From Cryptosporangium arvum DSM 44712 (lineage in GTDB: Bacteria; Actinomycetota; Actinomycetes; Mycobacteriales; Cryptosporangiaceae), in assembly GCF_000585375.1 (NCBI RefSeq), contig NZ_KK073874.1, forward strand, positions 2,108,001 to 2,172,000: a DNA stretch of 64,000 nt, read 5' to 3'. The notes under the pieces were generated by a model. That model searched no databases and had not been told where the DNA came from. It saw nothing but the letters and a program-made list of their open reading frames with translations. The translations under genes were made by a program, and so were the position numbers. Position 1 is the stretch's first letter; every line of letters starts with the position of its first letter. Positions 1-64,000 of this stretch are shown one piece after another.

Positions 1-217
1 ATTCGGCCGGGTCACCCCAGTTGTCGATCACCAACGCCCGCACCGGCGCCCGGTCGATCAGGTCCGAGATCCGACCGGGCATCGTCCGCACGCCCTCGTC
101 GTAGCCGGGGGAGACGCGCCACGCGGCCCCCTCGATGCCGGCGCGGACGCCGTCCTCCACGTTCACGACCGGGGGGCCGTGGAAGCGGGTGAGCTCGTCG
201 TCGCTCGGGATGGTCAC
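1..217 (-). CDS. STM4015-family leucine-rich protein, N-terminal part (cut by window edge)
   Basis: Only the first 72 codons lie in the window, from a GTG at 217. The N-terminus (VTIPSDDELTRFHGPPV, then AAWRVSPGYDE and RALVIDNWGDPAE) follows the same pattern as the neighbouring gene at 298-1200 (AAWRISPG, EALLVGDWGD). It is therefore a tandem paralogue 80 bases downstream of that gene. The family (STM4015 type) carries irregular leucine-rich repeats. Its molecular role is not known to me. The annotation rests on paralogy within the window. Confidence 0.75.
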   Translation of the reverse strand, partial: MTIPSDDELTRFHGPPVVNVEDGVRAGIEGAAWRVSPGYDEGVRTMPGRISDLIDRAPVRALVIDNWGDPAE

Positions 218-297
218 CGACAGGCTCCTCAGTGGATGTCCGGGCTGAACCGCGGCGGACGGTCGACACGTTCGACGAACACCACCGGAAACTCTGT

Positions 298-1200
298 TCA
301 CTCGCCGACCGCGACGTACCGGTAGCGCTCACCGAGCTGCGAATCCTCGGTGTCGAGCACGACGCCCGGCAGCGCGGCGGCCAGCTCGCCGAGCACCTCC
401 TCGCTGACCAGGTGGTGGTGCAGATCGAGCCGCTCGAGTCCGCTCAGCTGCCCACCGGTCAGCAGCGCACGCGCCCCGGTGTCGCTCAGCAGCCCCAGCG
501 ACAGGTCGAGCGTCGTCAGCCGCGGAACGATCGGAGCCCGGGCGAGCGCGGCCGCGACGTCGTCGGCGATCTCGGCGTTGCGCAGCCCCAGGTGACGCAG
601 CGCGGGAAGACGCTCACCGGACAGGATCCCGGCGAGGTCCTCGGCGGTCGCGTCGCCGCCGTAGTTCGGGGTGCCGAGCCACAGCTCCAGGTGACGCAGC
701 GCCGGGAAATCGCCCGCGCCGACGTCACGGACCACCGCGGCCGGCAGCCCACCGGACTCGAACGCGAGCTCCCGCAACGTCTCGTGCCGCACCGTCCCCA
801 GCCGCAGTCCTTCGCTGCCCCGGATGCGCAGTACCTCCAGCGAACCGAACGCCTCGAACAGCGGCGCGACGTCGCCCAGCCGGATCCAGGAGATCTCGCA
901 CTCCTCGAACGTCATCTCGCCCAGGAACAGGGCGCGCAGCCCGCTCAGCCGAGGTGCCGCCGCGACCAGCGCGTCGATCGGCGCGGGGTTCTCGTAGCAG
1001 TCACCCCAATCGCCGACCAGCAGCGCCTCGACCGGCGTGCTGTCGATCAGCTCGTCCAGCCGGCGGGCGAACTCGCCCCGCTCGGCCTCGAGACCCGGAG
1101 AGATCCGCCAGGCCGCCGGTCCGCCGACCGGCTCCCCGTCGGCGGGCCACTCCCGCACCGGCAGCCCCGCGAACGTGCTCACGTTCTCGTTGATCGTCAC
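298..1200 (-). CDS. STM4015-family leucine-rich repeat protein
   Basis: A 300-residue protein resembling the STM4015 family, which is named after a Salmonella gene cluster of unknown role. It has an N-terminal block ending in LLVGDWGD, then leucine-rich repeat-like strands (LRHLELWLG, LRHLGLRNAEIAD, LTTLDLSLGLL, LERLDLHHH) filling residues about 85-280, and ends RYRYVAVGE. There is no signal peptide or membrane segment, so it is probably cytoplasmic. GTG 1200 is chosen because the paralogue downstream starts at the equivalent residue. The 30 codons upstream are open but look non-coding. The repeat fold suggests protein-protein interaction, which is inference. Confidence 0.8.
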   Translation of the reverse strand: MTINENVSTFAGLPVREWPADGEPVGGPAAWRISPGLEAERGEFARRLDELIDSTPVEALLVGDWGDCYENPAPIDALVAAAPRLSGLRALFLGEMTFEECEISWIRLGDVAPLFEAFGSLEVLRIRGSEGLRLGTVRHETLRELAFESGGLPAAVVRDVGAGDFPALRHLELWLGTPNYGGDATAEDLAGILSGERLPALRHLGLRNAEIADDVAAALARAPIVPRLTTLDLSLGLLSDTGARALLTGGQLSGLERLDLHHHLVSEEVLGELAAALPGVVLDTEDSQLGERYRYVAVGE

Positions 1201-1388
1201 GGGCGGGACGCTAGCAATGCCGACCGACAGTCCGTTGCCGCTGTCCACAGGCCCGATCTGTCGTCGAAACTGTCGAATGCCCTTAACCAACGGCGGGAGC
1301 GATTGGGATTGTGTGATGCAGGGCGCAACGTTGTCTCTGGACGTCGGGCCGGTTCTGGCGGACGGTGTTGAGGAGCGAGGGAGATCTC

Positions 1389-1889
1389 ATGAACGTGGCA
1401 GTGGTGGCCGGCAACCCCAAGCCGCAGTCGCGCACCCTCGACGCCGCGACGCGAGTGGCCCGTGAGCTCACCGGCCAGGAACCCGGGTCCGTCGTGGACG
1501 TCATCACGCTCGGCGCCGGCCTGCTCGGGTGGGGTGACGCCGGCGTGGCCGCCGCGGTCGAGTCGGTTCGCTCGGCCGACGTCGCGGTGTTCGCCAGCCC
1601 CACGTTCAAGGCGAGCTACACCGGCGTCCTCAAGCTGTTCCTCGACCAGTTCGCCACCGCCGAGGGCCTGGCCGGCGTGGTCGCCGTCCCGGTGATGCTC
1701 GGTGCCGGGCCCGGCCACGCGATGGCACCGGACCTGCTGCTCAAGCCGGTGCTCGTGGAGTTGGGAGCGTCCTGCCCGACGCCGGGTCTCTACCTGATCG
1801 ATTCCACCTACACCGACAGTTCGGCGATCGCCGACTACGCGAAGCGCTGGTCGGGCGCGGTGGCCGGAACCGCGTCCGGGCTGCGATGA
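1389..1889 (+). CDS. NADPH-dependent FMN reductase (flavodoxin-like fold)
   Basis: A 166-residue protein of the FMN_red family. The N-terminus VAVVAGNPKPQSRT is the phosphate-binding loop for FMN. The segment ASPTFKASYTGVLKLFLDQF matches the conserved P-x-Y/F-xx-S-x-x-GxLK stretch of SsuE/WrbA-type NADPH:FMN reductases. ATG 1389 has a good ribosome site (GGGAG, 1379-1384). It overlaps the next gene by four bases (ATGA), so the two are co-translated and probably supply reduced flavin together, perhaps to a monooxygenase encoded elsewhere. The physiological electron acceptor cannot be read from sequence. Confidence 0.85.
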   Translation: MNVAVVAGNPKPQSRTLDAATRVARELTGQEPGSVVDVITLGAGLLGWGDAGVAAAVESVRSADVAVFASPTFKASYTGVLKLFLDQFATAEGLAGVVAVPVMLGAGPGHAMAPDLLLKPVLVELGASCPTPGLYLIDSTYTDSSAIADYAKRWSGAVAGTASGLR

Positions 1890-2374
1890 GGGCGGTCGCG
1901 GGCGCGGCGCCCCGGGAACTGCGTGACGTCTACGGGGCGTTCCCCAGTGGCGTCGTCGGGCTCTGCGCGCTCGTCGACGGGGTTCCGGTCGGGATGGCCG
2001 CCAGCAGCTTCGTCGCGGTGTCGCTCGAGCCGCCGCTGGTGGCGGTGTGCGTCCAGAAGACGTCGACGACCTGGCCGCGGCTGCGTGACCGCCCGCGCGT
2101 CGGGGTGAGCGTCCTGGGGGAGTCGCACGACCTGGCCGCCAAGCGCCTGGCGGCGAAGACCGGTGACCGGTTCGAGGGCCTGTCGATCGGCACCACCGAC
2201 GGCGGCGCCGTGCTCATCGAGGGCGCGAGCGCCTGGCTGGAGTGCACGGTCGACCGTGAGGTCCCGGCCGGTGACCACGACATCGTCCTTCTGCGCATCG
2301 AGTCGTTCGAGTACGAACCGACGGTCGCGCCGCTGGTGTTCCACTCCAGCGGCTTCCGGCGCCTCTCGGCCTAG
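1886..2374 (+). CDS. flavin reductase-like domain protein (split-barrel FMN-binding)
   Basis: A 162-residue member of the flavin reductase-like (DIM6/NTAB) family. The signature is FPSGVVGLCALVDG followed by GMAASSFVAVSLEPPLVAVC, the usual flavin-binding stretch, and a terminal HSSGFRRL. Such proteins are the NAD(P)H:flavin reductase component of two-component monooxygenases. Pairing by a four-base overlap with an FMN reductase of a different fold at 1389-1889 suggests a flavin-supply module. No oxygenase is adjacent, so the substrate pathway is unknown. Confidence 0.85.
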   Translation: MRAVAGAAPRELRDVYGAFPSGVVGLCALVDGVPVGMAASSFVAVSLEPPLVAVCVQKTSTTWPRLRDRPRVGVSVLGESHDLAAKRLAAKTGDRFEGLSIGTTDGGAVLIEGASAWLECTVDREVPAGDHDIVLLRIESFEYEPTVAPLVFHSSGFRRLSA

Positions 2375-2425
2375 GTCACGTCCGTCAGATGACTCGGGGC
2401 TAGATCTGTCACCTACTGTTGCGGC

Positions 2426-4735
2426 GTGGTTGTGGACTCCTTTCGGCTCGGCATCGACTTCGGAACGTCAAGCACCGTCGCGGCGCTGGCCGGGCCGGAC
2501 GGCCGGGTGCGTCCGCTGCTGTTCGACTCCTCGCCGCTGCTCTCGTCCGCGGTGTTCCTCGGCCCCGACGGGGCGCCGCTGACCGGCGCGGACGCCGAGC
2601 GGGCCGGGTTGGCCTACGCGTCGGGCCTTGAGCCGAACCCCAAGCGCCGCATCGACGACGGGACGCTCTGGCTGGGGGAGCGCGAGGTCCGCGTCGTCGA
2701 TCTGATCGGCGTCGTGCTGCGCCGGGTCGCGGAGGAGGCCTACCGGGTCACCGGACGGTCACCGAGCGGGGTCGTGATCACCCACCCGGCGGCCTGGCGG
2801 CAGTCCCGGCTGGGGTCGCTGGCCTCCGCGGCGTCCGCGGCCGGGCTCGGCGACGTGCGGTTCGTGCCCGAACCGGTGGCGGCGGCCGCGTACTTCGTCC
2901 GGGTGCTCGGCCACGCGCTCCCGGTCGACCGGTGTCTCGTCGTCTACGACTTCGGCGCCGGGACGTTCGACGTCAGCGTCGTGCGTCCGGTCGGGCCGGG
3001 GTTCGAGGTCGTCGCGTCGGCCGGGCTGCCGGACGTCGGCGGGCTCGACCTGGACGCCGCCGTCGTCGCGCACGCCCGAGCGCTGACCGGGGGAGCGACC
3101 GACGCCTGGGCGCGCCTCGACTGGCCGCAGAGCCCGGCCGACCAGCAGGCCCGGCACGCGCTCTGGCGCAGCGCCAAGGCCGCCAAGGAGCAGTTGTCGC
3201 GGCATCCGGCGGCGGATCTGCACGTGCCGCTGGCCGGCGCCGACGTGCGGGTGACGCGGGAGGAGTTCGAGAAGCTCGCGACCCCGCTGCTCGATCGCAC
3301 GTCGTCGCTGACGCTGAGCGTGCTGCGTGAGGGCGGGGTCGCCCCGGAGCAGGTCGGTGGGGTGTTCCTGGTCGGCGGTTCGTCCCGGATCCCGCTGGCG
3401 GCCACCCTGCTGCACCGGACGCTGCGCATCGCGCCGACCGCGCTCGACTACCCCGAACTCGTCGTCGCCGAAGGCAGCCTCCACGCGATCGGCGCCGTCC
3501 CCACCGCCCCGGGCCAACCCGGCAGCGCGCCCGCGTTCGGAGGCCCGCCCACGCCGGGCGCGCAGCCCGGCAGCCCGCACGCGGTCCCACCCGCACCCAG
3601 CCCTCCGGGGCCGCGCAGCGCTTCCGGCCCCTGGGGAACCGCCCCGGCGCCGCCCGAACGTCGCCCCACCAGGAAGATCGCGCTCGTCGCCGGATCCGTC
3701 GCCGCGGTCGTCCTGCTCGCGCTCGTCGCCGCGCTCGTCGTCCTCAAGCCCTGGGTCGACGACGGCCCCGTCACCGGCGCCACCAAAGGCCCCACGCTCA
3801 CCGGCCACACCGACGACGTCACCGCCGTCGCGGTCGGTGGCCCCGACGGGACGCTCGCGGCCGGTGCCAGCGACGACGACACGATCCGGTTCTGGAACGT
3901 CGAGAGCGGCAAGAAGGACGGACCCGACCTGACCGGCTTCACGATCGCGCCGGACGAGATCGAGTTCAACCCCGACGGCAGCCGCCTGCTGACGCTCTCG
4001 GGCTCCACCGTCCAGCTCTGGGACACCGGGAACCGCCGCAACGCGTTCGACACCATCGAGGAGCTCGACACCGAGAAAGGCCTGCAGAGCCCGGGCTCGA
4101 TCGCCGACGTCGCGTTCGTGAACGACGGTAAGCAGGTCCAGGCCGCGTTCTCCTACGGCTCGGTACTCACCTGGAACACCTCCGACGGCAAGCGGGTCGG
4201 CACCTACCCGACCATCGCCGGTGCCGACAAGCTGTTCTCCGACGTCGCGCTCAGCCCCGACGGCACCCGTCTGGCCACCGTCGCCAGCAAGGAGGGCCTG
4301 CGCGTCTACGACGTGAAAAAGAAGTCGTTGGTCGGCGGTGAGCTGAAGACCGCGGACGACATCTCCTCCTTCGACAACCTCACGTTCAGCCCGGACGGCA
4401 CGCGCCTGGCCGTGACCAACTCCTACGACGTGGTCGTGTTCGACGTCGGTAGCGGCAAGGTCGTCGACACCTTCGAGGGCCACACCGGTTCGATCGACAC
4501 GCTGGCGTTCAGCCCCGACGGCAAGGTCCTCGCGTCGGCGGGCAACGACAACCGGATCCTGCTCTGGGACCTCGCCAACCATCGCGAGCTCACCACCGCG
4601 CTCACCGGGCACCAGAAGAAGACCGGTGACACCACGAACTCGATCACCGGGCTGGCGTTCAGCCAGGACGGCAACTACTTGGGCAGCTCGAGCACCGACA
4701 AGACGGTCATTCTTTGGAAAATGACCCGGGACTGA
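2426..4735 (+). CDS. Hsp70 ATPase-transmembrane-WD40 fusion protein
   Basis: A 769-residue three-part protein. Residues about 5-355 are an Hsp70/actin-like ATPase, with phosphate-1 loop GIDFGTSSTVAAL, phosphate-2 motif VYDFGAGTFDVSVV and adenosine motif VGGSSRIPL. The Hsp70 peptide-binding domain is absent. A proline/glycine-rich linker follows (about 360-412), then one membrane helix (about 415-440, VAAVVLLALVAALVVL). Residues about 455-769 form a WD40 propeller (LTGHTDDVTAVAV, LAFSPDGKVLASAGNDNRILLWDL, STDKTVILWKM). By topology the ATPase is cytoplasmic and the propeller extracytoplasmic. GTG 2426 may be read from a leaderless transcript: a TACTGT -10-like hexamer lies at 2414-2419. The role is unknown. 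Membrane sensor or scaffold is an inference. Confidence 0.9.
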   Translation: MVVDSFRLGIDFGTSSTVAALAGPDGRVRPLLFDSSPLLSSAVFLGPDGAPLTGADAERAGLAYASGLEPNPKRRIDDGTLWLGEREVRVVDLIGVVLRRVAEEAYRVTGRSPSGVVITHPAAWRQSRLGSLASAASAAGLGDVRFVPEPVAAAAYFVRVLGHALPVDRCLVVYDFGAGTFDVSVVRPVGPGFEVVASAGLPDVGGLDLDAAVVAHARALTGGATDAWARLDWPQSPADQQARHALWRSAKAAKEQLSRHPAADLHVPLAGADVRVTREEFEKLATPLLDRTSSLTLSVLREGGVAPEQVGGVFLVGGSSRIPLAATLLHRTLRIAPTALDYPELVVAEGSLHAIGAVPTAPGQPGSAPAFGGPPTPGAQPGSPHAVPPAPSPPGPRSASGPWGTAPAPPERRPTRKIALVAGSVAAVVLLALVAALVVLKPWVDDGPVTGATKGPTLTGHTDDVTAVAVGGPDGTLAAGASDDDTIRFWNVESGKKDGPDLTGFTIAPDEIEFNPDGSRLLTLSGSTVQLWDTGNRRNAFDTIEELDTEKGLQSPGSIADVAFVNDGKQVQAAFSYGSVLTWNTSDGKRVGTYPTIAGADKLFSDVALSPDGTRLATVASKEGLRVYDVKKKSLVGGELKTADDISSFDNLTFSPDGTRLAVTNSYDVVVFDVGSGKVVDTFEGHTGSIDTLAFSPDGKVLASAGNDNRILLWDLANHRELTTALTGHQKKTGDTTNSITGLAFSQDGNYLGSSSTDKTVILWKMTRD

Positions 4736-4771
4736 CCTCGCCGAACGCGTCCCGGAACGCGAGATCGACGC

Positions 4772-4799
4772 TGAATCGATTCGGCGGGACCGGTACGAT
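4772..4799 (+). promoter_or_regulatory. candidate promoter of gap-pgk-tpiA
   Basis: A TACGAT hexamer at 4794-4799 fits an actinobacterial -10 element, with a poor -35 (TGAATC, 4772-4777) 16 bases upstream. Transcription would begin near 4806 and leave a leader of about 120 bases before gap, containing a short GACGTC inverted repeat. Weak sequence evidence only. Confidence 0.35.
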
Positions 4800-4904
4800 G
4801 TAACCCGCGGCTCATCGATAGGCTCGACGTCGAGAACGACGTCTCGTCGCCGGTCGGGGGCCTACGGATCGCGGCCGTCGGAGGGGACGAACGAGCCGCA
4901 CTAA

Positions 4905-5930
<1,026 letters not shown>

Positions 5931-5931
5931 C

Positions 5932-7131
5932 GTGAAGAGCCTCGACGACCTGCTCGCCGAGGGGGTTGCGGGTCGGCGCGTCCTGGTACGCGCCGACCTC
6001 AACGTCCCGCTCGACGGGCAGCGGATCACCGACGACGGCCGCATCCGCGCGGTGCTGCCGACGATCACCGCGCTCCGTGACGCCGGCGCGAAGGTGATCG
6101 TGTTCTCCCACCTCGGCCGCCCCAAGGGCGCGCCGGACCCCAAGTACTCCCTGGAGCCCGTCGCCCAGCGGCTGGACGAGCTGCTCGGTGCCCCGGTGGC
6201 GTTCGCCGCCGACACCGTCGGTCCGCAGGCCCAGGAGATCGTCGCCTCGGTCGCCGACGGCGGGGTCGTGCTGCTGGAGAACCTCCGGTTCAACGCCGGT
6301 GAGACCAGCAAGGACGACGCCGAGCGCAAGGCGTTCGCGACTCAGCTGTCGCACTTCGCGGGTCAGAACGGTGCCTACGTGGACGACGCGTTCGGCGCCG
6401 TGCACCGCAAGCACGCCAGCGTCCACGACCTGGCCGAGCTGCTGCCGGCGTACGCCGGTGGCCTGGTCCGCCGTGAGCTCGAGGTGCTGCGGACGCTGAC
6501 CGGCACCCCGGAGCGGCCGTACGTGGTCGTGCTCGGCGGCAGCAAGGTCTCCGACAAGCTCGGGGTCATCGACGCGCTGCTGCCCAAGGTCGACACGCTG
6601 CTCATCGGCGGCGGCATGTGCTTCACGTTCCTGGCCGCCCAGGGCCACGGCGTGGGCGACTCGCTGCTCGAGCAGGAGATGATCGACACCTGCAAGCGGC
6701 TGCTGTCCGAGGGCGGCGACAAGATCGTGCTGCCCACCGACGTGGTGCTCGCCGACGACTTCAGTGCCGACGCCAACACCAAGGTCGTCGCGGCCGACAA
6801 GCTGGAAGACGGCTGGAAGGGCCTGGACATCGGCCCGGCGTCGGTCGAGCTGTTCGCGAGCAAGCTGGCCGGCGCGAAGACCGTGTTCTGGAACGGCCCG
6901 ATGGGTGTGTTCGAGCTCGCTCCGTTCGCCGCCGGAACCAAGGGCGTGGCCGAAGCGGTCGCGTCCGTCGACGGCCTCACGATCGTCGGCGGTGGCGACT
7001 CGGCCGCCGCGGTTCGCCAGCTCGGCATCGACGAAGCGCGGTTCGGCCACATCTCCACCGGTGGCGGAGCCTCGCTGGAGTTCCTCGAAGGCAAGGAACT
7101 GCCCGGCGTCGCCGTACTCGAAAGGGCCTGA
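5932..7131 (+). CDS. pgk: phosphoglycerate kinase
   Basis: A 399-residue enzyme transferring phosphate between 1,3-bisphosphoglycerate and ADP. Landmarks are [13 protein letters not shown] near the N-terminus, SHLGRPKG (substrate site), [34 protein letters not shown] and the C-terminal glycine-rich [10 protein letters not shown] nucleotide loop. GTG 5932 follows the gap stop by one base, so translation is coupled. Length and motifs are complete. Confidence 0.98.
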
Positions 7132-7132
7132 C

Positions 7133-7939
7133 ATGGCGAAGAAGGTCACCTTCGACCGGCGTCCGCTGATCGCGGGCAACTGGAAGATGAACCTCAACCA
7201 CCTCGAGGCGATCTCGCTCACCCAGAAGGTGGCGATCAGCCTCACCGAGGAGCAGCTCGGCCTCGTCGAGGTCGCGGTGATCCCGCCGTTCACCGATCTG
7301 CGTAGCGTCCAGACGCTCGTCGACGGCGACAAGCTGCTCATCGTCTACGGTGCGCAGGACCTGTCGCCGTACGACAGCGGGGCCTACACCGGGGACATCT
7401 CCGGTGCGATGCTCGCGAAGCTCGGCTGCACCTACGTGGTGATCGGCCACTCCGAGCGGCGCGAGTACCACAACGAGGACGACGCGCTGGTCAACGCGAA
7501 GGTCAAGGCCGCGTTCAAGCACGGGCTCACGCCGATCCTGTGCGTGGGCGAGGGCCTGCCGGTGCGCGAGGAGTCCCAGCACGTCGCGCACTGCACGACG
7601 CAGCTCGATGCGGCGCTGGCGAAGATCCCGGCCGATCAGGTCAAGGACATCGTCATCGCGTACGAGCCGGTGTGGGCGATCGGCACCGGCAAGGTCGCCA
7701 CCCCCGACGACGCGCAGGAAGTCTGCGGCGCGATCCGGGCGCGGCTGGCCGAGAAGTACTCGCCGGAGATCGCGAACGGCATCCGGGTCCTCTACGGCGG
7801 CTCGGTGAAGGCGAAGAACGTCGCCGCGATCATGGCGAAGCCCGATGTGGACGGCGCGCTGGTGGGCGGCGCGAGCATCGACGCGGACGAGTTCGCGACG
7901 ATCGCGCGCTTCCCCGAGCACGCGACGGCCGCGAGCTGA
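7133..7939 (+). CDS. tpiA: triosephosphate isomerase
   Basis: A 268-residue TIM barrel interconverting dihydroxyacetone phosphate and glyceraldehyde 3-phosphate. The catalytic lysine lies in IAGNWKMN, the electrophilic histidine in VIGHSERRE, and the general-base glutamate in [12 protein letters not shown]. The phosphate loop is YGGSVKAKN and [11 protein letters not shown] 7133 comes one base after the pgk stop. It is the last gene of the glycolytic operon. The secG gene that often follows tpiA in actinobacteria is not here. Confidence 0.98.
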
Positions 7940-7950
7940 GCAGCTTCACC

Positions 7951-7982
7951 GAATCGGCCGGGGGTTCGCCCCCGGCCGATTC
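7951..7982 (+). terminator. intrinsic-type hairpin after tpiA
   Basis: A perfect 14-bp stem (7951-7964 with 7969-7982) is closed by a TTCG tetraloop and starts 11 bases after the tpiA stop. There is no T tract, which is common for terminators in high-GC actinobacteria. It marks the end of gap-pgk-tpiA and lies upstream of the chosen start of the next gene. Confidence 0.85.
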
Positions 7983-7989
7983 GTCTCTC

Positions 7990-8649
7990 GTGATCGTCGT
8001 CGCCGGGGGCGAGGCGCCGAACGCCGACGCGCTGGCGGGCCTGCCGGCGGACGCGTTCGTCGTCGCCGCCGACTCCGGGGCGGACGGGGCGCACGCGATC
8101 GGGCTGCGGGTCGGGCTCGCGATCGGTGACTTCGACTCCGCGTCCGAGGGCGCCGCCGAGCGGGTCGAAGCCGCCGGCGGGCGGGTCGAGCGGTATCCGG
8201 CGGCGAAGGACGCGACCGACCTGGAGCTGGCGCTCGACGCGGCGCTGGCCCGGCGGCCCGGACGCATCGTCGTCCTCGGGGGAGCCGGCGGCCGGTTCGA
8301 CCACTGGCTCGCGGTGGCGTTCCTGCTGGCGTCCCCGCTCTACGCCGGGGTGGCGATCCAGGCCCGCTGGGCCGAGGCGACGGTGACCGTGGTGCGGTCC
8401 TCCGGCACCACGCTGACCGGCCGCCCCGGCGACGTCCTCACGCTCCTGCCGGTCCACGGACCGGCGCTGGGCGTGCGGGCCGAGGGCGTCGAGTGGCCCC
8501 TCCACGACGAGGACCTGGCCCCCGGCACGACCCGGGGCGTCTCGAACGTCCTCACGCGCACCACCGCTCGGGTGAGTACGCGTGAGGGGGTCCTGCTCGC
8601 CGTTCAGCCGTCGGAACGCGGTCAGCCGGTCTCGCCGCGGACCGAGTAG
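7990..8649 (+). CDS. thiamine pyrophosphokinase-like protein
   Basis: A 219-residue protein with the motif series of thiamine pyrophosphokinases, which make thiamine diphosphate from thiamine and ATP: AADSGADGAH, AIGDFDS, YPAAKDATDLELAL and VLGGAGGRFDH. The open frame reaches back into tpiA. GTG 7990 is chosen because the VIVVAGG strand begins there and because the tpiA terminator hairpin lies just before it. The 3' end overlaps the convergent ABC permease by 28 bases. No TPP riboswitch is visible. Catalytic thiamine use is inferred from family membership. Confidence 0.85.
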   Translation: MIVVAGGEAPNADALAGLPADAFVVAADSGADGAHAIGLRVGLAIGDFDSASEGAAERVEAAGGRVERYPAAKDATDLELALDAALARRPGRIVVLGGAGGRFDHWLAVAFLLASPLYAGVAIQARWAEATVTVVRSSGTTLTGRPGDVLTLLPVHGPALGVRAEGVEWPLHDEDLAPGTTRGVSNVLTRTTARVSTREGVLLAVQPSERGQPVSPRTE

Positions 8650-9341
8650 GCGCTCAGGCGATCGATCGCCAGCGTGGTCGCGGCCACCGCCAGCACCGCC
8701 GTGGCGAGCACGGCGTAGAGCGCCGACAGGTTCGCCGTCACCAGATCGGTGGACGCGACCCGGTCACCCACCGCGACCGCGAACTGGCGGATGCTCAGCC
8801 ACCGGACCCCGGACAGGATGCTGACCAGCGTCCCCTCCCAGATCACCAGGTAGCCCAGGGCGATCAGCACCGGACGGCGACTCACGACGCTCAGCGCCAC
8901 GAACAGCGTGCTGTACGCGACCGTGCCGACGAACGCGCCGACCGCCAGCCCGACCCCGAGCCGGGCCGAATCCACGATGACGCCGGCGATGAACATCGGC
9001 ACCGCGGTGGCCAGCGTGGTGATGCCGATCGCCACGGCCAGCTTCGTCAGCACGATCGTTCCGCGCGAGACCGGCGTGGTCAGGATCGTGACCGCGCTGC
9101 CGTCCTCCAGCTCCGACCCCAGCACCCCCGTGCCGACGATCATCGCGATCAGCGGCAGCACCACGGCGAACCCGACCTGGGTCAGCACCGGATCGGCCCA
9201 CCGATCGGGAGAGACCCCCGAGGCCCGCCCGATCAGTGTGGCCCCGATCAACAGCAGCGGCAGCGGCAGCAGCAGGAAGAACCGGCGCCGGCCCAGGAGC
9301 CCACGCGTGGTGATCCGAGCGATCACTCCGGCCACAGCCAT
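8622..9341 (-). CDS. ABC-2 type transporter, permease subunit
   Basis: A 239-residue integral membrane protein with about six hydrophobic helices (for example LLLPLPLLLIGATLIG, AVVLPLIAMIVGTGVLG, LYAVLATAVLAVAATTLAI). It has the ABC-2 pattern GTGVLGSELEDGSAVTILTTPVSR, in which the export permease family switches between loop and helix. It is the last gene of a four-gene exporter operon, and its ATG shares one base with the stop of the ATPase gene upstream. It presumably pairs with that ATPase. The cargo is unknown. Confidence 0.88.
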   Translation of the reverse strand: MAVAGVIARITTRGLLGRRRFFLLLPLPLLLIGATLIGRASGVSPDRWADPVLTQVGFAVVLPLIAMIVGTGVLGSELEDGSAVTILTTPVSRGTIVLTKLAVAIGITTLATAVPMFIAGVIVDSARLGVGLAVGAFVGTVAYSTLFVALSVVSRRPVLIALGYLVIWEGTLVSILSGVRWLSIRQFAVAVGDRVASTDLVTANLSALYAVLATAVLAVAATTLAIDRLSAYSVRGETG

Positions 9342-10297
9342 CACTGGCCTCCTTCGATGAGGTACGAGAAGACGCTTTCGAGCGACTCGTCGGCGGGAAG
9401 CACCTGGTAGAGCCGCACCCCGGCGGAGCGCGCCGTCGGCGGCAGCGCACGCGTGAACGCGCCGTAGTCGCGGGCCCGCACCAGCAGCCCCGGCGGCTCC
9501 AGTTCGACGCCGGAGACACACTCCAGGCCCAGCAGCGCGACGCCCAGCGCGCGGTCGTCGCTGGAGGCGAGCCGGAACTCGTGCGGTCGCTGCGTCATCA
9601 ACCGGCGGATCGCGCGGTGATCGCCGGACGCGGCGAGGCGGCCGGCCACCATCACCTGGATCTGCTGGGAGACCTGCTCGACCTCCTCCAGGATGTGCGA
9701 GCTGAACAGCACCGTGCGCCCGGCCTCGCCCATCCGCTGGAGCAGTTCCATCAGCTCCAGGCGTTGCCGGGGGTCCATGCCGTTGAACGGCTCGTCGAGC
9801 AGCAGGACGGCCGGGTCGTGCACCAGCGCGGCGGCGACCCGGGCGCGCTGACGCATGCCCTTGGAGTACGTGGCGATCCGCCGGTCGGCCGCGCTGCCGA
9901 GCCCCACCATCGCGATCGCCCGGTCGGCGGCGGCCCGCGCGTGCGGCAGCCGGTGCAGCTTCGCGGTGGCCTCGACCAGCTCACGGGCCGACAGGAACCC
10001 GTACGTGTCCTCGCGGTCGACGACCAGCCCGAGCGAGGCGTAGATCCCCGGGTTCCGCCAGACCGGGGCGTCGCCCAGCCGGATCGAACCCCGGGAGGGC
10101 TGCAGCAGCCCGGCCATCAGGTGCAGCAGCGTGGTCTTCCCGGCCCCGTTGGGCCCGAGCAGGCCGGTGACGCCGGTGCCGATCGACATCGAGATGTCGT
10201 TGACCGCGACGACGTTGCCGAACCAGCGCGAGACCCCCTCGATCTCGAGCACGGCGTGCGCCGGGGCTTCCGGTCGCGTGACGGTCGGGGCGCTCAT
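9341..10297 (-). CDS. ABC transporter ATP-binding protein
   Basis: A 318-residue ATPase: Walker A GPNGAGKTT, signature YSKGMRQR (a variant of LSGGQ typical of ABC-2 drug/lipid exporters), Walker B LLLDEPFNGMDP and switch histidine SSHILEE. The C-terminal 90 residues form the usual DrrA-like accessory domain. It overlaps both neighbours (4 bases upstream, 1 base downstream), so it is translationally coupled with a permease on each side. Confidence 0.93.
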   Translation of the reverse strand: MSAPTVTRPEAPAHAVLEIEGVSRWFGNVVAVNDISMSIGTGVTGLLGPNGAGKTTLLHLMAGLLQPSRGSIRLGDAPVWRNPGIYASLGLVVDREDTYGFLSARELVEATAKLHRLPHARAAADRAIAMVGLGSAADRRIATYSKGMRQRARVAAALVHDPAVLLLDEPFNGMDPRQRLELMELLQRMGEAGRTVLFSSHILEEVEQVSQQIQVMVAGRLAASGDHRAIRRLMTQRPHEFRLASSDDRALGVALLGLECVSGVELEPPGLLVRARDYGAFTRALPPTARSAGVRLYQVLPADESLESVFSYLIEGGQ

Positions 10298-11160
10298 GCC
10301 GGGACCTTCCGGTATCGGGCCACCAGCAGCGCGGTGCAGGCGGCGATGACGACGACGGCGTACGCCAGCAGCAGCGGCCCGTAGACGACCTGGTCGTCGC
10401 TGTAGGGGACCTTGCCGTCCGCGTAGAGCCAGACGCTGAGGTAACTCAGCGCGGTCGGCGGGCTGACCATCGAGACCAGCTCGGTGGTGCCCTCGCTGCC
10501 CCCCAGTTCCTGGGCGACACCGACCGCCGGGAGCGCGATCAGGAACACCGCGACGACGGCCGCGGCGGCGATCGCCCGGCGCCGGATCAGCGACGCGACG
10601 AGCAGGCTGATCGACGTCAGCACCAGGGCCGACAGCGCGGCGTGGGCGAGCCCCTGCGCGGAGTCGACCGCCGCGTCACCGACGCCGCTCGCGCCGTCCT
10701 TGGTGGAGAGCGCCCCGCCGGCGAACATGATCAGCAGCGGCCCGGCCAGCACCAGGAAGATCGCGGTGATCGCGCCGGTCAGCCGGGCCAGCGCGTAGTC
10801 CGAGCGGCGCAGCGGCCGGGCCAGGTACAGCCCCAGGGCCCGGGTCTGCTGGTCCCGCGACGTCAGCTCGGGCGCCACCGCGGCCAGCAGCAGGATGACG
10901 AGCGTCGCCATGTTGTCGACGAACTGGGGACCGTTCATCACGGCCTCGCCGGTCTGCGCCTTGATCGCGGTCATCACCACCGCGACGGCGGCGATGATGC
11001 CGATGATCGCCCAGCTGAAGATCTTCGCTTTCACCCCGCGGCCGAGACCGAACGCGGTGCGCACGGTGTGGGCGTAGAGCGTGCGGAACGCGTACCCGCG
11101 ACCGAGCCGCGGCCCGGTGTAACGCTGGTAGCCGAGGTCATGGATGACGCCAGTAGTCAC
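10294..11160 (-). CDS. ABC-2 type transporter, permease subunit
   Basis: A 288-residue membrane protein with around six helices (IFSWAIIGIIAAVAVVM, MATLVILLLAAVAPELTS, ITAIFLVLAGPLLIMFAGG, ALSALVLTSISLLVASL, AIAAAAVVAVFLIAL, LLAYAVVVIAACTALLV). The cytoplasmic element LTSRDQQTRALGLYLARPLRRSDYALAR is the usual ABC-2 coupling region. The N-terminal HDLGYQRYTGPRLGR is seen in related actinobacterial permeases. It probably partners the ATPase at 11157-12089, with which it overlaps by four bases. Confidence 0.88.
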   Translation of the reverse strand: MTTGVIHDLGYQRYTGPRLGRGYAFRTLYAHTVRTAFGLGRGVKAKIFSWAIIGIIAAVAVVMTAIKAQTGEAVMNGPQFVDNMATLVILLLAAVAPELTSRDQQTRALGLYLARPLRRSDYALARLTGAITAIFLVLAGPLLIMFAGGALSTKDGASGVGDAAVDSAQGLAHAALSALVLTSISLLVASLIRRRAIAAAAVVAVFLIALPAVGVAQELGGSEGTTELVSMVSPPTALSYLSVWLYADGKVPYSDDQVVYGPLLLAYAVVVIAACTALLVARYRKVPA

Positions 11161-12089
11161 GAGGCCCTCGCAAAGAGTTCGGCGACGCGGTGACGCCGCT
11201 GGTCCAGCCGGTGCAGCGCCAGGTGCAGGTCCGCGACGGCGTCCAGGATCTGGTCGTACGTGCGCGGGTCGACGAGCGGCACGACGACGGTCCGCCCGTC
11301 GTGCGTGGCCGCGATCTCGCGGGAGCGCAGCAGCTCGGCGAGCGCTTCGGCCCCGTCGTCGACCTCGATGACGAGTTCGTCCTGACCGGCGGTCATCGCG
11401 TCGACGCGGTCGGCACGCAGCAGCTTGCCGCCGTCGAGTGCGACCAGGTAGTCGCAGATCCGCTCGATCTCCCCGAGCAGGTGCGAGCAGATCACGACCG
11501 TGATGCCGAACTCGCTGCCGATCCGGCGGACCAGGTCGAGCATCGCGTCGCGGCCGGCCGGGTCGAGGCCGTTCGTCGGCTCGTCGAGCAGGAGCAGGTC
11601 GGGGTCGTGCACCAGCGCCTGCGCGAGCTTCACCCGCTGCTTCATTCCGGTGGAGTAGCCGCCGATCTGCCGGTAGCGCTCCTCGTAGAGCCCCACGTGC
11701 CGGAGCGTCTCGGAGGCCCGCTCCCGTGCGGTCGCTTTCGGCAGGCCACTGATCCGGCCGAAGTGCGTGACCAGCTCGGCCGCGGAGATGTCCGGCGGCA
11801 GGCAGTCGTATTCGGGCATGTACCCGACCCGGGCGCGGACGAGCTCGCCGTCGACGGTGGGGTCGAGCCCCAGGACCTCGATGGTGCCGCTGGAGGGCGG
11901 CAGCAGACCGAGGACGATCTTGAGGAACGTCGACTTCCCGGCGCCGTTCGCACCGACGAGGCCGACCACACCGCCCGTGGTCCCCGTTCCGGAGACCACT
12001 GCGGAGTCGATCGTGACGGACAGGTCATCAAGCGCCCGTACGCCACCGTCGTACTGTTTCGCCAGGGATCGAGTCGTTATGACGGTCAC
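11157..12089 (-). CDS. ABC transporter ATP-binding protein
   Basis: A 310-residue ATPase, first gene of the exporter operon. It has Walker A GANGAGKST, signature YSTGMKQRVKLAQAL, Walker B LLLDEPTNGLDP and switch CSHLLGEIE. The operon thus has two ATPase/permease pairs (11157-12089 with 10294-11160, and 9341-10297 with 8622-9341), an arrangement consistent with one heteromeric exporter or two related ones. A palindrome (12100-12115) overlaps the likely -10 region just before the ATG. Confidence 0.93.
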   Translation of the reverse strand: MTVITTRSLAKQYDGGVRALDDLSVTIDSAVVSGTGTTGGVVGLVGANGAGKSTFLKIVLGLLPPSSGTIEVLGLDPTVDGELVRARVGYMPEYDCLPPDISAAELVTHFGRISGLPKATARERASETLRHVGLYEERYRQIGGYSTGMKQRVKLAQALVHDPDLLLLDEPTNGLDPAGRDAMLDLVRRIGSEFGITVVICSHLLGEIERICDYLVALDGGKLLRADRVDAMTAGQDELVIEVDDGAEALAELLRSREIAATHDGRTVVVPLVDPRTYDQILDAVADLHLALHRLDQRRHRVAELFARAS

Positions 12090-12097
12090 GGCGGGTA

Positions 12098-12115
12098 ACT
12101 GTAGGGAGTCCTACA
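12098..12115 (-). promoter_or_regulatory. palindrome overlapping candidate -10 of the ABC operon
   Basis: TGTAGG-GAGT-CCTACA (12100-12115) is a perfect 6-4-6 palindrome. On the minus strand the hexamer TACAGT (12103-12098) lies eight bases before the ATG at 12089 and overlaps it. This suggests a nearly leaderless promoter with a repressor site over the -10. No cognate regulator is adjacent. Confidence 0.4.
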
Positions 12116-12180
12116 CCGCCGGCACATCGGGAATACCCCTGAGCCGCAGCCCTGGGAATCTCCGCCGTAGGCAGGACAAG

Positions 12181-12215
12181 CCCGTTGCCCGCGGGGGTGT
12201 CGCGCGGGCAACGGG
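12181..12215 (-). terminator. hairpin between Uma2 gene and ABC operon
   Basis: A perfect 13-bp stem (12181-12193 with 12203-12215) has a nine-base loop and no T tract. It lies downstream of the Uma2 gene ending at 12328 and upstream of the ABC operon on the same strand, so it should insulate the two. Confidence 0.75.
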
Positions 12216-12291
12216 CGGCAACCGAGCGACGGATCCCGGACCGACCCCGCCGGTAAACCGGTCCGGTGGTCCTCCCGCTCGGAGACTGCGC

Positions 12292-12350
12292 CCGCCAGAG
12301 GCGGGATCTACCGCCAGAAGGCGGGATCTACCGCCAGAGGGCGGGATCGA
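12292..12350. repeat. three tandem copies of a 19-20 bp hairpin unit at a gene 3' end
   Basis: Units 12292-12310, 12311-12330 and 12331-12350 each read CCGCCAGA(A/G)GGCGGGATCTA with small differences. Each unit is itself an inverted repeat (CCGCC...GGCGG). The third unit encodes the last codons and stop of the Uma2 gene, so the array looks like a triplication of the gene's 3' end. Confidence 0.85.
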
Positions 12351-12897
12351 TCTGGATCTGGAACGGCTCTTCGAGCGTGAACAGATCGCGGTGCTCGGTG
12401 GGCTTCTCGTAGGTCTTGTTGCCGCCGAGGCGATAGGCGTAGCAGATGACCTCGGGCTCGGTCTCCAGGCGCAGGTAGAGCGGAATTCCCCAGGCCGCGT
12501 AGACCGCCACCTTCGTGGTGCGGTCGGGCGTGTAGGAATGGCGCGACACGACCTCGGCCGCGAGCGAGACCTCGTGCGGGTGCGCCCAGCCGCGGTGCGC
12601 ACCTCGCCGGGTCAGCTCGCGCGGGACGACGAGGATGTCGGGAGCCCGGAGTTCGGCGACCACCCGGCCGTCGTAGATCCGGACCTCACCCTCCTGGACC
12701 GGCCAGTACTGGCTCGGGCACTGCTCCTCGAGGACGTTCGCCAACCGGCGGCACGCTTCCTGGTGCCAGAACGTGGGCCGGGGCGAGACGACCAGCCGAC
12801 CGTCCTCGATCTCGTAGTGCACGCCCTCCGGGACCTGCACCAGCTCTTCGTCGGACCATCCGTCCGGGGGTTCGTAGAGTCCTACCGCGGCTGTCAT
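12328..12897 (-). CDS. Uma2-family putative endonuclease (DUF820)
   Basis: A 189-residue protein of the Uma2/DUF820 family, a PD-(D/E)XK nuclease-fold group frequent in cyanobacteria and actinobacteria. Diagnostic parts are VPEGVHYEIEDGRLVVSP near the N-terminus, APDILVVP (active-site aspartate), HEVSLAAEVVS (active-site glutamate), then DRTTKVAVYAAWGIPLYLRLE. The family's role is unproven. ATG 12897 matches the start of the paralogue downstream in coordinates (both begin MTA-V-G). The last codons fall inside a triplicated hairpin unit. Confidence 0.87.
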   Translation of the reverse strand: MTAAVGLYEPPDGWSDEELVQVPEGVHYEIEDGRLVVSPRPTFWHQEACRRLANVLEEQCPSQYWPVQEGEVRIYDGRVVAELRAPDILVVPRELTRRGAHRGWAHPHEVSLAAEVVSRHSYTPDRTTKVAVYAAWGIPLYLRLETEPEVICYAYRLGGNKTYEKPTEHRDLFTLEEPFQIQIDPALWR

Positions 12898-12993
12898 GCC
12901 GGTCACGGTAGGGACTGGTGTGTGCGCTGGTGATCCCTCCACGTATCGCCGCGCGTCCCCCATGCATCAGCCCGCCGCGCCGAGCGCACTAAG

Positions 12994-13584
12994 TCAGCGC
13001 AACGCCGCCAACTCGATCCGAATCGGGTAGGGATCGTCCGTTTCGAAGACCTCGGCGTGTTCGACCGGAGTCAGGTAGGTCTTGGTCACCGGATCGAGGC
13101 GGTACTCGTAGAGCGCGACCGACGGCTCACGTTCAATGCGCAGATATAGCCCGACGCCCCATTCGGCGTACACGCCGACTTTCGTGATTCGGTCGGCGAC
13201 CCTGGAACCGGTGGAAACAATCTCGGCCGCGACGGGAACCTCGTTCGGCTGGATCCATCCCCGTTCGGCGTCGCGCTCCCGAAGAGCCCGGGGAAGCACC
13301 ATGACATCTGGGATGCGACGCTGCACGATGTGGCCGGCGTCGTTCAGAACACGAATTTCGCATTCGTAGAGCGCGATCAAGTCGCGCGGACAATTTTCCC
13401 GGAGAGCGGCCGTAACGATGAATCCAGCGTCCTGGTGCCAGGGGATGGGCTGCGGAGTCACGATGAGGTGTCCGTCCTCGATCTCGTAACGCACGCCCTC
13501 GGGAATCTCGGCGAGCATGTCGTCGGTCCACCCGAATGGCCCCGGCCTGGCGCTCAGGCTCTCGAAACCCACGATGGCGGTCAT
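12994..13584 (-). CDS. Uma2-family putative endonuclease (DUF820), paralogue
   Basis: A 196-residue Uma2-family protein similar throughout to the gene at 12328-12897: IPEGVRYEIEDGHLIVTP, RIPDVMVLP, NEVPVAAEIVSTGS, DRITKVGVYAEWGVGLYLRIE. ATG 13584 is chosen by alignment with the paralogue. The frame stays open upstream to a GTG near 13731, which would add an acidic 49-residue extension. The gene and its upstream region are visibly less GC-rich than the surroundings, which may reflect recent acquisition. Role unknown. Confidence 0.83.
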   Translation of the reverse strand: MTAIVGFESLSARPGPFGWTDDMLAEIPEGVRYEIEDGHLIVTPQPIPWHQDAGFIVTAALRENCPRDLIALYECEIRVLNDAGHIVQRRIPDVMVLPRALRERDAERGWIQPNEVPVAAEIVSTGSRVADRITKVGVYAEWGVGLYLRIEREPSVALYEYRLDPVTKTYLTPVEHAEVFETDDPYPIRIELAALR

Positions 13585-13750
13585 GACGTCGAAGCTATCG
13601 GGATCCTCAATGGAATCCGCATCCCGGAAAGTATTTGTGGATAGCGAGCGGTATATGTTCTCGCGAACCCGCTTTCGGTACACGATCGCCTCGGGATTGG
13701 GCTCGATCGGGTCATCTTCATCCACAGAATGAGAGTAGCTCTTGACGGCA

Positions 13751-13784
13751 GCGGCCCGGCATCCCTCAAGGGACACCGGGCCGC
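13751..13784 (-). terminator. hairpin after fadB
   Basis: A nine-bp outer stem GCGGCCCGG/CCGGGCCGC (13751-13759 with 13776-13784) holds an inner CCC-TCAA-GGG helix. It lies seven bases past the fadB stop on the minus strand and should end the fadA-fadB transcript. Confidence 0.75.
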
Positions 13785-13790
13785 GGGGGA

Positions 13791-15884
13791 TCAGGCCGGG
13801 AGGCTGGCTACTCCGGGGGCCAGGAAACGCTGGCCGGTCACCTTCTCCGCGACGCCGACGCGGTCCAGGTACGGCGTGATGCCGCCGAGATGGAACGGCC
13901 AGCCCGCGCCGAGGATCATGCACAGGTCGATGTCCTGCGCCGCCGCGACCACGCCCTCGTCCAGCATCAGCCGGATCTCCTCGGCCAGCGCCGCGAGCGC
14001 CCGCTCACGGATCTCGTCCGCGGACGGCCCGCCGGTCCGCGGGCCGTAGATCTCGGCCACCGCCGGATCGACGACCGGCGAACCGCTCGACCAGTCGAGG
14101 AACGCGGTCTTGCCCGCCCCGACCACCGTGCGCATGTTCTCCGACACGTAGAACCGCGAGGGGTACGCCTCGTGCAGCGTCTCGGACACGTGCAGCGCGA
14201 TCGCCGGACCCACCAGCTGCAACAGCAGCAGTGGGCTCATCGGCAGCCCCAGCGGCTCCAGCGCCCGGTCGGCCTCCAGCAGGTCGGTGCCCTCGTCGAT
14301 CGCGCGCGTGACCTCGCCCAGGAACCGGGTCAGCAACCGGTTGACCACGAACGCCGGGGCGTCCTTGACCAGCACGCACGACTTACCCAGCGACTTGCCG
14401 ACCGAGAACGCGGTGGCCAGCGACGCGTCGTCGGTCTGCTCGGCGCGGACGATCTCCAGCAGCGGCAGCACCGCGACCGGGTTGAAGAAGTGGAATCCGA
14501 CGACCCGCTCCGGGTGCTGCAACCTCGACGCCATCTCGGTCACCGAGAGCGACGAGGTGTTCGTGGCGAGCACGCACGACGGCGACACGACGGCTTCGAC
14601 GTCGGCGAACACCTGCTGCTTGACGCCGATCTCCTCGAACACCGCCTCGATGACGAAGTCCGCGTCGGCGAACGCGTCCTTGGTCAGCGAGCCGGTGACC
14701 AACGCCTTCAGGCGGTTGGCCCGGTCCGGCGACACCCGCTTGCGCGAGAGCAGCTTGTCGATCTCGCCGTGCACGTAGCCGACGCCCTTGTCCAGGCGGG
14801 CCTGGTCGAGGTCGGTCAGCACGACCGGCACCTCGAGCTTGCGCGCGAACAGCAGCGCGAGCTGACCGGCCATCAGCCCGGCGCCGACCACGCCCACCTT
14901 CGTCACCGGCCGGGCGAGCTTCCGGTCCGGCACCCCGACCGGGCGCTTCGCGCGCTTCTGCACCAGGTCGAACGAGTACAGGCCGGCGCGCAGCTCGTCG
15001 CCCATGATCAGGTCGGCGAGCGCCTCGTCCTCGGCGGCGGTGCCGTCCTCGAACGTCGACGTCCTGGCCGCGGCGATCAGGTCGAGGGCCCGGTACGGCG
15101 CCGGGGAGGCGCCGTGCACCTTGCCGTCCGCGACCGCGCGGCCCCAGGCGACGGCGTCGTCCCAGGCTTGCCCGCGGTCGATCTCCGGGCGCGCGACCTC
15201 GACGTCTCCACGCAGCACCCCGGCCGCCCACTCCAGCGACCGCTCCAGGAAGTCGGCCGGCTCGAAGAGAACGTCGCCGATGCCCAGCTCCAGGTATTGC
15301 GTGGGCTTGAGCATCTTGTTCTGGTTCAGCGCGTTCTCGACGATCACCGTCACCGCGTTCCCGGCGCCGATGAGGTTCGGCAGCAGCCAGGTGCCGCCCC
15401 AGCCCGGTACCAGTCCGAGGAACACCTCGGGCAGCGCGAGCGCGGCCGCGCCGGAGGAGATCGTGCGGTAGTCGCAGTGCAGGCCGATCTCGATGCCGCC
15501 GCCCATCGCGGCACCGTTCACGAACGCGAACGTCGGCACCGACGCGTCGCGCAGCCGGGCGAACGTCGCGTGGCCGAGCCGGCCGATCGCCAGCGCCTGC
15601 TCGCGGTCGGTGAGGCGGGGGACGCCGTCGAGGTCGGCGCCGACCGCGAAGATGAACGGCTTGCCGGTGACCGCGATCGCCTTGACGCCCGGCGAGTGGG
15701 CCTCGATCTCGTCCAGAGCGGAGTTGAGGGAGGCCAGACCGCCCGGGCCGAACGTCGAGGGACGCGTGTGGTCCTTGCCGTTGTCCAACGTGATCAGCGC
15801 GATCTCGCCGTCCAGGCCGGGCAGCGCCAGGTAGCGGACGAACGCGTTCGTCACGACCTCGTCAGCGAATTCGGGGGTCGTCAC
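13791..15884 (-). CDS. fadB: 3-hydroxyacyl-CoA dehydrogenase / enoyl-CoA hydratase (fatty acid oxidation alpha subunit)
   Basis: A 697-residue bifunctional beta-oxidation enzyme. The N-terminal crotonase domain (about 1-200) carries MGGGIEIGLHCDYR and LPEVFLGLVPGWGGT, holding the two catalytic glutamates. The 3-hydroxyacyl-CoA dehydrogenase part begins near residue 330 with the NAD motif VGVVGAGLMAGQLALLFA and has the catalytic pattern NTSSLSV...VVGFHFFNPV. Two C-terminal helical repeats follow (about 510-697). Start GTG 15884 overlaps the thiolase stop (GTGA), so FadA and FadB are made together as one complex. The older long frame upstream is fadA shadow. Confidence 0.95.
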   Translation of the reverse strand: MTTPEFADEVVTNAFVRYLALPGLDGEIALITLDNGKDHTRPSTFGPGGLASLNSALDEIEAHSPGVKAIAVTGKPFIFAVGADLDGVPRLTDREQALAIGRLGHATFARLRDASVPTFAFVNGAAMGGGIEIGLHCDYRTISSGAAALALPEVFLGLVPGWGGTWLLPNLIGAGNAVTVIVENALNQNKMLKPTQYLELGIGDVLFEPADFLERSLEWAAGVLRGDVEVARPEIDRGQAWDDAVAWGRAVADGKVHGASPAPYRALDLIAAARTSTFEDGTAAEDEALADLIMGDELRAGLYSFDLVQKRAKRPVGVPDRKLARPVTKVGVVGAGLMAGQLALLFARKLEVPVVLTDLDQARLDKGVGYVHGEIDKLLSRKRVSPDRANRLKALVTGSLTKDAFADADFVIEAVFEEIGVKQQVFADVEAVVSPSCVLATNTSSLSVTEMASRLQHPERVVGFHFFNPVAVLPLLEIVRAEQTDDASLATAFSVGKSLGKSCVLVKDAPAFVVNRLLTRFLGEVTRAIDEGTDLLEADRALEPLGLPMSPLLLLQLVGPAIALHVSETLHEAYPSRFYVSENMRTVVGAGKTAFLDWSSGSPVVDPAVAEIYGPRTGGPSADEIRERALAALAEEIRLMLDEGVVAAAQDIDLCMILGAGWPFHLGGITPYLDRVGVAEKVTGQRFLAPGVASLPA

Positions 15885-17083
15885 TTGGTGCCCTCCCAGT
15901 TCGGGTTCTCCCAGATGACCGCCCCGCCCATGCCGATGCCGATGCACATCGCGGTGAGCCCGTAGCGCACGTCCGGACGCTCCGCGAAGTGCCGCGAGAG
16001 CTGGGTGAAGAGCCGGACGCCGGAGGACGCCAGCGGGTGACCGATCGCGATCGCGCCGCCCCACGGGTTGACGCGCTCGTCGTCGTCGGCGATGCCGAAG
16101 TGGTCGAGCAGTGCGAGCACCTGCACCGCGAACGCCTCGTTGAGCTCGAACAGCCCGATGTCGTCGATGCCCAGACCGGCCTTCGCCAGCGCCTTCTCGG
16201 TGGCCGGTACCGGGCCGACGCCCATCACCTCGGGCTCCACGCCCACGAACGCGAACGACACCAGCCGGGCGCCGATCGGGAGGCCCAGTTCACGGGCCAC
16301 GTCCTCGGCGGCCAGGATGCTCGCGGTCGCCCCGTCGTTCAGGCCGGCCGCGTTGCCCGCGGTGACCCGGCCATGCGGGCGGAACGGCGTCTTGAGCCCG
16401 GCCAGGCCCTCCAGCGTCGTCTCCGGGCGCGGCGGCTCGTCGGCGGTGGCCAGGCCCCAGCCCTTCTCCGCGCTGCGGGTGGCGACCGTGACCAGGTCGC
16501 GCTGGATCTTGCCGTTGGCCAGCGCCTTCGCGTACTTCTGCTGGCTGGCGAGCGCGAACGCGTCCGCCCGCTCGCGCGTCAGGTGCGGGAAGCGGTCGTG
16601 CAGGTTCTCCGCGGTCTGGCCCATCACCAGCGCCGACGGGTCGACGATGCGCTCGGACAGGAAGCGGGGGTTCGGGTCGACGCCCTCACCCATCGGGTGG
16701 CGTCCCATGTGCTCGACACCACCGGCGATCGCGACGTCGTACGCGCCGAACGCGATGCCGCCGGCGACGCTCGTGGCCGCGGTCATCGCGCCCGCGCACA
16801 TGCGGTCGACGGCGAAGCCGGGCACCGACTTCGGCAGGCCGGCCAGCAGCGCGGCGGTCCGGCCGATCGTCAGGCCCTGGTCACCGGTCTGGGTGGTGGC
16901 CGCGATGGCCACCTCGTCGATCCGCGCAGGCGGCAGCGACGGGTTACGGCGGAGCAGCTCGCGGATGGTGCGGATCACGAGGTCGTCGGCGCGCGTCTCG
17001 GCGTAGATCCCCTTCGGCCCGGCCTTGCCGAACGGGGTGCGGACGCCGTCGACGAAGACCACGTCACGGCTCTGACGGGACAC
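15881..17083 (-). CDS. fadA: acetyl-CoA acyltransferase (thiolase, beta-oxidation)
   Basis: A 400-residue thiolase that cleaves 3-ketoacyl-CoA with CoA. The nucleophilic cysteine is C96 in DRMCAGAMTA. The histidine motif is GGAIAIGHPLASSG and the second cysteine motif is AMCIGIGMGG. It starts MSRQSRDVVFVDGVRTPFGK, as is typical. It is the first gene of the fadA-fadB operon on the minus strand, with about 250 bases to glyA read divergently. A repeated CCGGTAAC element in that gap may be a control site. Confidence 0.96.
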   Translation of the reverse strand: MSRQSRDVVFVDGVRTPFGKAGPKGIYAETRADDLVIRTIRELLRRNPSLPPARIDEVAIAATTQTGDQGLTIGRTAALLAGLPKSVPGFAVDRMCAGAMTAATSVAGGIAFGAYDVAIAGGVEHMGRHPMGEGVDPNPRFLSERIVDPSALVMGQTAENLHDRFPHLTRERADAFALASQQKYAKALANGKIQRDLVTVATRSAEKGWGLATADEPPRPETTLEGLAGLKTPFRPHGRVTAGNAAGLNDGATASILAAEDVARELGLPIGARLVSFAFVGVEPEVMGVGPVPATEKALAKAGLGIDDIGLFELNEAFAVQVLALLDHFGIADDDERVNPWGGAIAIGHPLASSGVRLFTQLSRHFAERPDVRYGLTAMCIGIGMGGAVIWENPNWEGTK

Positions 17084-17126
17084 AGGTCCTCCACGGATTG
17101 GAAATATCTGGCGCGAATGCTACTCG

Positions 17127-17146
17127 CCGGTAACACCGACCGGTAA
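17127..17146 (-). promoter_or_regulatory. direct repeat upstream of fadA-fadB
   Basis: Two copies of CCGGTAAC (17127-17134 and 17139-17146 within one base) are spaced about one helical turn plus. On the fadA strand they stand just upstream of a TAGCAT -10-like hexamer. The arrangement could be an activator or repressor site for the beta-oxidation genes. No regulator is adjacent and the call is tentative. Confidence 0.35.
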
Positions 17147-17225
17147 CGCACCTAAAACGTGTGACGAGGCACACCGCCCATGTAACACGCCGTCGGGTGC
17201 TCCTCCCCTCGCCGCTAGGGTGGAG

Positions 17226-17311
17226 GCGTCGCGACTGGCGCAGTCAAAGGTGGAAGCAACCACCGGGAAGCGACACGGATCCCGTACGAAAACACCGTGC
17301 GCCTGGGTGGC
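17226..17311 (+). promoter_or_regulatory. ZTP (pfl) riboswitch upstream of glyA
   Basis: The leader matches the ZTP/pfl aptamer closely. P1 is GTCGC (17228-17232) with GCGAC (17270-17274). Conserved GACTGGCG follows at 17233-17240. P2 is GGTGG/CCACC (17249-17253 with 17260-17264), then ACCGGGAAGCGAC. P3 is CACGG/CCGTG (17274-17278 with 17295-17299), and CGCCTGGG (17300-17307) forms the pseudoknot with TGGCG. The class senses the purine intermediate ZTP/ZMP, which accumulates when 10-formyl-tetrahydrofolate is short, and switches on one-carbon genes. Here it precedes glyA. A TAGGGT -10-like hexamer at 17216-17221 would start transcription at the aptamer. Confidence 0.93.
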
Positions 17312-17339
17312 GGGGCTGACGACATCAGGGAGCTTTTCG

Positions 17340-18596
17340 ATGACGCTCAACCAACCGCCCACGCCGCACCTCGCCGCGGAAGACCCCGACGTCGCCCGGC
17401 TCGTCGAGGCCGAGGCCCAGCGCCAGCAGGACACGATCCGGCTCATCGCGTCGGAGAACTACGTGTCCGCGGCCGTGCTCGAGGCCACCGGGTCGGTGTT
17501 CACCAACAAGTACTCCGAGGGGTACGCCGGTAAGCGGTACTACGAGGGCCAGCAGCTGGTAGACCCGCTCGAGGAGCTGGCGATCGCCCGCGCGAAGGCC
17601 GTGTTCGGCGCCGAGCACGTCAACGTGCAGCCGTACTCCGGCTCGCCGGCGAACCTCGCGATCTACCTCGCCGTGCTCAAGCCGGGCGAGACCGTGCTGG
17701 GCATGGGGCTGCCGAGCGGCGGGCACCTCACCCACGGCTGGAGCGTGTCGGCCACCGGCAAGTGGTTCAACGCGGTGCACTACGGCGTCCGCAAGGAGAC
17801 CGGCCGCGTCGACCTGGACGAGGTGCGCGACCTGGCGCTGCGCGAGCGTCCGAAGCTGATCTTCTGCGGCGGCACCGCGGTGCCGCGCACGATCGACTTC
17901 GCCGGCTTCGCCGCCATCGCGAAGGAGGTCGGTGCGGTGCTCGCGGCCGACGTCGCGCACATCGCCGGGCTGATCGCCGGCGGCGCGCACCCGTCGCCGG
18001 TCGGCCACGCCGACATCATCTCGACGACGACGCACAAGACCCTCCGCGGGCCGCGCGGCGCGATGCTCATGTCCACCGAGGAGTGGGCGAAGCCGCTGGA
18101 CAAGGCCGTGTTCCCGGGCCTGCAGGGCGGGCCGCACAACCACACGACGGCGGCGATCGCGGTCGCGCTGAAGGAAGCGGCGACGCCGGAGTTCTCGGCC
18201 TACGCCCACCAGATCGTCGCGAACGCGTCCGCGCTGGCCGACGCCCTGCTCGAGCGCGGCTTCGACCTGGTCTCCGGCGGCACCGACAACCACCTGATCC
18301 TGGCCGACCTGTCGCCCAAGGGCATCGGGGGCAAGCCGGCCGCGAAGGCGCTCGACCGCGCCGGGATCGAGCTCAACTACAACACGGTGCCGTTCGACCC
18401 GCGCAAGCCGTTCGACCCGTCGGGCATCCGGATCGGCACCGCCGCGGTCACGACGCGTGGGCTCGGCACCGCCGAGATGCCGCTGATCGCGGACTTCATC
18501 GACCGCGCGGTGGCCGCCGAGGGCGACGAGCCCGCCCTCGACGCGATCGCCGCCGAGGTCCGCGCGCTCCTGGCATCGTTCCCCGTCCCGGCCTGA
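17340..18596 (+). CDS. glyA: serine hydroxymethyltransferase
   Basis: A 418-residue PLP enzyme converting serine and tetrahydrofolate to glycine and 5,10-methylene-THF, the main source of one-carbon units. Motifs are LIASENYVSAAVLEATGS, NKYSEGYAGKRYYEG, VQPYSGSPAN, DVAHIAGLIAGG and the PLP-lysine stretch STTTHKTLRGPRG. ATG 17340 has AGGGAG at 17327-17332. Expression is probably governed by the ZTP riboswitch just upstream, perhaps by masking of that ribosome site, since no separate terminator hairpin is visible. A bidirectional terminator follows. Confidence 0.98.
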   Translation: MTLNQPPTPHLAAEDPDVARLVEAEAQRQQDTIRLIASENYVSAAVLEATGSVFTNKYSEGYAGKRYYEGQQLVDPLEELAIARAKAVFGAEHVNVQPYSGSPANLAIYLAVLKPGETVLGMGLPSGGHLTHGWSVSATGKWFNAVHYGVRKETGRVDLDEVRDLALRERPKLIFCGGTAVPRTIDFAGFAAIAKEVGAVLAADVAHIAGLIAGGAHPSPVGHADIISTTTHKTLRGPRGAMLMSTEEWAKPLDKAVFPGLQGGPHNHTTAAIAVALKEAATPEFSAYAHQIVANASALADALLERGFDLVSGGTDNHLILADLSPKGIGGKPAAKALDRAGIELNYNTVPFDPRKPFDPSGIRIGTAAVTTRGLGTAEMPLIADFIDRAVAAEGDEPALDAIAAEVRALLASFPVPA

Positions 18597-18605
18597 CCGT
18601 CCGAA

Positions 18606-18643
18606 CCGAACCCCGGCCCGCCGCCCGGCGAGCCGGGGTTCGG
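18606..18643. terminator. bidirectional hairpin between glyA and rnd
   Basis: A perfect 12-bp stem CCGAACCCCGGC/GCCGGGGTTCGG (18606-18617 with 18632-18643) has a 14-base loop. It sits between two convergent genes, ten bases after glyA and two bases before the rnd stop, and can serve both. Confidence 0.8.
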
Positions 18644-18645
18644 CG

Positions 18646-19929
18646 TCAGTCGGCGAGTGCTTCCACGAGGCCGGGGCCGACCAGGCCGATCTGCCACTCG
18701 CGGGCGCCGAGCGTGCGCAGAGCCTGCTCGACGCCGTCCAGGTCGCCCGGGTCGGGCGGCGACCAGCAGAGCCGGCGGACGGTGTCGGGCGAGATCAGGT
18801 TCTCGGCCGGCACGTTGTGTTCGGTCGACAGACCGCTCACCACCGCCTTCGCCCGCGTCAGGCGGGTCGCCGCCGCCGGGTCGCGATCGGCCCAGCGGTG
18901 GGCCGGCGGCGGCCCGTCCCCGCCGGTGGCGGTGGTCGGCAGCTCGTCCTGGGTCAGGGCCCGCGCCGAGGTCAGCGCGCCCAGCCAGGTCCCGGCCAGC
19001 CTCCGCGTCGCCCGGCCCGAGTAGACCGGCAGCGACAGCAGCGCCCGCTCGTCGGCCGGGTCGGCCTGCGCGGCGGCCACGATCGCCGAGTCCGGCAGCA
19101 CCCGCCCGGGGGCCAGGTCCCGGCGGCGCGCGATCTCGTCCCGCGCCTCCCAGAGCGCGCGCACGCGGGCCAGGCCCCGGGCGGTACGCACCCGGTGGAT
19201 CCCGGACGTCCGCCGCCACGGCTCGGCCCGCGGCGCCGGCGGCTTGCTCGCCACCAGCGCGGCGAACTCCTCGTCGGCCCACGCCTGCTTGCCCTGCCGC
19301 TCCAGCTCCGCGGCGAGCGCGTCACGCAACTCCACCAGCAGTTCGACGTCGAGCGCCGCGTAGGTCAGCCACTCGACCGGCAGCGGACGCGTGCTCCAGT
19401 CCGCCGCGGAGTGGCCCTTCTCCAGCGTCCGGCCCAGCACCCGCTCGGTCATCGCCCCGAGCCCCACCCGCTCGAACCCGGCCAGCCGCCCGGCGAGCTC
19501 GGTGTCGAACAGCTTGCGCGGACGCAGCCCCAGCTCGGCCAGGCACGGCAGGTCCTGGCTGGCGGCGTGCAGCACCCACTCGGTGTCGACGATCGCGGCG
19601 TCGACCACCGCCAGGTCGTCGAACGGCAGCGGGTCGATCAGCACGGTGTGCCCGGCCTTCTCGCCGCCGCGCCGCAGCTGCACCAGGTAGGCGCGCTGGC
19701 CGTACCGGTAACCGGAGGCGCGCTCGGCGTCCACCGCGACCGGTCCGCTCGCCGCGGCCAGGCGCGCTGCCGCCTCGGCGAGGGCATCGGCGGTGTCGAC
19801 CGGCTCCGGCGTGCCGTCACGCGGGACCAGCAGCGGGACCGGAGCGGGCGGTTCGTCGACCGACCCGGTCGTCGGGCGCAACGTCGGCTGCTCCGTGTGG
19901 TCTGCACCCATGTTCGCCGCGTCGTTCAC
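18646..19929 (-). CDS. rnd: ribonuclease D (DEDD 3'-5' exonuclease with HRDC domain)
   Basis: A 427-residue protein. The 3'-5' exonuclease domain (about 60-245) shows the DEDD series: VAVDAERASG, HAASQDLPCL, LFDTELAGRL and the terminal Y-x-x-x-D in LTYAALDVELL. An HRDC-like helical domain follows (about 255-340, RGLARVRALWEARDEIARRRDLAPGRVLPD). It resembles actinobacterial RNase D proteins that trim structured RNA 3' ends. The start is uncertain: GTG 19929 or ATG 19911. It is divergent from the protease gene at 20115, across a gap holding a strong palindrome. Confidence 0.92.
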   Translation of the reverse strand: MNDAANMGADHTEQPTLRPTTGSVDEPPAPVPLLVPRDGTPEPVDTADALAEAAARLAAASGPVAVDAERASGYRYGQRAYLVQLRRGGEKAGHTVLIDPLPFDDLAVVDAAIVDTEWVLHAASQDLPCLAELGLRPRKLFDTELAGRLAGFERVGLGAMTERVLGRTLEKGHSAADWSTRPLPVEWLTYAALDVELLVELRDALAAELERQGKQAWADEEFAALVASKPPAPRAEPWRRTSGIHRVRTARGLARVRALWEARDEIARRRDLAPGRVLPDSAIVAAAQADPADERALLSLPVYSGRATRRLAGTWLGALTSARALTQDELPTTATGGDGPPPAHRWADRDPAAATRLTRAKAVVSGLSTEHNVPAENLISPDTVRRLCWSPPDPGDLDGVEQALRTLGAREWQIGLVGPGLVEALAD

Positions 19930-20000
19930 ACCTTCACCGTAGCGAGGCGGTCGGTCGCGGTGGGTGTCGGCACGCTCGATCGGCCCCCGAGCGGGGGTCC

Positions 20001-20032
20001 GACGTGCGTCCGACCGGCGTCGGATGCACGTC
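20001..20032. promoter_or_regulatory. 32-bp near-perfect palindrome between rnd and the protease gene
   Basis: GACGTGCGTCCGAC (20001-20014) and GTCGGATGCACGTC (20019-20032) pair over 14 positions with one G-T, around CGGC. A second inverted repeat, GTCGAC-CTG-GTCGAC, follows at 20049-20063, close to a TACGGT -10-like hexamer (20073-20078). Either could be an operator for the divergent genes. Confidence 0.45.
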
Positions 20033-20114
20033 ACAACCCCTCTGACGTGTCGACCTGGTCGACGCCGATCAGTACGGTGAGTTCTGGTTAGCCGGTGGAG
20101 AAGGGCAGCTCACG

Positions 20115-21365
20115 ATGTCAGACGGCGGGGACGACACGTCCGCTGCGCCCGTAACGCACGGTGCACCGACCGGCCCGTTACCGGGGCCGCGGCCGCCGGT
20201 GAGCGGCTGGCCGCAACCCTCCCAGTACGGGGGCTCGCCGGTTCCCCCGCCGACGCCGAGCCAGACCACCGGCCCGGTGCCCAGCCGGCCGACCGAGGCG
20301 TTCGCCCGGCCGACCAGCACGTTCGCTCCGCCCACCAACGGGTACGCCCCGGCCGGCGGGTACGCCTCCGCCGCGCCGGCGTCCGCCCCGCCGGCCTCGG
20401 CGCCTCCCTACGGCACCGGCTATCCGGGCACCGGCCCCCAGGGTCCGGGCCACTCCGGTCCGGGCTACGGGCTTCCCGGGGGTGGATATCCCGGCTCCGG
20501 TGGGCCGACGAGCGCGGTGCCGTTCGGCTCGGGGCCGCCCGGCGGGGGCTTACCGCCCGTGCGTGGCGACCGGCGCCCGCGGCCGTTCGGCCTGATCGGG
20601 CTGGTGCTCGCGATCGTGCTGCTGATCGTCGTCATCGTGCAGGGCATTTTCCTGGTGAACGTCTCCGGTGACCTCGACGACGCCCAGGCGGCGCAGGCCA
20701 AGGCCGAGACGGCGTCGGCCAAGGACCGTGAGGACATGTCGAACCTCACCAAGCGCGTGCAGTCCCTCGAGGAACGTACCGAGGGCACGCTCAACTCCAC
20801 CGCGGTCGCGAAGAAGGTGCTGCCGTCGGTGTTCAGCGTGCGCGCCGGGCAGGCCACCGGGACGGCGTTCGCGTTCGCCACCGCCCCCGGTGGCGGCACG
20901 CTGCTGATCACGAACTACCACGTCGTCGACTCGCTGGTCTCCTCCGGCGGGAAGAACGCGACGATCACTCGCAACTCGGAGACCTACCCGGTCACGATCG
21001 ACCGCACGGACAAGGACCGCGACCTTGCCGTCCTCCGGACGAAAGCGAAGTTCACCCCGCTCAAGCCGTCCGAGGAAGAGGTCGAGCCGGGCGACCCGGT
21101 GATCGTCGTCGGTGCGCCGCTCGGTCTGACCGACACCGTCACCACCGGCGTGGTCAGCGCGATCCGCGACGACGTCGAGGGCCTGGCCACGCGGGTCATC
21201 CAGTTCGACGCCGCGATCAACCCCGGCAACTCCGGAGGGCCGGTGATCAACGCCGAGGGCGAGGTCGTCGGCATCGCCCAAGCCAAGATCATCGCCGAGG
21301 GAGCCGACGGACTCGGCCTCGCCATCCCGATCGGAGAGGCCTGCAAGGGTCTCATCTCCTGCTGA
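20115..21365 (+). CDS. membrane-anchored trypsin-like serine protease (HtrA-like, no PDZ)
   Basis: A 416-residue protein. The N-terminal 150 residues are Pro/Gly/Tyr-rich and disordered. One membrane helix spans about 157-180 (FGLIGLVLAIVLLIVVIVQG), followed by a short coiled coil and then a chymotrypsin-fold protease domain. The triad is His in TNYHVVD (about 270), Asp in DKDRDLAVL (about 304) and Ser in INPGNSGGPV (about 373). HtrA proteins normally carry a PDZ domain after the protease, but this one ends at the protease. Topology puts the protease outside the membrane. ATG 20115 has GGAGAAGGG upstream. The gene immediately downstream shares the same N-terminal architecture. Confidence 0.92.
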   Translation: MSDGGDDTSAAPVTHGAPTGPLPGPRPPVSGWPQPSQYGGSPVPPPTPSQTTGPVPSRPTEAFARPTSTFAPPTNGYAPAGGYASAAPASAPPASAPPYGTGYPGTGPQGPGHSGPGYGLPGGGYPGSGGPTSAVPFGSGPPGGGLPPVRGDRRPRPFGLIGLVLAIVLLIVVIVQGIFLVNVSGDLDDAQAAQAKAETASAKDREDMSNLTKRVQSLEERTEGTLNSTAVAKKVLPSVFSVRAGQATGTAFAFATAPGGGTLLITNYHVVDSLVSSGGKNATITRNSETYPVTIDRTDKDRDLAVLRTKAKFTPLKPSEEEVEPGDPVIVVGAPLGLTDTVTTGVVSAIRDDVEGLATRVIQFDAAINPGNSGGPVINAEGEVVGIAQAKIIAEGADGLGLAIPIGEACKGLISC

Positions 21366-21395
21366 ACCGCCACGTGAACGACCCTGGAGGCACCC

Positions 21396-22337
21396 GTGTC
21401 CGACCCGGGCTACGGCAACCAGAACGGCCCCTACCCACCTGGCTCCCCCTACCCGAACGACCCGCGCGCCACGCCGCCGCAGCCGGCGGCCGACCCGTGG
21501 GCGCCACCCGCCGCCAGCCCGTTCCCGGCGACGCCCGGCAGCGGTGACGAGTACGCCGCGCCGGTGTCGGGGGCCGAGTACTCGGTGCCCGGGTTGAACC
21601 CCCAGCCGGTGCCGCCCACGTCGGCGCCGCCGAACGTGCCACCCGGCTACGCGCCTCCGCCGGTCTCGGTGCCCCCGAACCCGGCCCCGCCGAACGCCGG
21701 ACCACCCCACTCCGGGCCGCCCAACTACGCGCCGACCAACTACGCGGCACCGAACTACGCGGCACCGAACTACGCGCCGCCGCCGGCGTCCGCCCCACCG
21801 GCCGGTCACCCCGCCGGCTACGGCCCGGCCTACGCGACCGGACCGATCCCGACGAGCGGGTACCCCACCGCGCCGTTACCCGGCGCGGCCGAGGTGGGCC
21901 CGTCAGCGGTCGGGCGCCCGCCGGGAGGCAGGAACCGGCTGGTCGTGGTCCTCGCGGCGGCCACCGCGGTGCTGCTCGTCGTCGGGCTGACGATGAGCGG
22001 GCTGTTCATCGCCAAGAACGGCGAGCAGAACGACACCCAGGCCAAGCTCACGGCGGCCGAGAACACGATCAAGGAGCGCGACTCCAAGGTCTCGACGCTC
22101 GAGAAGGACCTCACCGACACCAAGACCAAGCTGACGAACACCGAGCAGCAGCTCGACGGCACGAAGGACTCGCTCGGCACCGCGAACTCCGACAAGCAGA
22201 TCATCGCCAAGTGCCTGAAGCTCGTCATCCAGGCGCTGGACGCGATCGGCAAGCGCGACAAGGCGAAAACGGACTCCCTGATCGCCCAGCTCGACGCCCC
22301 GTGCACGAAGGCCGAAAAGCTCCTACCGGCGGAGTAG
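21396..22337 (+). CDS. proline-rich single-pass membrane protein with coiled coil
   Basis: A 313-residue protein of unknown function. Residues 1-175 are low-complexity (Pro/Ala/Tyr/Asn-rich, with short repeats such as [13 protein letters not shown]). A membrane helix spans about 180-203 ([21 protein letters not shown]), then a charged coiled coil about 205-265 and a short C-terminal region with two cysteines ([18 protein letters not shown]). GTG 21396 has TGGAGG six bases before it. It lies 30 bases after the protease gene and copies its layout of disordered N-terminus, helix and coiled coil. They may act together at the cell envelope, which is inference. Confidence 0.85.
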
Positions 22338-22341
22338 ACGC

Positions 22342-22914
22342 TCAGGCCGAGTTGTGGGCCGCCAGGACCGTGATTCCCGGCGGTGGGAGGCCGGCCGTGG
22401 AGGCCAGCAGGCCGCACCAGGCGTCCAGGTGGGGCGCCAGGTCGGGTGACGTGTCGAGCATCGGCGTCCAGGACGCGCGTACCTCGACGTCGGAGCTGGT
22501 CGGCGGGCCGGCCAGCTCCCCGAAGCGGGTGGAGCTGACCTGGGTCACGGTGCCGCCGATCGCCCCGTACCGGGCGCCGGAGAGGTCGAGCGCGTCCAGG
22601 AGCCAACTCCAGCCGACCGCGGCCAGCATCGGGTCGGTGCCCATCTCGGATTCCAGCTCCGCGGTGACGTACGAGACCACCCGCCAGTGCCCGTCCCAGG
22701 CCTCCTGGCCGGATGGGTCGTGCAGGACGATCAGCCGGCCGGTGGCGACCTCTTCGTCGCCGCGGACGACGGTTCCGGAAAGGGCGAAGCTGCGCGGGGC
22801 GAGCCGCTGCGGTGCCGGCACCTCCTCGAGGAGGATCTCCGGCCGGGTCCGAACCGCGCGCAACGTCGCCACGGCGCTTGCGAAGGGGTCTGGCTCGGCG
22901 CCGTTGGGGGCCAT
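22342..22914 (-). CDS. DUF3000 family protein
   Basis: A 190-residue cytoplasmic protein matching the actinobacterial DUF3000 family, whose function is unknown. Landmarks are [64 protein letters not shown] and a long EVRASWTP segment. In many actinobacteria this gene sits next to hemE, as here (divergent, 142 bases apart). That position is the main reason for the call. ATG 22914 starts [11 protein letters not shown]. The longer open frame upstream is antisense to hemE. Confidence 0.85.
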
Positions 22915-23056
22915 GTTCCAGAGCGTAGGGGGAGCGGCGGAGCACGCGCAGCGCGGCGCGCCGTCCGGCCGCCGCGCACGCGACCCGGCCGCCGCGGAGC
23001 CGGCGCCGCCGCTCGGCCCGGCGGTGCCGGGAAGCCGGAGGCGCCGCCGTGAAACC

Positions 23057-24205
23057 ATGGCCGACATGACCGACACCGCAACGCCTCTCGGCGGCACGCC
23101 GCGCTCCGCGGTCGATCCCGGATCGGACGCCGCAGCGCGGCAGGTCACCGGGCGTGCGCCGGTCCCCGCCGAGCTGGCCGACGGGCCGTTCCTGCGGGCT
23201 TGCCGACGCGAGTCGGTGACGCACACACCGGTGTGGTTCATGCGTCAGGCCGGCCGATCCCTGCCCGAGTACCGCAAACTGCGCGAGGGCATCGGCATGC
23301 TCGACTCCTGCCGACGTGCCGACCTTGTGACCGAGATCACCCTGCAGCCGATCCGGCGCCATCACGTCGACGCGGCGATCTTCTTCTCCGACATCGTCGT
23401 GCCGCTGATCGCCGTCGGCGTGGGGCTCGACATCGTCGCCGGGGTGGGCCCGGTCGTCGACGAGCCGTTCGGCTCGGCCGCAGACCTCGAGCGTCTCCGG
23501 CCGCTGGAGCCCGACGACGTCCCGTACGTCACCGAAGCCATCGGCACGCTCGCCGGCGAGCTCGGGGCGACCCCGCTGATCGGGTTCGCCGGTGCTCCGT
23601 TCACGCTGGCCAGCTATCTGGTGGAGGGCGGCCCGTCGCGGACGCACGCGCGGACCAAGGCGCTGATGTACGGCGAGCCCGAGCTCTGGCACGCGCTCTG
23701 CGACCGGCTCGCGACGATCTCGTCGGCGTTCCTGCGGGTGCAGGTCGCAGCCGGTGCGTCCGCGGTGCAGCTGTTCGACTCGTGGGCGGGCGCGCTGTCG
23801 GAGGCCGACTACCGCACCTACGTGCAGCCGCACTCGGCCCGGGTGCTGGCCGAGGTCGGGGCCACCGGGGTGCCGCGGATCCACTTCGGGGTGGGCACCG
23901 CCGAGCTGCTCCCGGCCATGGGCGAGGCCGGTGCCGACGTGGTCGGCGTCGACTGGCGCACGCCGCTGGCCACGGCGTCCGACCGGATCGGTCCCGACCG
24001 CGCGGTGCAGGGCAACCTCGATCCCGCGGTGCTGCTGGCGGACGAGCGGGTGGTGGCCGAGCACGTCGCGCGGGTGCTCGCCGACGGGGCCTCCGCGCCG
24101 GGGCACATCTTCAACCTCGGGCACGGCGTGCTGCCGGAGACCGACCCCGGCGTTCTCACCCGGGTCGTCGAGCTGGTGCACGAGCACTCCCGCCGCGAGG
24201 GCTGA
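23057..24205 (+). CDS. hemE: uroporphyrinogen decarboxylase
   Basis: A 382-residue enzyme converting uroporphyrinogen III to coproporphyrinogen III by four decarboxylations. Motifs are [15 protein letters not shown] (substrate-binding arginines), [12 protein letters not shown] (catalytic aspartate), [25 protein letters not shown] and [13 protein letters not shown]. The start could be ATG 23057 or ATG 23066. Downstream hemY and hemQ on the same strand form the rest of the coproporphyrin branch, interrupted by the minus-strand lipoprotein gene. Confidence 0.97.
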
Positions 24206-24229
24206 GCCGGGCCGAGGCCCGGCTCAGCC
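24200..24229. terminator. bidirectional hairpin at the hemE stop codon
   Basis: GGCTGAGCCGGGCC (24200-24213) pairs perfectly with GGCCCGGCTCAGCC (24216-24229), and the stem includes the hemE TGA. It separates hemE from the convergent lipoprotein gene ending at 24234. Confidence 0.85.
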
Positions 24230-24233
24230 GCGG

Positions 24234-25259
24234 TCAGGAAGCGGGCCCTTCCGGGGGTGCCGGCGACGAGGGCGCCGACGGCACCGATGACGAGGGCGCC
24301 GAGACCGGCGCCTGAGGCGGGAACGGCGGCACCGGGGCCCGGTGAGCGTGGTGCAGGGCCGACGGCGCGGGGGACACCGGAGCGGGGCGGCGCGGCCGGT
24401 AGCGGCGCAGCGCCCACCAGATCGGCACGCCGACGATCGCGAACCCGATCAGGAACGGCGCGAGCCACCCGACGATCGTCAGCAGCACGACGACGGACGT
24501 CACGAACGCGCTCCAGCCGTTCTCCAGACCGACGAGCAGCCCGCGCTCCTGCTTCGGCTCGGGCTTCGGCGGCGCCGACGGCTCGGCGAGCGACAGCGTG
24601 ATCGTCGAGTACGAGACCTGGTCGCGGAGCGACCGCTTGGTCGCCTCGGAGGTCGCCAGCTCGCTCTCCCGCGTGGTCAGCTCGCGCTCGATCGTCGTCA
24701 GCTCGGTGATCGTCGTGGCCCGCTGGAGCAGTGCCCGGACCCGGTTGACGCTGGCGCGCTGGGCGGCGATCCGCGCGTCGATGTCGATCGAGGCCGTCTG
24801 CTGGTCCTCGGTGCCCAGGTTGCGCGAGGTCTCGGTGCCGAGCTTGGCCAGCGCGTCGATGGTGCCGGTGAACTTCGTCGACGGCACCTTCAGCGTGAGC
24901 GTGGCCGAGATGTCGTCGTCCGGCCCGGTGACGGACCGCTCGTCGGCGGCGACGTATCCGCCCGCGGCCACCGCGGCGGCGATCGCCTTCCGGGCGGCGT
25001 CCGGGACGTTACCCGCGGTCACCGCCATCGTGCCGGTGTAGACCAGCGGGCGGCTGGCGGTGCCGAGCTGCGTCGGACCGGTGCCGGTGCCGCCGGACCT
25101 CTGATCGGGGGCACTGCGCGGTGCCGAGGCGGCCTGCGGACGGCCGCTCTCCGACGACGAATCGCCGTCATCGGCGCTGCTGCTGCACCCGGCGAGCAGC
25201 AGGCCTGCCAGTAGCACCGCGGCCAAGGCCGGCAACCGGCGCCGGTGGCGAACGTCCAT
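24234..25259 (-). CDS. DUF4349 domain lipoprotein
   Basis: A 341-residue predicted lipoprotein. The signal peptide has lipobox LLAGC with the modified cysteine at 25, and a Ser/Asp-rich linker follows. The DUF4349 domain (about 70-265) shows VYTGTMAVTAGNVPDAARKAIAAA, TLTLKVPSTKFTGTIDAL and a coiled coil rich in TTIERELTTRESEL. A C-terminal membrane helix (about 270-300, VVLLTIVGWLAPFLIGFAIVG) precedes a basic and Pro-rich tail. The family is envelope-located with unknown role. It is divergent from hemY with a 229-base gap in which I see only a short CCGGGAC/GTCCCGG hairpin. Confidence 0.87.
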   Translation of the reverse strand: MDVRHRRRLPALAAVLLAGLLLAGCSSSADDGDSSSESGRPQAASAPRSAPDQRSGGTGTGPTQLGTASRPLVYTGTMAVTAGNVPDAARKAIAAAVAAGGYVAADERSVTGPDDDISATLTLKVPSTKFTGTIDALAKLGTETSRNLGTEDQQTASIDIDARIAAQRASVNRVRALLQRATTITELTTIERELTTRESELATSEATKRSLRDQVSYSTITLSLAEPSAPPKPEPKQERGLLVGLENGWSAFVTSVVVLLTIVGWLAPFLIGFAIVGVPIWWALRRYRPRRPAPVSPAPSALHHAHRAPVPPFPPQAPVSAPSSSVPSAPSSPAPPEGPAS

Positions 25260-25488
25260 GGTGGTCCCTCTCGTCGGGCCTCGCGGATTCGAACCTGTGC
25301 GAGTTCGACGTGAGCGTGGCCCCTGCGGTTGCATCTCCACGGGGTTCGTTGCCGCCTCGTTGTCGCGTCGTGACCGGCTCGGATCCGGGACCGAAGTCCC
25401 GGTCGAGCGCCCCGGGCGCGTGACGCTGCCCACCATCGGCCGATTCCCGGGGGTCGGCACCGGCACGGGGAGCACGGGGTGCGGCACG

Positions 25489-26967
25489 ATGGGTTTCGTG
25501 CTGTTCGAGGACCGATTCACCCGACCCCCGCACGTCGTCGTGATCGGCGGTGGCATCGCCGGTCTCTCCGCCGCGCTCCGCCTGCGTGACGCCGCGCCGG
25601 ACGGCACGACGGTCACCGTGATCGAGCAGGCCGGCAGCGTCGGCGGGAAGCTGCGCACCGGCCGGGTGGCCGGCGTGCCGATCGAGGACGGCGCCGAATC
25701 GTTCCTGCTCCGGGTGCCCGAGGGCAAGGCGCTGGCCGAGCGGGTGGGCCTCGGGGCGGACCTGGTCAGCCCGACGGCGTCGGGGGCGACGGTCTGGGTG
25801 GACGGCTCGTTGCGCGCGCTCCCGGCCGGCACGGTGCTGGGCGTCCCGGTCGACCTGGAGGCGGTCGCCGCGTCCGGGGTACTGAGCGAGGACGGGCTGG
25901 CCCGCGTGCGTGCCGAACCCGGACGGCCCGGTACACCGCTCGGCGACTCCGACGTCGCGGTCGGGGAGTTGATCGCCGACCGGCTCGGGTCCGAGGTCGT
26001 CGACCGGCTGGTCGAGCCGTTGCTCGGTGGGGTCTACGCCGGCCGCGCCGACCGGCTGTCGCTGCGCGCGACGATGCCCGCGCTGGCCGCCGGGCTGGTC
26101 GACCAGCCGTCCCTGCTCAAGGCCGCCCGGGCGAACCGGGGCAGGGCCGCGCCGAACACCCCGATCTTCGGCACCGTCCGCGGTGGCCTGTCCCGCCTGG
26201 TCACGGCCGTCGCCCACGAGTCGAAGGCGGCGATCCGCACCGGCCTGCCGGTCCGCTCGCTGCGGCGCACGCCCGACGGCTGGCAACTCACGGTCGGCTC
26301 GGCCGGCTCCGCCGGGCGAAGCGGCAGCACGACGATCCACGCCGACGCCGTCGTGCTCGCGGTGCCGGCGTCCCCGGCGGCGCGGCTGCTCGGAGACGTC
26401 GACCCGGTCGCGGCCGCGACCGTCGGCGTGCTGGAGTACGCGAGCGTCGCGCTCGTGTCGCTCGTCCTCCCGGGCCGGGTGGCGCTGCCGCCGGGCACCG
26501 GAGCGCTGGTGCCGGCGAGCTCCGGACGACTGGTCAAGGCGGTCACGTACGTCTCCCAGAAGTGGGCACACGTGCTTGACGGGTACACCGGCGAACCGGT
26601 CACCGTCGTGCGTGCCTCGGTCGGCCGCTACGGCGAGGAAGCCGTGCTCCAGCGCGACGACGAGTCGCTGATCGACGCCGTGCGCGCCGAGCTCGCCACC
26701 CTCGTGCCGCTCGCGGCCGGCTGGCCGGCGCCGCTCGGGGTGCAGGTGAACCGCTGGGGCGGCGCGCTGCCCCAGTACGCGCCGGGCCACCTCGACCGGG
26801 TGGCGTCGGTGCGGGCCGCGCTGGCGGCCGAACCGACACTGGCACTGGCCGGGGCCGCCTACGACGGCGTCGGCATCCCGGCCTGCATCCGCTCGGGGCA
26901 GGCCGCCGCGGACCGAATTCTGGCTGCTCTACAGGCCACCAGGAGAGGAGAGCCTGTTCATGGCTGA
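25489..26967 (+). CDS. hemY: coproporphyrinogen III / protoporphyrinogen oxidase
   Basis: A 492-residue FAD enzyme of the HemY/CgoX family. The N-terminal dinucleotide motif is [17 protein letters not shown], with VGGKLRTG and [10 protein letters not shown]. The body has [27 protein letters not shown], and the C-terminal FAD contact is [22 protein letters not shown]. In actinobacteria with HemQ it most likely oxidises coproporphyrinogen III to coproporphyrin III (cgoX activity). ATG 25489 begins [10 protein letters not shown]. Its stop lies eight bases inside hemQ, showing coupling. Confidence 0.95.
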
Positions 26968-27667
26968 GGGAAACAACTCGAACGCCCAGCGGATCCGGGA
27001 GCTCAACGATTCCATCCGCTACACGATGTGGTCGGTGTTCCGGGCCTCGGATCGGCTCCCGGCCGACCGGACGGCGCTGACCACCGAGGTCGAGGAGCTG
27101 ATCGAGCAGCTCGGGCAGAAGGACGTCGTGGTCCGCGGCATCTACGACGTGTCGGGGCTGCGCGCGGACGCCGACGTCATGGTGTGGTGGCACGCGTCGA
27201 CCTCGGACGAGCTCCAGGAGGCGTACGCGCGGCTGCGTCGCACCGAGCTGGGCGCGCACCTGCAGCCGGTCTGGTCGCAGCTGGCGCTGCACCGCCCGGC
27301 CGAGTTCAACCGCAGCCACATCCCGGCGTTCCTGGCCGACGAGCAGGCGCGCGACTACGTGTGCGTGTACCCGTTCGTGCGCTCCTACGAGTGGTACCTG
27401 CTGCCCGACGAGGAGCGCCGGGCGATGCTCGCCGAGCACGGCAAGATGGCGCGCGGGTACGCCGACGTGCGTGCTAACACGGTCGCGTCGTTCGCGCTCG
27501 GCGACTACGAGTGGATGCTGGCGTTCGAGGCGGACGAGCTGCACCGCATGGTCGACCTGATGCGTGACCTGCGGGCGTCGACCGCGCGGCGGCACGTCCG
27601 CGAAGAGGTGCCGTTCTACACCGGCCGCCGCAAGCCGGTCGCGGAGATCGTCGCCGCGCTGCCCTGA
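26960..27667 (+). CDS. hemQ: coproheme decarboxylase (HemQ/ChdC)
   Basis: A 235-residue member of the chlorite-dismutase-fold family that decarboxylates coproheme to haem b in the last step of the coproporphyrin pathway. Typical parts are [11 protein letters not shown]-like [34 protein letters not shown] (the presumed catalytic tyrosine, Y137, in the family's Y-P-x-x-(K/R) motif) and [10 protein letters not shown] (the presumed haem-ligand histidine). It overlaps hemY by eight bases and has AGGAGAG before its ATG. Position next to hemY strongly supports this role over true chlorite dismutase. Confidence 0.95.
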
Positions 27668-27694
27668 GGGCCGGAGCCCGCGAGGGCAGTGAGT

Positions 27695-27718
27695 TCCGGG
27701 GCCCGCGAGGGCCCCGGA
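27695..27718. terminator. hairpin between hemQ and msrB
   Basis: TCCGGGGCCC (27695-27704) and GGGCCCCGGA (27709-27718) form a ten-bp stem with GCGA loop, four bases before the msrB stop. It can end both convergent transcripts. Confidence 0.8.
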
Positions 27719-27721
27719 GCA

Positions 27722-28141
27722 TCACTTGTCGGCCGGCTCCAGCGTCAACGAGATCGAGTTGATGCAGTACCGGTCGTCGGTCGGGGTGCCGTAGCCCTCG
27801 CCGTGGAACACGTGCCCGAGGTGCGAGTCGCACGTCGCGCAGCGCACCTCGACCCGGCGCATGCCGAGCGTGGTGTCCTCGATCAGGACGACGTTCTTCG
27901 CCTCCGACGGCGCGTAGAAACTCGGCCAGCCGCAGTGCGATTCGAACTTGGTCTCGGAGCGGAACAGCTCCGTCCCACAGGCACGGCAGTGGTAGACACC
28001 GATGGTCTTGGTGTCGGTGTATTCCCCGGTGAACGCCCGCTCGGTGCCGGCCTCACGGAGAACGTGGAACTCCTGCGGGGTGAGCTGAGCGCGCCACTCC
28101 GCATCCGACTTGACAACAGTCGGCCGCGTCTGCTGAGTCAT
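27722..28141 (-). CDS. msrB: peptide-methionine (R)-S-oxide reductase
   Basis: A 139-residue repair enzyme reducing methionine-R-sulfoxide in proteins. Zinc is held by C52/C55 (HCRACG) and C101/C104 (RCATCDSHLGHVF). The catalytic cysteine is C126 in RYCINS, and ESHCGWPSF is the conserved substrate loop. It is a stand-alone MsrB of normal length, read from ATG 28141, convergent with hemQ and independent of the nuclease gene upstream. Confidence 0.97.
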   Translation of the reverse strand: MTQQTRPTVVKSDAEWRAQLTPQEFHVLREAGTERAFTGEYTDTKTIGVYHCRACGTELFRSETKFESHCGWPSFYAPSEAKNVVLIEDTTLGMRRVEVRCATCDSHLGHVFHGEGYGTPTDDRYCINSISLTLEPADK

Positions 28142-28163
28142 GCCCTCAACGGTACCGCGCGGT

Positions 28164-30707
28164 TCACGGAGTTGCCGGGGACGAATCCTCGGGGGAGTCC
28201 TCCGGGCCCTTCGGCATCCGCAGATAGCCGACCAGCGGATCGCGGTCGGTCCACCGCGACGCGAAATCGCTCTGTGCGTGGACGACGTCCACCTCCGCGC
28301 CGCTCAGCGCGGGGGTGACGAGCACGTGGTCGAGCAGGAACGCGTTGCCCTCGGACACCACGCTGTACCGGTCGGCGGCCGGGAGCTTCGTGGCGACGTC
28401 GGCCAGTGTGCCGCCGTCGGTGAGCAGCCCGAGCGTGGGGGAGCCGTCGGTGTCGGCGATGCCGCCGACGACGACCACCGCCGCGTCGCGATCGGCGTCG
28501 AGCAGCTCGTCGACGAACGTGCGGACGGCCGACGCCTGGCTTCCGCGCTGCTGCTCGGACGTGTGGCGACGCGGCTGCTGACGGCCGTAGAGCGGTCCGT
28601 CTCCGCGGCCGGACGCGAAGTCGTTGCCGATGACGAACACGGTGCGACCCCGGAACCGGAACTCGCCCGCGAGCGACTTCCGGGCGTCGCGGAACGCGGT
28701 GGCGGCCGGTGCGACCCGCCCGGGAGAGAGTGTCAGCCCGACCTCGCCGTCCCTCGTGTCGACCTCGGTGGCCGTGGTGGCGTCACCGGCCCCGCGGTCG
28801 ACGAACGACACGCGGGCGGGGTTGAAGAGGAAGCCGATCCGACGGTTCTCCGCTCCGGAGCCGTCCCGCCGGCTGACCGGGTCGATCTGCCGGACCTCGT
28901 ACCGGGGACCGCCGGCGGCGCGGATCGCGTCGAGGAGCGCCGCCCACCCCTCGTCGGCGCCGACCTCGGCGTCGTAGGTGGCTCCGTCGTCGTCCGGCAT
29001 CTCTTCGACGACCAGGACGTCGGGCGCGCGCAGACCGCGGACCACGGTCGCGGCCAGCTGCTTGAGACGGCCGCGGCCGCCGTTGGGGTCCGCGCCGCTG
29101 ATGTCGATGCTGGAGACGGTCAGCTCGTCGGGCTTCGGCGCCCGTGCCGTCTCCGGCTTGGCCTTGCCGGCACGGACGACCGGGGTGGAGAGCAGCTCGA
29201 CGCGGTAGTCGCCGGCGCCGTAGTCGAGCACGCCGTCGAGCGCGCCCGGCAGCTGATCGCCCACGTTGGCCACCGGGAGCGGTGCCAGCAGGTCGTCGAG
29301 CACGATCCGTTCGGTGTTGGGGTCGGTGTCGGTCAGGCGCAGGCCGCCGTGCGTCGTCCGCGAGGACCCGGCACCGGCCGGAAGGACGGGGAGCTGACCG
29401 TCGACGCTGGTGGGGCCCACCACCGTCGGGTTGTTCAGCCGCACCAGCATGCCCTCGAGCGACTCGTAGAAGTCGAGCGCGTTGAGCGTCGGCGCGAACA
29501 GCCGCGTGCTCTCGACGTCGCCGGGCGCGTCGGTGCGGATCTGGGTGGGGGGCATCCGGCCGCCCGGTCCGATCAGGACGGGCACCGGGCGGCGGGCGGC
29601 GCTGGAGACGACCGAGACCGTCGGCCGGATCAGCTCGGTGGTGGTCAGGTTGTCGGCCCCGGCGGCGGCGCCGGGCCGGTACTCGGTGACCGTGCCGGCC
29701 ACCCGCACCGTGTCGCCACTCTGGACCCGCGGCGCGTTGCCGGTGTAGACGAACAGCCCGTCGCTGGTGGCCGGGTCGTCGTCGGGTTCGGGATCCTGCA
29801 TCCAGAACCCGGTGCGCCCCACCGCGGTGACCACGCCGGGGACCGAGGTGACCAGCCGTCCGGCCAGCGGTGACGTGTGCGAGCGCCCCTGGATGTCGGC
29901 GATGCGGGCGGTGCGCCCGGCCTTGTCGCCCGCGCCGCCCGGCGGTGCGGGCGTCGCCACGACGAAGTCCGCCGAGTTGCTGCCGCTGTCGACGCCGCCG
30001 CTGCCGTCCACACCGGGGACGCCCCGCTCCTGCTGCTTCGCGTTCTCGACCCCGGCCGGGCCGCCCGGGTCGTCCTCGATCGAGGAGGTGCCCTGGTCGG
30101 CGGGGACGCTGATGTCGCGCCGGACGATCGAGGTGGTGTTGGAGAGCGCCGGGGCGGGCCGGCCCTCGGCGTCGTCGGCGTTGCCGTAGCCGACGAAGTC
30201 ACGGACCCCCTCGACGGTCGTGCAGCTGGCGACGCAGTGCAGGGTTTCCACCGCGTGCACGAGGGCGACCTTGCCGCTGGTGGAGCCGAGGTCGAGCGAG
30301 CCGGTGACGTCGGCCTTCGGGAGGTGGGTGGTGCCGTTCGGACCGCCGGCCTGCGCGATCAGGTACCGGCCGCCGGCGGGGATGCTGCCCGACAGTTCGG
30401 TAACGCCCCAGCCGCGCTCGCGGGGCGGTGCGTACTGCACGCTCCACCCGCGCAGGTTCACCGGTTCGTCGCCGCGGTTCGTCAGCTCGATGAAGTCCGC
30501 GGTCCAGATCGACCCGGACTCGCCCCCACCGCCGTAGATCTGGCTGATGACGAGGTCGGCGGGGCGGGAGGCGGTGCCGACCGTCGACGAGGTGGCGGTG
30601 GCGCCCAGCGCGATCGCCAGGAGCAGGACCGGGAACGCGGTGGGTAAGTAGAACGAGAGCTTGGTGAACTCGTTGCGCCGGGCGTGGCGCTGGGGACGCC
30701 TGGTCAC
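28164..30707 (-). CDS. secreted LTD/OB/EEP-domain nuclease-like protein with degenerate active site
   Basis: An 847-residue exported protein. The signal peptide spans about 10-45. A lamin-tail domain (about 50-185, LVISQIYGGGG... FIELTNRGDEPVNLRGW) is followed by an OB-fold region typical of extracellular nucleases (about 265-360, GFWMQDPEPDDDPATSDGLFVYTG). The C-terminal part is an endonuclease/exonuclease/phosphatase domain (about 520-840). The overall order is that of ExeM-type nucleases. Three catalytic signatures are altered: expected GNHF is GNDF, expected GDxND is GGIAD, and expected SDHDP is TDRDP. The VVEEM glutamate remains. Start GTG 30707 is chosen for its AAGG ribosome site. The frame extends to GTG 30758. 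Confidence 0.85.
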   Translation of the reverse strand: MTRRPQRHARRNEFTKLSFYLPTAFPVLLLAIALGATATSSTVGTASRPADLVISQIYGGGGESGSIWTADFIELTNRGDEPVNLRGWSVQYAPPRERGWGVTELSGSIPAGGRYLIAQAGGPNGTTHLPKADVTGSLDLGSTSGKVALVHAVETLHCVASCTTVEGVRDFVGYGNADDAEGRPAPALSNTTSIVRRDISVPADQGTSSIEDDPGGPAGVENAKQQERGVPGVDGSGGVDSGSNSADFVVATPAPPGGAGDKAGRTARIADIQGRSHTSPLAGRLVTSVPGVVTAVGRTGFWMQDPEPDDDPATSDGLFVYTGNAPRVQSGDTVRVAGTVTEYRPGAAAGADNLTTTELIRPTVSVVSSAARRPVPVLIGPGGRMPPTQIRTDAPGDVESTRLFAPTLNALDFYESLEGMLVRLNNPTVVGPTSVDGQLPVLPAGAGSSRTTHGGLRLTDTDPNTERIVLDDLLAPLPVANVGDQLPGALDGVLDYGAGDYRVELLSTPVVRAGKAKPETARAPKPDELTVSSIDISGADPNGGRGRLKQLAATVVRGLRAPDVLVVEEMPDDDGATYDAEVGADEGWAALLDAIRAAGGPRYEVRQIDPVSRRDGSGAENRRIGFLFNPARVSFVDRGAGDATTATEVDTRDGEVGLTLSPGRVAPAATAFRDARKSLAGEFRFRGRTVFVIGNDFASGRGDGPLYGRQQPRRHTSEQQRGSQASAVRTFVDELLDADRDAAVVVVGGIADTDGSPTLGLLTDGGTLADVATKLPAADRYSVVSEGNAFLLDHVLVTPALSGAEVDVVHAQSDFASRWTDRDPLVGYLRMPKGPEDSPEDSSPATP

Positions 30708-30820
30708 CGCATGCCTTACCTGATGCGCATGCCTCCCCGTCGTACGGTTCCGTCCCACGAGCGCACACGCTACCGGTGGAGTACGACGATTCGGGTACGG
30801 GCGTAGAGGCCCTTAACCCT

Positions 30821-30854
30821 CGGTAGCCGGTCCGGTGGACTGGACCGGCTACCG
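30821..30854 (-). terminator. hairpin after the cyclopropane synthase-like gene
   Basis: CGGTAGCCGGTCC (30821-30833) and GGACCGGCTACCG (30842-30854) form a perfect 13-bp stem with an eight-base loop, extendable at the base. It sits 34 bases past the stop at 30889 and before the nuclease-like gene on the same strand. Confidence 0.82.
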
Positions 30855-30888
30855 GGGGATACCGGCATCAGCCGAACGGCCGAGTCGG

Positions 30889-32235
30889 TCAGTCGACCGT
30901 CGCGTACGACGCGCGCGTCGCCGGCATGTGGCTGTGCCCCTTGCGGTCCGGACGCACGGCCAGCACCTGGTGGATCGCGATCCGGTTCCGGTCGAACGCG
31001 AGCGCCGACCCGGCCATGTAGAGGCGCCAGACCCGGGCCCGGCCGACGCTCGTCAGCCGGACGGCCTCGGACCAGTTCTGCTCCAGATTGCTCACCCAGG
31101 CCCGTAGCGTCCGCGCGTAGTGCTCGCGCAGCGACTCGACGTCACGCACCTCGAAGCCGACGGTCTCGAGCTGGTCGGAGATCCAGCCGACCGACTGCAG
31201 CTCACCGTCCGGGAACACGTACGCGGTGATGAACGTCCGCTCGGGCTTGCCCTGCCGGCGCGACTGGAGCGTGTCGGTGACCGTCGGCGGCTGGGTGATC
31301 TGGTGGCTGAGCAGCCGCCCACCCGGCTTGAGCAGGCCGTACAGGAGCTCGGCGTAGCCGCGCCACTGGTCGGTCCCGACGTGCTCGGCCATGCCGATGC
31401 TGGAGATGGCGTCGTACGGGCCGTCGTCGATGTCGCGGTAGTCCTGCTCGCGGATCTCGACCAGGTCGGCGACCCCGGCCGCGGCGGCGCGCTTCGCCGC
31501 GCCGACGGCCTGCTCGTGGGAGTTCGTGACGCCGACGACGTGCACGCCGTACTCGCGGGCGGCGTGGATGGCCATCGTGCCCCAGCCGCAGCCGACGTCG
31601 AGCATCCGCATCCCGGGCTTGAGCCCCAGCTTGCGGGCGATCAGCTCGACCTTGCCGGTCTGCGCCTGCTCGAGCGTCGTGGCCGGGTTCGCGGCGTCGA
31701 GGTCGGGCCAGTACGCGCAGGAGTACGTCATCGACTCGCCCAGCACGAGCCGGTAGAAGTCGTTGCCGACGTTGTAGTGGTGACCGATCGCCGCGGCGTC
31801 CCGGCGGACGCTGTGCAGCATGCCGGTGGTGGGGCGCATCTCCTCCGGGGGCGGCGGCGGGTTGCTGCCGATCGCGCCGAGCCGCATCGCGGAAGCGACG
31901 AGCAGGCGCTTGTCGGCGCTGGAGAGGTGCAACCCCTGGGTCGCGTCGAACAGGTGGAGCATGCGGTCGAGCGCGCCGATGAAGTCACCTTCGACGGTGA
32001 GGTCGCCGGAGACGAAGGCGCGGGCCATGCCGACCTCGTTCGGGGACCAGACCAGCCGGCGCAGGGCCCGGCGGTTGCGGATGACGAGGGTGGGGCCGCC
32101 CTCGCTCTCCGAGGGGCCGAGAGAGCTGCCGTCCCAGGCACGGATTCGGACGGGAGGCTCGGCCCCGAAGATCATGTTGATGACTGGGTGTAACCGGTCG
32201 GCAACCGTGGCATGCTCTGACGCCAGGTAGGTCAT
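30889..32235 (-). CDS. cyclopropane-fatty-acyl-phospholipid synthase family methyltransferase
   Basis: A 448-residue SAM-dependent enzyme of the CFA/mycolic acid cyclopropane synthase family. Such enzymes modify unsaturated acyl chains of membrane lipids. The lipid-entry motif is HHYNVGNDFYRLVLGESMTYSCAYW. SAM motif I is MLDVGCGWGTMAIHAA, followed by GVTNSHEQ and SIGMAEHVG (catalytic bicarbonate region). An N-terminal 140-residue domain is typical of full-length CFA synthases. The 236-base gap upstream is unusually AT-rich near 32300-32390 and probably holds the promoters of this gene and of the divergent polymerase gene. Confidence 0.93.
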   Translation of the reverse strand: MTYLASEHATVADRLHPVINMIFGAEPPVRIRAWDGSSLGPSESEGGPTLVIRNRRALRRLVWSPNEVGMARAFVSGDLTVEGDFIGALDRMLHLFDATQGLHLSSADKRLLVASAMRLGAIGSNPPPPPEEMRPTTGMLHSVRRDAAAIGHHYNVGNDFYRLVLGESMTYSCAYWPDLDAANPATTLEQAQTGKVELIARKLGLKPGMRMLDVGCGWGTMAIHAAREYGVHVVGVTNSHEQAVGAAKRAAAAGVADLVEIREQDYRDIDDGPYDAISSIGMAEHVGTDQWRGYAELLYGLLKPGGRLLSHQITQPPTVTDTLQSRRQGKPERTFITAYVFPDGELQSVGWISDQLETVGFEVRDVESLREHYARTLRAWVSNLEQNWSEAVRLTSVGRARVWRLYMAGSALAFDRNRIAIHQVLAVRPDRKGHSHMPATRASYATVD

Positions 32236-32471
32236 GACTACTTGTCCTTTCGCTCACCCACCGTGGGAGCCCGGTGAAGTCACGAGGTCTTGTTGGCAAC
32301 CGCAACTATGAGGTTGCTTAAACCAACTTCTTTGCTTCGATCATGCACCCTGAAGAGCGCTTGACGCTTCGAATAAATACGGTGACGGCGGCCACAGACG
32401 TGGTACCACCGTTCTGATGCCAGACCCAGCCGTTAACCGTCTGCGGGTATTCCCGCCGGTACCGTGCTGAC

Positions 32472-33512
32472 ATGGCGTCCAAAGCAGCGTCTCCGGCCGT
32501 TGAACTCATCGTCGGCGACCGGGCGGTCCGGATCAGCAACCCCGATCGGGTCTATTTCGACGACCCGCACGCCACCAAACTCGACATCGCGAAGTACTAC
32601 CTGTCGGTCGGCGACGGCATCGTGCGCGCGCTCCGCGAGCGCCCCTGCATGCTGCACCGCTACCCCGACGGCGTGTTCTCCGCCGGGGTCGAGGGCGAGA
32701 AGATCTACCAGAAGCGGCTGCCGAAGGGCGCACCCGACTGGGTGGAGAGCGTCCAGGTCAAGTTTCCGAGCGGGCGGAGCGCGGACGAGCTCTGCGTCAC
32801 CGAACTCGCGTCGGTGATCTGGGCCGTGCAGATGTCGACGGTGGAGTTCCACCCCTGGCATTCGCGGCGGGCGAACACCGAGCAGCCCGACGAACTGCGC
32901 ATCGACCTCGACCCGCAGCCCGGAACCGGGCTCGCCGAAGCGCGCCGGGTCGGTGGTGTGGTGCGCGAGATGCTCGCCGAGCTGGGGTGGAGCGGCTGGC
33001 CCAAGACGTCGGGCAACCGCGGCATCCACATCTACGTCCGGATCCGACCCGACTGGTCGTTCACCGACGTGCGCCGGGCCGCGCTGGCGTTCGCCCGCGA
33101 GGTCGAGCGCCGGGTGCCGGAGCTCGCCACCACCGCCTGGTGGAAGGAGGAGCGCGGCGAGAAGGTCTTCGTCGACTTCAACCAGAACGCGCGTGACCGC
33201 ACGATCGCCAGCGCCTACAGCATCCGCGGCCGGGCCGGTGCGCTGGTGTCGGCGCCGATCACGTGGGACGAGTTGCCCGACGTGGAGAGCGAGGACTTCA
33301 CGATCCGGACCGTGCCGGCGCGGTTCGCCGCGCTGGGCGATCTGCACGCCGGCATCGACGACGTCGCGGTGGGGATCGAGCCGCTGCTGGAGTGGTCGGA
33401 GCGGGACGCGCGTGATCACGACCTCGGCGACGCCCCCTACCCCCCGAACTACCCCAAGATGGAAGGGGAGCCCATGCGGGTGCAGCCGTCGCGCGCCCGC
33501 ACAAGGGAGTAA
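32472..33512 (+). CDS. LigD-type polymerase/primase domain protein (stand-alone PolDom)
   Basis: A 346-residue archaeo-eukaryotic primase-family polymerase like the LigD polymerase domain used in bacterial non-homologous end joining. The catalytic pair D145/D147 lies in ELRIDLDPQPG. It also has TSGNRGIHIYVRI (histidine of the active site), KVFVDFNQNARDRTIASAYS and SAPITWDEL. There is no ligase or phosphoesterase domain. An ATP-dependent DNA ligase is encoded 2.5 kb away (35971-37113), so the activities are split between genes. Ku is not in this window. Confidence 0.94.
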   Translation: MASKAASPAVELIVGDRAVRISNPDRVYFDDPHATKLDIAKYYLSVGDGIVRALRERPCMLHRYPDGVFSAGVEGEKIYQKRLPKGAPDWVESVQVKFPSGRSADELCVTELASVIWAVQMSTVEFHPWHSRRANTEQPDELRIDLDPQPGTGLAEARRVGGVVREMLAELGWSGWPKTSGNRGIHIYVRIRPDWSFTDVRRAALAFAREVERRVPELATTAWWKEERGEKVFVDFNQNARDRTIASAYSIRGRAGALVSAPITWDELPDVESEDFTIRTVPARFAALGDLHAGIDDVAVGIEPLLEWSERDARDHDLGDAPYPPNYPKMEGEPMRVQPSRARTRE

Positions 33513-33628
33513 TCCTCCGCCCTGCTCGAAAGTTGTTTTCTGACCCGGGAGGGTGACGCGGGCCACACCTTCAGGTCATGCTCGACGGTGACCGGCACTC
33601 CGGTGCGACCCGCCCACAGGAGGCGCGC

Positions 33629-34381
33629 ATGCCCGAGCAGGCCCGAACCCCGTTGAATCGCCCGCAGCGGACGCTTTCCCCACACAGTCACCCGCAAGCC
33701 GGCACCGGGAAGGCGGCGGCAGCCGGAACGGACGCCAAGGAGCACGTCTCCGACGTGCTGGTGCGGGTCAGCGACGCGGAACTCGACGGACGGCTCGGGC
33801 GCCCGGAGGCCGCGCGCGGCGTGGTGGTGTTCGCGCACGGCTCGGGTAGTTCACGGCACAGCCCGCGCAACCGTCAGGTGGCCAAAGCGCTCTACCGCGC
33901 GGGGTTCGCGGTGCTGCTCGTCGACCTGTTCACCGCGGCCGAGGAGCAGGAGGACCAGCGCACCGGCCGGATGCGGTTCGACATCGACCTGCTCGCCCGG
34001 CGGGTGGACGATTCGGTGGGCTGGGTGGTGGAGCACACCGACACCCAGGGGCTGCCGGTCGGGCTGTACGGCGCCAGCACCGGGGCCGCCGGTGCGCTGG
34101 CGGCGGCCGCGCAGCGCCCGGAGACCGTGCGCGCGGTCGTGAGCCGCGGTGGCCGGCCCGACCTCGCGAGCAGTTGGCTCACCACGGTGGCGGCACCGAC
34201 GCTGCTGGTGGTCGGTGCGCTGGACCACCCGGTGCTCGAGTTGAACCGCCAGGCCGCCGACGCGCTGGGCGGCCTGGCCCGGGTCGAGGTCGTGCCCGGC
34301 GCGACCCACCTGTTCGAGGAACCAGGCTGCCTGGACCATGTCGCAACCCACACGACGGCCTGGTTCCAACAGCATCTGTAA
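33629..34381 (+). CDS. alpha/beta hydrolase (dienelactone hydrolase-like)
   Basis: A 250-residue hydrolase-fold protein. It has GVVVFAHGSGSSRHSPRNR (oxyanion strand), nucleophile elbow LYGASTGAAGAL (serine), TLLVVGALDHPVLELN (acid) and GATHLFEEPG (histidine). Similar actinobacterial proteins are often annotated as dienelactone hydrolase family. The natural substrate is unknown. ATG 33629 has a near-perfect ribosome site (AGGAGG) and is preferred to the ATG at 33578. The first 50 residues are disordered. It is convergent with the gene at 34394. Confidence 0.88.
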   Translation: MPEQARTPLNRPQRTLSPHSHPQAGTGKAAAAGTDAKEHVSDVLVRVSDAELDGRLGRPEAARGVVVFAHGSGSSRHSPRNRQVAKALYRAGFAVLLVDLFTAAEEQEDQRTGRMRFDIDLLARRVDDSVGWVVEHTDTQGLPVGLYGASTGAAGALAAAAQRPETVRAVVSRGGRPDLASSWLTTVAAPTLLVVGALDHPVLELNRQAADALGGLARVEVVPGATHLFEEPGCLDHVATHTTAWFQQHL

Positions 34382-34393
34382 TCGCGCCGCCCC

Positions 34394-35974
34394 CTAGGAG
34401 GCGGGGCAGGTCAGGCCGTCGGGCGGGGGGTTCGTGGTCAGCAGGTAGTTGCTGATGTTCTCGCGGATGCAGGTCGTCTGCGGGTACGCCGTGTGCCCCT
34501 CGCCCTGCCACGTGACGATGTGGCCGGTGCCGAGCCCGCTGGCGAGCTTCGCGGTGTTGGCGTACGGCGTCGCCGGGTCGCCGGTGGTGCCGACCACGAC
34601 GATCGGCGGTGCGCCGAACGCCGCCCCGACCGGGTACGGGTCGTGCGTGCCCGGCCAGACCGCGCAGCTGAGCATCGTCATCGCCAGCGGGGCACCGAAC
34701 AGCGGGTACTTGCGTCGCCACTCGGCCTGCAGCGTGCGGACCTTCGCCACGGTCGGCGGGTTCCGGTCGTCGGTGCAGCCGATCGCGGTGAACGCGTCGG
34801 TCATGTTGTTGTACGAGCCGTCGGCGTTGCGCCCGGTGAAGCTGTCGTTGAGCGCGAACACGGTCGTCGGGTCGCCCTTGGACACGTCGGCTATCGCCTT
34901 CTCCAGCGTCGGCCACTGTGCCTTCACGTACAGCGCCGCGGTCACCGCGGAGAGCACGTGGCCGGTGGTGGCCGTGCGCTTCTCGCCGCCGCGCCCGGCG
35001 ACCGGCTTCTTCTGGACGGTGATCAGCACGTCGTGCAGCGTGCGCCGCGCGTCGGGGCCGATCGGGCAGCCGGAACCCCGCGCCCGGCAGGCGGCGGCGA
35101 AGTTGTCGAACGCCTTCTCGAACCCGGCGGCCTGCCCCTCCGAGGCGGTGATGCCGTCGAGGTTCGGGTCGACCGCGCCGTCGAGGACGAACGCCCGGAT
35201 GCGCCCGGGGTAGAGGTGGGCGTAGACCGCGCCGAGCAGCGTGCCGTAGGAGTAGCCCAGGTAGGTCATCTTCGGATCGCCGACGGCCTCGCGGATCGCG
35301 TCCATGTCACGCACGGTCTGCTCGGTGCTGTAGTAGCCGAGCGACTGCCCGTACTTGCTCACGCACGGGTTGATCGACGTGCGCCAGAGCTTGACCTGCT
35401 CGTCGAACTCCTTCTGCGGCGCCGGATCGGGGTTCGCCGCGGTGGTGGCGTCCTTGCTGGCCGCCGTGAGGCAGTCGACCGGGGCGGACTTGCCGACGCC
35501 GCGCGGGTCGAACCCGACGACGTCGAAGCGCTCCATGATCTCGCCCGGCAGGAACAGCGGGGTCTGCGCGGCCAGCTCGATGCCGGACGCGCCGGGACCG
35601 CCCGGGTTGACCAGCAGCGACCCGATCCGGTTCTTCTGGTCGGTGCGGCGGACACGCACCATCGCGATGTCGAACGTGGCGCCGGTGGGGTTCGCCCAGT
35701 CCTGCGGGACGCGCACCGCACCGCAGTCGACCTGGACGCCCGAGAGCGACGTGCCGATCGACCGCTCGATCTCGGCTTTGCAGTCCGTCCACTTCGCCAT
35801 ACTCGTGTCCGGAGCGGACGACGGGGCCGCCGAGGGCGCCGCGCTCGGCGAACCGGCACGGGGAACGGATCTCCACTCGCCGTCGGCGACGGTCGTGCCG
35901 CACGCGGACAACCCGACGGCGGCAGCGAGGCTGACTATCACGAGGGAGAGCCGGGGGGAGCGGCGCAACGTCAC
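34394..35974 (-). CDS. secreted alpha/beta hydrolase lipoprotein, tripeptidyl-aminopeptidase-like
   Basis: A 526-residue exported hydrolase. The signal peptide ends in lipobox GLSAC with Cys25. The hydrolase core has NPGGPGASG (oxyanion), FDPRGVGKSAPVDC and nucleophile YLGYSYGTLLGAVYAHLYPG. A cap region and the TAP-like C-terminal domain follow (VVGTTGDPATPYANT, acid; GEGHTAYPQ, histidine). The family includes Streptomyces SlpD/SlpE and mycobacterial CaeA-type peptidases/esterases. It overlaps the upstream DNA ligase gene by four bases, so it is co-expressed with a repair gene, probably by chance of packing. Confidence 0.92.
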   Translation of the reverse strand: MTLRRSPRLSLVIVSLAAAVGLSACGTTVADGEWRSVPRAGSPSAAPSAAPSSAPDTSMAKWTDCKAEIERSIGTSLSGVQVDCGAVRVPQDWANPTGATFDIAMVRVRRTDQKNRIGSLLVNPGGPGASGIELAAQTPLFLPGEIMERFDVVGFDPRGVGKSAPVDCLTAASKDATTAANPDPAPQKEFDEQVKLWRTSINPCVSKYGQSLGYYSTEQTVRDMDAIREAVGDPKMTYLGYSYGTLLGAVYAHLYPGRIRAFVLDGAVDPNLDGITASEGQAAGFEKAFDNFAAACRARGSGCPIGPDARRTLHDVLITVQKKPVAGRGGEKRTATTGHVLSAVTAALYVKAQWPTLEKAIADVSKGDPTTVFALNDSFTGRNADGSYNNMTDAFTAIGCTDDRNPPTVAKVRTLQAEWRRKYPLFGAPLAMTMLSCAVWPGTHDPYPVGAAFGAPPIVVVGTTGDPATPYANTAKLASGLGTGHIVTWQGEGHTAYPQTTCIRENISNYLLTTNPPPDGLTCPAS

Positions 35975-37113
35975 GGAGAGCCCTTCAGTACGCGTTCTAG
36001 ATCAAAGCGGACGGGACGGTCAAGTTGAGCATAAGTGCATGAACGGGGTTCCCGGTCGGGCCGCCAACGTTCGAAACGCGCAGTATGCCGGAATCGATCG
36101 CCTTCCATGTGGTCGTACGCCACTTCGACGACGAGCTCGGGCCGAAGCGGCTGCCACGACAGGTCCTTCTTGCCCGTCCACCGGCTGGGCGCACCGGGCA
36201 TGCGGGTGGGAACCGCCTCTCCCGCCGGCGGCGCCTCCGCGGTCTGCTCGGCCCAGGCCGACCACGGGTGCTCGGACACATCGGACAGCCGGTACTGCTC
36301 CAGCTCCTCCACCAGCTCCGCGCGCCGCTTCGCGGTGAACGACGCCGACACCCCGACGTGGTGCAGGTTCCCCTCGTCGTCGTACAGGCCGAGCAGCAGC
36401 GAACCGACGATCGGTCCGGACTTGTGCCAGCGGAACCCGGCGACCACGCAGTCGGCGGTGCGGGCGTGCTTCACCTTCTTCATCGTGCGCTTGCCGGGCT
36501 CGTAGGGGCCGTCGGCGGCCTTGACGATCAGCCCGTCGAGCCCCGCGCCCTCGAACTTCTCGAACCACGACTGCGCGGTCCCGGGATCGGTGGTGACCGG
36601 GGTGAGGTGGGTGCGCGGACCGGAAGGCCCGCCGTCGGCCGGGAACAGGCCCGCCAGCCGCTCCCGGCGGCCCGAATAGCCGACCTCGAGCAGCGACTCG
36701 TCGCCGAGTGCCAGCAGGTCGAACGCGATGAAGTGGGCCGGCGTCTGCTCGGCGAGCAGGTTGATGCGCGTCGCGGCCGGATGGATGCGCTGCGCCAGCG
36801 CGTCGAAATCGAGCCGGTCGTCGACGACGACGACGAGCTCGCCGTCGACCACGCACCGCTCGGGCAGCGAGCCACGGACCTCCTCGACGACCTCGGGGAA
36901 GTAACGCTGCAGCTCCTTGTTGCCGCGGCTGCCCAGGACCACCCGGTCGCCCTCGCGGAAGATCAGACAGCGGAACCCGTCGAACTTCGGCTCGTAATAC
37001 AGACCGTCGCCGACGGGGATGCCTTTGACCGGGCTGGCCAGCATCGGGTCGACCGGGGGTGCCACCGGCAGCCCCCACTGCACTTCTTCGTCATCGCCCG
37101 CACCAGGACTCAT
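35971..37113 (-). CDS. ATP-dependent DNA ligase (LigC type)
   Basis: A 380-residue ligase. The adenylated lysine is K43 in YYEPKFDGFRCL (motif I). Further motifs are VVDGELVVV (III), HFIAFDLLA (IIIa), GLDGLIVKAADGPYEPGKRT (IV) and MKKVKH (V). An OB-fold C-terminal domain ends in ARFERWRPDREPRSC. The size matches mycobacterial LigC, an accessory ligase in repair. ATG 37113 is preferred, since a TTG at 37143 would overlap the upstream gene. It lies five bases after the reductase gene and four bases over the hydrolase gene, giving a three-gene minus-strand operon. Confidence 0.93.
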   Translation of the reverse strand: MSPGAGDDEEVQWGLPVAPPVDPMLASPVKGIPVGDGLYYEPKFDGFRCLIFREGDRVVLGSRGNKELQRYFPEVVEEVRGSLPERCVVDGELVVVVDDRLDFDALAQRIHPAATRINLLAEQTPAHFIAFDLLALGDESLLEVGYSGRRERLAGLFPADGGPSGPRTHLTPVTTDPGTAQSWFEKFEGAGLDGLIVKAADGPYEPGKRTMKKVKHARTADCVVAGFRWHKSGPIVGSLLLGLYDDEGNLHHVGVSASFTAKRRAELVEELEQYRLSDVSEHPWSAWAEQTAEAPPAGEAVPTRMPGAPSRWTGKKDLSWQPLRPELVVEVAYDHMEGDRFRHTARFERWRPDREPRSCTYAQLDRPVRFDLERVLKGSP

Positions 37114-37118
37114 GCCGG

Positions 37119-37841
37119 TCAGTGAAGCAGAGAGGGGCGACAATAACGCAGCAACAGCACGCCCTCGTCTTCGACGACGTGTGCGAGCGCGAGCGACCGG
37201 GGGTCGGGGGAGTGCGGACCGGCGCTGATCCTCCCCGGCCCGCCCCCGGCCAGCTGCGGGCTGATCGTCAGGCAGATTTCATCGACGTCGTCGGCGGCGG
37301 TCAAGGAAGCGAACAGGCGTGGCCCGCCCTCGCAGAGCAGCTGGCTCAGACCGCGTGCGTGCAGTGCCGCGACGAAGTCCACGTCGTCGACGACGTCGGC
37401 CACCTCCTCGATCGCGCGGCGCCGATCGGCGGGAGCGTCCGGGCCGGTGACCACGATCGGACGCACCGGCGCCCGGACCAGCGACGCGTGGTCGGGTGGG
37501 ATCGAGAGCGAGCCGGACACGACGACGAGCGTCGGGGTGGGGGCGAGGCCGGCGGCTTCGCGGCGGGCGCGACGCTCGGCGTCGAGCGTCACCGGGCCGT
37601 AGTCCTCGGCCAGAGCGGTGCCGGCCGCGACCACGAGCCCGTCGCACCAGCCCCGGAGGAGCTTGAACACGCGTTTGTCGGCCGGGCTCTGCAGACCGGC
37701 GGACAGACCGTCGACGCTCACGCCGCCGTCGACGCTGGCGACGAAGTTCATCCGCAGCCGCGGAACGCTCCGGTCGGTGGCGTACAGCTTCTCCAGCGCG
37801 ACGTCGTCGAGCTCGGCGGCAGCGGGGTGCAGGAGGCGCAT
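37119..37841 (-). CDS. RibD C-terminal domain pyrimidine reductase-like protein
   Basis: A 240-residue protein of the RibD_C/dihydrofolate-reductase-like fold. It has the typical RMNFVASVDGGVSVDG, FKLLRGWCDGLVVAAGTALAEDYGPV (NADPH site) and LLCEGGPRLFASL. In riboflavin synthesis such proteins reduce the ribosyl side chain of a pyrimidine intermediate. Stand-alone copies outside rib operons, as here, often have unknown substrates. First gene of the minus-strand trio with the ligase and TAP-like hydrolase, divergent from zapE by 22 bases. Confidence 0.88.
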   Translation of the reverse strand: MRLLHPAAAELDDVALEKLYATDRSVPRLRMNFVASVDGGVSVDGLSAGLQSPADKRVFKLLRGWCDGLVVAAGTALAEDYGPVTLDAERRARREAAGLAPTPTLVVVSGSLSIPPDHASLVRAPVRPIVVTGPDAPADRRRAIEEVADVVDDVDFVAALHARGLSQLLCEGGPRLFASLTAADDVDEICLTISPQLAGGGPGRISAGPHSPDPRSLALAHVVEDEGVLLLRYCRPSLLH

Positions 37842-37863
37842 GGACCCACCGTAGGCTCGTACT

Positions 37864-38871
37864 GTGCACCTCTCCGACCGGCAGCCTGAGGTCGCTCCGG
37901 CGCGGCTCGTCGCCGAACTCGTCCCACCACCCCGCTTCGCGGACGCGCGTTTCGACACCTACCGGCCCGATCCGAACGAGCCGTCGCAGGCCGCGGCGCT
38001 CGCCGCCGTCCGGGCGTTCGCCGAGCGGCTCTCCGCGCCACCGCCGCGCAAAGGATTGTTCCGGCGAGCGGCCCGGGCTCCCGAGGGCCGGCCGGGCATC
38101 TACCTCGACGGCGGCTTCGGCGTCGGCAAGACGCACCTGCTGACCTCGCTCTGGCACGCGGCGCCGAAGCCGGCCGGGTACGGCACGTTCGTCGAGCTCA
38201 CCCACCTGGTCGGTGCGCTCGGCTTCGCCGGAACCGTGGACGCGCTCGGCACGCTGCGCCTGCTCTGCGTCGACGAATTCGAGCTCGACGACCCGGGCGA
38301 CACCGTGCTGGTCTCGTCCCTGCTCACCCGCCTGGTGGAGCGCGGGGTCGCGCTGGCCGCGACGTCGAACACGCTTCCCGACAAGCTGGGCGAGGGCCGG
38401 TTCGCGGCCGAGGACTTCCTCCGCGAGATCCAGGCGCTGTCCGCGCGCTTCGACGCGGTCCGCGTCGACGGCCCCGACTACCGGCACCGGGACGCGGCCG
38501 AGGCGCCGGAGCCCCTCGCGGAAAGCGTGGTCGCCGAGCGCGTCGCGGCCCACCCCGCGGCCACCGTCGACGACTGGTCGACGCTGCTGGCGCACCTGGC
38601 GACCCTGCACCCGTCCCGGTACGGCGCCCTGCTCGACGGTGTCGAGGCCGTGGGGCTGACCGGGCTCACGCCGGTCCCCGACCAGAACACCGCGCTGCGC
38701 GTGGTGGTGCTCGTCGACCGGCTCTACGACCGCAGCCTGCCGGTGTTCGCGTCCGGTACCCCGGTCGACGAGATCTTTCCGCCGGAGATGCTCGCCGGCG
38801 GATACCGCAAGAAGTACCTGCGTGCCCTCTCCCGGCTGACCGCGCTGGCCCGCGAAGGCGCTACTCGGTAG
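37864..38871 (+). CDS. zapE: cell division protein ZapE (AFG1-like ATPase)
   Basis: A 335-residue P-loop ATPase: Walker A GGFGVGKTHLL at about 83-92, Walker B LRLLCVDEFELDDPGDT, sensor ALAATSNTLPDKLGEGRF, then the AFG1 signature FLREIQALSARFDAVRVDGPDYRHR. ZapE in E. coli acts at the division ring late in constriction. Its actinobacterial role is less studied. GTG 37864 is the only reasonable start. The stop overlaps a tiny convergent frame at 38861. Confidence 0.92.
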   Translation: MHLSDRQPEVAPARLVAELVPPPRFADARFDTYRPDPNEPSQAAALAAVRAFAERLSAPPPRKGLFRRAARAPEGRPGIYLDGGFGVGKTHLLTSLWHAAPKPAGYGTFVELTHLVGALGFAGTVDALGTLRLLCVDEFELDDPGDTVLVSSLLTRLVERGVALAATSNTLPDKLGEGRFAAEDFLREIQALSARFDAVRVDGPDYRHRDAAEAPEPLAESVVAERVAAHPAATVDDWSTLLAHLATLHPSRYGALLDGVEAVGLTGLTPVPDQNTALRVVVLVDRLYDRSLPVFASGTPVDEIFPPEMLAGGYRKKYLRALSRLTALAREGATR

Positions 38872-38980
38872 ACGGGCCGTTCGGGCGTTGGGGTGGGTGG
38901 GGCGAGCGGTGCTGGCAGGAGCACCAGGTGCCGCCGCGGCATTCGGCGTGGCGACCCTCGCGACAGGCCGGACAGATCAC
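38861..38980 (-). CDS. small cysteine-rich (zinc-ribbon-like) protein
   Basis: A possible 39-residue protein from GTG 38980: CPACREGRHAECRGG then TWCSCQH, giving two cysteine pairs plus histidines that could bind zinc. I have seen comparable tiny proteins with C-P-A-C and G-G-T-W-C in other actinobacteria, which supports it being real. It overlaps the zapE stop by 11 bases, tail to tail. There is no ribosome site of note. Function unknown. Confidence 0.5.
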   Translation of the reverse strand: MICPACREGRHAECRGGTWCSCQHRSPHPPQRPNGPSTE

Positions 38981-39084
38981 GCCTCCAGTGTGCGACGCGC
39001 CCGGGTACCCCTGGCAAGAGGAGCGAGTAATAATAAATCGTCGCGAAAGGGGCATTTGTTCTGAAGGGGTGGTAACACCTGCGT

Positions 39085-41037
39085 ATGACCTCACCGGCGA
39101 GCACCCTCCGCGCCGCTGTCGGCGCGGTGGTGGCGCTTCTCCTGTTGCTCGGCGGCGCCCGCCTGGTCGTCGGCCACTACGTCGTGTCCCGCAACGACGA
39201 GCGGGTGCACCGCGCGACCGCGGCCGCAGCGGCCAACGACGACCTGCTCCTGTCCCTCACCGAAGCCCAGACGGGCCTGCGCGGCTACCAGCTGACCGGT
39301 GACCCGTCGCTACTCGACTCCTACCGGCGCGGTCTGGCCGGCTACGCCACCGCGCGGTCGGCGGTCCGCGAGGCCGCCGACCGCGACCCGCTCCGCGCGC
39401 TGGTGGCGGCCGAGATCGACGAGGCCGACGCCTGGGTGGCCACCAGCGCCCCGCTCGGCGACGCCGTCGGCATCGCCGACGTGTCCGTGGTCAGGCGGGG
39501 AGAGCAGCAGTTCGACCGGCTCCGGTCGGCGAACGCCCGCGCCGCCACCGGGTTCGACGCCGATCTCACCGCCGCGCGTGCGCACGCGCGCTCCGTCGAT
39601 CTGATCGGTGATCTGGGTACGGCGCTGCTGGCGGTGCTCGCGGCGGGGCTGGTTCTCGGGCTCGGGCGGCGCGTCCACCGAGCCACCGGACCGTTCGAGG
39701 AGATCCGGACCGTGCTCGCCCGGATCCGCGCGGGTGACCGGTCGGCGCGGGCGCGCCCGGCCGGACCGCCGTCGGCCCGGGAAGCCGTCGAGGCGCTCAA
39801 CGAGCTGGCCGAGGACCACCAGCGGCTGCACTCGTCCGAGTCGGGGCGGGCCGAGGCCCGGCAGCGGGCCCACGACCTGGGCGCCACCGTCCGGGCGTCG
39901 CTCGACCCGGAGGCGATCCTCGACGAGGCCGTCGCCGGGCTCGGCGCGGTGCTCGAGGCCGACCACGTCTACCTCCGGCTCGCCGACGGCACCGACCGGC
40001 TCTGGAGCCGCCCGGGCCTCGACGCGCCCCCGATCGAGTCGCTGCGTGCGGACGAGCCGATGATCGGCGCCGCTCTCACCACGGTCTTCAGCATCGACGC
40101 CGAGTCGACCGGCGCGCTGGTGCTGGCGCGCTCCCGGCCCTGGTCCGACGACGACCGGGTGCTGCTGGACGCGGTCGCCGCCGACACCGGCCGCGGGCTG
40201 CACGTCGCCCAGGTCTACGACCACCAGCGTGAACTGGCCGAGCGGTTCCAGGATCTCGACCGGCAGAAGACCGACTTCATCTCCACCGTGTCGCACGAAC
40301 TGCGGACGCCGCTGACCAGCATCCTCGGCTACCTGGAGATCCTGCTCTCCGGTGATCAGGGTGAGCTCACCGACCCGCAGGAGCGCAGCCTGCGGGTTGT
40401 GGAGCGCAACGCCGAGCGGCTGCGCGAGCTGGTGGGGGACCTGCTGACGCTGTCCAGGATCGGGTCCGGGAACCTGGAGATGACCGCGACCCGCGTCGAG
40501 GTGACCTCGCTGCTCGACGGGGTCCGCGAGGTGTTCGGGCCGGTCGCGGCCGGGGCGGGCGTCACGCTCGAGACCGACCGGGGCGACGGGCTGGCGGTGG
40601 TCGGCGACGACAGGCAACTCGAGCGGGTACTGCACAACGTCGTCGGCAACGCGGTGAAGTTCACGCCGGCCGGCGGCTCGGTGCGCGTCCGCGTGCGCGG
40701 CGACGAGGCGCGCGTGTCGTTCGAGGTCGCCGACACCGGCATGGGGATACCGGCCGCCGATCAGGACCGGCTGTTCCAGCCGTTCCAGCGTGCGTCCAAC
40801 GCCGTGGCCAGCGCGGTGCAGGGCACCGGCCTGGGGCTGGCGATCGCGCGGTCGATCGTCGAGCGGCACGGCGGTGAGGTGACGCTGCGGTCGGCGGTGG
40901 GGCAGGGCACGACGGTCACGATCGCGCTGCCCCGCGCCCTCGGAGCCACGACCGGGTCCGACACCGCCGTCGATCCCCGCGAGGCCGCGATCCGAGCCGC
41001 CAAGGCCCGCGCCCTCTCCCGCGCGTCCGCGCGCTGA
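39085..41037 (+). CDS. sensor histidine kinase with CHASE3 and GAF domains
   Basis: A 650-residue membrane kinase. A first helix spans about 8-28. The extracellular CHASE3 sensor (about 35-170) has LTEAQTGLRGYQLTGDPSLL. A second helix (about 178-195) leads to a HAMP-like linker and a GAF domain (about 265-385). The HisKA domain has the phospho-accepting histidine in ISTVSHELRTPLTSILGYLE. The ATPase domain shows VVGNAVKFTPAGG (N box), VADTGMGIP (G1) and GTGLGLAIA (G2). The leader 39028-39042 is strikingly AT-rich. The convergent response regulator at 41048 may be its partner, though such pairs are usually co-directional. Confidence 0.94.
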   Translation: MTSPASTLRAAVGAVVALLLLLGGARLVVGHYVVSRNDERVHRATAAAAANDDLLLSLTEAQTGLRGYQLTGDPSLLDSYRRGLAGYATARSAVREAADRDPLRALVAAEIDEADAWVATSAPLGDAVGIADVSVVRRGEQQFDRLRSANARAATGFDADLTAARAHARSVDLIGDLGTALLAVLAAGLVLGLGRRVHRATGPFEEIRTVLARIRAGDRSARARPAGPPSAREAVEALNELAEDHQRLHSSESGRAEARQRAHDLGATVRASLDPEAILDEAVAGLGAVLEADHVYLRLADGTDRLWSRPGLDAPPIESLRADEPMIGAALTTVFSIDAESTGALVLARSRPWSDDDRVLLDAVAADTGRGLHVAQVYDHQRELAERFQDLDRQKTDFISTVSHELRTPLTSILGYLEILLSGDQGELTDPQERSLRVVERNAERLRELVGDLLTLSRIGSGNLEMTATRVEVTSLLDGVREVFGPVAAGAGVTLETDRGDGLAVVGDDRQLERVLHNVVGNAVKFTPAGGSVRVRVRGDEARVSFEVADTGMGIPAADQDRLFQPFQRASNAVASAVQGTGLGLAIARSIVERHGGEVTLRSAVGQGTTVTIALPRALGATTGSDTAVDPREAAIRAAKARALSRASAR

Positions 41038-41047
41038 CCACGAGCGC

Positions 41048-41416
41048 TCAGGCGGGCCCGAGGATGGCGGCGATGCGGGCGACCAGCTCGCGTGGGCTGA
41101 ACGGTTTGACCACGTAGTCGTCGGCGCCGACGTCGAAGCCGGCCTCGATGTCGGCCTCCTGCGCCCGCGCGGTCAGCAGCAGCACCGGAACCTTCGCGGT
41201 GGCCGTGTCCTTGCGCAGTTCCCGGCACACCTCGAGCCCCGACATGCGTGGCATCGACACGTCGAGCACGACGAGGTCCGGCGTGGTCTCGCGAGCGGCG
41301 GCCAGCGCCGCGGCGCCGTCGGTGGCGGTCACCAGGTGGTACCCCGCCTGCTTCACTTTGAAGGTCACAAGCGCCAAGATGTCCGGATCGTCGTCGGCGA
41401 TCAGAACCGTACTCAT
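41048..41416 (-). CDS. single-domain response regulator
   Basis: A 122-residue receiver with no output domain. The acidic pocket is IADDDPD, the phosphorylated aspartate is D52 in LVVLDVSMPRMSG, the switch threonine is in LLLTARA and the conserved lysine in VVKPFSP. The sequence is closer to the PhoP-type receiver than to CheY. It is convergent with the histidine kinase (10-base gap) and divergent from cheA, so it may link the kinase to the motility block. Confidence 0.92.
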   Translation of the reverse strand: MSTVLIADDDPDILALVTFKVKQAGYHLVTATDGAAALAAARETTPDLVVLDVSMPRMSGLEVCRELRKDTATAKVPVLLLTARAQEADIEAGFDVGADDYVVKPFSPRELVARIAAILGPA

Positions 41417-41493
41417 GTAGCCCCCAGTACGCCGCCTAGATAACGGACATTAGCGTAGTTAGCATACCGAATGGCGCTCGACCCCGTCTTTCC

Positions 41494-41521
41494 CTCAGGT
41501 GAACCCCTGTCGCGTCGAAGA
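41494..41521 (+). promoter_or_regulatory. FliA-type promoter candidate of cheA
   Basis: CTCA (41494-41497), 16 bases, then GTCGAAGA (41514-41521), which matches the octamer GCCGATAA at five of eight positions. Initiation near 41528 would give a leader of about 20 bases carrying the cheA ribosome site. It uses the same spacing as the elements before cheB and flhA. Confidence 0.55.
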
Positions 41522-41549
41522 AGTGCGTGACGACCCAAGGGAGACAGAC

Positions 41550-43886
41550 GTGGACGAGTTGGACGACATCGTTCAAGAGTTCCTGGTCGAGAGTCACGAG
41601 AACCTCGACCAACTCGACCGGGACCTGGTCGCGCTCGAGCAGCACCCGGACTCTCGTGAGTTGCTGTCCAGCATCTTCCGCACGATCCACACGATCAAAG
41701 GCACGAGCGGCTTCCTCGCGTTCCACCGTCTGGAGACGGTGACGCACGCGGGCGAGTCGCTGCTCTCCCGGCTCCGCGACGGCGCGCAGTCGATGAACGT
41801 GGAGAGCGCCAACGCGCTGCTGCGCATGGTCGACACCGTGCGTGGCCTGCTGACCTCGATCGAGGAGAACGGCGCCGAGGGCGAGGTCGACGTCCAGAGC
41901 GTCATCGAGCAGGTGACCGCCTGCATCGAGGACGGTTCCGGCAAGCCCAAGGCGGCTCCGGCCGCGGCGGAGCCCGCCGCCGAGGCCCCGGTTCCCGAGG
42001 CGCCCGCCGACGAGCCCGCGGCCGCCGAGGCGCACGCCGACGCCGAGCCCGAGCCGGCCGCCGAGGAGCCCGCGCCCGAGGAGCCGGCCAAGCCCGCGGC
42101 GCCCGTCCAGCGGGCCGGCGGCGCCGGTGCGCCCCCCGGTCCGCCGGAGCCCGGCGAGGAGGGCTCCGCCCCGCAGCGCCGGAGCGTCGCCGAGAGCTCG
42201 ATCCGTGTCGACGTCGACCTGCTCGATGCGCTCATGCGGCTCGTCGGCGAGCTGGTGCTCACGCGTAACCAGCTGGTCCGCGGCGTCAGCGAGATGAGTG
42301 ACCCGGCGCTGACCCGCACCACCCAGCGGCTCAACCTCATCACCTCCGAGCTGCAGGAATCGGTGATGAAGACCCGGATGCAGCCGATCGACCAGATCTG
42401 GTCGAAGCTGCCCCGAGTCGTCCGCGACCTCTCCAGCCAGCTCGGCCGCCAGATCCGCCTGGCGATGGAGGGCAAGGACACCGAGCTCGACCGGTCGCTG
42501 CTGGAGTCGGTGAAGGACCCGCTGACCCACCTCGTCCGCAACGCGGTCGACCACGGCATCGAGCCGCCGGACGTCCGCCAGGCCGCCGGCAAGAACCCCG
42601 AGGGCACGCTCACGCTGCGCGCGTACCACGAGGGTGGTCACGTCGTGGTCGAGGTCGCCGACGACGGCGCGGGCATCGACCCCGAGCGGGTCGCGGCCAC
42701 CGCGCTCGACCGGGGCGTCATCACCCGCGACCAGCTGGCCCGGATGGAGACCAGCGACATTCTCCAGCTGCTCTTCCAGCCCGGCTTCTCGACGGCGAAG
42801 AAGGTCACGAACGTCTCCGGCCGCGGCGTCGGCATGGACGTCGTCAAGACCAACATCGAGAAGATCGGCGGCACCGTCGACGTCGACTCGACGCCCGGCC
42901 GCGGCACGGTCTGGCGCCTCACGATCCCGCTGACGCTGGCGATCATCCAGGCCCTCACCGTCGAGTGCAGCACCGAGCAGTACGCGATCCCGCAGATCGC
43001 GGTCGACGAGCTGGTGTTCGTCGACGGCTCCTCGGACAAGAACATCGAGCACGTCTCCGGTGCGCCGGTCTACCGGCTGCGCGGCAAGCTGCTGCCGCTC
43101 GTCCGCCTGGACGAGAGCCTCGGCCTGCCGGTCGGCTCGAACGACAAGGACGTCTACATCGCGGTTCTCCAGGCCGAGGGGCGCCGGTTCGGCCTCGTGG
43201 TCGACCGGGTCCTCAACACCGAGGAGATCGTGGTCAAGCCGCTCGCGACGCTGCTCAAGGACATCGGCGTCTACCAGGGGTCGACGATCCTCGGCGACGG
43301 AAAGGTCGCGCTCATCCTCGACGTCCAGTCGCTCGCCCGGCGTTCGCTGCTGGCGGCTCAGGCGGTGGAGAAGTCCGGGCTCGGCGCCGACGCCCAGCAG
43401 TCGCAGAACCGGCAGGGCAGCGGCAACCGGCTGCTCATCACCGGGGTCGGCGACCGCCGGGTCGCGGTGCCGCTGGACATGGTCACCCGGCTCGAGGAGT
43501 TCCCGATCGACAAGATCGAGCGGGTCGGCAGCCGGGAGGTCGTGCAGTACCGCGGCCGCATCCTGCCGCTGGTCCGGCTCGCGCACCTGCTCGGTGCGTA
43601 CCCGGCCGAGGACGGCGACTCGGTGCCGGTGGTCGTCTACAGCGAGCGCGGCCGGAGCGTCGCGCTCGCGGTGGAGAAGATCGTCGACATCGTCGAGGAC
43701 TCCACCGACACCCACAGCGACCTGGACGACTCCGGCCTCACCGGTTCGGCGGTCATCCAGCAGCGTGTCACCGAGATGCTCGACGTCCGGCAGGCGATCC
43801 TGGCGGCTGACGTCAACTTCTTCGACGCGATGGACGAGTACGAGGACCAGTACGCCGGCGGTCTCGAGGAAATGAGCGCGGTCTGA
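41550..43886 (+). CDS. cheA: chemotaxis histidine kinase CheA
   Basis: A 778-residue kinase. The P1 domain has the phospho-accepting His47 in IHTIKGTSGFLAFHRLE. A long Ala/Pro/Glu linker (about 130-205) replaces a recognisable P2 domain. Dimerisation domain P3 starts near 215 (LLDALMRLVGELVLTRNQLV). The ATPase P4 has HLVRNAVDHGIE, VADDGAGID, LFQPGFSTA and GRGVGMDVV. P5 is a CheW-like domain (about 465-610), and a second CheW-like domain follows (about 630-755, LLITGVGDRRVAVPLDMVTRLEEF-type sequence). GTG 41550 has AAGGGAG at 41537-41543. First gene of the chemotaxis operon, which feeds CheY and the flagellar switch. Confidence 0.97.
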   Translation: MDELDDIVQEFLVESHENLDQLDRDLVALEQHPDSRELLSSIFRTIHTIKGTSGFLAFHRLETVTHAGESLLSRLRDGAQSMNVESANALLRMVDTVRGLLTSIEENGAEGEVDVQSVIEQVTACIEDGSGKPKAAPAAAEPAAEAPVPEAPADEPAAAEAHADAEPEPAAEEPAPEEPAKPAAPVQRAGGAGAPPGPPEPGEEGSAPQRRSVAESSIRVDVDLLDALMRLVGELVLTRNQLVRGVSEMSDPALTRTTQRLNLITSELQESVMKTRMQPIDQIWSKLPRVVRDLSSQLGRQIRLAMEGKDTELDRSLLESVKDPLTHLVRNAVDHGIEPPDVRQAAGKNPEGTLTLRAYHEGGHVVVEVADDGAGIDPERVAATALDRGVITRDQLARMETSDILQLLFQPGFSTAKKVTNVSGRGVGMDVVKTNIEKIGGTVDVDSTPGRGTVWRLTIPLTLAIIQALTVECSTEQYAIPQIAVDELVFVDGSSDKNIEHVSGAPVYRLRGKLLPLVRLDESLGLPVGSNDKDVYIAVLQAEGRRFGLVVDRVLNTEEIVVKPLATLLKDIGVYQGSTILGDGKVALILDVQSLARRSLLAAQAVEKSGLGADAQQSQNRQGSGNRLLITGVGDRRVAVPLDMVTRLEEFPIDKIERVGSREVVQYRGRILPLVRLAHLLGAYPAEDGDSVPVVVYSERGRSVALAVEKIVDIVEDSTDTHSDLDDSGLTGSAVIQQRVTEMLDVRQAILAADVNFFDAMDEYEDQYAGGLEEMSAV

Positions 43887-43968
43887 TGACGACACTTTCC
43901 ACGGAGCTCCGAGGCTGCCTTCCTCGGCCGCTGGCGCTCCCTGCGACGCTCCGCCCCGGAGGCCGCTG

Positions 43969-44421
43969 ATGACTTCACGTCAGTACACCACCTTCGAGGT
44001 GGCCGACCAGCTTTTCGGTGTCGACGTCGCCAAGGTCGTCGAAGTGCTGCGGTTCAGCGAGTACACGCGCGTCCCGCTGGCCGACAAGTCGGTCGGCGGC
44101 CTGATCAACCTGCGTGGTCAGGTGATGGCGGCGGTGGACCTGCGGGTGCGTCTGGGCCTGGAGCCGCGGGACATGTCCAAGCCGTCCATGAACGTGATCG
44201 TGTCCGAGGAGGGCGAGGCGATCAGCCTGCTCGTGGACAAGATCGGTGACGTGGTCGAACTGCAGTCCGACACGTTCGAGCCGCCGCCGGACACGCTCGC
44301 CGGTCCGCTCCGGGAGCTGATCATCGGCGCGTTCAAGCTCGACAGCCGGCTGATGCTGGCGCTGGACGCGAAGCGGGCGGTCGACCTGGGGTCCAGCACC
44401 GCCAAGGCTGCGGCGAGGTAG
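43969..44421 (+). CDS. cheW: chemotaxis adaptor CheW
   Basis: A 150-residue SH3-like adaptor that couples chemoreceptors to CheA. It has TTFEVADQLFGVDVAKVVEVLRF, VGGLINLRGQVMAAVDLRVRLGL and ISLLVDKIGDVVEL, matching the family. The 82-base gap after cheA holds a six-bp hairpin (43909-43914 with 43922-43927) and no promoter I can support, so it is probably co-transcribed with cheA. Confidence 0.96.
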   Translation: MTSRQYTTFEVADQLFGVDVAKVVEVLRFSEYTRVPLADKSVGGLINLRGQVMAAVDLRVRLGLEPRDMSKPSMNVIVSEEGEAISLLVDKIGDVVELQSDTFEPPPDTLAGPLRELIIGAFKLDSRLMLALDAKRAVDLGSSTAKAAAR

Positions 44422-44427
44422 GGCGAC

Positions 44428-44703
44428 ATGTCTCGATCGAAGACGAAGACCGATGCGCTGACCGCCGAGGAGCGTGCGCTCCTGGACTCGGTGAGCGAGC
44501 AGGCCGCGCTGCTGGCGATGCTCACCGGGTCGGTGCCGCCGGCGGGCGACCCGCCGGTCGGAACCGTGGACCTGATCGGTGCCCTCGGCCCGCTGGAGCA
44601 CCCCCACACGCCCGGCAGCGACCCGCTGCAGGCGTTCGGGCTCGTCGCCCCCCGGTTCGCGCGGGACGCCGAGAGCGTAGCCGCCGAGCTCGGAGCAGCC
44701 TGA
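44428..44703 (+). CDS. small protein of unknown function in the che operon
   Basis: A 91-residue protein beginning MSRSKTKTDALTAEERALLDSV, with one amphipathic helix-rich N-terminal half (SVSEQAALLAMLTG) and a proline-containing C-terminal half. There are no cysteines, signal peptide or membrane helix. It lies six bases after cheW and has no strong promoter, so it is expected to be made with CheA and CheW. I do not recognise a family. A role in the signalling array would be guesswork. Confidence 0.75.
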   Translation: MSRSKTKTDALTAEERALLDSVSEQAALLAMLTGSVPPAGDPPVGTVDLIGALGPLEHPHTPGSDPLQAFGLVAPRFARDAESVAAELGAA

Positions 44704-44848
44704 GCACATCACCGTCCGTGACGGTATGCCGTAGTTCACACCGACGGCACCCGTCCGCTCGAATCGACCGGTTGGCGTCCTAATTGGACGCTGAACGGCC
44801 GTCGGTGAGCTCTTGGCGGACCGCCGAACGGCTGTCAGACTGGCTTGC

Positions 44849-45820
44849 GTGTACAGCCTGGTCAGCGCGCCCGTCCTCGGTTTCGACCTCACCCGGATCG
44901 AGGGTGGGGCCGGCGTCTCCGACGTCCTCACGCGCGCACTCGCGCTGACGCCGGACGATCTGGAGGTGCTCGCGGAGCACCGCGCGGACGATGGTCAGCG
45001 CGCCGATCTGTGGGCCGCGATCGAGATCGCCACGACCGTTCAGCCTACGGTCCGTGACGTCGCCGGGTTGAGCAAAGCCGACCCCGACGCGTCGGTGGAG
45101 AAGCGTGCCAGCGCGGCGCTCGGCCTGTTGCAGCGGGCGCCGCTCGGCACGGTCGACGGCCTGATCCAGTGCGTCCGGTACGACGTCCTGGACTGGACCT
45201 GGAGCGTGACCGACGGCTCCGAGCCCGACCGCGCCCCCCAGTTCCCGCCGGTGCAGCGCGCCGGGGAGCCGGCCCCCAGGCCGGTCAAGGTGCAGTCGGA
45301 AGCCGCGTCGGCGGCCACGGCGGTGATCTGCGACGCGCTCGTCGCCGGTTACCTGCGCGCACAGCTCGACGACGACACCCGGCGGCGCCTGGCGACTCCC
45401 TGGGTGGCGGCGAGCCGCCGCCTCCCGGAGCGGGAGACCGCGCTCGGCCCCACCGAGTCGTCGGTGCGCGCGCTGCTCGACCGCGTCGGCAGCCTGAGCC
45501 AGCAGGACGGTTCGCGGCTCTACAAAGCGGCGGAGGCCGGCCGGCGCGACTCGGCCAGCTGGGCCCCGGCGATCCACTCGGCGTCCTGGGCCGTGCACCT
45601 GGCCGGCCGGATCCGCGAGGCGGCGGCGGCGCAGTTTTTACTGGTCCAGGCAGTGGAGACCAGCGGCATACCGATCACCGAGCGGGCTGCCGGCGTGTGG
45701 AACCTGCTCAGCGGCGCGATGCAGGCTCTCGCCGCGCGTGACCTCGTCGACGCCGCGACCGCGCACCGGCTGCTCGGCCCGGTGCTCGCGAGTCTGGGCC
45801 CGTCCGCGTTGGGCTCGTAA
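44849..45820 (+). CDS. conserved-looking protein of unknown function between cheW and cheB
   Basis: A 323-residue soluble, largely helical protein. It shows no domain I recognise, no signal peptide and no membrane helix. Notable segments are LTPDDLEVLAEHRADDGQRADLW, SAASAATAVICDALVAGYLRAQL-like EAASAATAVICDALVAGYLR, and a C-terminal helical region with tryptophans (SWAPAIHSASWAVHLAGR). GTG 44849 (MYSLVSAPVLGFDL) is chosen over a TTG at 44813. A gap of 145 bases separates it from the previous gene and 118 bases from cheB, the latter holding a FliA-type promoter. It may be an unrelated insertion. Confidence 0.75.
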   Translation: MYSLVSAPVLGFDLTRIEGGAGVSDVLTRALALTPDDLEVLAEHRADDGQRADLWAAIEIATTVQPTVRDVAGLSKADPDASVEKRASAALGLLQRAPLGTVDGLIQCVRYDVLDWTWSVTDGSEPDRAPQFPPVQRAGEPAPRPVKVQSEAASAATAVICDALVAGYLRAQLDDDTRRRLATPWVAASRRLPERETALGPTESSVRALLDRVGSLSQQDGSRLYKAAEAGRRDSASWAPAIHSASWAVHLAGRIREAAAAQFLLVQAVETSGIPITERAAGVWNLLSGAMQALAARDLVDAATAHRLLGPVLASLGPSALGS

Positions 45821-45838
45821 CCCCGGTCACACCTTTCA

Positions 45839-45866
45839 CTCAGCCTGCCCGTCCGGTGACCGATAG
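45839..45866 (+). promoter_or_regulatory. FliA-type promoter candidate of cheB
   Basis: CTCA (45839-45842), 16 bases, then ACCGATAG (45859-45866), six of eight positions matching GCCGATAA. It lies in the gap before cheB and would start the second half of the chemotaxis operon (cheB to 49688). Confidence 0.65.
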
Positions 45867-45938
45867 GGACGCCGTGACGGCCCCGAGGTGCGTCCCGTCC
45901 TGCTGCGGCGTGGGCCTCGGCACGGGAAGGCGGCGCGT

Positions 45939-47114
45939 GTGATCAAGGTTCTAGTGGTCGACGACTCGGTCGTCGTCCGGCGCTTGATCGTGGACGCACT
46001 CAGCGACGATCCCGGCATCGAGGTCGTCGGCACCGCGTCGAACGGGCGACTCGCTCTGGCGAAGATCGAAGAGCTCAAGCCGGACGTCATGACGCTGGAC
46101 ATCGAGATGCCGGTACTCGACGGCATCGGGACGCTCAAGGAGTTGCGCCCGAAGCACAAGCGCCTTCCGGTGATCATGTTCAGCACGCTCACCGCCAACG
46201 GCGCGTCGGCGACGCTGGAAGCGCTCGCCGCCGGCGCCACCGACTACGTCACCAAACCGGCGAACGTCGGCAGCGTCCGGGAGTCGATCAAGAGCGTCCG
46301 CGAGCAGCTGATCCCGCGGATCTACGCGCTCGGCCCGAAACAGCGGCCCGCTCCCGGTCGCCCGGGACTGCCGCCGGGGCGTCCCGGTACGGCGCCGCCC
46401 GGACGCCCGGGTGCCCCGCTGGCCGGACGTCCTCCGCTCGGTGCTCCGGCCGCCCCGTCCGGAGGCATTCGCGCGCCGATGCGGCCGGCGAAAAGCAAGG
46501 TCCCCGGTCAGCGGATCGACGTGATCGCGGTCGGCTGCTCGACCGGCGGACCGGACGCACTGGCCAAGGTCGTCCAGGGCTTCCCGAAGGACCTACCGGT
46601 TCCGGTGGTCGTCGTTCAGCACATGCCGCCAATTTTCACCAAAATGTTCGCAGATCGCCTAGATCGGGCAAGTGCAGTAAAAGTGGTCGAAGCGACGGCG
46701 GACATCCCCTTGGATGCCGGGACGGTATACATCGCGCCCGGCGACAAGCACCTGGAAGTCGTCCGGAAAGGCACTTCCGTGCTCACCAAGCTGCACGAGG
46801 GACCGCCGGAGAACTCCTGCCGACCGGCGGTGGACCCGCTGTTCCGGTCGGTGGCGAGCGTCTTCGGGGCACACGCTCTGACCGTCGTCCTCACCGGCAT
46901 GGGGCAGGACGGCAAGAAGGGCTGCGAGGTTCTGGCGAGGGTCGGTAGCGAAATAGTGGTCCAGGACGAGGAGACATCTGTGGTCTGGGGCATGCCCGGG
47001 GCCGTCGCGCAGGCCGGGCTCGCCGATGTGGTGCTACCGCTCGGCTCGATTTCCGACACTCTGCTCGCTCGCGTCGGCCACGGCCGAGCCAACCGGTTGG
47101 CGGTGGTCCGATGA
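45939..47114 (+). CDS. cheB: chemotaxis receptor methylesterase CheB
   Basis: A 391-residue response-regulator enzyme. The N-terminal receiver has VLVVDDSVVVRRLI, phospho-acceptor aspartate in DVMTLDIEMPVLDG and lysine in YVTKPAN. A Pro/Gly/Arg-rich linker (about 140-190) precedes the methylesterase domain, whose triad is in VGCSTGGPDAL (Ser), VVQHMPPIFT (His) and LTGMGQDGKKG (Asp). It removes receptor methyl groups and resets adaptation. GTG 45939 follows GGGAAGG. It overlaps cheR by four bases. Confidence 0.96.
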   Translation: MIKVLVVDDSVVVRRLIVDALSDDPGIEVVGTASNGRLALAKIEELKPDVMTLDIEMPVLDGIGTLKELRPKHKRLPVIMFSTLTANGASATLEALAAGATDYVTKPANVGSVRESIKSVREQLIPRIYALGPKQRPAPGRPGLPPGRPGTAPPGRPGAPLAGRPPLGAPAAPSGGIRAPMRPAKSKVPGQRIDVIAVGCSTGGPDALAKVVQGFPKDLPVPVVVVQHMPPIFTKMFADRLDRASAVKVVEATADIPLDAGTVYIAPGDKHLEVVRKGTSVLTKLHEGPPENSCRPAVDPLFRSVASVFGAHALTVVLTGMGQDGKKGCEVLARVGSEIVVQDEETSVVWGMPGAVAQAGLADVVLPLGSISDTLLARVGHGRANRLAVVR

Positions 47115-47962
47115 GCCTCTCGGCGCACGAGTTCCAGTTCGTCAGCAGCCTGGTCCGCCGGGAGGCGTCGATCGTGCTGGAACCGGGCAAGGAGTACCTG
47201 GTCGAGGCCCGGCTGCTGCCGCTGGCCCGCAAAGCGGGACTGGCCTCGGTCACCGAGTTCCTGCTCCGGGCGCAGAGCCCGTCCGGGCGCCAGGACCGCG
47301 ACAGCATCGTCGACGCGCTGACGACGAACGAGACGTCCTGGTTCCGCGACCGCGAGCCGTTCACCGCGATGACCGAACTCGTCATCCCGAACGTCGTGAA
47401 GTCCCGCGGACCGTCGCGCCACCTGCGGGTCTGGTCGGCGGCGTCCTCCAGTGGCCAGGAGCCGTACACGCTGGCGATCCTGCTGAAGGAGAACCTGCCA
47501 CCCGGCTGGACCTACGAGATCCTCGGCACCGACATCTCCACCGAGATGCTGGCCCGGGCCGAACGCGGCCGTTACAGCCAGCTGGAAGTCAACCGCGGCC
47601 TGCCCGCCCCGCTCCTGGTGAAGCACTTCACCCGGGCCGGCGCGGAGTGGGAGGTCGCGGCGCCGATCAAGAAGGCGGTCTCGTTCAAGCGGCTCAACCT
47701 GGCGGCACCGTTCCCCCCGATGCCGGCCTTCGACGTGGTGTTCCTGCGCAACGTCCTCATCTACTTCGACGTGGAGACCAAGCGGGGCGTGCTCAAGCGC
47801 ATCCGGAATCTCCTGAAGCCGGATGGGTGGCTCTTCCTCGGCGCCGCCGAGACCACGATGGGAATCGACGACGGCTTCGAACGCGTCGTCACCGGACGGA
47901 CGTCGGCCTACCGGCCGCGGACCGGTATCTCGGCGCCGGTCGGCGTCACGGGGAAGGGGTGA
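47111..47962 (+). CDS. cheR: chemotaxis receptor methyltransferase CheR
   Basis: A 283-residue SAM-dependent enzyme that methylates receptor glutamates. The helical N-terminal domain has TTNETSWFRDREPF. SAM binding shows WSAASSSGQEPYTLAI and ILGTDISTEMLARAERGRYS. The catalytic region has DVVFLRNVLIYFD and GWLFLGAAET. It is translationally coupled to cheB (ATGA). No receptor gene lies in this window. Confidence 0.97.
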   Translation: MSLSAHEFQFVSSLVRREASIVLEPGKEYLVEARLLPLARKAGLASVTEFLLRAQSPSGRQDRDSIVDALTTNETSWFRDREPFTAMTELVIPNVVKSRGPSRHLRVWSAASSSGQEPYTLAILLKENLPPGWTYEILGTDISTEMLARAERGRYSQLEVNRGLPAPLLVKHFTRAGAEWEVAAPIKKAVSFKRLNLAAPFPPMPAFDVVFLRNVLIYFDVETKRGVLKRIRNLLKPDGWLFLGAAETTMGIDDGFERVVTGRTSAYRPRTGISAPVGVTGKG

Positions 47963-47967
47963 GGCGA

Positions 47968-48354
47968 GTGCTCTGCATGGTCATCGACGACTCGCGAGCG
48001 ATGCGACTGATCCTTCGACGCATCGTCACCGGACTGAACTTCGACGTGGTCGAAGCCGGCAATGGGCGGGAGGCGATGGACCGTCTCGAGGAACTCGAGG
48101 CTGTTCCCGAGCTGGCCCTCATCGACTGGAACATGCCGGAGATGAACGGTCTGGAGTTCGTGACCGCCGTTCGCGCGGACAAGAAATACCGGGGGATGAC
48201 CCTGATGATGGTGACGACCGAGAGCGAGCACGGCCAGATCGTCCGTGCTCTGGCCGCCGGGGCTCACGAGTACGTGATCAAGCCGTTCACACCCGACGCG
48301 ATCGTCGACAAGCTGGTCATGCTCGGCCTGATCCCGGACGGAGCGCACGCGTGA
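47968..48354 (+). CDS. cheY: chemotaxis response regulator CheY
   Basis: A 128-residue single receiver: VIDDSRAMRLILRR, phospho-acceptor aspartate in LALIDWNMPEMNGLEF, threonine in MMVTTESE and lysine in YVIKPFTPD. It matches CheY, which when phosphorylated by CheA binds the flagellar switch. The start could be GTG 47959 (overlapping cheR by four bases), GTG 47968 or ATG 47977. The GGAAGGGG upstream best fits 47968. It overlaps the CheX-like gene by four bases. Confidence 0.93.
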   Translation: MLCMVIDDSRAMRLILRRIVTGLNFDVVEAGNGREAMDRLEELEAVPELALIDWNMPEMNGLEFVTAVRADKKYRGMTLMMVTTESEHGQIVRALAAGAHEYVIKPFTPDAIVDKLVMLGLIPDGAHA

Positions 48355-48827
48355 GCGCGACGATGGCCCCGACCGGCGACGACCTGCAGCAGATCGCCGA
48401 GCAGGTGTGGGCCTCCTACCTCGACACCGACGGTGAGAAGCCGCTCATACCGCTACCGCCGGACAAGCTCTCCAAGGACGTCGTGGCCGGGGTCGCGGTC
48501 AGCGGGGCCTGGCACGGTCTGGTCCTGGTGGCGTGCTCGGACGTGGCGTCCAAGGAGGCGGCCGCGGCGCTGCTCGGAATGGAGTCCGACGACGTAACCG
48601 AAGGCGACGTCGACGACGCGTTGGGCGAGCTCGCGAACGTGATCGGTGGCAACGTCAAGAGCTTGCTGCCCGAGCCGTGCACGCTCGGCCTTCCCGAGGT
48701 GCACAACAACGCCGATGGCGACCCGTGGCTTGTCGGCGATGAAATATGCCGGTTTGAGGCGACCTGGTTGGGTGAGCCTATGGAGGTCAGCGTGCTGGAG
48801 AAGCCGCAAGGGGGAGGGACCGAATGA
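48351..48827 (+). CDS. cheX: CheX-like CheY-P phosphatase
   Basis: A 158-residue protein of the CheC/CheX/FliY fold. The diagnostic E-x-x-N active site appears in DALGELANVIGGNVKSLLP, where the glutamate and asparagine of the family insert into the CheY active site and aid dephosphorylation. GAWHGLVLVACSDVASKEAAAALL is the preceding fold element. GTG 48351 overlaps cheY by GTGA, and its own stop overlaps the second cheY by ATGA. It lies directly between two receivers, so one of these is its likely substrate. Confidence 0.82.
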   Translation: MSATMAPTGDDLQQIAEQVWASYLDTDGEKPLIPLPPDKLSKDVVAGVAVSGAWHGLVLVACSDVASKEAAAALLGMESDDVTEGDVDDALGELANVIGGNVKSLLPEPCTLGLPEVHNNADGDPWLVGDEICRFEATWLGEPMEVSVLEKPQGGGTE

Positions 48828-49186
48828 AAATCCTGATTGCCGACGACAGCCGGGTGATGCGTCAGATCGTCACCCGGACGCTGAGGCAGGCCGGGTACGA
48901 CGGCCACGACCTGGTCGAGGCCGAGGACGGCGCCGAGCTCGTCGCGAAGGCGAACGCCGACAGCTTCGACCTGGTGCTGTCCGACTGGAACATGCCCAAT
49001 CTGACCGGCATCGAGGCGCTCCGGGCGCTCCGGGCCGGCGGCAACAACACGCCGTTCGGCTTCGTGACGTCCGAAGGAACCCAGGAGATGCGCGACACGG
49101 CTGCCGCCGGTGGCGCGCTGTTCCTGATCGCGAAGCCGTTCACGGCAGAAATGTTCAAGGAACAGCTGGACTCGATCCTGGGGTGA
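48824..49186 (+). CDS. second CheY-like response regulator
   Basis: A 120-residue receiver: ILIADDSRVMRQIVTRTL, phospho-acceptor aspartate in LVLSDWNMPNLTGIEAL, FGFVTSEGTQEM in place of the usual switch threonine region, and AKPFTAEMF. It is more divergent than the CheY at 47968, lacking the T-A/T-S-D pattern. It may be a phosphate sink or a second output. Coupled by ATGA to the CheX-like gene and five bases before the next gene. Confidence 0.92.
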   Translation: MKILIADDSRVMRQIVTRTLRQAGYDGHDLVEAEDGAELVAKANADSFDLVLSDWNMPNLTGIEALRALRAGGNNTPFGFVTSEGTQEMRDTAAAGGALFLIAKPFTAEMFKEQLDSILG

Positions 49187-49190
49187 CCGG

Positions 49191-49688
49191 ATGACTCAAG
49201 CCACGACACAGCTGCCGTCCCCGAAAGACGTCCGGGACATGCTGGAAGAACTGCTCGGCAAGGACATCACGGTGGGCGACGGCAACCCGCCGGCGGCGGC
49301 CGACCTGCAGAAGGCCACCGTGGCCGTCTACATCGACGACACCAACAAGGTCACCGGTGTCAGCGGGATGGACCTGCCCCTGTCGGCGTGGATCGGCGCG
49401 GCGATCGGGCTGATCCCCAAGGGTGGGGCCGAGGCCTGCGTCGAGGACGGTGACCTCTCCAAGATGGTCGGGGAGAACGTCCGTGAGGTCTGCAACATCA
49501 TGGCCGCGCTCCTCAACCGGGAGGGCACGCCGCACCTGCGGCTGGAGAAGGAGAGCGTGTACCTGCCGGGTGAGCCGGCTCCGGCCGACATCCAGGGGCG
49601 GTGCGTCGCGCTCGGCGCCCGTCTCGACCTGGCGGTGGCCGTGGCCGGGTACGGCTCCGGTCGGCTCTGGATCTCGCTGGCGGGTTGA
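49191..49688 (+). CDS. putative CheC/CheX-like protein
   Basis: A 165-residue protein. NVREVCNIMAALLNREG contains an E-x-x-N pattern like the active site of CheC/CheX phosphatases, and the surrounding order (MVGENVREV, then PHLRLEKESVYLPGE, then a C-terminal DLAVAVAGYGSG strand) agrees with that fold. Only one such motif is present. It follows the second CheY by five bases and ends the chemotaxis operon, giving a CheY-CheX-CheY-CheX order. The family call is weaker than for 48351-48827. Confidence 0.62.
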   Translation: MTQATTQLPSPKDVRDMLEELLGKDITVGDGNPPAAADLQKATVAVYIDDTNKVTGVSGMDLPLSAWIGAAIGLIPKGGAEACVEDGDLSKMVGENVREVCNIMAALLNREGTPHLRLEKESVYLPGEPAPADIQGRCVALGARLDLAVAVAGYGSGRLWISLAG

Positions 49689-49724
49689 GATGGCCGGAGG
49701 CATCGGGGTGACCGCGTCGCGCGG

Positions 49725-50555
49725 TCACCCCTGACGCCGGTCCGGCCACGCCACGTCGTCGATGGCGAGGAACGGCCTGGTCGCCACGGCGGCCGGGGTC
49801 GCCCCGGCGAACGCCAGCACCTCGCGGTGCAGGTGCGACTGGTCGGCGTACCCGCTCTCGGCCGCGACCCGCGCGGCACCGCGCCCGGCCGCGAGGCGGT
49901 GCGCGGCGTCGTCGAACCGGATCAGCCGGGCCGCCTGCTTGGGCGTCAGCCCGATCTGCGACCGGAAGCGGGACCACAGGCGCTTACGGCTCCAGCCGAC
50001 GTCGGCGGCCAGCCGTTCGACCCGGACGTGCCCGCGCCCCCGCCGGAGCCGCGCCCAGCAGTACGCGACCTCCGGGTCGGCCGCGCGCCCCTCCTCCAGG
50101 CGCCCGGCCAGCGCCGTCCGCGCGATCGTGAACCGGTCCTCCCAGCTCGCCGCGGCACGCAGCCGGCCATGCAGCCGCCGGGCGTCGCGTCCCCACAGGT
50201 CGTCGAGGCCGACGACCTGACCGGCGAGGTCCCCGCCCAGCGCCGCGTGCGCCACCACCGGCGACAACCGCACCTGGAGACAGGCGAAGCCGCCGGCCGG
50301 ACCGCGGCCGCGCGCGCCCCGGGGCACCAGCCCGGCGACCACGCACCCGTCCCGCCGCGAGCCGGTGGCGTCGGCCACGACGAGCGACTCCTCGCCCAGA
50401 TCGAGGATCAGCGTGACGGCGGAGTGCGGAACCATGTCGATGTCGACCGGCACGTCGGAGTGGTCGCTGAACGCCGCCATCGCGACGCCGGTCGGCCCGG
50501 GCCGACCGGGAAGCGTGATGTCCCAGCCCGGCGCACCGGCTCGCGCGGATCGCAC
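49725..50555 (-). CDS. AraC-family transcriptional regulator
   Basis: A 276-residue protein. The C-terminal AraC-type double helix-turn-helix is visible at about 190-265: VERLAADVGWSRKRLWSRFRS (first), then IGLTPKQAARLIRFDDAAHRLA and RVAAESGYADQSHLHREVLAFAG (second, with the family's SGYADQSHL). The N-terminal half is an effector-type domain without clear signature. It starts at GTG 50555, four bases after the hydrolase gene, so both are likely transcribed together and the regulator may control that hydrolase. Convergent with the end of the chemotaxis operon. Confidence 0.9.
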   Translation of the reverse strand: MRSARAGAPGWDITLPGRPGPTGVAMAAFSDHSDVPVDIDMVPHSAVTLILDLGEESLVVADATGSRRDGCVVAGLVPRGARGRGPAGGFACLQVRLSPVVAHAALGGDLAGQVVGLDDLWGRDARRLHGRLRAAASWEDRFTIARTALAGRLEEGRAADPEVAYCWARLRRGRGHVRVERLAADVGWSRKRLWSRFRSQIGLTPKQAARLIRFDDAAHRLAAGRGAARVAAESGYADQSHLHREVLAFAGATPAAVATRPFLAIDDVAWPDRRQG

Positions 50556-50559
50556 GGCC

Positions 50560-51342
50560 TCAGCGTACGAGCGTGGCGGCGAAATCCAACAGGAGTGCCG
50601 CGGTCGGCTCGGGTGCTTCCAGCGGCGGGGTGTGCCCCACGCCCGGGAGCAGCTCGATCCGGGCGCCGGGCACGACCCGGTACGCCTCCGCCGACGAGGC
50701 CCGCCACCGCTCGTCGTCGGCACCGAAGATCACCAGTAGCGGGAGCCCCGAGCCGCGGAGCCGGTCCGGCAGGCTGCGCTCCTCGAGATAGTCCCGGTAG
50801 GCGCCCATCACGCCGAGGAAGTCCCGGTGGGTCATCCGGTGCAGGTGCTCGAACCACGACTCGGGGATCCGCACGTTCTCGGCGGTGCCGCGCGCGGCCT
50901 TCGCCATACTCTTCGGGCTACGCAGACGCCAGAGCACCGCGCCGGGAAAGCGGGTCCGGACCAGCCGGAAGAGCAGGCTCTCCGGGAGCTGGGCGGTGAG
51001 GTCTGGACCCATGTCGAGCAGGGCGACGGCCGCCGTGAGGTCGGGGCGCGCCTCGGCGAGCGCGGTGGCCAGCATGCTGCCGGACGAGTGCCCGACCGCG
51101 GTCACGCGTGTCCTCCCGAGGCGGTCGAGGACGGCGGCGATGCGGCGGACCTGGGTCGCGACGTCGTAGCGCGGCGGGGTGCCGTGGCCGAGCAGGTCGA
51201 CGCGGACCACGTGGTGGCTCTCCGCGAGCGCCGGAACCACGGGGTTCCAGATCGCGCTCGGGGCGACGGCGTTGGTGAGCAGCAGCAGGGTGGAGGTGTC
51301 CGGGTCGCCGTCCACCAGCACGTGCACGTCAGAGTCGGGCAT
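50560..51342 (-). CDS. alpha/beta hydrolase
   Basis: A 260-residue hydrolase: LLLLTNAVAPSAIWNPVVPALA (oxyanion strand), VRVDLLGHGTP, nucleophile elbow AVGHSSGSMLATALAEARPDL, LLVIFGADDERW (acid) and PGVGHTPPLEAPEP (histidine). Soluble, with substrate unknown. ATG 51342 is the likely start, with GGGAGACG upstream. It lies just downstream of the flagellar operon end (51438) and four bases before the AraC regulator, and is probably independent of motility. Confidence 0.9.
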   Translation of the reverse strand: MPDSDVHVLVDGDPDTSTLLLLTNAVAPSAIWNPVVPALAESHHVVRVDLLGHGTPPRYDVATQVRRIAAVLDRLGRTRVTAVGHSSGSMLATALAEARPDLTAAVALLDMGPDLTAQLPESLLFRLVRTRFPGAVLWRLRSPKSMAKAARGTAENVRIPESWFEHLHRMTHRDFLGVMGAYRDYLEERSLPDRLRGSGLPLLVIFGADDERWRASSAEAYRVVPGARIELLPGVGHTPPLEAPEPTAALLLDFAATLVR

Positions 51343-51437
51343 CACGATCGTCTCCCGCGGTCGAGTCGGACCGTGAGCGTCTCCCAGGTGCCGGCACCAG
51401 GTCTTGAACGAATGTTCCCGCCGCTGCGGGCGGTGGG

Positions 51438-51731
51438 TCAGGCGGTGGGCCCGTTGCCCTCGGCCTCGGCCGCCTCGGCGGCGGCGCGGCGCTCGGCCTC
51501 GGCCTGACGCATCTCCTCGAGCTGCCGCTCCAGCTCGTGTTCCTCGTGGATGCGCTGGTAGGTGTTGTAGAGCATCCGCAGGAACCCCAGCATGACCGCC
51601 GCCACCAGCACCGCGATCAGGTAGCGGATGAGCGCGGTGTCCATGTCCAGGTCCCCGACGACGAACGCCTGCCACAGCGCGGGGCCGGCCAGCAGCGCGG
51701 CCAGCAGCAGCACGGAGTAGCGGGCGAACAT
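51438..51731 (-). CDS. small membrane protein with C-terminal coiled coil, end of flagellar operon
   Basis: A 97-residue protein with two membrane helices (about 5-22, YSVLLLAALLAGPALWQAF, and about 33-53, RYLIAVLVAAVMLGFLRML). A charged coiled coil follows (about 58-85, EEHELERQLEEMRQAEAERR). ATG 51731 shares one base with the stop of the flhF-like gene, so translation is coupled. I do not recognise the family. Its coupling suggests a role with the FlhF-like protein or FlhA at the membrane, which is inference. Confidence 0.8.
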   Translation of the reverse strand: MFARYSVLLLAALLAGPALWQAFVVGDLDMDTALIRYLIAVLVAAVMLGFLRMLYNTYQRIHEEHELERQLEEMRQAEAERRAAAEAAEAEGNGPTA

Positions 51732-54622
51732 CAGAAGCCGCCCGGCTCGTCCTCGGGCCACCAGACCGGGCTCGGGTGACCGTTTGCCGCCGGCCCGGGC
51801 GTGCCGTGCCCGTTACCGCCACGGCCGTTCCCGCTTCGGCCGTTCCCGCCCCGGCCGTTCCCGCCCCGGCCGTTCCCGCCCCGGCCGTTGAGTCCGGGGC
51901 CGTTGAGTCCGGCGCCGGGCGCCGGCGGGTAGTCGACCGGTGCGGGTGGGCGGTACCCGGCGTCCGGAGCGCGGTGCGTCGTCCGCCGTGACCCCACCGG
52001 CTCCTCCGTGACGGCCGCGTGGGCGCCGCGGTGCCCGGCCGGGAGCTCCAGCGGCATGATCGGGGCGATCGGGCCGTCACCCGGCAACGGACCGCCGGTC
52101 AGGCGCTCGCAGAGCAGCGTGGTCCAGCGGCGCGCGGTGGCCGGCCGGCCGTCGAGCATGACGACCGGCAGACCGAAGTGCAGCACGCTGCCGGGCTCGA
52201 CGGTCTCGTCGGCGCCGTGCACGGCGAGCGCGTCGACCCGGTCGAGCGCGTCCAGGAACCGCGCCGTGTCGGCGTTCTTGCGCGTGGCGTCGACGCAGGC
52301 CCAGACCTGGGTCGGGGCGAGCGCGGCGATCGTCGCGCGCGGCGAACCGTCGGCGCCCGGCGTCACCGCGGCCGGGCGGCCGATCGGCGAGCCCGCGGTG
52401 GCCTCGACGACCACGATCCGGGGACCGGCCGACGAGTGCAGCTCGGCCGCCCTCCGGACCGCCTCCTCCGGGCCGGAGATCCGATGGGAGCGGCGCAGAC
52501 CGGTACCGGCGATCGAGCCCGCGACGAGCGTCGCCGACGGGTCGATGCCGGCCGAGAGCGCGGCGATCTGTCCCGCGACCACGAGCGCCGGTTCGGCGTC
52601 ACCGACGATCACCAGCACCTCGCCGGGGCGAGAGGGCAGCGCCGGGGGATAGGGCAGCCCGGCGACCGCCCTGGCCACCGCGGTCCACGGGTCGGGCCCG
52701 ACGGCGCGGGCCGCGATGTGCACCGGCACGCCGTTGCGGACGAGCTGGACCGCCGGATGGTCGTAGCCGTTGCGGGCGGTGGGTTTGGGGGGAAGCCGGC
52801 GCATCGGCTGCACCGCGGTGGGCGGCCCGTCGATCTCCGGCGGGAGGCCGGGCGCGACCGGTGTGCCCGGCGTGTGCGGTCCGGTGGGCGCGTGCGGTCC
52901 GGTAGGGGCGTGCGGTCCGGTGGGGGCGTGCGGTCCGGTGGATGCGTGCGGTCCGGTGGGGCCGGGGTGGGCCGGGACGCTGGCTCGGCCGGTCGCGGGC
53001 CGCTGATCGTCGGCGGCGAGGACCGGGTGCCCAGGGGTCGCGACGTCGGTCCGCTGGACCGCGGACGTGCCCCACTCCGCCGCCGCGGGAGCCGACCGGC
53101 GCGGTGCGGGGGAGACCGGGTGAGCACCGCGCACGGTGCGGCGCCGCGGTTGCGGCCGGGCGATCAGAACCTCCGCGGTGACCGCGCCGTCCTCGTCCTC
53201 GTCGATCCGGTCGGAGCTCGGGGAACCCGGCCCCGCCCTCCCGTCACGGCGTCCCGGACTCCGCTCCACCGAACCCCGCCGCCCGGTGCCGGACCGGTGC
53301 TCCGGCTCTCCGCGGTGCCCGGGCTCTTCGTGGTGTTCCGGCTCCTCGGCCTCCGAACGGCCGCGGCGCCGTGCTCCGACCAGGCGTCCCGACGGTTCGT
53401 CGTGCTCCGAGGTGTCGTGGCGCTGGGTGCTGTCGTGGTGCTGGGTGTTGTCGTGGTGCTGGGTGTTGTCGTGGTGCTGGGCATCCGTGAAGCGGTCCGC
53501 ACCTCGGGAGCGGTCGGCTTCGTCGTGGGGTTCCGCGTCCTCGTCGGGTTCGGTGCCGTCGCGGCGGGTGCCGGGTGCGGGGGAGGTGGCGCGGGGGCGT
53601 GCGATGTCGGCCGGCGATTCGGTGGCCACCGACGCGTCGTCGTCCGATCCGGCGTCCTCGCCGGGCATCGAATCCGCGGCGCCGGGTCCGGACACGATCC
53701 GGATGCGTCCGTTGCGGCGGCTCGCGGTGCGCTGCTCGTTCTCGGCGGCCTCGGCGGCGAGTTCCGCGGCCCGGCGTCGTGCCCGTTCCGCGAGCTTCGC
53801 GGCTACCGAAGGACCGTTCAACACCGGCCCCCCGCTCGAACCGGGCTTCCCAGCCGTCCCGTGCCCGGCCGTCCCGTGCCCAGCCGCCCCGTGCCCAGCC
53901 GCCCCGTGCCCAGCCGCCCCGCGCCCAGCCGCCCCGCGCCCAGCAGCCTCCGGCCCGGCCTCGGGCCCGGTGATCCCGGTTCCCGCACCTCCGCGTCCGG
54001 CAGCTGCGGGCCCGGTGGTTCCGGTTCCCGCACCTCCGCGTCCGGCAGCTGCGGGCCCGTTGATCCCGGTCCCCGCACTTCCGCGCCCGGCCACTCCGGC
54101 CCCGCGCTCACCGACGCCCTGCCCCGTGGCCGTGGAACCCTGAGCCCCGGCACCCCCTCGGGCGGAATCGTCCGTCGCCCCGGGCAACGGGCCGGCCGCC
54201 GCCGTGTCGGCCAGACCGTCGAACACCCCGAACCGCGTCGCACCAGCCCCGACACCACCCGCGGGCTCGATCGTGCGGCGCGCAGCGTCCCCGCTCCGTT
54301 CCGCCAGCACCTCGGCGAACCGCGCGGCGTTGCCCGGTCGCGCCACCGGACGTTCGACGGAGTCCTGTGCCTCCGCCCGCGCGAGCAGCGCGGTCAACCC
54401 GTCCGCGGTCGGCGCGTCGAGGTCCTCGCTCTCGTCCGGCGACTCCTCCGGATCGAGGATGTCAACCGCGATCTCGAACCGCTGCTTCGCGAAGAAGCCG
54501 GCCAGCCCTCCGCTCCGCACCCGCTCGGCGGACACGATCCGCGCCGCCGAACCGTGTTCCTCCTTGATCTTCGCGAGCAGCGATTCCAGATCCGGACCCT
54601 CAAGCAACAGCCGGGTAGACAC
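51731..54622 (-). CDS. FlhF-like protein with degenerate GTPase domain and repeat-rich linker
   Basis: A 963-residue protein at the flhF position after flhA. Residues 1-55 resemble the FlhF N-terminus (LLEGPDLESLLAKIKEEHG, then GGLAGFFAKQRFEIAVDI). Residues about 60-640 are a low-complexity linker with five tandem-repeat blocks. Residues about 660-850 resemble the SRP-type GTPase of FlhF in order: VLVIVGDAEPALVVAGQIAAL where a P-loop should be, IVVVEATAGSP where DTAGR is expected, and DALAVHGADETVEPGSVLHFGLPVVMLDG, like the TKLDE(T)...G...GLP...G end. The GKT/GKS lysine-threonine is absent. The tail repeats GNGRG. GTG 54622 overlaps flhA by 23 bases. FlhF normally sets flagellar number and pole. 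This one is unlikely to bind GTP. Confidence 0.75.
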   Translation of the reverse strand: MSTRLLLEGPDLESLLAKIKEEHGSAARIVSAERVRSGGLAGFFAKQRFEIAVDILDPEESPDESEDLDAPTADGLTALLARAEAQDSVERPVARPGNAARFAEVLAERSGDAARRTIEPAGGVGAGATRFGVFDGLADTAAAGPLPGATDDSARGGAGAQGSTATGQGVGERGAGVAGRGSAGTGINGPAAAGRGGAGTGTTGPAAAGRGGAGTGITGPEAGPEAAGRGAAGRGAAGHGAAGHGAAGHGTAGHGTAGKPGSSGGPVLNGPSVAAKLAERARRRAAELAAEAAENEQRTASRRNGRIRIVSGPGAADSMPGEDAGSDDDASVATESPADIARPRATSPAPGTRRDGTEPDEDAEPHDEADRSRGADRFTDAQHHDNTQHHDNTQHHDSTQRHDTSEHDEPSGRLVGARRRGRSEAEEPEHHEEPGHRGEPEHRSGTGRRGSVERSPGRRDGRAGPGSPSSDRIDEDEDGAVTAEVLIARPQPRRRTVRGAHPVSPAPRRSAPAAAEWGTSAVQRTDVATPGHPVLAADDQRPATGRASVPAHPGPTGPHASTGPHAPTGPHAPTGPHAPTGPHTPGTPVAPGLPPEIDGPPTAVQPMRRLPPKPTARNGYDHPAVQLVRNGVPVHIAARAVGPDPWTAVARAVAGLPYPPALPSRPGEVLVIVGDAEPALVVAGQIAALSAGIDPSATLVAGSIAGTGLRRSHRISGPEEAVRRAAELHSSAGPRIVVVEATAGSPIGRPAAVTPGADGSPRATIAALAPTQVWACVDATRKNADTARFLDALDRVDALAVHGADETVEPGSVLHFGLPVVMLDGRPATARRWTTLLCERLTGGPLPGDGPIAPIMPLELPAGHRGAHAAVTEEPVGSRRTTHRAPDAGYRPPAPVDYPPAPGAGLNGPGLNGRGGNGRGGNGRGGNGRSGNGRGGNGHGTPGPAANGHPSPVWWPEDEPGGF
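51821..51890. repeat. 15-bp tandem repeat, about 4.7 copies, inside the flhF-like gene
   Basis: Units of CCGGCCGTTCCCGCC with slight changes encode repeats of Gly-Asn-Gly-Arg-Gly in the C-terminal tail of the protein. Confidence 0.9.
52875..52964. repeat. 18-bp tandem repeat, 5 copies, inside the flhF-like gene
   Basis: Five units close to TGCGGTCCGGTGGGGGCG encode the six-residue repeat Thr-Gly-Pro-His-Ala-Pro before the GTPase-like domain. Confidence 0.9.
53414..53485. repeat. 18-bp tandem repeat, 4 copies, inside the flhF-like gene
   Basis: Four units close to GTCGTGGTGCTGGGTGTT encode Gln-His-His-Asp-Asn-Thr repeats, a histidine/aspartate-rich stretch that might bind metal. Confidence 0.9.
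53851..53940. repeat. 15-bp tandem repeat, 6 copies, inside the flhF-like gene
   Basis: Six units close to CAGCCGCCCCGTGCC encode Gly-(His/Arg)-Gly-Ala-Ala repeats. Confidence 0.9.
53981..54090. repeat. 45-bp tandem repeat, about 2.4 copies, inside the flhF-like gene
   Basis: Two units of 45 bases (53981-54025, 54026-54070) and a partial third encode a 15-residue Gly/Ala/Thr-rich repeat containing GPAAAGRGGAGTG. Confidence 0.9.
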
Positions 54623-56681
54623 CGCCCACCACCCCCACGGTCTCGATCTGGGCGGAGACGCCCGAGATCTCGGTGTACGACAGCACCGGGAGGCGCGGCG
54701 TCGCGAGCCGGACCAGCCGCTGCAGCGGCAATCTCAGGACCGGCGAGCAGACCAGCACCGCGGTGGTGCCCCGCTGCTCCGCCGTGTCGAACAGCCGGTG
54801 CGCCTCGGTGACGAGCGCCTCGGCCCGCGCGGTGTCCACGCCGAGCTGGATCCCGCCCTCGCCGGGGCGCAGCGATTCCAGCAGCGCCTGTTCGATCTGC
54901 GGGTCGAGCGTCATCACCGGCAGGCGCCCCTCGACGACGTAGTGGTTGGCGATCGCCGGGCCGAGCGAGCTGCGCGCGGCTTCGAGCAGCCCGTCGGGAG
55001 TGCTCCCCGCCTTCGCGGCCAGCGACAGCCCTTCGAAGATCCGGACCAGGTCGCGGATCGGCACCCCTTCGTCGAGGAGGTGCTGGAGCACCCGCTGGAT
55101 CTCACCCAGGCTGAGCAGTGCCGGCGTCAGCTCCTCGATCACGACCGGGTGCGACCGCTTAACGACCTCGGTGAGGTTGCGGACGTCTTCCCGGCCGAGC
55201 AGCCGCGACGCGTTCTGGCGCACCACCTCGGCCAGGTGCGTGATCACCACCGAGGCCCGGTCGACGACGGTCGCGCCCATGATCTCGGCCTGGTGTCGCA
55301 GCTCGGCCGGGATCCACTTGCCCTCGAGCCCGAACACCGGCTCGTGCCCGGCGCGTCCCGGCAGCGCCTCCAGACCGTCGCCGATCGCCAGCGCGGTGCC
55401 GGGCGGCGCCTGGCCCCGCGCCACTTCGACGCCGCTGATCCGGATGCCGTAGCTGGAGAGCGGCAGGTCCAGGTCGTCGTGGGTGCGCACCGGCGGCATG
55501 ATGATGCCGAGTTCGAGCGCGACCTTGCGACGCAGCGCACGCACCCGGTCGAGCAGGTCGCCGCCGGAGGTGTCGACGAGGTCCACCAGGTCCGGCGCGA
55601 GCGCGAGCTCGAGCGGGTCGACCCGCATCTCCCCGAGGAGCGCCTCGGGCGAGTCCGGCGACGGGCCGGTCGGCGTCGCCGTCGCGGCCTGTTCCGCGGC
55701 CTCGTCCTCTTTCCGCTGATCCGCGGAGGGCAGCCGCGACGCCAGGAAGAGCGTCCCCGCGCCCAGCAGCAGGAACGGCAACTTGGGCAGGCCGGGGATC
55801 AGGCAGAGCGCGAGCGCGGCGGCCCCGGCGATCTGCACCGCCCGCTTCTGGGCTCCGAGCTGCCCGACCACCGACGTCCCCATGTCGCCGGAGGTCGCCG
55901 AGCGGGTCACGATCAGACCGGTGGACACCGACAGCAGCAGTGCCGGGATCTGGGAGACCAGGCCGTCGCCGATGCTCAGGAGGCTGTAGGTGTTGACCGC
56001 CTCCATCGGGGCCATGCCCTTCTGGAGGATCCCGACGGTCATGCCACCGATCAGGTTGATCGCCGTGATGACGATCGCCGCGATCGCGTCGCCTTTGACG
56101 AACTTCGAGGCACCGTCCATCGAGCCGTAGAAGTCGGCTTCCGCGGCGACGTCCTCGCGGCGGCGGCGCGCCTCGCCTTCGTCGATCAGACCGGCGTTGA
56201 GGTCGGCGTCGATCGCCATCTGCTTACCGGGCATCGCGTCGAGCGTGAACCGGGCGCCGACCTCCGCGACCCGCTCGGCACCCTTGGTGATGACCAGGAA
56301 CTGGATGACGACCAGGATCAGGAACATGACCAGGCCGATGATCAGCGAGCCACCGACGACGAAGTGACCGAAGGCCTCGATGACGTGCCCGGCGAATCCG
56401 TCGAGCAGCACCAGGCGGGTGGCGCTGATGTTCAGCGCGAGCCGGAACAGCGTCGCGACGAGCAGCAGCGCGGGGAAGATCGAGAAGTCCAGCGGGCGCG
56501 TCACGTACAAGCTGACCAGTACGATGACCAGCGACAACGTGATGTTCAAAGCCAGCAGGATGTCCAGCAGAAAGGTCGGCAGCGGCACGACCATCATCAC
56601 GATGATGGATACGATGCCGACCGGTACGGCGAACGGCCCGATCGCCTTGAAGTTCACGGCGCTCCGCAGGTACGACGACAT
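54600..56681 (-). CDS. flhA: flagellar type III export protein FlhA
   Basis: A 693-residue protein of the FHIPEP family, the export gate's ion-conducting and cargo-docking part. About eight membrane helices occupy residues 15-320 (VGIVSIIVMMVVPLPTFLLDILLALNITLS, SIFPALLLVATLFRLALNISATRLVL). The conserved FHIPEP cytoplasmic loop has MPGKQMAIDADLNAGLID and DFYGSMDGASKFVKGDAIA. The C-terminal cytoplasmic domain (about 360-693) binds export chaperones. ATG 56681 starts MSSYLRSAVNFK. It has its own FliA-type promoter (56724-56751), separate from the motB-flhB operon. Confidence 0.97.
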   Translation of the reverse strand: MSSYLRSAVNFKAIGPFAVPVGIVSIIVMMVVPLPTFLLDILLALNITLSLVIVLVSLYVTRPLDFSIFPALLLVATLFRLALNISATRLVLLDGFAGHVIEAFGHFVVGGSLIIGLVMFLILVVIQFLVITKGAERVAEVGARFTLDAMPGKQMAIDADLNAGLIDEGEARRRREDVAAEADFYGSMDGASKFVKGDAIAAIVITAINLIGGMTVGILQKGMAPMEAVNTYSLLSIGDGLVSQIPALLLSVSTGLIVTRSATSGDMGTSVVGQLGAQKRAVQIAGAAALALCLIPGLPKLPFLLLGAGTLFLASRLPSADQRKEDEAAEQAATATPTGPSPDSPEALLGEMRVDPLELALAPDLVDLVDTSGGDLLDRVRALRRKVALELGIIMPPVRTHDDLDLPLSSYGIRISGVEVARGQAPPGTALAIGDGLEALPGRAGHEPVFGLEGKWIPAELRHQAEIMGATVVDRASVVITHLAEVVRQNASRLLGREDVRNLTEVVKRSHPVVIEELTPALLSLGEIQRVLQHLLDEGVPIRDLVRIFEGLSLAAKAGSTPDGLLEAARSSLGPAIANHYVVEGRLPVMTLDPQIEQALLESLRPGEGGIQLGVDTARAEALVTEAHRLFDTAEQRGTTAVLVCSPVLRLPLQRLVRLATPRLPVLSYTEISGVSAQIETVGVVGGVYPAVA

Positions 56682-56723
56682 GCCCGATCCGTCGGGCTCC
56701 CCGCTGCCGTCCTGGCTTGTGCC

Positions 56724-56751
56724 CCATCGGCACCCGGGCGCCGGGCCTGAG
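56724..56751 (-). promoter_or_regulatory. FliA-type promoter candidate of flhA
   Basis: On the minus strand CTCA (56751-56748), 16 bases, then GCCGATGG (56731-56724), which matches GCCGATAA at six of eight positions. It is the cleanest of the set. It lies 43 bases before the flhA ATG and divergent from the EAL-HDOD gene's element. Confidence 0.7.
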
Positions 56752-56763
56752 GGATTCTTTTGC

Positions 56764-56790
56764 TTCACCCGGGGCATCCCCCGCCGATGT
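56764..56790 (+). promoter_or_regulatory. FliA-type promoter candidate of the EAL-HDOD gene
   Basis: TTCA (56764-56767), 15 bases, then GCCGATGT (56783-56790), six of eight positions matching GCCGATAA. Initiation about seven bases later would fall on the GTG at 56798, giving a leaderless message. The match is one base poorer in the -35 than those of flhA and cheB. Confidence 0.5.
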
Positions 56791-56797
56791 CATCGAC

Positions 56798-58048
56798 GTG
56801 CACCCAGTCCCCGCGCCGCCGCAGCCCGTCGCGGACAGCACTGAGACGCTCTACGTGGCCCGCCAGCCGATCGTCAACCGCGACGGCCAGCTGATCGCCT
56901 ACGAGCTCCTGTTCCGCGACGCTCCCGGCGCGACCGCCTCCACCGAGCGCGCCGCGGCGGCCACCAGCCGGGTGCTCGTCAACGCGTTCGCCGAGTTCGG
57001 GCTGGAACGCCTGGTCGGGGACCGGCTCGGGTTCGTCAACCTCACCGCCGAGTTCCTCGCCGGTGATCTGCCGCTGCCGTTCGCGCCGGACCTGGCCGTG
57101 CTCGAGGTCCTGGAGACCGTCGAGGTCGACGACCGGGTGGTGGCCGGCGTCGCCGACCTGGCCCGGCAGGGGTACGCGATCGCGCTCGACGACTTCGTCT
57201 GGGGCACCAGCATCGATCGGCTGCTCGACTACGCCACGTACATCAAGTTCGAGGTCGCCGGCGTCGACCCGACGCTGCTCGGCGAACGTGTCGCGATCGC
57301 ACGCCGGCGCAAGCGGAGCATCAAGTTGCTGGCCGAGCGCCTGGAGACCGACGCGGACTACCAGCTGGCGCGGGACCTCGGCTTCGAGCTGTTCCAGGGG
57401 TACCTGCTCGGCCGGCCGGAGACGTTGACCGCGGAGGCGATCAGCCCGTCGAAAGCGCGCCAGCTCGAGCTGCTGGGCCTGCTGACCAGCCCGGACGTCG
57501 ACTTGCCGAAGTTGTCGTCGGTGATCGCGGCCGACCCGGGGCTGGCACTGCGCATCCTGCGCGCCACGAACTCGGCCTCGGTCGGGCAGCGGCGGCGGAT
57601 CGCGTCGATCCAGGACGCGGTGGTCATTCTCGGGCTCGAACGGCTGCGTCAGTGGCTCGCGGTGATGATCGTCAGCGACCTGTCGGGGGCCGGTGAGGCC
57701 GACCTGTCGATCCCGATGGTGCGCGGCCGGTGGATCCAGAACATCGCGACGCAGGCCCACCTGCCCGCCGACGTCGGCTTCACGATCGGTCTGCTGTCCG
57801 GCGTGGCCGAGTTGCTGGGCGTCGACGCCAGGGACCTCGCCGACCGGCTCCCGCTCACCGACGAGGTGCAGGCCGCGCTGGTCGAGGAGCAGGGTGAGTT
57901 CGGCGTCGTGCTGAACGCGATCCGTGCCTACGAGTCCGGCGCGCGCGGGATGGCGCGGGTGCAGAACAAGCTCTCGCTGGCCGTCCTCGCGAAGAGCTAC
58001 CTCGAGGCCGCCGCCTGGCAGGTCTCCACGTCGGCGGCGATCGGCTAG
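56798..58048 (+). CDS. EAL-HDOD domain signalling protein
   Basis: A 416-residue protein of the EAL plus HDOD type (Bacillus YuxH family). The N-terminal EAL-like part (about 15-215) has YVARQPIVNRDGQLIAYELLFRD and QGYAIALDDFVWG, but the EAL glutamate motif reads LEVLE, and the full catalytic set for cyclic-di-GMP cleavage is not evident. The HDOD domain (about 215-400) has LPKLSSVIAADPGLALRILRATNSAS. Family members often regulate motility without phosphodiesterase activity. It runs opposite to the flagellar genes, between flhB and flhA. GTG 56798 may be leaderless. Confidence 0.9.
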   Translation: MHPVPAPPQPVADSTETLYVARQPIVNRDGQLIAYELLFRDAPGATASTERAAAATSRVLVNAFAEFGLERLVGDRLGFVNLTAEFLAGDLPLPFAPDLAVLEVLETVEVDDRVVAGVADLARQGYAIALDDFVWGTSIDRLLDYATYIKFEVAGVDPTLLGERVAIARRRKRSIKLLAERLETDADYQLARDLGFELFQGYLLGRPETLTAEAISPSKARQLELLGLLTSPDVDLPKLSSVIAADPGLALRILRATNSASVGQRRRIASIQDAVVILGLERLRQWLAVMIVSDLSGAGEADLSIPMVRGRWIQNIATQAHLPADVGFTIGLLSGVAELLGVDARDLADRLPLTDEVQAALVEEQGEFGVVLNAIRAYESGARGMARVQNKLSLAVLAKSYLEAAAWQVSTSAAIG

Positions 58049-58058
58049 CGGCCGGGCG

Positions 58059-59165
58059 TCACTCCGGCGCCGCGGGCAGCGCCACCCGGCGGTTGGCCGG
58101 CAGTCGGTGCGTACCGGCCGCGGCGCCCTTGGCCTTGAGCGACATGACGAACGCGAGCACGGTCGCCACCGCCGCGTACAGCTCCGGCGGGATCTCCTGA
58201 CCGATGTCGCACGCCTTGTACAGCGTCCGGGCCAGCGCGACGTCCTGGATCACCGGCACCCGGTTCTCGGTGCCGAGCTCACGGATCTTCTGCGCGATCG
58301 TGCCGGTGCCCTTCGCCACCACCCGCGGCGCGCCCTTCAGCGGGTCGTACCGGAGCGCGACCGCGTAGTGCGTCGGGTTGACGATCACGGCGTCGGCCTT
58401 GGGGACGTCGGCCATCATGCGGTTGCGTGACATCGCCATCTGCTTGGCCCGGATCGCACCTTTGACGTGCGGGTCACCCTCGCTCTTCTTGTGCTCCTCC
58501 TTGATGTCCTGCTTGCTCATCCGCAACTGCTTGTCGGTCCGACGCTTGGCGACGGCGTAGTCGGCGGCGGCCATCACGAGCCCGGCCGCCGCCGCCGACC
58601 GGATCAGCCGTTCCACCGTGACCACGACCTGCTCCATGATCACTGCGGTCGGGATCTGCCCGTTGCCCATCAGGACCGGGATGACGTCCTTGATCGACCA
58701 GTAGAGGACGGCGCCGATCACCCCGCTCTTGACGATCGTTTTGATCGCCTCCCACAGCGCGTGCGGGCCGAGGATCTTCTTGAGTCCGGAGAACGGGTTG
58801 AGCTTGCTGAACTTCGGCTTGAGCAGCTTCGTCGCGAAGTTCAGACCGCCCTGCGCGGCGGTGGAGCCGATGCCGGTGAGCATCATCCCGACCGCGAGCG
58901 GCGCGACCGTGAGTGCGATCGCCGGCAGCATGTCGGTCAGCAGCCCGAGCATGCGGTTCGCGTCGGGGTCCTCGACGACGTCGATCGCTTTCTCGAACAG
59001 CGTCCGGGCGCGGTCCATCATCGAACGGATCACCATCGGCAGCAGGAAGCTCGCCAGCAGCATCCCCACCCAGGCCCCGAGGTCGGGGGTCCGGGCTATC
59101 TGGCCCTCCTTCCGGGCCTTCTTCTTCTTTTGCGGTGTCGGCTTCTCGGTCTTCTCACCGGACAC
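58059..59165 (-). CDS. flhB: flagellar type III export protein FlhB
   Basis: A 368-residue substrate-specificity switch of the export gate. Four membrane helices lie within residues 30-205, and the linker is Lys-rich (KRRTDKQLRMSKQDIKEEHKKSEGD). The autocleavage motif NPTHYAVALRY has N263-P264-T265-H266, as required. GTG 59165 begins MSGEKTEKPTPQKKKK. It ends the operon that starts at or before motB, and it is convergent with the EAL-HDOD gene, 10 bases apart. Confidence 0.97.
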   Translation of the reverse strand: MSGEKTEKPTPQKKKKARKEGQIARTPDLGAWVGMLLASFLLPMVIRSMMDRARTLFEKAIDVVEDPDANRMLGLLTDMLPAIALTVAPLAVGMMLTGIGSTAAQGGLNFATKLLKPKFSKLNPFSGLKKILGPHALWEAIKTIVKSGVIGAVLYWSIKDVIPVLMGNGQIPTAVIMEQVVVTVERLIRSAAAAGLVMAAADYAVAKRRTDKQLRMSKQDIKEEHKKSEGDPHVKGAIRAKQMAMSRNRMMADVPKADAVIVNPTHYAVALRYDPLKGAPRVVAKGTGTIAQKIRELGTENRVPVIQDVALARTLYKACDIGQEIPPELYAAVATVLAFVMSLKAKGAAAGTHRLPANRRVALPAAPE

Positions 59166-59168
59166 GGT

Positions 59169-59933
59169 TCACGCCCGGATCACGGTCATCACGGCCACCA
59201 CCGCGGTGTCGACGACCTCCTCGACCATGCCCGGCACGATGCCGATCGCCAGCCCGCCCAGCAGCATCGTCATCAGGATCTTGACCGGGAACCCCAGCGA
59301 GAACGCGTTGAGCGCCGGGGCCGCCCTGGTCAGCAGGCCGAGCGCGACGTCGGTGCAGAAGAGCACCGCGATCAGCGGCCCGGCGATCTGCATCGCGGCC
59401 AGGAACATCTGCCCGATGCCCTCGGTGAGCACGTGGCCCAGCGCCGAGAACGACAGGATCCCGGTCAGCGGGACCGCGTCGTAGGACTCCGCGAAGCCCC
59501 GGATGATCAGCGCATGGCCGCCGGTGGCGAACAGCAACGTCGTCGCGAGCAGGTTGTAGAAGCGGCCGAACGGGGCGGTCTGCGTGTTGGCCATCGGGTC
59601 GTAGGCCATCGCGACCTGGAAGCCGCCGAACATGTCGATCAGGTCGCCGGCGACCTGGAACGCGGTGAACAGCAGCGCGGTGATGTAGCCCAGCGCGGCG
59701 CCGACCACGACCTGCTGGGCGGCACTGGACACGAGCGGCGCCCACTCCAGCGGCGGGGCCTGGCTCTGCACGGCCGGCCCCACCGCGAGCGCGATCGTCA
59801 GCGCCAGGATCGCTTTGATCCGCGCGGAGATCATCGGCGCCGCGAACGGCGGCACCACGATCAGCCACGCCGACGCGCGGACGGTGGCGAGTAGCAGCGC
59901 CACCAGCTGCGACCCCTCGAATTGCCAGGTCAT
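59169..59933 (-). CDS. fliR: flagellar export gate protein FliR
   Basis: A 254-residue membrane protein with about six helices: LLLATVRASAWLIVVPPF, ISARIKAILALTIALAVGPAV, QQVVVGAALGYITALLFTAFQVAGDLIDMFGG (the conserved G-D-L-I-D region), and MQIAGPLIAVLFCTDVALGLLTRAAPALNAFSLGFPVKI. It assembles with FliP and FliQ. ATG 59933 overlaps fliQ by four bases, and flhB follows three bases after the stop. Confidence 0.96.
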   Translation of the reverse strand: MTWQFEGSQLVALLLATVRASAWLIVVPPFAAPMISARIKAILALTIALAVGPAVQSQAPPLEWAPLVSSAAQQVVVGAALGYITALLFTAFQVAGDLIDMFGGFQVAMAYDPMANTQTAPFGRFYNLLATTLLFATGGHALIIRGFAESYDAVPLTGILSFSALGHVLTEGIGQMFLAAMQIAGPLIAVLFCTDVALGLLTRAAPALNAFSLGFPVKILMTMLLGGLAIGIVPGMVEEVVDTAVVAVMTVIRA

Positions 59934-60205
59934 GACCCGGACAGGAGCGTGGGTATCCGGGCGTAGATCTGGGTCGTGTACGACACCAGCTCGTGCAGCA
60001 TCCAGTTGCCGCCGAGCAGCAGCGCGGCCCCCGCGGCGATGGCTTTCGGCACGAACGAGAGCGTCTGTTCCTGGATCTGGGTCACCGACTGAAACAGCGA
60101 GATCAGGAAGCCGACGCCGAGCGTCGTGAGCAGGATCGGCGCGCTGAGCTTCGCGATGATCGTCATCGTGTAGAGCCCGATCTCGATGATCTGCGCATCG
60201 GTCAT
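59930..60205 (-). CDS. fliQ: flagellar export gate protein FliQ
   Basis: A 91-residue protein with two membrane hairpin helices (IGLYTMTIIAKLSAPILLTTLGVGFLISLFQSVTQIQEQTLSFVPK, the standard FliQ core). ATG 60205 has a strong ribosome site (GGAGG, five bases upstream). It lies 11 bases after fliP and overlaps fliR by four bases. Confidence 0.96.
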   Translation of the reverse strand: MTDAQIIEIGLYTMTIIAKLSAPILLTTLGVGFLISLFQSVTQIQEQTLSFVPKAIAAGAALLLGGNWMLHELVSYTTQIYARIPTLLSGS

Positions 60206-60216
60206 GAGGTGGCCTC

Positions 60217-61026
60217 CTACCGGTAGCTCGCGACCAGCGCGGTCACGACGAGGGTCCAGCCGTTGGACATGACGAACAGCAGAAGCTTGAACGGCAGCGA
60301 CACCATCACCGGCGGCAGCATCATCATGCCCAGCGACATCAGCGACGCCGACACGACCATGTCGACGACGATGAACGGCAGGAAGATGACGAAGCCGATG
60401 ATGAACGCGGCACGCAGCTCGGACAGCACGAACGCGGGGATCAGCACCGGCAGCGAGACGTCGTCCTTGTTCTTCGGCCTGGGCTTGTCGGCGACCCGGT
60501 TCATCAGCGCGATCTCGTCCTTGCGGGTGTGCTTGAGCATGAACTCGCGCAGCGGCTGGACGCCGTCCTGGAACGCCTCGGTCTGACTCTTGGTGCCTTT
60601 CAGGTACGGCTGGACGCCCTGCGAGTTCACCTGGCTGAGCACCGGCGTCATGATGAAGATGCTGATGAACAGCGCGAGGCCGGCCAGGACCTGGTTCGGC
60701 GGGATCGTCTGCAGCCCGAGCGCGTTGCGGATGATGCTCAGCACGACGAAGACCTTCGTGAAGCACGTACAGAGCAGCATCACCGACGGGGCGATCGAGA
60801 GCACGGTCAGCGCGATCAGCAGCGTCACCGCGGTGCTGGGCTTACCGTTCGGGCCGTTGTTGACGTTCACCGTCACCTGACCGCCCGGTGGCACCGGGGG
60901 AGTGGGTGCGGCCGGTTCGACCACCGGGGTGCTCAGCGGGGCCGCGGGCGCGGGAGCCGGATCGCCCCAGATGACCAGGGCGATGACGAAGCCGAGGAGC
61001 AGTAGCCCCGCCGCCCGACGTCTCAT
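60217..61026 (-). CDS. fliP: flagellar export gate protein FliP
   Basis: A 269-residue protein with N-terminal signal peptide (LLLLGFVIALVIWG) and Pro-rich spacer. Its core has the family hallmarks SIAPSVMLLCTCFTKVFVVLSIIRNALGLQTIPPNQVLAGLALFISIF and SELRAAFIIGFVIFLPFIVVDMVVSASLMSLGMMMLPP. FliP forms the pore of the gate with FliQ and FliR. ATG 61026 overlaps fliO by four bases. Confidence 0.97.
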   Translation of the reverse strand: MRRRAAGLLLLGFVIALVIWGDPAPAPAAPLSTPVVEPAAPTPPVPPGGQVTVNVNNGPNGKPSTAVTLLIALTVLSIAPSVMLLCTCFTKVFVVLSIIRNALGLQTIPPNQVLAGLALFISIFIMTPVLSQVNSQGVQPYLKGTKSQTEAFQDGVQPLREFMLKHTRKDEIALMNRVADKPRPKNKDDVSLPVLIPAFVLSELRAAFIIGFVIFLPFIVVDMVVSASLMSLGMMMLPPVMVSLPFKLLLFVMSNGWTLVVTALVASYR

Positions 61027-61544
61027 CGTTGGCGACTCGCGCCGAATTTGGGGGGCAGGGTGCGGACGAAGCCGACCACCTGCGACCAGGTCGCCGGGGA
61101 CAGCACCGACCCGGCCAGCGGCCCCGGCGCGGACTCGCGCGCGGCGTGGCGCGCCCCGCGGGCGGGCCGGGCCCGCACCGGGCGGGGCCGGTCCGGGTCG
61201 GCCGGTGCGGGGGAGACCGGCGCCCGGTCCTCGGGCCCCGAGGAGAGCACGTCGCCGACGTGGTCCGCGAGCACCGCCGAGAACGGAGCCGACCGTTCGA
61301 ACGCGGCGAGCGGAGCTTCGGTGAGGTACGTGACCTGGGCGTCGGTCACCCCGAGCACCAGGGCCCGGTCGTCGACCTTGACGACGGCCACCGACGCGCC
61401 GCGGCTCAGCTGCTGGCGGGAGAGCACGGCGAGCGACGAGAGACCGCGCCCGCCCGGGCCGCGACGCACCAGCCGGGCCAGACCCCACATCAGCAGGAGC
61501 ACGACGGCCAGCGAGAACACCGCGCGGAGCGTGGCTTCGATCAT
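61023..61544 (-). CDS. fliO: flagellar biosynthesis protein FliO
   Basis: A 173-residue protein with a single N-terminal membrane helix (LRAVFSLAVVLLLMWGLARLVRR) and a FliO domain of short beta strands (LAVLSRQQLSRGASVAVVKVDDRALVLGV). A charged, Pro/Arg-rich tail follows. FliO helps FliP assemble. The family is poorly conserved, so position between fliN and fliP (four-base overlaps with both) carries much of the call. Confidence 0.9.
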   Translation of the reverse strand: MIEATLRAVFSLAVVLLLMWGLARLVRRGPGGRGLSSLAVLSRQQLSRGASVAVVKVDDRALVLGVTDAQVTYLTEAPLAAFERSAPFSAVLADHVGDVLSSGPEDRAPVSPAPADPDRPRPVRARPARGARHAARESAPGPLAGSVLSPATWSQVVGFVRTLPPKFGASRQR

Positions 61545-62296
61545 GAGCCGGAGGGCCGATCGCTGTCCGGCGTGATGATCTCGGTGACCCGGATCCCGAA
61601 GTTCTCGTCGATGACCACGACCTCGCCGCGGCCGATCATGCGCCCGTTGACCAGCAGGTCGGCCGGGCTGCCGGCCAGCCGGTCCAGTTCGACGACCGAG
61701 CCCGGCGTCAGCGAGAGCAGGTCGCGCACGGTCATCCGGGTCTGGCCCAGCTCCGCGGTGACGTCCATCTCGACGCCGTGCAGCAGGTCCAGCCCGTGTT
61801 GCATCGGTGCCGGCGCCCCACCACCCCCGCCGCCCGAGGCGATGCTGGTCACCGACGTGATCAGCAGGCCGATCAGCGCCCGGACCCCGCTGTCGTCGCT
61901 GAGCAGCACGAACGCGGCGTCGCCGGATTCCGAGAGCGCGGTGAGCCCGGCCTCCAGGTCGGGCACCGGGATGCCCTGCTCGACGATGACCGCGCCGAGC
62001 GTCCCGGCGGCGGCCTCGGCGACCGGCTGGAGGGCCTGGGTGAGGTCGAGCGCGCCCATCGGGCTCTCGGCCAGCGCGTCGACGAGATCCTGGCTGACCG
62101 CGACCAGGAGCTGACCCTGGGCGGCGCCGGAGAAGCTGGCGAGGACACCCTGACCGACCAGACCACCGCTGTCCGGGACGACCTGCGGCTCACCGGCGGT
62201 GAGCGGGTCGACCGCAGGCAGCAGCGGCAACGCCGCGGTGGCGGCGGCGCCGACCCGCGCGAGCACACTCGCCGCGGCCTCCGTGGATGCGGTCAA
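61541..62296 (-). CDS. fliN: flagellar motor switch protein FliN/FliY
   Basis: A 251-residue switch protein. The C-terminal SpoA/FliN domain (about 170-245) has GVEMDVTAELGQTRMTVRDLLSLTPGSVVELDRLAGSPADLLVNGRMIGRGEVVV. The N-terminal 150 residues resemble a CheC-like fold (VLASFSGAAQGQLLVAVSQDLVDAL, ALQPVAEAAAGTLG), as in Bacillus FliY, but the active-site ExxN reads EAAA. It probably retains structural but not phosphatase activity. TTG 62296 gives a four-base overlap with fliM. GTG 62335 is the alternative. Confidence 0.92.
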   Translation of the reverse strand: MTASTEAAASVLARVGAAATAALPLLPAVDPLTAGEPQVVPDSGGLVGQGVLASFSGAAQGQLLVAVSQDLVDALAESPMGALDLTQALQPVAEAAAGTLGAVIVEQGIPVPDLEAGLTALSESGDAAFVLLSDDSGVRALIGLLITSVTSIASGGGGGGAPAPMQHGLDLLHGVEMDVTAELGQTRMTVRDLLSLTPGSVVELDRLAGSPADLLVNGRMIGRGEVVVIDENFGIRVTEIITPDSDRPSGS

Positions 62297-63249
62297 CGCC
62301 TGGCGTCCTCTCTCGGGGGATCGACGACCAGACACGCCAGCCGCGCCCCGTGGTTACCGGGGACGGCGTGGGCCAGCGTGATGCCGTTGGTGCTGACCGT
62401 GAGGGGCCGGTTGACCGGGTGGCCGAGGGAGACCACGTCGCCCGGCTCGAGCGCGACGATCTGCTCCGGGTACATCTGGGTCGTGCCGAACCGCACGACC
62501 ACCGGCAGCTTCGCGCCCAGCAGACCGCCGGTGAGGTTGCGCAGCGCCAGGTCCTTGGCCATCCGCTCGGCCGGGGTCAGCGCGGTCGCCTCGTCCGCCT
62601 TCTGCAGCGCCTGCATCACCGCCGCGAACGGCAGGCACATCGTGGCGATGCACTCCTGGCTGCCGACCTTCATCTCCAGCGACACGACGACCATCGGGTC
62701 CGACGGCGCCGCGGCCTGCGCGAACTGGGGGTTGTACTCGATCGCGCCCGCCTTCGGCTCGATCTTCTTGACGGTGTCGAACGAGTACCGGAACTCGCCC
62801 AGGATCCGGTCGAGCAGCCCCCGGAACAGGACCGTCTCGATCTCTGAGAGCTCGCGCTGCGGCTGCGCCCCGCCCGGCCCGCCGAGCAGGTGGTCGATGC
62901 ACGCCAGCGCCATGTCGACCGGGATCTCGAGCAGCGTGATGCCGGGCAGCGGGGAGAGCGTCACCATCGTGAGCAGCGTCGGGTTGCCGATCTGGGCGAT
63001 GTACTCGTCGTAGCTGAGCTGCTCGATCGAGACCAGGCTGACCTGGGAGATCGCCCGCAGGCTCGAGGTGAGCAGCGTCGTGTACTGCCGGGCGAACGTC
63101 TCGTAGGTCATCTGCAGCGTCCGGGCGTGCTCCCGGGACAGCTTCGTCGGCCGACGGAAGTCGTACGGCTGCGGACCGGCGCCCTTGGATCGCCGCGACA
63201 GCCGGCCGGCGGTGCGGGGGGCGCCGGCGGGCGCGGACGACGAAGTCAC
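62293..63249 (-). CDS. fliM: flagellar motor switch protein FliM
   Basis: A 318-residue C-ring protein. The CheC-like middle domain has LSYDEYIAQIGNPTLLTMVTL, IDHLLGGPGGAQP (the GGxG FliG-binding loop) and SEIETVLFRGLLDRILGEF. The C-terminal SpoA domain is MYPEQIVALEPGDVVSLGHPVNRPLTV. The CheY-binding N-terminal peptide LSQxEIDALL is not evident, and the N-terminus is basic and disordered. GTG 63249 starts the protein, four bases over fliN and 76 bases after the fliL stop. Confidence 0.95.
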   Translation of the reverse strand: MTSSSAPAGAPRTAGRLSRRSKGAGPQPYDFRRPTKLSREHARTLQMTYETFARQYTTLLTSSLRAISQVSLVSIEQLSYDEYIAQIGNPTLLTMVTLSPLPGITLLEIPVDMALACIDHLLGGPGGAQPQRELSEIETVLFRGLLDRILGEFRYSFDTVKKIEPKAGAIEYNPQFAQAAAPSDPMVVVSLEMKVGSQECIATMCLPFAAVMQALQKADEATALTPAERMAKDLALRNLTGGLLGAKLPVVVRFGTTQMYPEQIVALEPGDVVSLGHPVNRPLTVSTNGITLAHAVPGNHGARLACLVVDPPREDARR

Positions 63250-63325
63250 GTCGGCCCGATCGGACGTGAGCCTTGGTTTCTGAGAAGAATGCCCTGTATG
63301 TGATTGTGAACGGCGATAGCGCTCG

Positions 63326-63790
63326 TCACTGGATGACGAACTCCGTGAAGTACACCGCCATCACGTATTCGAGTTTCTCCTCGGTGTAGGCCTTGACCAC
63401 CTTCTCGGTCAGCTCGGCCTTCTCCGCTTCGCGCTGCTTGTTCGTGGACAACTCGGCCACTTCCAGGTTGCTGAACTGCGAGATGACGATGTCCAGGGCC
63501 TTGCTGGTGTCCACGGCCTCGACGGCGTTCGTCGTGGTCTGGAGCGCGATGGCGATCTTCAGGTAGTGCCCGTCGGCCAGGTTGACCGTGATGGCCTCGG
63601 CCACCACGACGGCGCTCGGAGTCGGCTCGGGATGAGCGTTCTCCTCGCCGGAGTGGGCGAAGAAGGCGAAGTAGGCGCCGACGCCACCGCCGCCGAGCAC
63701 CACCACCGCGGCCACGATGATGATGATGAGCAGCTTCTTCTTGCCGCCCTTCTTCTTCTCGTCTTTTTCGTCCTTGTCGTCCTTAGCCAT
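63326..63790 (-). CDS. fliL: flagellar basal body-associated protein FliL
   Basis: A 154-residue single-pass protein. A lysine-rich cytoplasmic start (KDDKDEKDEKKKGGKKK) and membrane helix (LLIIIIVAAVVVLGGGGVGAYFAFF) precede a periplasmic-type domain with VNLADGHYLKIAIALQTT and YTEEKLEYVMAVYFTEFVIQ. FliL associates with the stator. Placement before fliM and after motB is canonical. ATG 63790. Confidence 0.95.
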   Translation of the reverse strand: MAKDDKDEKDEKKKGGKKKLLIIIIVAAVVVLGGGGVGAYFAFFAHSGEENAHPEPTPSAVVVAEAITVNLADGHYLKIAIALQTTTNAVEAVDTSKALDIVISQFSNLEVAELSTNKQREAEKAELTEKVVKAYTEEKLEYVMAVYFTEFVIQ

Positions 63791-63875
63791 CGCACGTCCT
63801 GGTCGTCATTTTTCGCACTTTAGTGGTGTGAATCGGTCTCCGTCGAGCTATCGGGGCTCGTGGCGGACCGGGGCC

Positions 63876-64000
63876 TCAGATCGCTTTCGCGGCGGCCGGC
63901 AGCAGCGAGCTGGTGTCGTCGGGCAGATCGGAGAGCACGATGATCTCCACCCGGCGATTCAGCTTGACCGAGCGGACGTCGCTCGGGCTGATCAGCGGTT
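63876..64000 (-). CDS. motB: flagellar motor protein MotB, C-terminal end (cut by window edge)
   Basis: The last 41 codons of an OmpA-like peptidoglycan-binding stator protein: LISPSDVRSVKLNRRVEIIVLSD, with the family's N-R-R-V-E-I, followed by the tail LPDDTSSLLPAAAKAI. Its position upstream of fliL fits MotB. The protein's N-terminus lies outside the window. Confidence 0.85.
   Translation of the reverse strand, partial: PLISPSDVRSVKLNRRVEIIVLSDLPDDTSSLLPAAAKAI

Follow-up and report, generated by a model that had tools for sequence, protein, structure and literature searches.

A conserved pseudo-GTPase, probably descended from FlhF, after flhA in Cryptosporangium arvum and related actinobacteria

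In Shewanella, the FliG-interaction domain (FID) of FlhF is reported to bind FliG, and FlhF-bound FliG cannot bind FliM/FliN; the NG domain binds the landmark HubP, for which nucleotide is not needed (PMC11236974). The FliM/FliN block is said to be relieved by FlhG, which stimulates GTP hydrolysis (PMC12826062). In gammaproteobacteria, the membrane partner of FlhF is described as FipA, a small protein encoded near flhF with one transmembrane segment and a DUF2802 domain (PMC11620751). A 2023 survey, which used BLASTP and PSI-BLAST followed by SMART and HHpred, states that the later, non-FlgFG actinobacterial classes are without FlhF (PMC10746217). In the open-access literature searched, this survey is the single source that names FlhF and Actinoplanes together, and neither a description of a P-loop-less FlhF nor pseudo-GTPase wording combined with FlhF was found.

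The gene that follows flhA in C. arvum encodes what is almost certainly an FlhF descendant whose GTP motifs have been lost. The protein is FlhF by descent and layout, but its lack of the defining motif sets it outside the FlhF GTPase family. Its models share with Shewanella putrefaciens FlhF (9EN1 for the FID, 8R9R for the NG domain) an N-terminal FID, a linker and a C-terminal NG domain. Unlike that protein, it has no P-loop, DTAGR or TKLD, and its genome has no FlhG. The observation made in the first-pass annotation of this DNA is confirmed, and its interpretation is partly supported: its core idea stands, while its zoospore and linker parts do not. Neither of the outcomes that it named as refuting was seen. 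The reading favored here, held with moderate confidence, is that of a conserved FlhF-derived pseudo-GTPase that would bind no GTP and act as a static tether.

The flhA locus and its conservation

In the window, meaning the whole 64,000-nucleotide stretch of DNA that was analyzed, the gene overlaps flhA by 23 bases, and at its other end, in TGATG, the stop codon shares sequence with the ATG of the next gene, which encodes a small membrane protein (Table 1). The membrane protein has 97 residues from this ATG and 107 from an upstream GTG. Further upstream of flhA, the same strand carries flhB, fliR, fliQ, fliO, fliN, fliM and fliL, which places the gene in a flagellar export and switch cluster. 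An Rfam scan of window positions 50500-57800 returned no match.

Table 1. Window coordinates of the genes, domains and motif positions discussed in the text
Feature	Position	Strand	Evidence or remark
Gene of the probable FlhF-derived pseudo-GTPase	54622..51731	minus	963 aa, GTG start, directly after flhA
flhA, upstream neighbor	54600..56777	minus	FHIPEP E 1.3e-251 (Pfam); TIGR01398 (NCBIfam)
Coupled small membrane protein, 97 aa	51438..51731	minus	Two hydrophobic segments and a charged tail
Residues 1-57, FlhF B domain with FID fold (model), motif RxGGxxGFFA	54452..54622	minus	TIGR03499 E 9.8e-8 for residues 1-57 alone; best PDB match of the model, 9EN1 FID
Residues 58-620, low-complexity, presumably disordered linker with tandem repeats	52763..54451	minus	Composition; dN/dS 0.60-0.70, 3 pairs
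Residues 621-841, predicted P-loop-less NG (pseudo-GTPase) domain	52100..52762	minus	AlphaFold mean pLDDT 87.6 (residues 610-849); dN/dS 0.09-0.18, 6 pairs
GDAEPALV, residue 674, at the P-loop GxxxxGK(T/S) place	52580..52603	minus	Profile alignment
EATAGS, residue 740, at the DTAGR (G3) place	52388..52405	minus	Profile alignment
VDATRKNAD	52268..52294	minus	A1 alignment: final D invariant (18/18), A 17/18, K 17/18
HGADET, at the TKLDET (G4) place, lysine lost	52202..52219	minus	Profile alignment
Residues 842-963, C-terminal low-complexity tail	51734..52099	minus	dN/dS 0.41-0.76, 6 pairs

The overlap with flhA would also suit a protein that controls flagellar number, the export process or the timing of assembly, and not placement, and B. 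cereus FlhF has been linked to flagellation and hemolysin secretion (PMC7218170). Against this, the combination of an FID with an NG domain fits tethering best, and a regulatory role is considered unlikely.

The flhF position assigned to the gene by the first-pass annotation is shared by its relatives. FlhA occurs in 21 of the 61 genomes of the order set (the C. arvum genome and 60 relatives), and in all 21 an open reading frame with an FlhF-like N-terminus directly follows flhA, although contig breaks divide the gene in G001 and G004. Layout, missing motif and post-flhA place are common to these 21 genomes, more than chance would give, with GxxxxGK(T/S) in none of their flhF-position proteins. 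Two of them, G013 and G053, have a shorter and different C-terminus that gives no match to the C-terminal domain. This domain is matched in the other 19 FlhA-positive genomes and in no FlhA-less genome among the 61, so the family is associated with flagella in other genomes as well.

Sixty-five loci were fetched with the family-derived patterns [VI]W[AT]xVDAT and K[NT]xDxA. They include Actinoplanes and allies, Planomonospora, Planobispora, Motilibacter, Quadrisphaera, Geodermatophilus and Actinosynnema. In every one of the 61 loci that hold the gene start, flhA abuts the gene and the GGxxGFF motif is present; the other four of the 65 are truncated where their contig ends. GxxxxGK(T/S) is found in 0 of the 65, a count that shows family coherence and not P-loop frequency because the fetching patterns came from the same family.

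The two folded ends and the linker

Both the HMM match and the fold model identify the B/FID domain of FlhF at the N-terminus, in line with the FlhF-like N-terminus noted in the first reading of the DNA. In the 963-aa protein, the NCBIfam FlhF model TIGR03499 matches residues 8-77 alone, at E 1.5e-6 and with 28.4 bits against a curated cut-off of 174.15, so the FlhF cut-off is not reached. A Pfam scan of the whole protein gave no match, and an hmmsearch with the FID profile against PDB sequences found 9EN1 at just E 0.19, ranked under DNA polymerases.

The C-terminal domain is predicted to be an SRP-GTPase NG fold from which the P-loop, G3 and G4 motifs are absent, in line with the SRP-GTPase-like C-terminus suggested earlier. 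In the fold search with its AlphaFold model, SRP GTPases occupy the matches listed, and the predicted model resembles Ffh and FtsY as well as FlhF. Profile-profile alignment sets GDAEPALV in register with the FlhF P-loop and EATAGS with DTAGR, exactly as the first-pass annotation had paired them. None of the FlhF motifs GxxxxGK(T/S) (P-loop), DTAGR (G3) and TKxD (G4) occurs in the protein.

Pfam and NCBIfam detect no FlhF or SRP family in the C-terminal domain of 46 relatives. Phmmer with the whole protein against PDB sequences finds no SRP match, and hmmsearch with the C-terminal profile gives FtsY at just E 0.96, ranked under unrelated matches. Since the C-terminal searches found no FlhF or SRP family, the link to FlhF comes from gene order, the N-terminal HMM match and comparisons at the profile-profile and fold levels. 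Matches of the C-terminal domain to unrelated families are scattered and were rejected: modD has the most members (6 of 46, E 0.0026), TsiV has three of 46 (E 0.00062), and DNA ligase scores best (E 0.00018) in one member of 46.

The NG fold is predicted to be shared with Ffh and FtsY, which are taken to be the only two PF00448 matches, separate and full-length, in the C. arvum genome (9.2 Mb, one contig). The domain could be a pseudo-partner of Ffh or FtsY, guiding FliF insertion as the P-loop-less half of an NG pair whose other half is an active SRP GTPase. The model fits both proteins as well as it fits FlhF, and SRP GTPases are described as working in NG pairs, but their canonical pairing depends on GTP (PMC12826062). 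Such a partnership is regarded as very improbable.

Two alignments describe what replaced the GTP site. Alignment A1 holds 18 rows, namely relatives and the window protein, that were not chosen by family patterns; alignment A3 has 46 rows, and its conservation of VDATRK is partly by construction. The P-loop lysine column reads L, F, V or Q in A1 (18/18) and L, V, M, A, Y or W in A3 (46/46), with no K in either. In A1, the glycine that opens the P-loop place (G65, 18/18), D176, P201, P210 and W224 are invariant, A170 and K173 nearly so, and these positions may mark a binding surface. The invariant ones could also serve a ligand site, and together with the NG fold kept in the model they would suit a domain that retains a ligand-controlled switch through a new mode of binding, be it to nucleotide or to some other small ligand. 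Two observations speak against this: the lysine is missing from every row, and in A3 the P-loop columns (mean majority 0.50) are less conserved than the whole domain (0.66), although this does not hold for the G3 (0.66) and G4 (0.64) places. A ligand switch therefore appears distinctly unlikely, and the preferred reading remains a tether that binds no GTP.

Weak matches also occur outside the locus. The C-terminal query gives second matches elsewhere in G004 (E 7.6e-5) and G019 (E 4.4e-4), and the A1 profile has one in the FlhA-less genome G373 (E 4.1e-4).

Pairwise dN/dS was estimated by simple Nei-Gojobori counting in four congeners (G000-G003). The B domain has values of 0.06-0.13 (6 pairs), and both folded ends stay below 0.2 against 0.6-0.7 in the linker, whose alignment is less sure owing to its repeats. 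The folded ends are thus under strong constraint, and the gene is not decaying. The lost GTPase motifs, together with three genomes on the same side of the FlhA tree that have no flhF at the locus, might have suggested a functionless, decaying relic of FlhF. These dN/dS values and the uninterrupted open reading frames of the same kind in at least 14 genera already disfavor that explanation, which is scarcely credible.

In the linker, 90% of residues are A, G, P, S, T, E, D, R, Q, K, H or N, and identity among congeners at the same distance is 35-43%. A gained linker of 580 residues had been proposed as part of the change. The linker is real, with a length of about 560 (residues ~58-620), but whole-protein length spans 293-1,659 aa in the order and 287-1,085 aa in 61 full-length relatives, so a long linker is nothing special and is not part of the GTP-site change. 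Some relatives are reduced (f30, f43, f49, f53, f55, f61, G013 and G053), in which the B domain is followed by some 175 aa of another C-terminal type (nine aligned). Their profile comparison with NG families gave E 0.0059 at probability 6 (A3) and E 0.25 (A5); they are counted as P-loop-less, with no claim to the NG fold.

Distribution and history in the phylum

FlhA is present in 57 genomes of a 346-genome phylum sample; with the 21 of the order set, 56 others from this sample make 77 FlhA-positive genomes. The P-loop lysine, which the first-pass annotation had proposed to trace across actinobacterial flagellar loci, divides them into 41 P-loop-less genomes, 26 with a P-loop seen, two with a B domain before a contig end (G345 and G391, where just this domain is readable) and eight with no flhF seen at the flhA locus (G142, G369, G137, G106, G286, G296, G348 and G397). 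Among these eight, G296, G348 and G397 offered at most 1,100 bases, and frame-by-frame reading covered all but G369 and G397. Thirty-seven of the 41 P-loop-less genes are readable to the gene end, none with a P-loop; the other four were placed by family and B domain, since G164, G206 and G227 are cut by contig ends and the frame of G332 breaks up.

Actinobacterial FlhF proteins with a P-loop occur with FlhG (families f25, f27 and f39) or without it (f35, f36, f42, f56, f60 and f73). They share the post-flhA place and the B domain with the C. arvum protein and, unlike it, keep the P-loop. FlhG exceeds 450 bits in 13 of the 77 genomes, the next best match reaching 70 bits. Each of these 13 has an FlhF over the curated cut-off and exactly three SRP GTPases; a 14th genome with such an FlhF, G172, shows no FlhA. 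Thirteen more genomes carry flhF with a P-loop and without FlhG, and in families f36 and f42 the P-loop is kept while DTAGR reads DTPP. Neither FlhG nor a third SRP GTPase occurs in any of the 41 P-loop-less genomes; their SRP GTPase count is exactly two in 40 cases and one in the remaining, incomplete genome. In the C. arvum genome (G000), the best FlhG match has E 4.5e-12 and about 48 bits, against more than 450 for true FlhG, and no second or intact FlhF is found elsewhere in its 9.2 Mb.

A quick maximum-likelihood FlhA tree covers 69 of the 77 genomes and has a branch with SH-aLRT 100 that splits 44 rows from 25. The larger side holds all 41 P-loop-less rows and the three without flhF at the locus. 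The smaller side holds 19 rows labelled P-loop (G345 read to the B domain alone) and six labelled without flhF, of which G167, G177 and G272 carry a P-loop protein and G391 a B domain. The long branches G243, G369, G137 and G167 are unsure in position. Canonical FlhF elsewhere has a P-loop, so a root on the P-loop side is expected; with the P-loop-less rows across a fully supported branch, the simplest history would be one old, clade-wide loss. That the change is peculiar to C. arvum or to zoosporic actinomycetes is not supported.

The pattern can be read as a series in which FlhG was lost, G3 then eroded and the P-loop disappeared last. On a broader and more tentative view, which falls somewhat short of being probable, a large part of Actinomycetota has through this stepwise loss swapped the FlhF-FlhG GTPase/ATPase circuit for nucleotide-free placement by a FliG-tethering pseudo-GTPase FlhF and a small membrane protein with two hydrophobic segments.

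FlgG exceeds its cut-off in 19 genomes, all in P-loop-side families, though not every one is a tree row. With membership in the non-FlgFG classes taken from FlgG alone, the present results disagree with the survey's statement on these classes, as an FlhF descendant stands at the expected place (PMC10746217). This revises a published gene-content claim. The survey may have missed the family because neither Pfam nor NCBIfam has an FlhF or SRP model that detects the C-terminal domain.

A possible tether and its membrane partner

Both ends of FlhF are present and the switch is not, so the protein would act as a constant tether. In this mechanism, the B/FID domain would hold FliG and thereby make the site of the pseudo-GTPase the starting point of FliF rings, and the linker would provide reach. 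The pseudo-NG domain may dock on a site marker through the kind of contact that is nucleotide-independent in Shewanella FlhF. Because canonical release is thought to follow FlhG-stimulated GTP hydrolysis, FliG would have to pass to FliM/FliN by another route, such as competition, turnover or weak binding. Against the tether stands the report that P. aeruginosa FlhF binds FliG when GTP-bound (PMC12713375).

If this reading is correct, flagellar assembly or placement in flagellated actinobacteria of the P-loop-less group may do without the customary GTP switch. GTP binding is regarded as a core property of FlhF; in a natural family with both binding ends but without the GTP site, tethering can be looked at apart from switching, and one can ask what FlhF needs the switch for. 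Moreover, zoospore-forming genera such as Actinoplanes gain a concrete candidate gene for flagellar placement.

The best candidate for an anchor or marker of the pseudo-GTPase is perhaps the TGATG-coupled membrane protein. A scaffold made of the two proteins, an idea already present in the first reading, is plausible from synteny. Like FipA, the protein is small, membrane-bound and encoded near flhF. However, its two hydrophobic segments and the absence of DUF2802 among its Pfam matches at E<=10 set its architecture apart from that of FipA, which has one transmembrane segment and DUF2802. Of 23 regions from the order, 21 give a same-strand match to a home-made profile seeded from 17 of these proteins; the remaining two are contig ends, and their other halves have the match. 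With this profile the protein is also found downstream in 57 of the 65 pattern-fetched loci, and it is present in 33 of the 58 regions from the phylum, where several regions are cut short.

Variant forms of the flhF-position protein

In families f36 and f42, FlhF retains its P-loop while DTAGR is replaced by DTPP, and the genomes concerned are without FlhG. Such a combination, a P-loop with DTPP in a genome without FlhG, is possibly a halfway state. A still more reduced flhF-position protein consists of the usual B domain followed by a different C-terminal part, which spans about 175 aa across nine aligned sequences. The longest version in the set is a 1,659-aa protein from a relative, genome G031.

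Features of the window and of the compared loci
Feature	Location	Strand	Families
Small protein with two hydrophobic segments	window 51438-51731	-	
CheB, CheR, CheX-domain protein, receiver protein	window 45888-49186	+	
FlhF with P-loop and DTPP	L132, L150, L151, L155, L169, L166		f36, f42
Reduced flhF-position protein	L121, L127, L128, L130, L135, L152, L153, L160, L162		f30, f43, f49, f53, f55, f61
Reduced flhF-position protein, further carriers	L065, L066		
Longest flhF-position protein (G031)	L051, 2649-7628		

Genes beside flhF and the flagellar cluster

In many flagellated actinobacteria, a gene near flhF encodes a small protein that has two hydrophobic segments, whether or not FlhF has a P-loop. 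This small protein is also kept at locus L117 (genome G142), where flhF was not seen. A Pfam search with the window copy returned zero families at the cut-off. Chemotaxis genes lie just past the flagellar cluster, on the opposite strand.

Taxonomic spread

flhA and a P-loop-less flhF-type gene occur together in Planomonospora and Planobispora (L175-L177, L179-L182, L186), genera of the order Streptosporangiales. This contrasts with a statement in PMC10746217, which lists Streptosporangiales among the groups without flagella. A P-loop-less flhF-type flagellar gene is also present in a record titled Streptomyces sp. NP160 (L237). It shares 63% identity across 319 residues with the Quadrisphaera gene (L236), and the organism name on the record may be wrong.
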